DNA of 10,812 nucleotides from Blastocatellia bacterium. GTDB taxonomy: Bacteria > Acidobacteriota > Blastocatellia > Pyrinomonadales > Pyrinomonadaceae. Below the pieces are notes generated by a model. The model had not been told where the DNA came from and did no database searches. It saw only the letters and a program-made list of their open reading frames with translations. Where the stretch lies: NCBI GenBank assembly GCA_003175865.1, contig PSRF01000013.1:1-10812 (forward strand). Direction: 5' to 3'. Made by a program: the position numbers and the translations under genes. Of the stretch, positions 1 through 10,812 are shown piece after piece. Numbering within the stretch: position 1 is the stretch's first letter; each line of letters starts with the position of its first letter.

Positions 1-27
1 AAAAATCCACCCTGCCAGAAATGAATC

Positions 28-45
28 CTACACACGGCTGTGTAG
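28..45 (+). terminator. Small perfect stem-loop, possible terminator of an upstream rightward gene
   Basis: A 7-bp perfect inverted repeat (ctacaca / tgtgtag) encloses the 4-nt loop cggc. On the plus strand it is followed by a moderately T-rich stretch (ttagttcagattctttct). This would suit an intrinsic terminator for a rightward gene lying left of the window, but the stem has only three G/C pairs and there is no clean U-run. The direction is therefore a guess. Confidence 0.3.
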
Positions 46-79
46 TTAGTTCAGATTCTTTCTACTAGCCGAACACCAA

Positions 80-151
80 AGAACCTTACGCGCTTGCGAA
101 TAGTCGTTGGATAAACTTCACAACGTTCTTTTCGCAAGCGCGTAAAGTTCT
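80..151. repeat. Long inverted repeat, 21-bp arms with 30-nt spacer
   Basis: Arm one (80-100) and arm two (131-151) are reverse complements over 21 nt with one mismatch (C85 against A146). The inner 15 bp are perfect (ttacgcgcttgcgaa / ttcgcaagcgcgtaa). The arms are GC-richer than their surroundings and enclose a 30-nt spacer. It lies about 140 nt downstream of the stop codon of the leftward phosphoesterase gene and could form a strong hairpin in a transcript from either strand. No poly-U tract follows, so it could be a bidirectional attenuator, an mRNA-stabilising hairpin, a protein-binding palindrome or a dispersed palindromic repeat. The sequence alone does not say which. Confidence 0.6.
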
Positions 152-185
152 GGCTCCCTCGCCGCATAGAAAGGATCTGAAGAAT

Positions 186-203
186 CACAAACTCCCGTTT
201 GTG
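186..203 (-). terminator. Candidate intrinsic terminator of the leftward phosphoesterase gene
   Basis: A perfect 7-bp stem (cacaaac / gtttgtg) encloses a 4-nt loop. It can be lengthened by gaat/attc pairing with a two-base bulge. Read on the minus strand, the hairpin lies about 90 nt after the TAA of the phosphoesterase gene and is followed by attcttcagatccttt, which is U-rich but interrupted. Position and orientation fit termination; the stem is short and the U-tract imperfect. Confidence 0.4.
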
Positions 204-289
204 GGATTCACCTTATTGTTTCAAAAACTTCTTCCTTAAGTGTGAAACCGTGAGCGTTAGCGATCGAAGCACAAAAATCAACTATGAAG

Positions 290-3200
290 TTATTCATCCT
301 CTCTGTTGCCACGTTTATTACTCGCCAACTCTTCTCGCTCCTCTTTCAATCCCAGACGCATCGCATCGAACGCAGGCAAACGCGCGACTGTCGGCATGGG
401 TGTTGATCCTTTTACTGAAAACCAGATGATGCGATTCAAAGTCTCAGCATCTGCCATGTCCGCATGCGACAAATCCTGTTGCTCAGACTCGCGCATCCAG
501 TAAGCCGTCGCAGCATCGCGTGGCGATGGGTTCATCAGATTGTCGAGTGCAACGTTCGGCAATTGGGCCTGATATGGTCTCAAGTCAGGCTCCGCTCGAA
601 AGATGTCCATCGGCGTCGCGCTCGCGTCGAGTTGGTTCATCGGTTCCATGCCAAGCAGCACTTCGATAGTTCTGATCAAACTCACCGTCGTGTGAAACTG
701 ATGAACAAGAATCCCGGGTCTGTTGTAAGCACTGATCACAAGTCCTACCGATCGGTGAGCATCGACATGATCTGGTCCATCCTGCGCGTCGTCTTCGACA
801 ACAAAGATTGCGGTGTCTTTCCAGTAAGGACTCTTCGAAAGATTTTCAACCATCAACCCCAAAGCATAATCATTGTCGGCAACGAAAAACTGCGGCGTCG
901 GTTGTTTTGACGTAAGTCCGGACGTGTGATCATTCGACAACCTCACGATGGAAAGGTTAGGCATTCGATCCGTACCACTAGTCTCCAGTTCTTTTACGTA
1001 GCTGCGGAACTCGTCGAGCCAAGCTCCGAGCCTGGAGTTCCCGCGAAAGCGTGCATCAGGATTGCTACCACTGATGAAAGGACTCGTGCCTTTTTGTTTT
1101 GCCTGCTGATACGACTCAACCGTCATCGCGTCAGGCGTATCTAGATCAAAATTACGAAACGCATCATTGAAGTGCCCTTCCAACGATTTCTTAGTCGCAA
1201 ATGCGGAAACGTTGGGAGAAAGATCCGGATAGGTTTTTTCCTTGTTCACTTTGATAGCGTCGATGTCTGTCTGGGAGAGGGTGGCGACAAACTCGCCATA
1301 GTTTCGATAAGTGAGATTAGCTCGTGCCGCAGCGTCCCAGAGATACAAGCTTTGTGGCTCGGCAACGTCGCGAGAACCGTGCAAGTAAGGAATAAAGCGG
1401 CGCATGTAGTTTGCGACATCTTCAGTGCCGACAGAAGGACCAAACATTGACGGAGTGTTGCGCTTTGGTTCGTAATCCGGGAGACGGTTGAATCCTTCGA
1501 AATCGTACCCACGACCTCTTTTGCTATAACTCCAACGGAAACTCTTGTCGACGTAATCAGTTGAAAATGCCGCGGTGGACCAGTTATGACCATCCGGACT
1601 CGCTTCCGAATTCACGAAGAAGCGATCAAACAATCCGAACCGCAAAGCGAGCGCACGATGATTTGGTGCGATGTCCTGACGCGTGCCACTGGTTCGAGCC
1701 GCAGCTTGAGTCGATCCAAAGATTGCGAGCGTTGGATCTCCATCAGCGGGCGAGCCATCGCCGGACTTTTCAATGTCGCCAAAAACCTGATCATAGGTGC
1801 GATTCTCTTTGATGATGTAAATCACATGCTTTATCGGCGACGCACCTGCAAAGAGTGGTTGTTTCCCTCCAACCAATGCGTTGGTCTGCATCACTTGTTG
1901 CGTGTAGCGGGCGAGTGTTGGGTCGTCGGGCATGGGAACAGCACTAATATTTCCAACGACAAGCGATACACTGTACTGACCACCCTGCCCTCCTCCGCGA
2001 CCAGTGCCCACAGGAAAACGATCGTTTGGACTATTTGGTGTGCGTCCTGAGTTGTTGACGACAACTGATGAATTCTCGAGCCCGGTACCCTTCCCATTTC
2101 CAACAAAGAGTGTTTGCGCCGCAACTGCAACCGCTGACGGATAGTGTCCGGTGGGAATAAAACCACGGACGCGACTCAGCTGATCTTTGTCGCGCTTTGC
2201 GTATGCAGGCCTGTCACTCGTCCCGGAATTGTCGAGCGACACCGGAGCCAGTGATACAACTGCAACCGAGTTGCTGTGTGCATTCGCGACAAACAACGTC
2301 GTACCTGTGCGATCGAGCGCGATACCTTCAGGACTGTTGCCCTTGAGCGCGCTTTCAGAGAGACGAACATTGATTCGTTCGACTTCGCGATCGTTGCGCG
2401 TGTCGATCATTGAAGCGCTGTCATCGTCGGAATTGACGACGTAAAGCCGAGAGTGTTTTGCATCCCACAACATCGACGTTGGATGCCGTCCAACAGGAAT
2501 GTAGGACACCCTTGAGGATTTGGTCGTCACTTCTACGGCCGCAACAGAGCTGTCGTTCCAACAAGAGACGTAAACTTTCCAGATGGACCGATCACCGATA
2601 TTGGCGGGACGTCGATCGGGAAAGGCATAAAGGTTCGACACATTGAAGCTGGTGGTCACAACACTGTACGGATATGTGAAATGTTCTCCCTCGTTTTGAA
2701 TGTTGTGACCGCGAAGGGGAATTGTTTGGAGTTTTCTGTCGCCGTTCAGATCAGTAATCACGCCAAGGTTATCCGCGAGATTATTTGCGACGAACAGCGT
2801 GTTGCCGTCTGGAGTTATTGAAATACCAGTTGGGTATACGGGCACGTGATTGCTGTTGTAGCGGGGTGAACTTGCAGCATTAGCAAACCCGGTTACATCT
2901 ATGAACGGCGCGTCAACAGTCGTGTTTGGCCCAGCTGAAGTTGGTGTGATCGGGGTCCTAGTCCCAGGGTGAAAGCGAAAGATCCAAATTTTGTTTTCGA
3001 AACCTCCGGAAACGTACAGTTGATATGAACCATCTGGGTTAGGCTGTGGAGAGAAAACGACGCCAACGTTTACGCTTTGCGGTGAAGGAAAGTAGACGTT
3101 CTGAATAACCTGTGGGGTCGGGTTGTTCAGATCGATAACAGCCAGTGACTGCTGTCCAACATTGGCAGCGGAGTTGAACTGGATTCCGTAGCCACTGTTA

Positions 3201-3448
3201 ACTGAGATTAAGTAGCGACCGAGTCCATCAGGGCCTTCGCGATCCGGACTCCGAACAAACTCGACTGGTAATGCGCCGACTGCTGGTTCTTTGGTGTTGG
3301 CATCAATAACCAGCGTGCCGGCGATTGGCTGTTCGCCATTCGCTACAACGTCACTCGGCGCCGCAGCTGGACGGTCAAACACAAGACTCATTGAAAGCGC
3401 GCAGATTACCAGCGCAATTGCGACATTATTTCGTTTAAGTTGTTCCAT
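290..3448 (-). CDS. Exported YVTN beta-propeller / alkaline-phosphatase-like phosphoesterase
   Basis: A 1052-residue protein. Residues 1-30 form a signal peptide: basic start MEQLKR, a hydrophobic run at 9-24, and an alanine-rich likely cleavage site near AAA30. Residues about 75-500 are a beta-propeller of the YncE/YVTN type, with blades showing TLFVANN (218-223), LYVVNSDDD (335-343) and TLFVANAHSNSVAVV (384-398). A glycine-rich linker (481-491) leads to a phosphoesterase domain at about 540-960. That domain has the metal-site signature IIKENRTYDQ (545-554), SPDGHNW (617-623), LSNDHTSG (837-844) and EDDAQDGPDHVDAHR (885-899), as in the phosphoesterase/AcpA-like branch of the alkaline phosphatase superfamily. 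The substrate is unknown; a phosphoester hydrolysed outside the cytoplasm is the expectation. At about 1050 residues it is on the long side for such fusions. The ATG at 3448 gives the complete signal peptide. No Shine-Dalgarno is visible upstream (ctctctcttcaattt). It stands alone and is divergent from the VWA gene. Confidence 0.93.
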   Translation of the reverse strand: MEQLKRNNVAIALVICALSMSLVFDRPAAAPSDVVANGEQPIAGTLVIDANTKEPAVGALPVEFVRSPDREGPDGLGRYLISVNSGYGIQFNSAANVGQQSLAVIDLNNPTPQVIQNVYFPSPQSVNVGVVFSPQPNPDGSYQLYVSGGFENKIWIFRFHPGTRTPITPTSAGPNTTVDAPFIDVTGFANAASSPRYNSNHVPVYPTGISITPDGNTLFVANNLADNLGVITDLNGDRKLQTIPLRGHNIQNEGEHFTYPYSVVTTSFNVSNLYAFPDRRPANIGDRSIWKVYVSCWNDSSVAAVEVTTKSSRVSYIPVGRHPTSMLWDAKHSRLYVVNSDDDSASMIDTRNDREVERINVRLSESALKGNSPEGIALDRTGTTLFVANAHSNSVAVVSLAPVSLDNSGTSDRPAYAKRDKDQLSRVRGFIPTGHYPSAVAVAAQTLFVGNGKGTGLENSSVVVNNSGRTPNSPNDRFPVGTGRGGGQGGQYSVSLVVGNISAVPMPDDPTLARYTQQVMQTNALVGGKQPLFAGASPIKHVIYIIKENRTYDQVFGDIEKSGDGSPADGDPTLAIFGSTQAAARTSGTRQDIAPNHRALALRFGLFDRFFVNSEASPDGHNWSTAAFSTDYVDKSFRWSYSKRGRGYDFEGFNRLPDYEPKRNTPSMFGPSVGTEDVANYMRRFIPYLHGSRDVAEPQSLYLWDAAARANLTYRNYGEFVATLSQTDIDAIKVNKEKTYPDLSPNVSAFATKKSLEGHFNDAFRNFDLDTPDAMTVESYQQAKQKGTSPFISGSNPDARFRGNSRLGAWLDEFRSYVKELETSGTDRMPNLSIVRLSNDHTSGLTSKQPTPQFFVADNDYALGLMVENLSKSPYWKDTAIFVVEDDAQDGPDHVDAHRSVGLVISAYNRPGILVHQFHTTVSLIRTIEVLLGMEPMNQLDASATPMDIFRAEPDLRPYQAQLPNVALDNLMNPSPRDAATAYWMRESEQQDLSHADMADAETLNRIIWFSVKGSTPMPTVARLPAFDAMRLGLKEEREELASNKRGNREDE

Positions 3449-3468
3449 AAATTGAAGAGAGAGTGCGC

Positions 3469-3497
3469 AGTGTAACTATTGGATTGCAGATTGCCAA
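3469..3497 (-). promoter_or_regulatory. Candidate sigma70-type promoter for the phosphoesterase gene
   Basis: On the minus strand TTGGCA (3497-3492) is separated by exactly 17 nt from TACACT (3474-3469). These match the -35 and -10 consensus at 5/6 and 4/6. Transcription would begin about 13 nt before the ATG at 3448. The -35 box falls inside a degenerate intergenic repeat (gattgccaattgcc), so part of the match may be coincidence. No operator was recognised. Confidence 0.35.
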
Positions 3498-3640
3498 TTG
3501 CCGATTTGTTAATTGTGAGTAGTCCGCGGTCTGAACCAGTGGTCAGTAGTCAGTCTTTGATGGGTCAATCCGTCCTATATCTCCTGGTACTATAACGGAC
3601 AACTGACCACTCACAACCGACGAGAACGCAATCGGAAATT
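3481..3640. repeat. Degenerate imperfect-palindromic intergenic element, copy 1
   Basis: Most of the 306-bp divergent intergenic region is made of degenerate motifs: attgccaattgccgattt (3490-3507), gtggtcagtagtcagt (3539-3554), a central cctata (3574-3579), then gacaactgaccac (3598-3610) and caatcggaaattgg (3629-3642). The two halves are imperfect reverse complements, for example gtggtcagtagtc against gtggtcagttgtc on the other strand. The same motifs recur in the same order and orientation at 9954-10100. This looks like a dispersed intergenic repeat family and not unique regulatory DNA. The remaining bases to 3710 show nothing else I can name. Confidence 0.55.
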
Positions 3641-3733
3641 GGAATCAACAATTAAAACGCGGCAACCAGCAATGGTTTCGGCGCTACTAATCTCCCATAG
3701 CTTCTCCCTGCAACAACGCGCAATTCACGCGTG

Positions 3734-3739
3734 TATAAT
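3734..3739 (+). promoter_or_regulatory. Consensus -10 box TATAAT for the VWA gene
   Basis: A perfect TATAAT ends 15 nt before the ATG at 3755. The matching -35 position (3711-3716, caacaa) is poor. Transcription would start near 3746, giving a leader of only about 9 nt. The mRNA would then be nearly leaderless, which agrees with the lack of a Shine-Dalgarno upstream of that ATG (gggctttaacca). Confidence 0.4.
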
Positions 3740-3754
3740 GACGGGCTTTAACCA

Positions 3755-6052
3755 ATGGATCGCGTCGTACGGTTCCTGTTTGGACATGAGCAGGCCGTCT
3801 TTCGAAACGGCCGCTTTGGCTTCGACCTGCGTCCAGGCATAGTTGCTCTTCTCGGCATCGTAGCGATTATTGCCGTTGTTATTTACTTCGTTTACATCAA
3901 ACCCCAAACTAGAGTTCAACGTCGAACAGCGACTGTGCTCATCGCGTTACGTGCTGCGCTACTTGCACTGATGATCGTTTTGCTGTTACGACCCGTCGTC
4001 GTTGTTTCGTCGGTCGTCCCTCGCAGTAGCTATGTCGCAGTCGTCGTCGATGATTCGCTCAGCATGAAGTTAAAAGACATGCCTGGCGGTGCAACGAGAC
4101 TAGATGCAGCCAAACAAGCACTCTTCAACAACAAGCCGGGCCAACGTTCATTCATGGACCAGTTGGAAGAACGTTTCAAAACTGATCTTTATGGCTTCTC
4201 CGGCACGCTCACAAAACTAAAAGACCAGAACGACCTTTATGGCGAAGGTCGTAGCAGTGATGTCACCGGCGCCCTGAACGAAACTCTTAAGCGAACATCA
4301 GGAATGCCTCTTTCCGCCGTAGTGATTGCTACTGACGGCGCGGAGAATGTACCCACGGATCTCGCCGCAACTTTGCGAGAACTACGCGCGCGCGATGTCG
4401 GAGTGTTCACGGTCGGGCTCGGTGACACCTCACGTCCAACAGACGCAGAACTGACAAGGATCGACTTGCCTCGACGGGTGATCGTTGGATCGCGCGTGAA
4501 CATTGAAGCCTTTGTAGGCTTGCGTGGTTTTGGATCTACAAAAGTTCTGCTGGGCGTTCGCGAAGATGGTCGTGCGATCAAAACGGAAGAGTTCCAACTG
4601 CGCGGCAACGACACGCAGGCAGTCGACCTTGAGATCACACCGACCACTGCAGGCATACATCGCTACACGGTTGAAATCACACCGCTGGATGGCGAAGTAA
4701 CTCTCGAAAACAACAAACAGGACGCACTCGTCCAGGTAATCGAAGGACCACTTCGTGTGCTGTATGTTGAAGGCGAACCGCGTTGGGAACTAGGCAAGAT
4801 CAGAGAAGCGCTGCAAGTGAATGAAAAGAACGTTTCGATTGTGTCGTTGCAGCGAACTGGTGAGAACAAGTTCTATCGTCAGGGTATTGGTAATCAAAAC
4901 GAACTCCTAACTGGATTTCCAAAAACCGAAGAAGAACTCTTTGCTTACCAGGGAATAATTCTCGGTAGCGTCGAAGCGGGGTTCTTCACCGCCGAACAAC
5001 TGCGCAACATTGAAGCATTTGTGGCAAGACGAGGTGGTGGACTGCTCGCACTCGGCGGACGACTTTCATTTGACGGAGGAAAATTCAAGGGAACCCCCAT
5101 GGGCGATCTCCTGCCAGTTGTTCTCGACGGCGGAAATGTTGATCCGGCGAACTCATATGCTCCTGTTTACAAACCGGTCCTGACTGTTCCAGGTCAGACA
5201 CATCCAATCACACGTCTCAACGACGATCGCGCAGTCAGTCAAAAAACATGGAACGACCTGCCGCCAATTTCAATCTCCGAAATTTTGAGCAACGTTAAGC
5301 CGGGAGCTTCAGTACTGCTTGAGGCCCGGAAAAACGGTTCCTCGCAAGCGGTGCCTTTGCTGATTCAACAACGTTACGGTCGCGGACAAACTCTCGCGCT
5401 GACTGCTACTGATACCTGGCGTTGGCGCATGCGCGCGGATTCCAAGAGCAGTGCACACGAAACCTTCTGGCGTCAGATGCTTAGGTACCTCGTCAGTTTC
5501 ACGCCGTCGGAAACTGAGATTAGCGCTGCCCAGGACGTGTATGCGCTTGACGACACGATTCGTGTGGTCGCAGAGATACGAGACAAAAAATACAACGCAG
5601 TTCCGGATGCACATGCTACGGCGCATATTACTAAACCTTCAGGCGCAACGGTCGATCTGCCGCTTAAGTTCACTACCCTGAACGACGTGAATGCTTATGT
5701 TGGTGAATTCAGAGCAGACGAGTTAGGCCAACACAAGATCGTGTTAGGAGGAAACAGCCCAACTCTCGGCCAACTGAGCGCAAGCTCAAACGTTCTGGTG
5801 AGCGATCTGAATCGCGAGTATTTTGGCGCGACACAGAACGTTGATTTGTTGAAGAGATTAGCAACAGAGACTGGCGGAAAGTACTACACGAGCAGCAACC
5901 TGCAATCACTCGTTGACGATCTGACTTATCGCCAAACTCCGTACTCGGAGCGAGTAACCAAAGATCTTTGGGATATGCCAATCAACTTCGTATTGATTAT
6001 TGGGTTGTTGAGTGCCGAGTGGTTCTTAAGAAAACGTGAAGGTCTGGCGTGA
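3755..6052 (+). CDS. Membrane-anchored VWA protein with cysteine-free glutamine-amidotransferase-like domain
   Basis: A 765-residue protein, probably anchored in the inner membrane with its bulk in the periplasm. Two helices (about 29-47 and 60-80) precede a von Willebrand A domain (about 92-225). The VWA domain has a complete MIDAS: D99-x-S101-x-S103, T171, and D194 in ATDG. A beta-sandwich-like region (about 235-330) is followed by a class I glutamine-amidotransferase-like domain (about 332-560, with VLYVEGEPRWE, GGGLLALGG and GRGQTLALTATDTWRW). A second beta-rich segment (about 590-685) and a C-terminal helix (742-757, INFVLIIGLLSAEWFL) end in a basic tail. This is the architecture of the large VWA proteins found beside MoxR/DUF58 genes. 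The protein contains no cysteine, so the GATase-like domain cannot act as an amidotransferase and is probably a structural or binding module. An in-frame TAA at 3749-3751 makes ATG 3755 the first possible ATG. Likely role: metal-dependent adhesion or assembly partner of a MoxR ATPase. Confidence 0.9.
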   Translation: MDRVVRFLFGHEQAVFRNGRFGFDLRPGIVALLGIVAIIAVVIYFVYIKPQTRVQRRTATVLIALRAALLALMIVLLLRPVVVVSSVVPRSSYVAVVVDDSLSMKLKDMPGGATRLDAAKQALFNNKPGQRSFMDQLEERFKTDLYGFSGTLTKLKDQNDLYGEGRSSDVTGALNETLKRTSGMPLSAVVIATDGAENVPTDLAATLRELRARDVGVFTVGLGDTSRPTDAELTRIDLPRRVIVGSRVNIEAFVGLRGFGSTKVLLGVREDGRAIKTEEFQLRGNDTQAVDLEITPTTAGIHRYTVEITPLDGEVTLENNKQDALVQVIEGPLRVLYVEGEPRWELGKIREALQVNEKNVSIVSLQRTGENKFYRQGIGNQNELLTGFPKTEEELFAYQGIILGSVEAGFFTAEQLRNIEAFVARRGGGLLALGGRLSFDGGKFKGTPMGDLLPVVLDGGNVDPANSYAPVYKPVLTVPGQTHPITRLNDDRAVSQKTWNDLPPISISEILSNVKPGASVLLEARKNGSSQAVPLLIQQRYGRGQTLALTATDTWRWRMRADSKSSAHETFWRQMLRYLVSFTPSETEISAAQDVYALDDTIRVVAEIRDKKYNAVPDAHATAHITKPSGATVDLPLKFTTLNDVNAYVGEFRADELGQHKIVLGGNSPTLGQLSASSNVLVSDLNREYFGATQNVDLLKRLATETGGKYYTSSNLQSLVDDLTYRQTPYSERVTKDLWDMPINFVLIIGLLSAEWFLRKREGLA

Positions 6053-6056
6053 TGTT

Positions 6057-6153
6057 CTCTGCGTTCCCTCCGCGTTCTCTGCACCTCTGCGGTTTTAATT
6101 AGCGGAATTAGACTCAACCACAGAGGCGCAGAGGACACAGAGGAAACGCAGAG
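6057..6153. repeat. 38-bp-arm near-perfect palindrome (cacagaggcgcagag-type repeat)
   Basis: Arms 6057-6094 and 6116-6153 are reverse complements over 38 nt with six differences, all transitions. The 21-nt loop holds a nested taatt/aatta stem (6096-6110). The left arm begins 4 nt after the VWA stop codon. Because of the nature of the changes, five of the six differences become G-U pairs in a minus-strand transcript, against one on the plus strand. From memory, repeats with the theme accacagaggc-cagagg are widespread between genes in several environmental bacterial phyla; I cannot verify this here. In the plus-strand transcript it would form a strong hairpin between two genes and might reduce expression of the downstream pair. 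Confidence 0.8.
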
Positions 6154-6176
6154 AGTCTACTGAAACGTAAATACAC

Positions 6177-7175
6177 ATGAGTCACAATTGGGTCGCCACT
6201 GTTTTCGTTAGTCTGGTACTGGCGGTCTCTGTGTGTTCACAAACAACGACTCCCAAACCTGCACCTCCCGACAAGAACAAGTTTGCGCTGATCATAAGTG
6301 GACCAGGAGGTGAACCGGACTACTCAAAACAATTTGACCAATGGACCACGCAACTACAACAAATACTAACTTCGAGGTACAGCTTCCCTGCTGAACAGTT
6401 GGCAATCTTGAATGAGACAGGCTCAAAGGGTGCAAAGAAGTCGACGGCGGAAGAAGTTAGGAACGCATTCTCTTCGCTACAAACAAAGCTCCAACCTGAC
6501 AACGTTCTTTACGTGTTCTTCATCGGCCACGGAAGCTCTGATGGACGCGAGTCGAAATTCAATTTAGTTGGTCGCGACATGTCCGCAACGGACTACGCCA
6601 GTCTCTTCGCCGCTTTGCCTACAAAGCGAATTGTCATCTTCAACATGTCGAGTGCAAGCGGAGAGTTCATCAAGAGTCTTTCGACTAAGGGCCGCGTCGT
6701 TGTTACGGCAACTCGTAGTGGTCAGGAGCAAAACGCAACGCGCTTTCCCGGTTTCTTCATTTCCGCGTTGTCTGCATCAGATGCAGACGCAGATCAGGAC
6801 GGACACATCTCTGTCCTGGAAGCGTTTGCTTACGCGACTCGTCTAACGGCCGAATTCTATTCACGCGCGGGTCGTCTCGCCACTGAACATGCGCTTCTGG
6901 AGGACAACGGCGACGGCGTTGGACACGAAAAGATGGAAGAGGGTGATGGACTGCTGGCACGGGCAACCTATCTCGACTCCTTAAATGTGGAACAGGCTGC
7001 GGCAAACGTCGCAACCGCGAAGTTGCTTCGCGAAAAGGAGCGACTTGAGAGTGATATAAACGAGTTGATTGGAAATAAAAGAAATCTGAGTGAAGCTGAG
7101 TACGAATCAAGACTTGAGAAACTGTTTATCGAGTTAGCGAAGATCAACCGAACTATTAAGCAGGCTGGATCGTGA
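6177..7175 (+). CDS. Secreted caspase/legumain-fold protein lacking the catalytic cysteine (pseudo-caspase), with EF-hand loop
   Basis: A 332-residue exported protein. The signal peptide is about 1-22 (VATVFVSLVLAVSVCSQ); valine before Cys20 argues against a lipobox. Residues about 35-250 resemble C13/caspase-like (clan CD) domains: a strand at KFALIISG, a helix, YVFFIGHGSSDGR with the expected catalytic His118, the strand RIVIFNMSSASGEF, then VVVTATRSGQEQNATRF. Aligning SGEF with the usual CxSG block puts Ser159 (AGT, 6651-6653) at the nucleophile position. No cysteine occurs after residue 20, so cysteine peptidase activity is excluded. Residues 204-215 form a textbook EF-hand loop (DADQDGHISVLE). 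An EDNGDGVGH motif (242-250), seen in related bacterial proteins, follows. The C-terminus (about 265-328) is charged, helical and probably coiled-coil. No clear ribosome binding site precedes ATG 6177. The frame continues open past its TGA to 7302-7304. Confidence 0.85.
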   Translation: MSHNWVATVFVSLVLAVSVCSQTTTPKPAPPDKNKFALIISGPGGEPDYSKQFDQWTTQLQQILTSRYSFPAEQLAILNETGSKGAKKSTAEEVRNAFSSLQTKLQPDNVLYVFFIGHGSSDGRESKFNLVGRDMSATDYASLFAALPTKRIVIFNMSSASGEFIKSLSTKGRVVVTATRSGQEQNATRFPGFFISALSASDADADQDGHISVLEAFAYATRLTAEFYSRAGRLATEHALLEDNGDGVGHEKMEEGDGLLARATYLDSLNVEQAAANVATAKLLREKERLESDINELIGNKRNLSEAEYESRLEKLFIELAKINRTIKQAGS

Positions 7176-7304
7176 CGAAGGCGTTTTAACGGTTTACGAA
7201 AACAAGAACCCAGTTCGCCTAAGGAGTTTGAATTTGAAAATGAAATGGTCAGCGTGGAGGAGCTCACTCAGATTGCGATTTATCAGATAATCTTTGAAGA
7301 GTGA
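7176..7304 (+). other. In-frame open extension after the pseudo-caspase stop codon
   Basis: Beyond the TGA at 7173-7175 the same frame remains open for 42 codons and ends at TGA 7302-7304. The second half would read KEFEFENEMVSVEELTQ and onward, an acidic, helix-friendly peptide. The final TGA overlaps a possible GTG start (7301) of the next gene in a GTGA arrangement typical of coupled genes. It may be the lost C-terminus of the pseudo-caspase, a readthrough extension, or chance. An AAGGAG sits at 7221-7226 with no well-spaced start in this frame. No independent gene is supported here. Confidence 0.35.
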
Positions 7305-7333
7305 GAAAAGTCTTGGGACTGAAGAGACCGAGG

Positions 7334-9949
7334 ATGTTCAGACATTCGAAATCAACATGGTTCTTGATCGGTTGCGCGCTTCTGGCACTCTATTCGAAAA
7401 GTGTCACTGCGCAGACCACTCAACTTCCCGGTGTCGCTGAACTCAAGAAGGGCGACTACGAAAACGCAATCAAACTATTCAACTCGCGACTTGTCAGTAG
7501 CCCATCGGATCAAAATGCAGAAGCTGGTCTCGTCCGTGCTTTGATCGAAACCGGAAGGTACCTGGAAGCTGAGAACTCCGCCAAGAAATATTTGCTGAAG
7601 AACGCTGATGCCGGGTTAGTACACCACGAACTCGCAGAAGTGTTGGCCGTCACAGGCCGTTACACTGAAGCAATCGCCGAATTCGAACGAGCGCTTCAAG
7701 CGACGAAAGCGACCGAAGATAAACTTCAAAGCGAGTTACGTCGTGCTGAACTGCTCGAATTAACAGGACAGGAAGATCGAGCGAAGCCAATCTACGAGTC
7801 CTTCGTTTCCTACTACACGGAAAAAAATCCGCAAGACGCTCCATCGCTGACTTGGATTGCACGTGCGTTGGTCCACCTTGAGCGCTTTCAGGATGCAAAC
7901 GACCTCTATCGTAGCGCGCTCGAAGCGGACTCTTCATTTCTCGAAGCGCAACTCAGTGCAGCCGAGCTGTACACCCAGAAATACAACTACAGTGACGCGA
8001 CGCAGTTTCTAGACGACGCATTGCAAATCAACCAAAAGAGCGCCCGCGCTCATCTCGATGTTGCTCTCAACAAAGCTCTCGAAGGTGGCGAACTGATGTC
8101 AGCGGAGTTAGCTCGAGCGTTGGAAATCAATCCTAACTTTGTCGAAGCCCTTACCTGTAAAGGAGGTGTCGAACTAGAGGCTGGTCACTTCGAAGCCGCT
8201 ACTTCTCACATTGAAAAAGCACTGAGAATCAATCCCCGTTCACTCGATGCTCATTCGCAAGCCGCCTCGGCGTTGTACCTGCAGGATCGCGATTACGCTG
8301 GCGAGATAACAACTGCACTACAAATCAGCCCGCATTACGGAAAGATCTATGACACACTCGCGCATTTCGCGACCAACACAAGACGAACCGATCAAGCCGC
8401 CGGGTTTGCCCGAAAAGCAATTGGACTCTCGCCACGACTCTGGAACGCTCATCTAACTTTAGGAATGTCGCTTTTGCGCATGGGACAAATGGAGGAAGGA
8501 CGCGCTGAAGTCGAAAAAGCATTCAAAGGCGATCCGTTCAACCTCTGGGCCAAGAACACACTAGACCTGCTCGACACGATGCAGGATTTTAAAGAAACCA
8601 AGAGTGGGGTCTTTCTGATCAAAGCGTCCGCGCGCGAATCGGATGTTCTTTCCAATTACGCTGCTGAACTCCTGCAGGAAGCAAGTACCAAACTGATCGC
8701 GAAGTATCACTTCACGCCTAAGGGTCCGATTACCATCGAGTTGTTTCCAAACCACGAAGACTTTGCAGTACGCACTCTTGGAATACCGGGATTAGGCGCT
8801 CTCGGAGTTTGCTTTGGACAGGTCATCGCTCAAGATTCACCATCTGCCCGGGGAACAGGCGAATTCAACTGGGGCTCAACTCTTTGGCATGAATACACGC
8901 ACGTCATCACGCTGCAGATGACCGACTACCGCATTCCTCGTTGGTTCTCGGAAGGATTATCAGTCTATGAAGAACGACGTGCGCGACCTGGTTGGGGGGA
9001 TGACTGGAACCCGATGTTTGTACGCGCGCTTGTCGCTGGTCGCTGGTTCAAGATCGCAGATCTCGATGCCGGCTTCCAAAGACCGCGTAGTCCGACAGAT
9101 GTCCCGATCGCTTACTTCGAAGCCTCCCAGATATGCGAGTTTATTGCCGAGCGGTTTGGCTTCGATGCAATTTTGAAAATGCTTGCGCTCTATCGCGACA
9201 AAGCAAATACATCCGACATCCTGCGGCAGGTATTGAAACTCAGCGACAGCGAATTCGATCGAGAATTCTCAGCCTGGATTGAATCAAAAACTCGTCCCCT
9301 TGCAGCAGCATTAAGAACGGAAGCGAACGTTGTCGCCTCATTATCAAAAGATGAAGTCCTAAAAATGCTCGCAACCGAAGATACGTTCGCACTGCACGTT
9401 CGCGCGGGCGAGTTGCTCGCGGCTGACGGTAATGTTGACGATGCGATTAAGCATTTCAGGCGGGCGATAGAGTTGTTTCCCTACTACACGGAACAAGGAA
9501 ATCCCTACCCCTCCGTAGCCAAACTTCTCGAGCAAAAGGGTGATCTCGCCCAGGCTGCAGACGCCTGGGAAGCACTCGCAAAACAAGATGAAAACAATCT
9601 CGACGCATTGAAGGCTGTCACTCGTTTGCGCCTGAGTCTCAGCGATCGCTCGCGCGGACTTGAGGCTTTGCGGTTGAGTTTCTACGTCAGTCCCTTTGAT
9701 TATGCACTGCACGCTCGCGCTGGAGACTTGAGTATGGAATCGAAGGACTACGCACAAGCTCTAAATGAGTTTAAGGTGACACTTGCGTTGCAACCACCGA
9801 ATATTGCTGAGGCAAACTACAATATTGCTAACGCGTATCATTTGATGGGCCAGCAGCTTGACGCGAAGCGTGCAGTATTGCGGGCGCTCGAAGCTGCACC
9901 GCGTTACGAAAAAGCGCAGGAGTTATTGTTACAGATAGTTGGGCAATGA
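7334..9949 (+). CDS. Secreted TPR protein with embedded zinc metallopeptidase (gluzincin, peptidase MA-like) domain
   Basis: The longest frame starts at GTG 7301 (882 residues, numbering used here). I prefer ATG 7334 (residue 12) because it gives a compact signal peptide with hydrophobic core WFLIGCALLALYS and cleavage near VTA37-Q. GAAGAG lies 7 nt upstream, while GTG 7301 has a purine run directly abutting it. Residues about 44-425 are tandem tetratricopeptide repeats, for example GRYTEAIAEFERAL (119-132) and GHFEAATSHIEKALRINP (295-312). Residues about 437-665 are a metallopeptidase domain with HEYTH (530-534) and a third zinc ligand Glu551 in FSEGLSVYEE, the HExxH-(16)-E pattern of gluzincins. 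Residues about 690-880 are more TPRs. The family is usually annotated as tetratricopeptide plus peptidase MA-like. The zinc ligands and catalytic Glu531 are intact. It is the only evidently complete protease in the rightward cluster. Likely role: periplasmic proteolysis with TPR-mediated substrate or partner binding. It follows the pseudo-caspase closely. Confidence 0.92.
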   Translation: MFRHSKSTWFLIGCALLALYSKSVTAQTTQLPGVAELKKGDYENAIKLFNSRLVSSPSDQNAEAGLVRALIETGRYLEAENSAKKYLLKNADAGLVHHELAEVLAVTGRYTEAIAEFERALQATKATEDKLQSELRRAELLELTGQEDRAKPIYESFVSYYTEKNPQDAPSLTWIARALVHLERFQDANDLYRSALEADSSFLEAQLSAAELYTQKYNYSDATQFLDDALQINQKSARAHLDVALNKALEGGELMSAELARALEINPNFVEALTCKGGVELEAGHFEAATSHIEKALRINPRSLDAHSQAASALYLQDRDYAGEITTALQISPHYGKIYDTLAHFATNTRRTDQAAGFARKAIGLSPRLWNAHLTLGMSLLRMGQMEEGRAEVEKAFKGDPFNLWAKNTLDLLDTMQDFKETKSGVFLIKASARESDVLSNYAAELLQEASTKLIAKYHFTPKGPITIELFPNHEDFAVRTLGIPGLGALGVCFGQVIAQDSPSARGTGEFNWGSTLWHEYTHVITLQMTDYRIPRWFSEGLSVYEERRARPGWGDDWNPMFVRALVAGRWFKIADLDAGFQRPRSPTDVPIAYFEASQICEFIAERFGFDAILKMLALYRDKANTSDILRQVLKLSDSEFDREFSAWIESKTRPLAAALRTEANVVASLSKDEVLKMLATEDTFALHVRAGELLAADGNVDDAIKHFRRAIELFPYYTEQGNPYPSVAKLLEQKGDLAQAADAWEALAKQDENNLDALKAVTRLRLSLSDRSRGLEALRLSFYVSPFDYALHARAGDLSMESKDYAQALNEFKVTLALQPPNIAEANYNIANAYHLMGQQLDAKRAVLRALEAAPRYEKAQELLLQIVGQ

Positions 9950-9953
9950 AGAA

Positions 9954-10100
9954 ATTGCCGATTGTCGATTTCTGATGTCTGACTTGTCAGTTGTAGGTTG
10001 GCAATTGGGCCTATAAGACGAATTATTATCGGAGCTAGACTACTGACAACTGACCACGGACGAGGGACAACCGACAAATCAGCAATCAGCAATCAAAATC
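9954..10100. repeat. Degenerate imperfect-palindromic intergenic element, copy 2
   Basis: The gap before the MoxR gene carries the motif series seen at 3481-3640: attgccgattgtcgattt (9954-9971, 16/18 identical to 3490-3507), a central cctata (10010-10015), and gacaactgaccac (10045-10057, identical to 3598-3610). It ends in tandem heptads aatcagc, aatcagc, aatcaaa (10077-10097). The left and right halves are imperfect reverse complements. Spacing between the outer motifs is 91 nt here and 108 nt in copy 1, so the copies are related but have diverged by small indels. Confidence 0.55.
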
Positions 10101-10109
10101 GAAAACTTT

Positions 10110-10115
10110 AAGGGG
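10110..10115 (+). promoter_or_regulatory. Ribosome binding site of the MoxR gene
   Basis: AAGGGG lies 5 nt before ATG 10121. It is the clearest Shine-Dalgarno-like site before any gene in the window and fixes the start of the MoxR gene. The other three rightward or leftward starts have no comparable site. Confidence 0.6.
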
Positions 10116-10120
10116 CCTTT

Positions 10121-10812
10121 ATGGCGGTTGAACAATTAACCATTAGCGACGAGCAACTACTCGACAAACTCGCAACTGCTCGCGAACGCCTGCTGCGTGA
10201 AATTCGCAAAGCAATAGTTGGACAAGACGACGTGGTCGAGCAAGTACTGCTGTCGTTGTTTGTTGGTGGCCATTCGATCATCACCGGCGTGCCCGGTTTA
10301 GCAAAAACACTTCTGGTGCGAACGATCTCAAGTGTTCTCGATCTATCGTTCAAACGGATTCAGTTCACGCCCGACCTGATGCCCGCCGACATTACCGGCA
10401 CTGAAATCATCGAAGAAGATCGCGCGACGGGCCATCGTGCAATGCAATTCATCCGTGGACCAATCTTCGCCAACATCGTGCTCGCAGACGAGATCAATCG
10501 CACACCACCGAAGACCCAGGCGGCTCTGCTCGAGGCAATGCAGGAAGGACGCGTCACCGTTCAAGGTGTCAGTTATGACCTGCCGCGTCCTTTCCACGTA
10601 CTCGCGACGCAGAATCCGATTGAGATGGAAGGAACTTATCCACTCCCTGAGGCACAGCTCGACCGATTCATGTTCAACGTGCGCATCGGTTACCTGCCTG
10701 AAGAAGAAGAAGTGGCGGTTGTGAAACAGACAACGTCGCCACAGGATTATAAGTTTGAACGGTTGATGTCAGCTGAAGAGATCGTCGCGTTCCAAAAGTT
10801 GGTGAAACAGGT
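10121..10812 (+). CDS. MoxR-family AAA+ ATPase, 3' end beyond the window
   Basis: The first 230 codons of a cytoplasmic AAA+ ATPase; MoxR proteins are usually about 310-340 residues, so the C-terminal lid is missing only because the window ends. Visible parts are the N-terminal helix, IVGQDDVVEQVL (32-43), Walker A GVPGLAKT (56-63), FTPDLMPADITG (82-93), Walker B IVLADEINR (119-127), PKTQAALLEAMQE (130-142), sensor 1 in ATQNPIE (Asn165), and the arginine-finger region PEAQLDRF (176-183). All catalytic motifs are intact. MoxR ATPases typically partner with VWA proteins and DUF58 proteins in assembly or maturation of envelope or redox complexes. The VWA gene in this window is the obvious partner but is separated by two genes and a repeat element, so MoxR may start its own transcript. 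Confidence 0.95.
   Translation, partial: MAVEQLTISDEQLLDKLATARERLLREIRKAIVGQDDVVEQVLLSLFVGGHSIITGVPGLAKTLLVRTISSVLDLSFKRIQFTPDLMPADITGTEIIEEDRATGHRAMQFIRGPIFANIVLADEINRTPPKTQAALLEAMQEGRVTVQGVSYDLPRPFHVLATQNPIEMEGTYPLPEAQLDRFMFNVRIGYLPEEEEVAVVKQTTSPQDYKFERLMSAEEIVAFQKLVKQ

Follow-up and report, generated by a model that had tools for sequence, protein, structure and literature searches.

The window, i.e. the whole 10,812-nucleotide stretch of contig PSRF01000013.1 of a Blastocatellia bacterium (GCA_003175865.1), harbours a gene for a caspase-fold protein, preceded by a gene for a VWA-GATase1-like membrane protein and followed by those for a TPR-metallopeptidase and a MoxR-type ATPase (Table 1). 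An imperfect 39-nt inverted repeat (6056-6154; 85% complementary, 21-nt spacer, many CAGAG/CTCTG units) that resembles a REP-type intergenic element separates the VWA-GATase1-like and caspase-fold genes. A divergent gene on the minus strand (290-3448) encodes a 1052-aa protein, by eye a YncE-type beta-propeller plus a phosphoesterase-like region.

Table 1. Genes and protein features of the window with their positions.
Feature	Position	Strand	Basis
Membrane protein with a Bat-type VWA and a GATase1-like domain without Cys; steady neighbour	3755..6052	+	homologue and neighbour searches
Cys-less C13/caspase-fold gene, 332 aa	6177..7175	+	ORF translation and homologues
Predicted signal peptide, residues 1-21, with the only Cys (C20)	6177..6239	+	hydropathy, homologue N-termini; cleavage predicted
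Caspase/legumain-fold domain, residues 33-269	6273..6983	+	predicted model, structure matches, profile alignment
His118, catalytic-His equivalent	6528..6530	+	profile alignment; 136/136 readable rows
Ser159 (AGT), nucleophile column (Cys in C13)	6651..6653	+	alignments; Cys in 0/137 rows
Ser161 (AGC), Ser of the CxSG block	6657..6659	+	136/137 rows
EF-hand-like loop D204-x-D206-x-D208-G-x-x-S212-x-x-E215, predicted Ca2+ site	6786..6821	+	conservation; putative Ca2+ binding
Second acidic loop E242-D-N-G-D-G-V-G249	6900..6923	+	family alignment; common to C13
Two long C-terminal helices (predicted), residues 271-331	6987..7169	+	model secondary structure
TPR protein (Peptidase MA domain; HEYTH starts at residue 530), a variable operon member	7301..9949	+	start codon from mechanical listing
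MoxR-type AAA+ ATPase, truncated at the end of the window	10121..10810	+	ORF list; homologue typed AAA_3

The translation of positions 6177-7172 contains the motifs G117-H118-G119-S120 and M157-S158-S159-A160-S161-G162, the latter followed by E-F. A sequence-only reading of this DNA had described a caspase-type His intact in GHGS, an SSASG block in place of the expected CxSG with Ser159 at the nucleophile position, and no Cys after residue 20; all three statements hold. C20, the sole Cys of the protein, lies within a hydrophobic N-terminal segment, and confidence in the predicted structure is low over residues 1-26. Across the 120 homologues listed, A-Q is the commonest continuation after the first Cys, a signal peptidase I-like pattern. 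Given this pattern and the location of C20, the mature chain is predicted to be devoid of Cys, and the N-terminal pattern indicates that the protein is probably exported.

The predicted model of the caspase-fold protein matches legumain and metacaspase structures. In a profile alignment to Arabidopsis metacaspase-4, Ser159 falls on C139 (Cys in entry 6w8s, Ala in the C139A entry 6w8r), and in a profile-profile alignment with 28 bacterial Peptidase_C13 proteins it falls on the Cys found in all 28; no other residue is placed at the nucleophile column. At the level of alignments and predicted structure, these results and the model matches confirm that Ser159 occupies that column. The model, the structure matches and the C13 profile alignment agree on the clan CD caspase/hemoglobinase fold, which supports the earlier proposal of such a fold with its His kept and its Cys gone. 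Profiles point to Peptidase C13 (legumain), and not to the C14 caspases, as the nearest family. PF01650 gives the window protein 16.4 bits, below the curated Pfam cut-off of 22.8 bits, and matches 19 of 23 family members with a limit of E 0.1, the lowest value being 5.1e-8. PF00656 (p20) does not match the window protein with a limit of E 1, and it matches two of the 23 members with a limit of 0.1. NCBIfam and PADLOC profiles yield weak matches only.

The AGT codon of Ser159 is one base away from TGT, and a lone mutation, a pseudogene or a sequencing error would account for a single missing Cys. The survey of orthologues speaks against this. Ser is present at position 159 in 139/139 close homologues, namely 120 listed proteins, including the window's own, read among at least 3363 protein matches, and 19 loci. 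For the wider family we used 137 divergent rows (one row per locus, distinct sequences, at least 150 bits and at least 180 filled positions), which came from several locus searches; in the sampled-genome searches, part of the matches became loci. Column 159 reads S104 T19 E5 A4 P3 N1 D1 in these rows, and the nucleophile Cys of the CxSG block is thus found in 0/137 of them versus 28/28 bacterial C13 proteins. As non-Cys residues extend across the family and several phyla and the frames are open, a lone mutation has next to no probability; sequencing error or pseudogene formation is rejected in view of the Ser in the orthologues read and the open frames. Cys does occur farther away. Seven distant loci in the close-homologue alignment have Cys (six) or Pro (one) at this column, and matches looser than the limits of the 137-row set, which served as outgroups, include eight rows with Cys. 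Since more distant matches have Cys there, the simple reading, with an unrooted tree, is that the Cys was lost before the family radiated. A weaker version of the domain was observed in Verrucomicrobiota (L187-L197, the phylum of L097), often in open frames of 700-900 residues; the His is mostly kept, though lost in L195, and no Cys was found at the nucleophile column where a residue could be aligned.

Two substitutes for the missing Cys were rejected. Ser161 is missing from a single one of the 137 rows (L181, with Gly). However, 28/28 Cys-bearing C13 proteins have this Ser too, so that a structural role is simpler. As for a Cys nucleophile relocated to position 157 or 160, just 3 and 4 of the 137 rows, respectively, have one.

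The sequence-only reading had left the choice between a serine-dependent variant and a pseudo-enzyme. If the family were a Ser/Thr-dependent clan CD hydrolase, His118 would activate Ser/Thr159, and activity would have been lost secondarily in the lineages with A, E, P, N or D. The invariance of His118 in its HG motif (136/136 readable rows), the presence of S or T at position 159 in 123/137 rows, the fixed Ser of the close homologues and the use of both Ser codon classes at that position (91 AGY, 13 TCN) all fit this idea. However, the catalytic Ser of a serine hydrolase should be invariant, and 14/137 rows have neither S nor T. In an unrooted FastTree tree built without columns 156-163, at least seven changes between S/T and other residues are needed, seven of the 14 rows forming a single clade. 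The upstream VWA gene is adjacent in 11 of the 12 of these rows with a readable upstream side (L043 is the exception; L177, at a contig end, and L182 are left out), which means that the linkage of the pair needs no hydroxyl at position 159. Furthermore, two acidic residues of C13 are lost: the Glu two positions before the Cys (28/28) is replaced at column 157 by T, A, M, G, L, C, F, V or S (Glu in 0/137), and the nearly invariant Asp is replaced at the T188 column (T124 A7 P4 S1 I1). The column of Q52, an invariant Arg in C13, is mixed, with Arg in 27/137 rows. S and T are also common at strand ends in the family (S71 T32 of 110 rows at column 120), and the 26 rows of the window's own clade have AGY codons throughout, short distance explaining part of the fixity of their Ser. 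The Ser/Thr hydrolase is thus quite unlikely. We give even less credit to a more elaborate proposal, that the family majority would be the first hydrolases of this fold with a swapped nucleophile, Ser/Thr-dependent and with Ca2+ and a MoxR/VWA-GATase complex as their activators at the envelope. The non-S/T rows, the number of changes, the retention of His118 and the conserved VWA neighbour favour the pseudo-enzyme half of the earlier alternative over its serine-variant half.

At least 544 loci encode a relative of the caspase-fold protein, and a VWA-GATase1-like homologue adjoins its gene in 76 of the best 80 retained from the public genome collection. Among the four others, L039 has the VWA gene farther upstream, at about 5.8 kb in the matching genome, and L045 starts at a contig edge; the missing neighbour of L043 and L089 has no such explanation. 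With thresholds of E below 1e-60 for the caspase-fold protein and below 1e-90 for the VWA protein, 19 of 59 relatives have strong matches to both, 38 to neither and two are discordant, both at contig ends. In G028 the caspase-fold gene is at a contig edge and a VWA-gene fragment is at the edge of another contig, and in G008 the contig stops 35 bp past the VWA gene. Five genomes (G018, G039, G029, G026 and G037) have weaker matches to the VWA protein and no strong caspase-fold match. The VWA-GATase1-like protein itself is devoid of Cys, and none of the 80 readable rows has a Cys at the GATase elbow; going by sequence, the pair holds a second retired Cys-hydrolase fold.

The sequence-only reading had suggested that the caspase-fold protein might serve the TPR-metallopeptidase next to it as adaptor or inhibitor. 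The two genes are 125 bp apart (stop codon to next listed start), and the peptidase is downstream in most Blastocatellia-type loci near the top of the match list. Nevertheless, of the 63 loci in which at least 3.5 kb can be read on the downstream side, 33 have its homologue there at a limit of E 1e-5, a count that generic TPR matches may inflate and that divergent homologues may escape, versus the adjacency of the VWA-GATase1-like gene in 76/80. This weakens the proposal, which we hold to be unlikely.

Of the 58 loci with 5 kb readable on the downstream side, 48 have a MoxR gene there. In L219, the one relative typed fully, AAA_3, DUF58, VWA_2+BatA and DUF4159 genes were found; this locus and the MoxR linkage place the pair in an operon of the MoxR/Bat type, where MoxR, DUF58 and VWA/BatA genes occur together. 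The same combination characterizes the Bat and cmd (RL3499-RL3502) operons as described in part of PMC5700661, although the passages of that article cited here mention no caspase-fold gene. MoxR and VWA also co-occur with caspase domains, frequently inactive ones, in the MoxR-vWA ternary conflict systems outlined in sections of PMC7159879, and an inactive effector of such an anti-invader system was therefore considered. In those systems, varied effector domains are fused to the VWA protein, going by the same sections of PMC7159879, whereas here the caspase-fold protein is encoded by a separate conserved gene and has a likely signal peptide. In addition, the linked genes are of the Bat/DUF58/DUF4159 types, and the PADLOC caspase model matches the window protein weakly (20.2 bits, E 6.9e-5, residues 60-124). 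A conflict effector is very unlikely.

We favour, with moderate confidence, a probably exported pseudopeptidase derived from C13 that would act as a non-catalytic, Ca2+-stabilised binding partner of the VWA-GATase1-like membrane protein. It is homologous to bacterial Peptidase C13: the ancestral fold remains, as do the once catalytic His and a pair of acidic loops, but the nucleophile Cys and the neighbouring Glu were lost, most simply before the family spread. D204, S212, E215 and E237 are each present in 137/137 rows, with D or N at position 206, D, N or S at 208, and G at 209 in 80/137 rows. The Pfam EF-hand_5 profile gives the EF-hand-like loop 10 bits (cut-off 25.9), and the loop pattern is largely kept. 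The second loop, D243-N-G-D-G-x-G249, is conserved in the family alignment, and both acidic loops are found in the Cys-bearing C13 set. The two loops probably bind Ca2+, which would stabilise the caspase-fold module. The module would in turn bind the VWA-GATase protein, or a peptide presented by it, and the pocket around His118 would accommodate a peptide or protein segment. The setting is a MoxR/DUF58/DUF4159/Bat-type operon, and a role in the envelope is suggested by analogy with Rhizobium, in which mutants of the related cmd operon show envelope and morphology changes according to part of PMC5700661. The weakest point of the binding model is the invariant His118, which is stricter than a mere scaffold predicts and for which the model gives no reason. 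The 123/137 rows with S or T at position 159 and the two loci with an unexplained lack of a VWA neighbour, L043 and L089, also count against it, and gene linkage is no proof of physical contact.

Like Peptidase C13 (legumain/asparaginyl endopeptidase; bacterial PF01650), the family has the fold, the His, the position of a CxSG-type block and the EF-hand-like and DNGDG loops, but it differs in having neither the nucleophile Cys (137/137 rows) nor the Glu before it. The S1 pocket of legumain is described in part of PMC4357240 as Arg44, His45, Ser216 and Asp231 (legumain's own numbering). Inactive caspase-fold proteins covered in portions of PMC6426788 and PMC3501461 are variants within the C14 family. 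Among them, the pseudo-orthocaspases (C14B p20) are clan CD proteins in which another residue, frequently Ser, takes the place of the catalytic Cys; their commonest variant also has His changed to Tyr, as stated in a section of PMC6426788, in contrast to the C13-like, His-invariant family described here. The same section puts pseudo-orthocaspases at 8.6 percent and assigns 90% of these to Alphaproteobacteria or Cyanobacteria; a passage of PMC3501461 reports that 84 percent of prokaryotic caspase homologues (C14-type) have an intact dyad, Ser being the commonest substitute. Trypanosoma brucei MCA4, a clan CD metacaspase, is a reported pseudopeptidase according to the title of a paper cited in PMC4357240. 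It is a single eukaryotic paralogue and belongs to C14, not C13. The residue changed in MCA4 is reportedly a Ser. Our search of open-licence papers retrieved none on a Cys-less C13-derived family. The present proteins thus apparently constitute a clan CD pseudopeptidase family that is new in lineage, breadth and operon: a C13-derived family lost its Cys as a group, whereas the inactive caspase-fold cases described in the portions cited lie in C14. As a two-gene unit with a membrane partner in an operon of the envelope-integrity type, it lends itself to the study of how retired peptidase folds find new uses.

The family is large. Of 297 genomes sampled from the window's phylum, 85 have strong matches (E below 1e-50), and the record titles of the best 80 of at least 544 loci come from at least seven phyla, the named hosts being mainly Acidobacteriota and Gemmatimonadota. 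A PF01650 search of 199 genomes of the phylum identified seven places, some belonging to the Cys-less family and some with Cys. One relative in the window's taxonomic family (L216, G128:C25) has a Cys-bearing C13 protein with the motif LEPCFSGG and a similar acidic loop; the 12 kb read there yielded neither a VWA nor a MoxR homologue. Finally, a member in a record titled Gammaproteobacteria (L103) groups with the phylum of L050, titled Gemmatimonadetes, and perhaps comes from a mislabelled bin.
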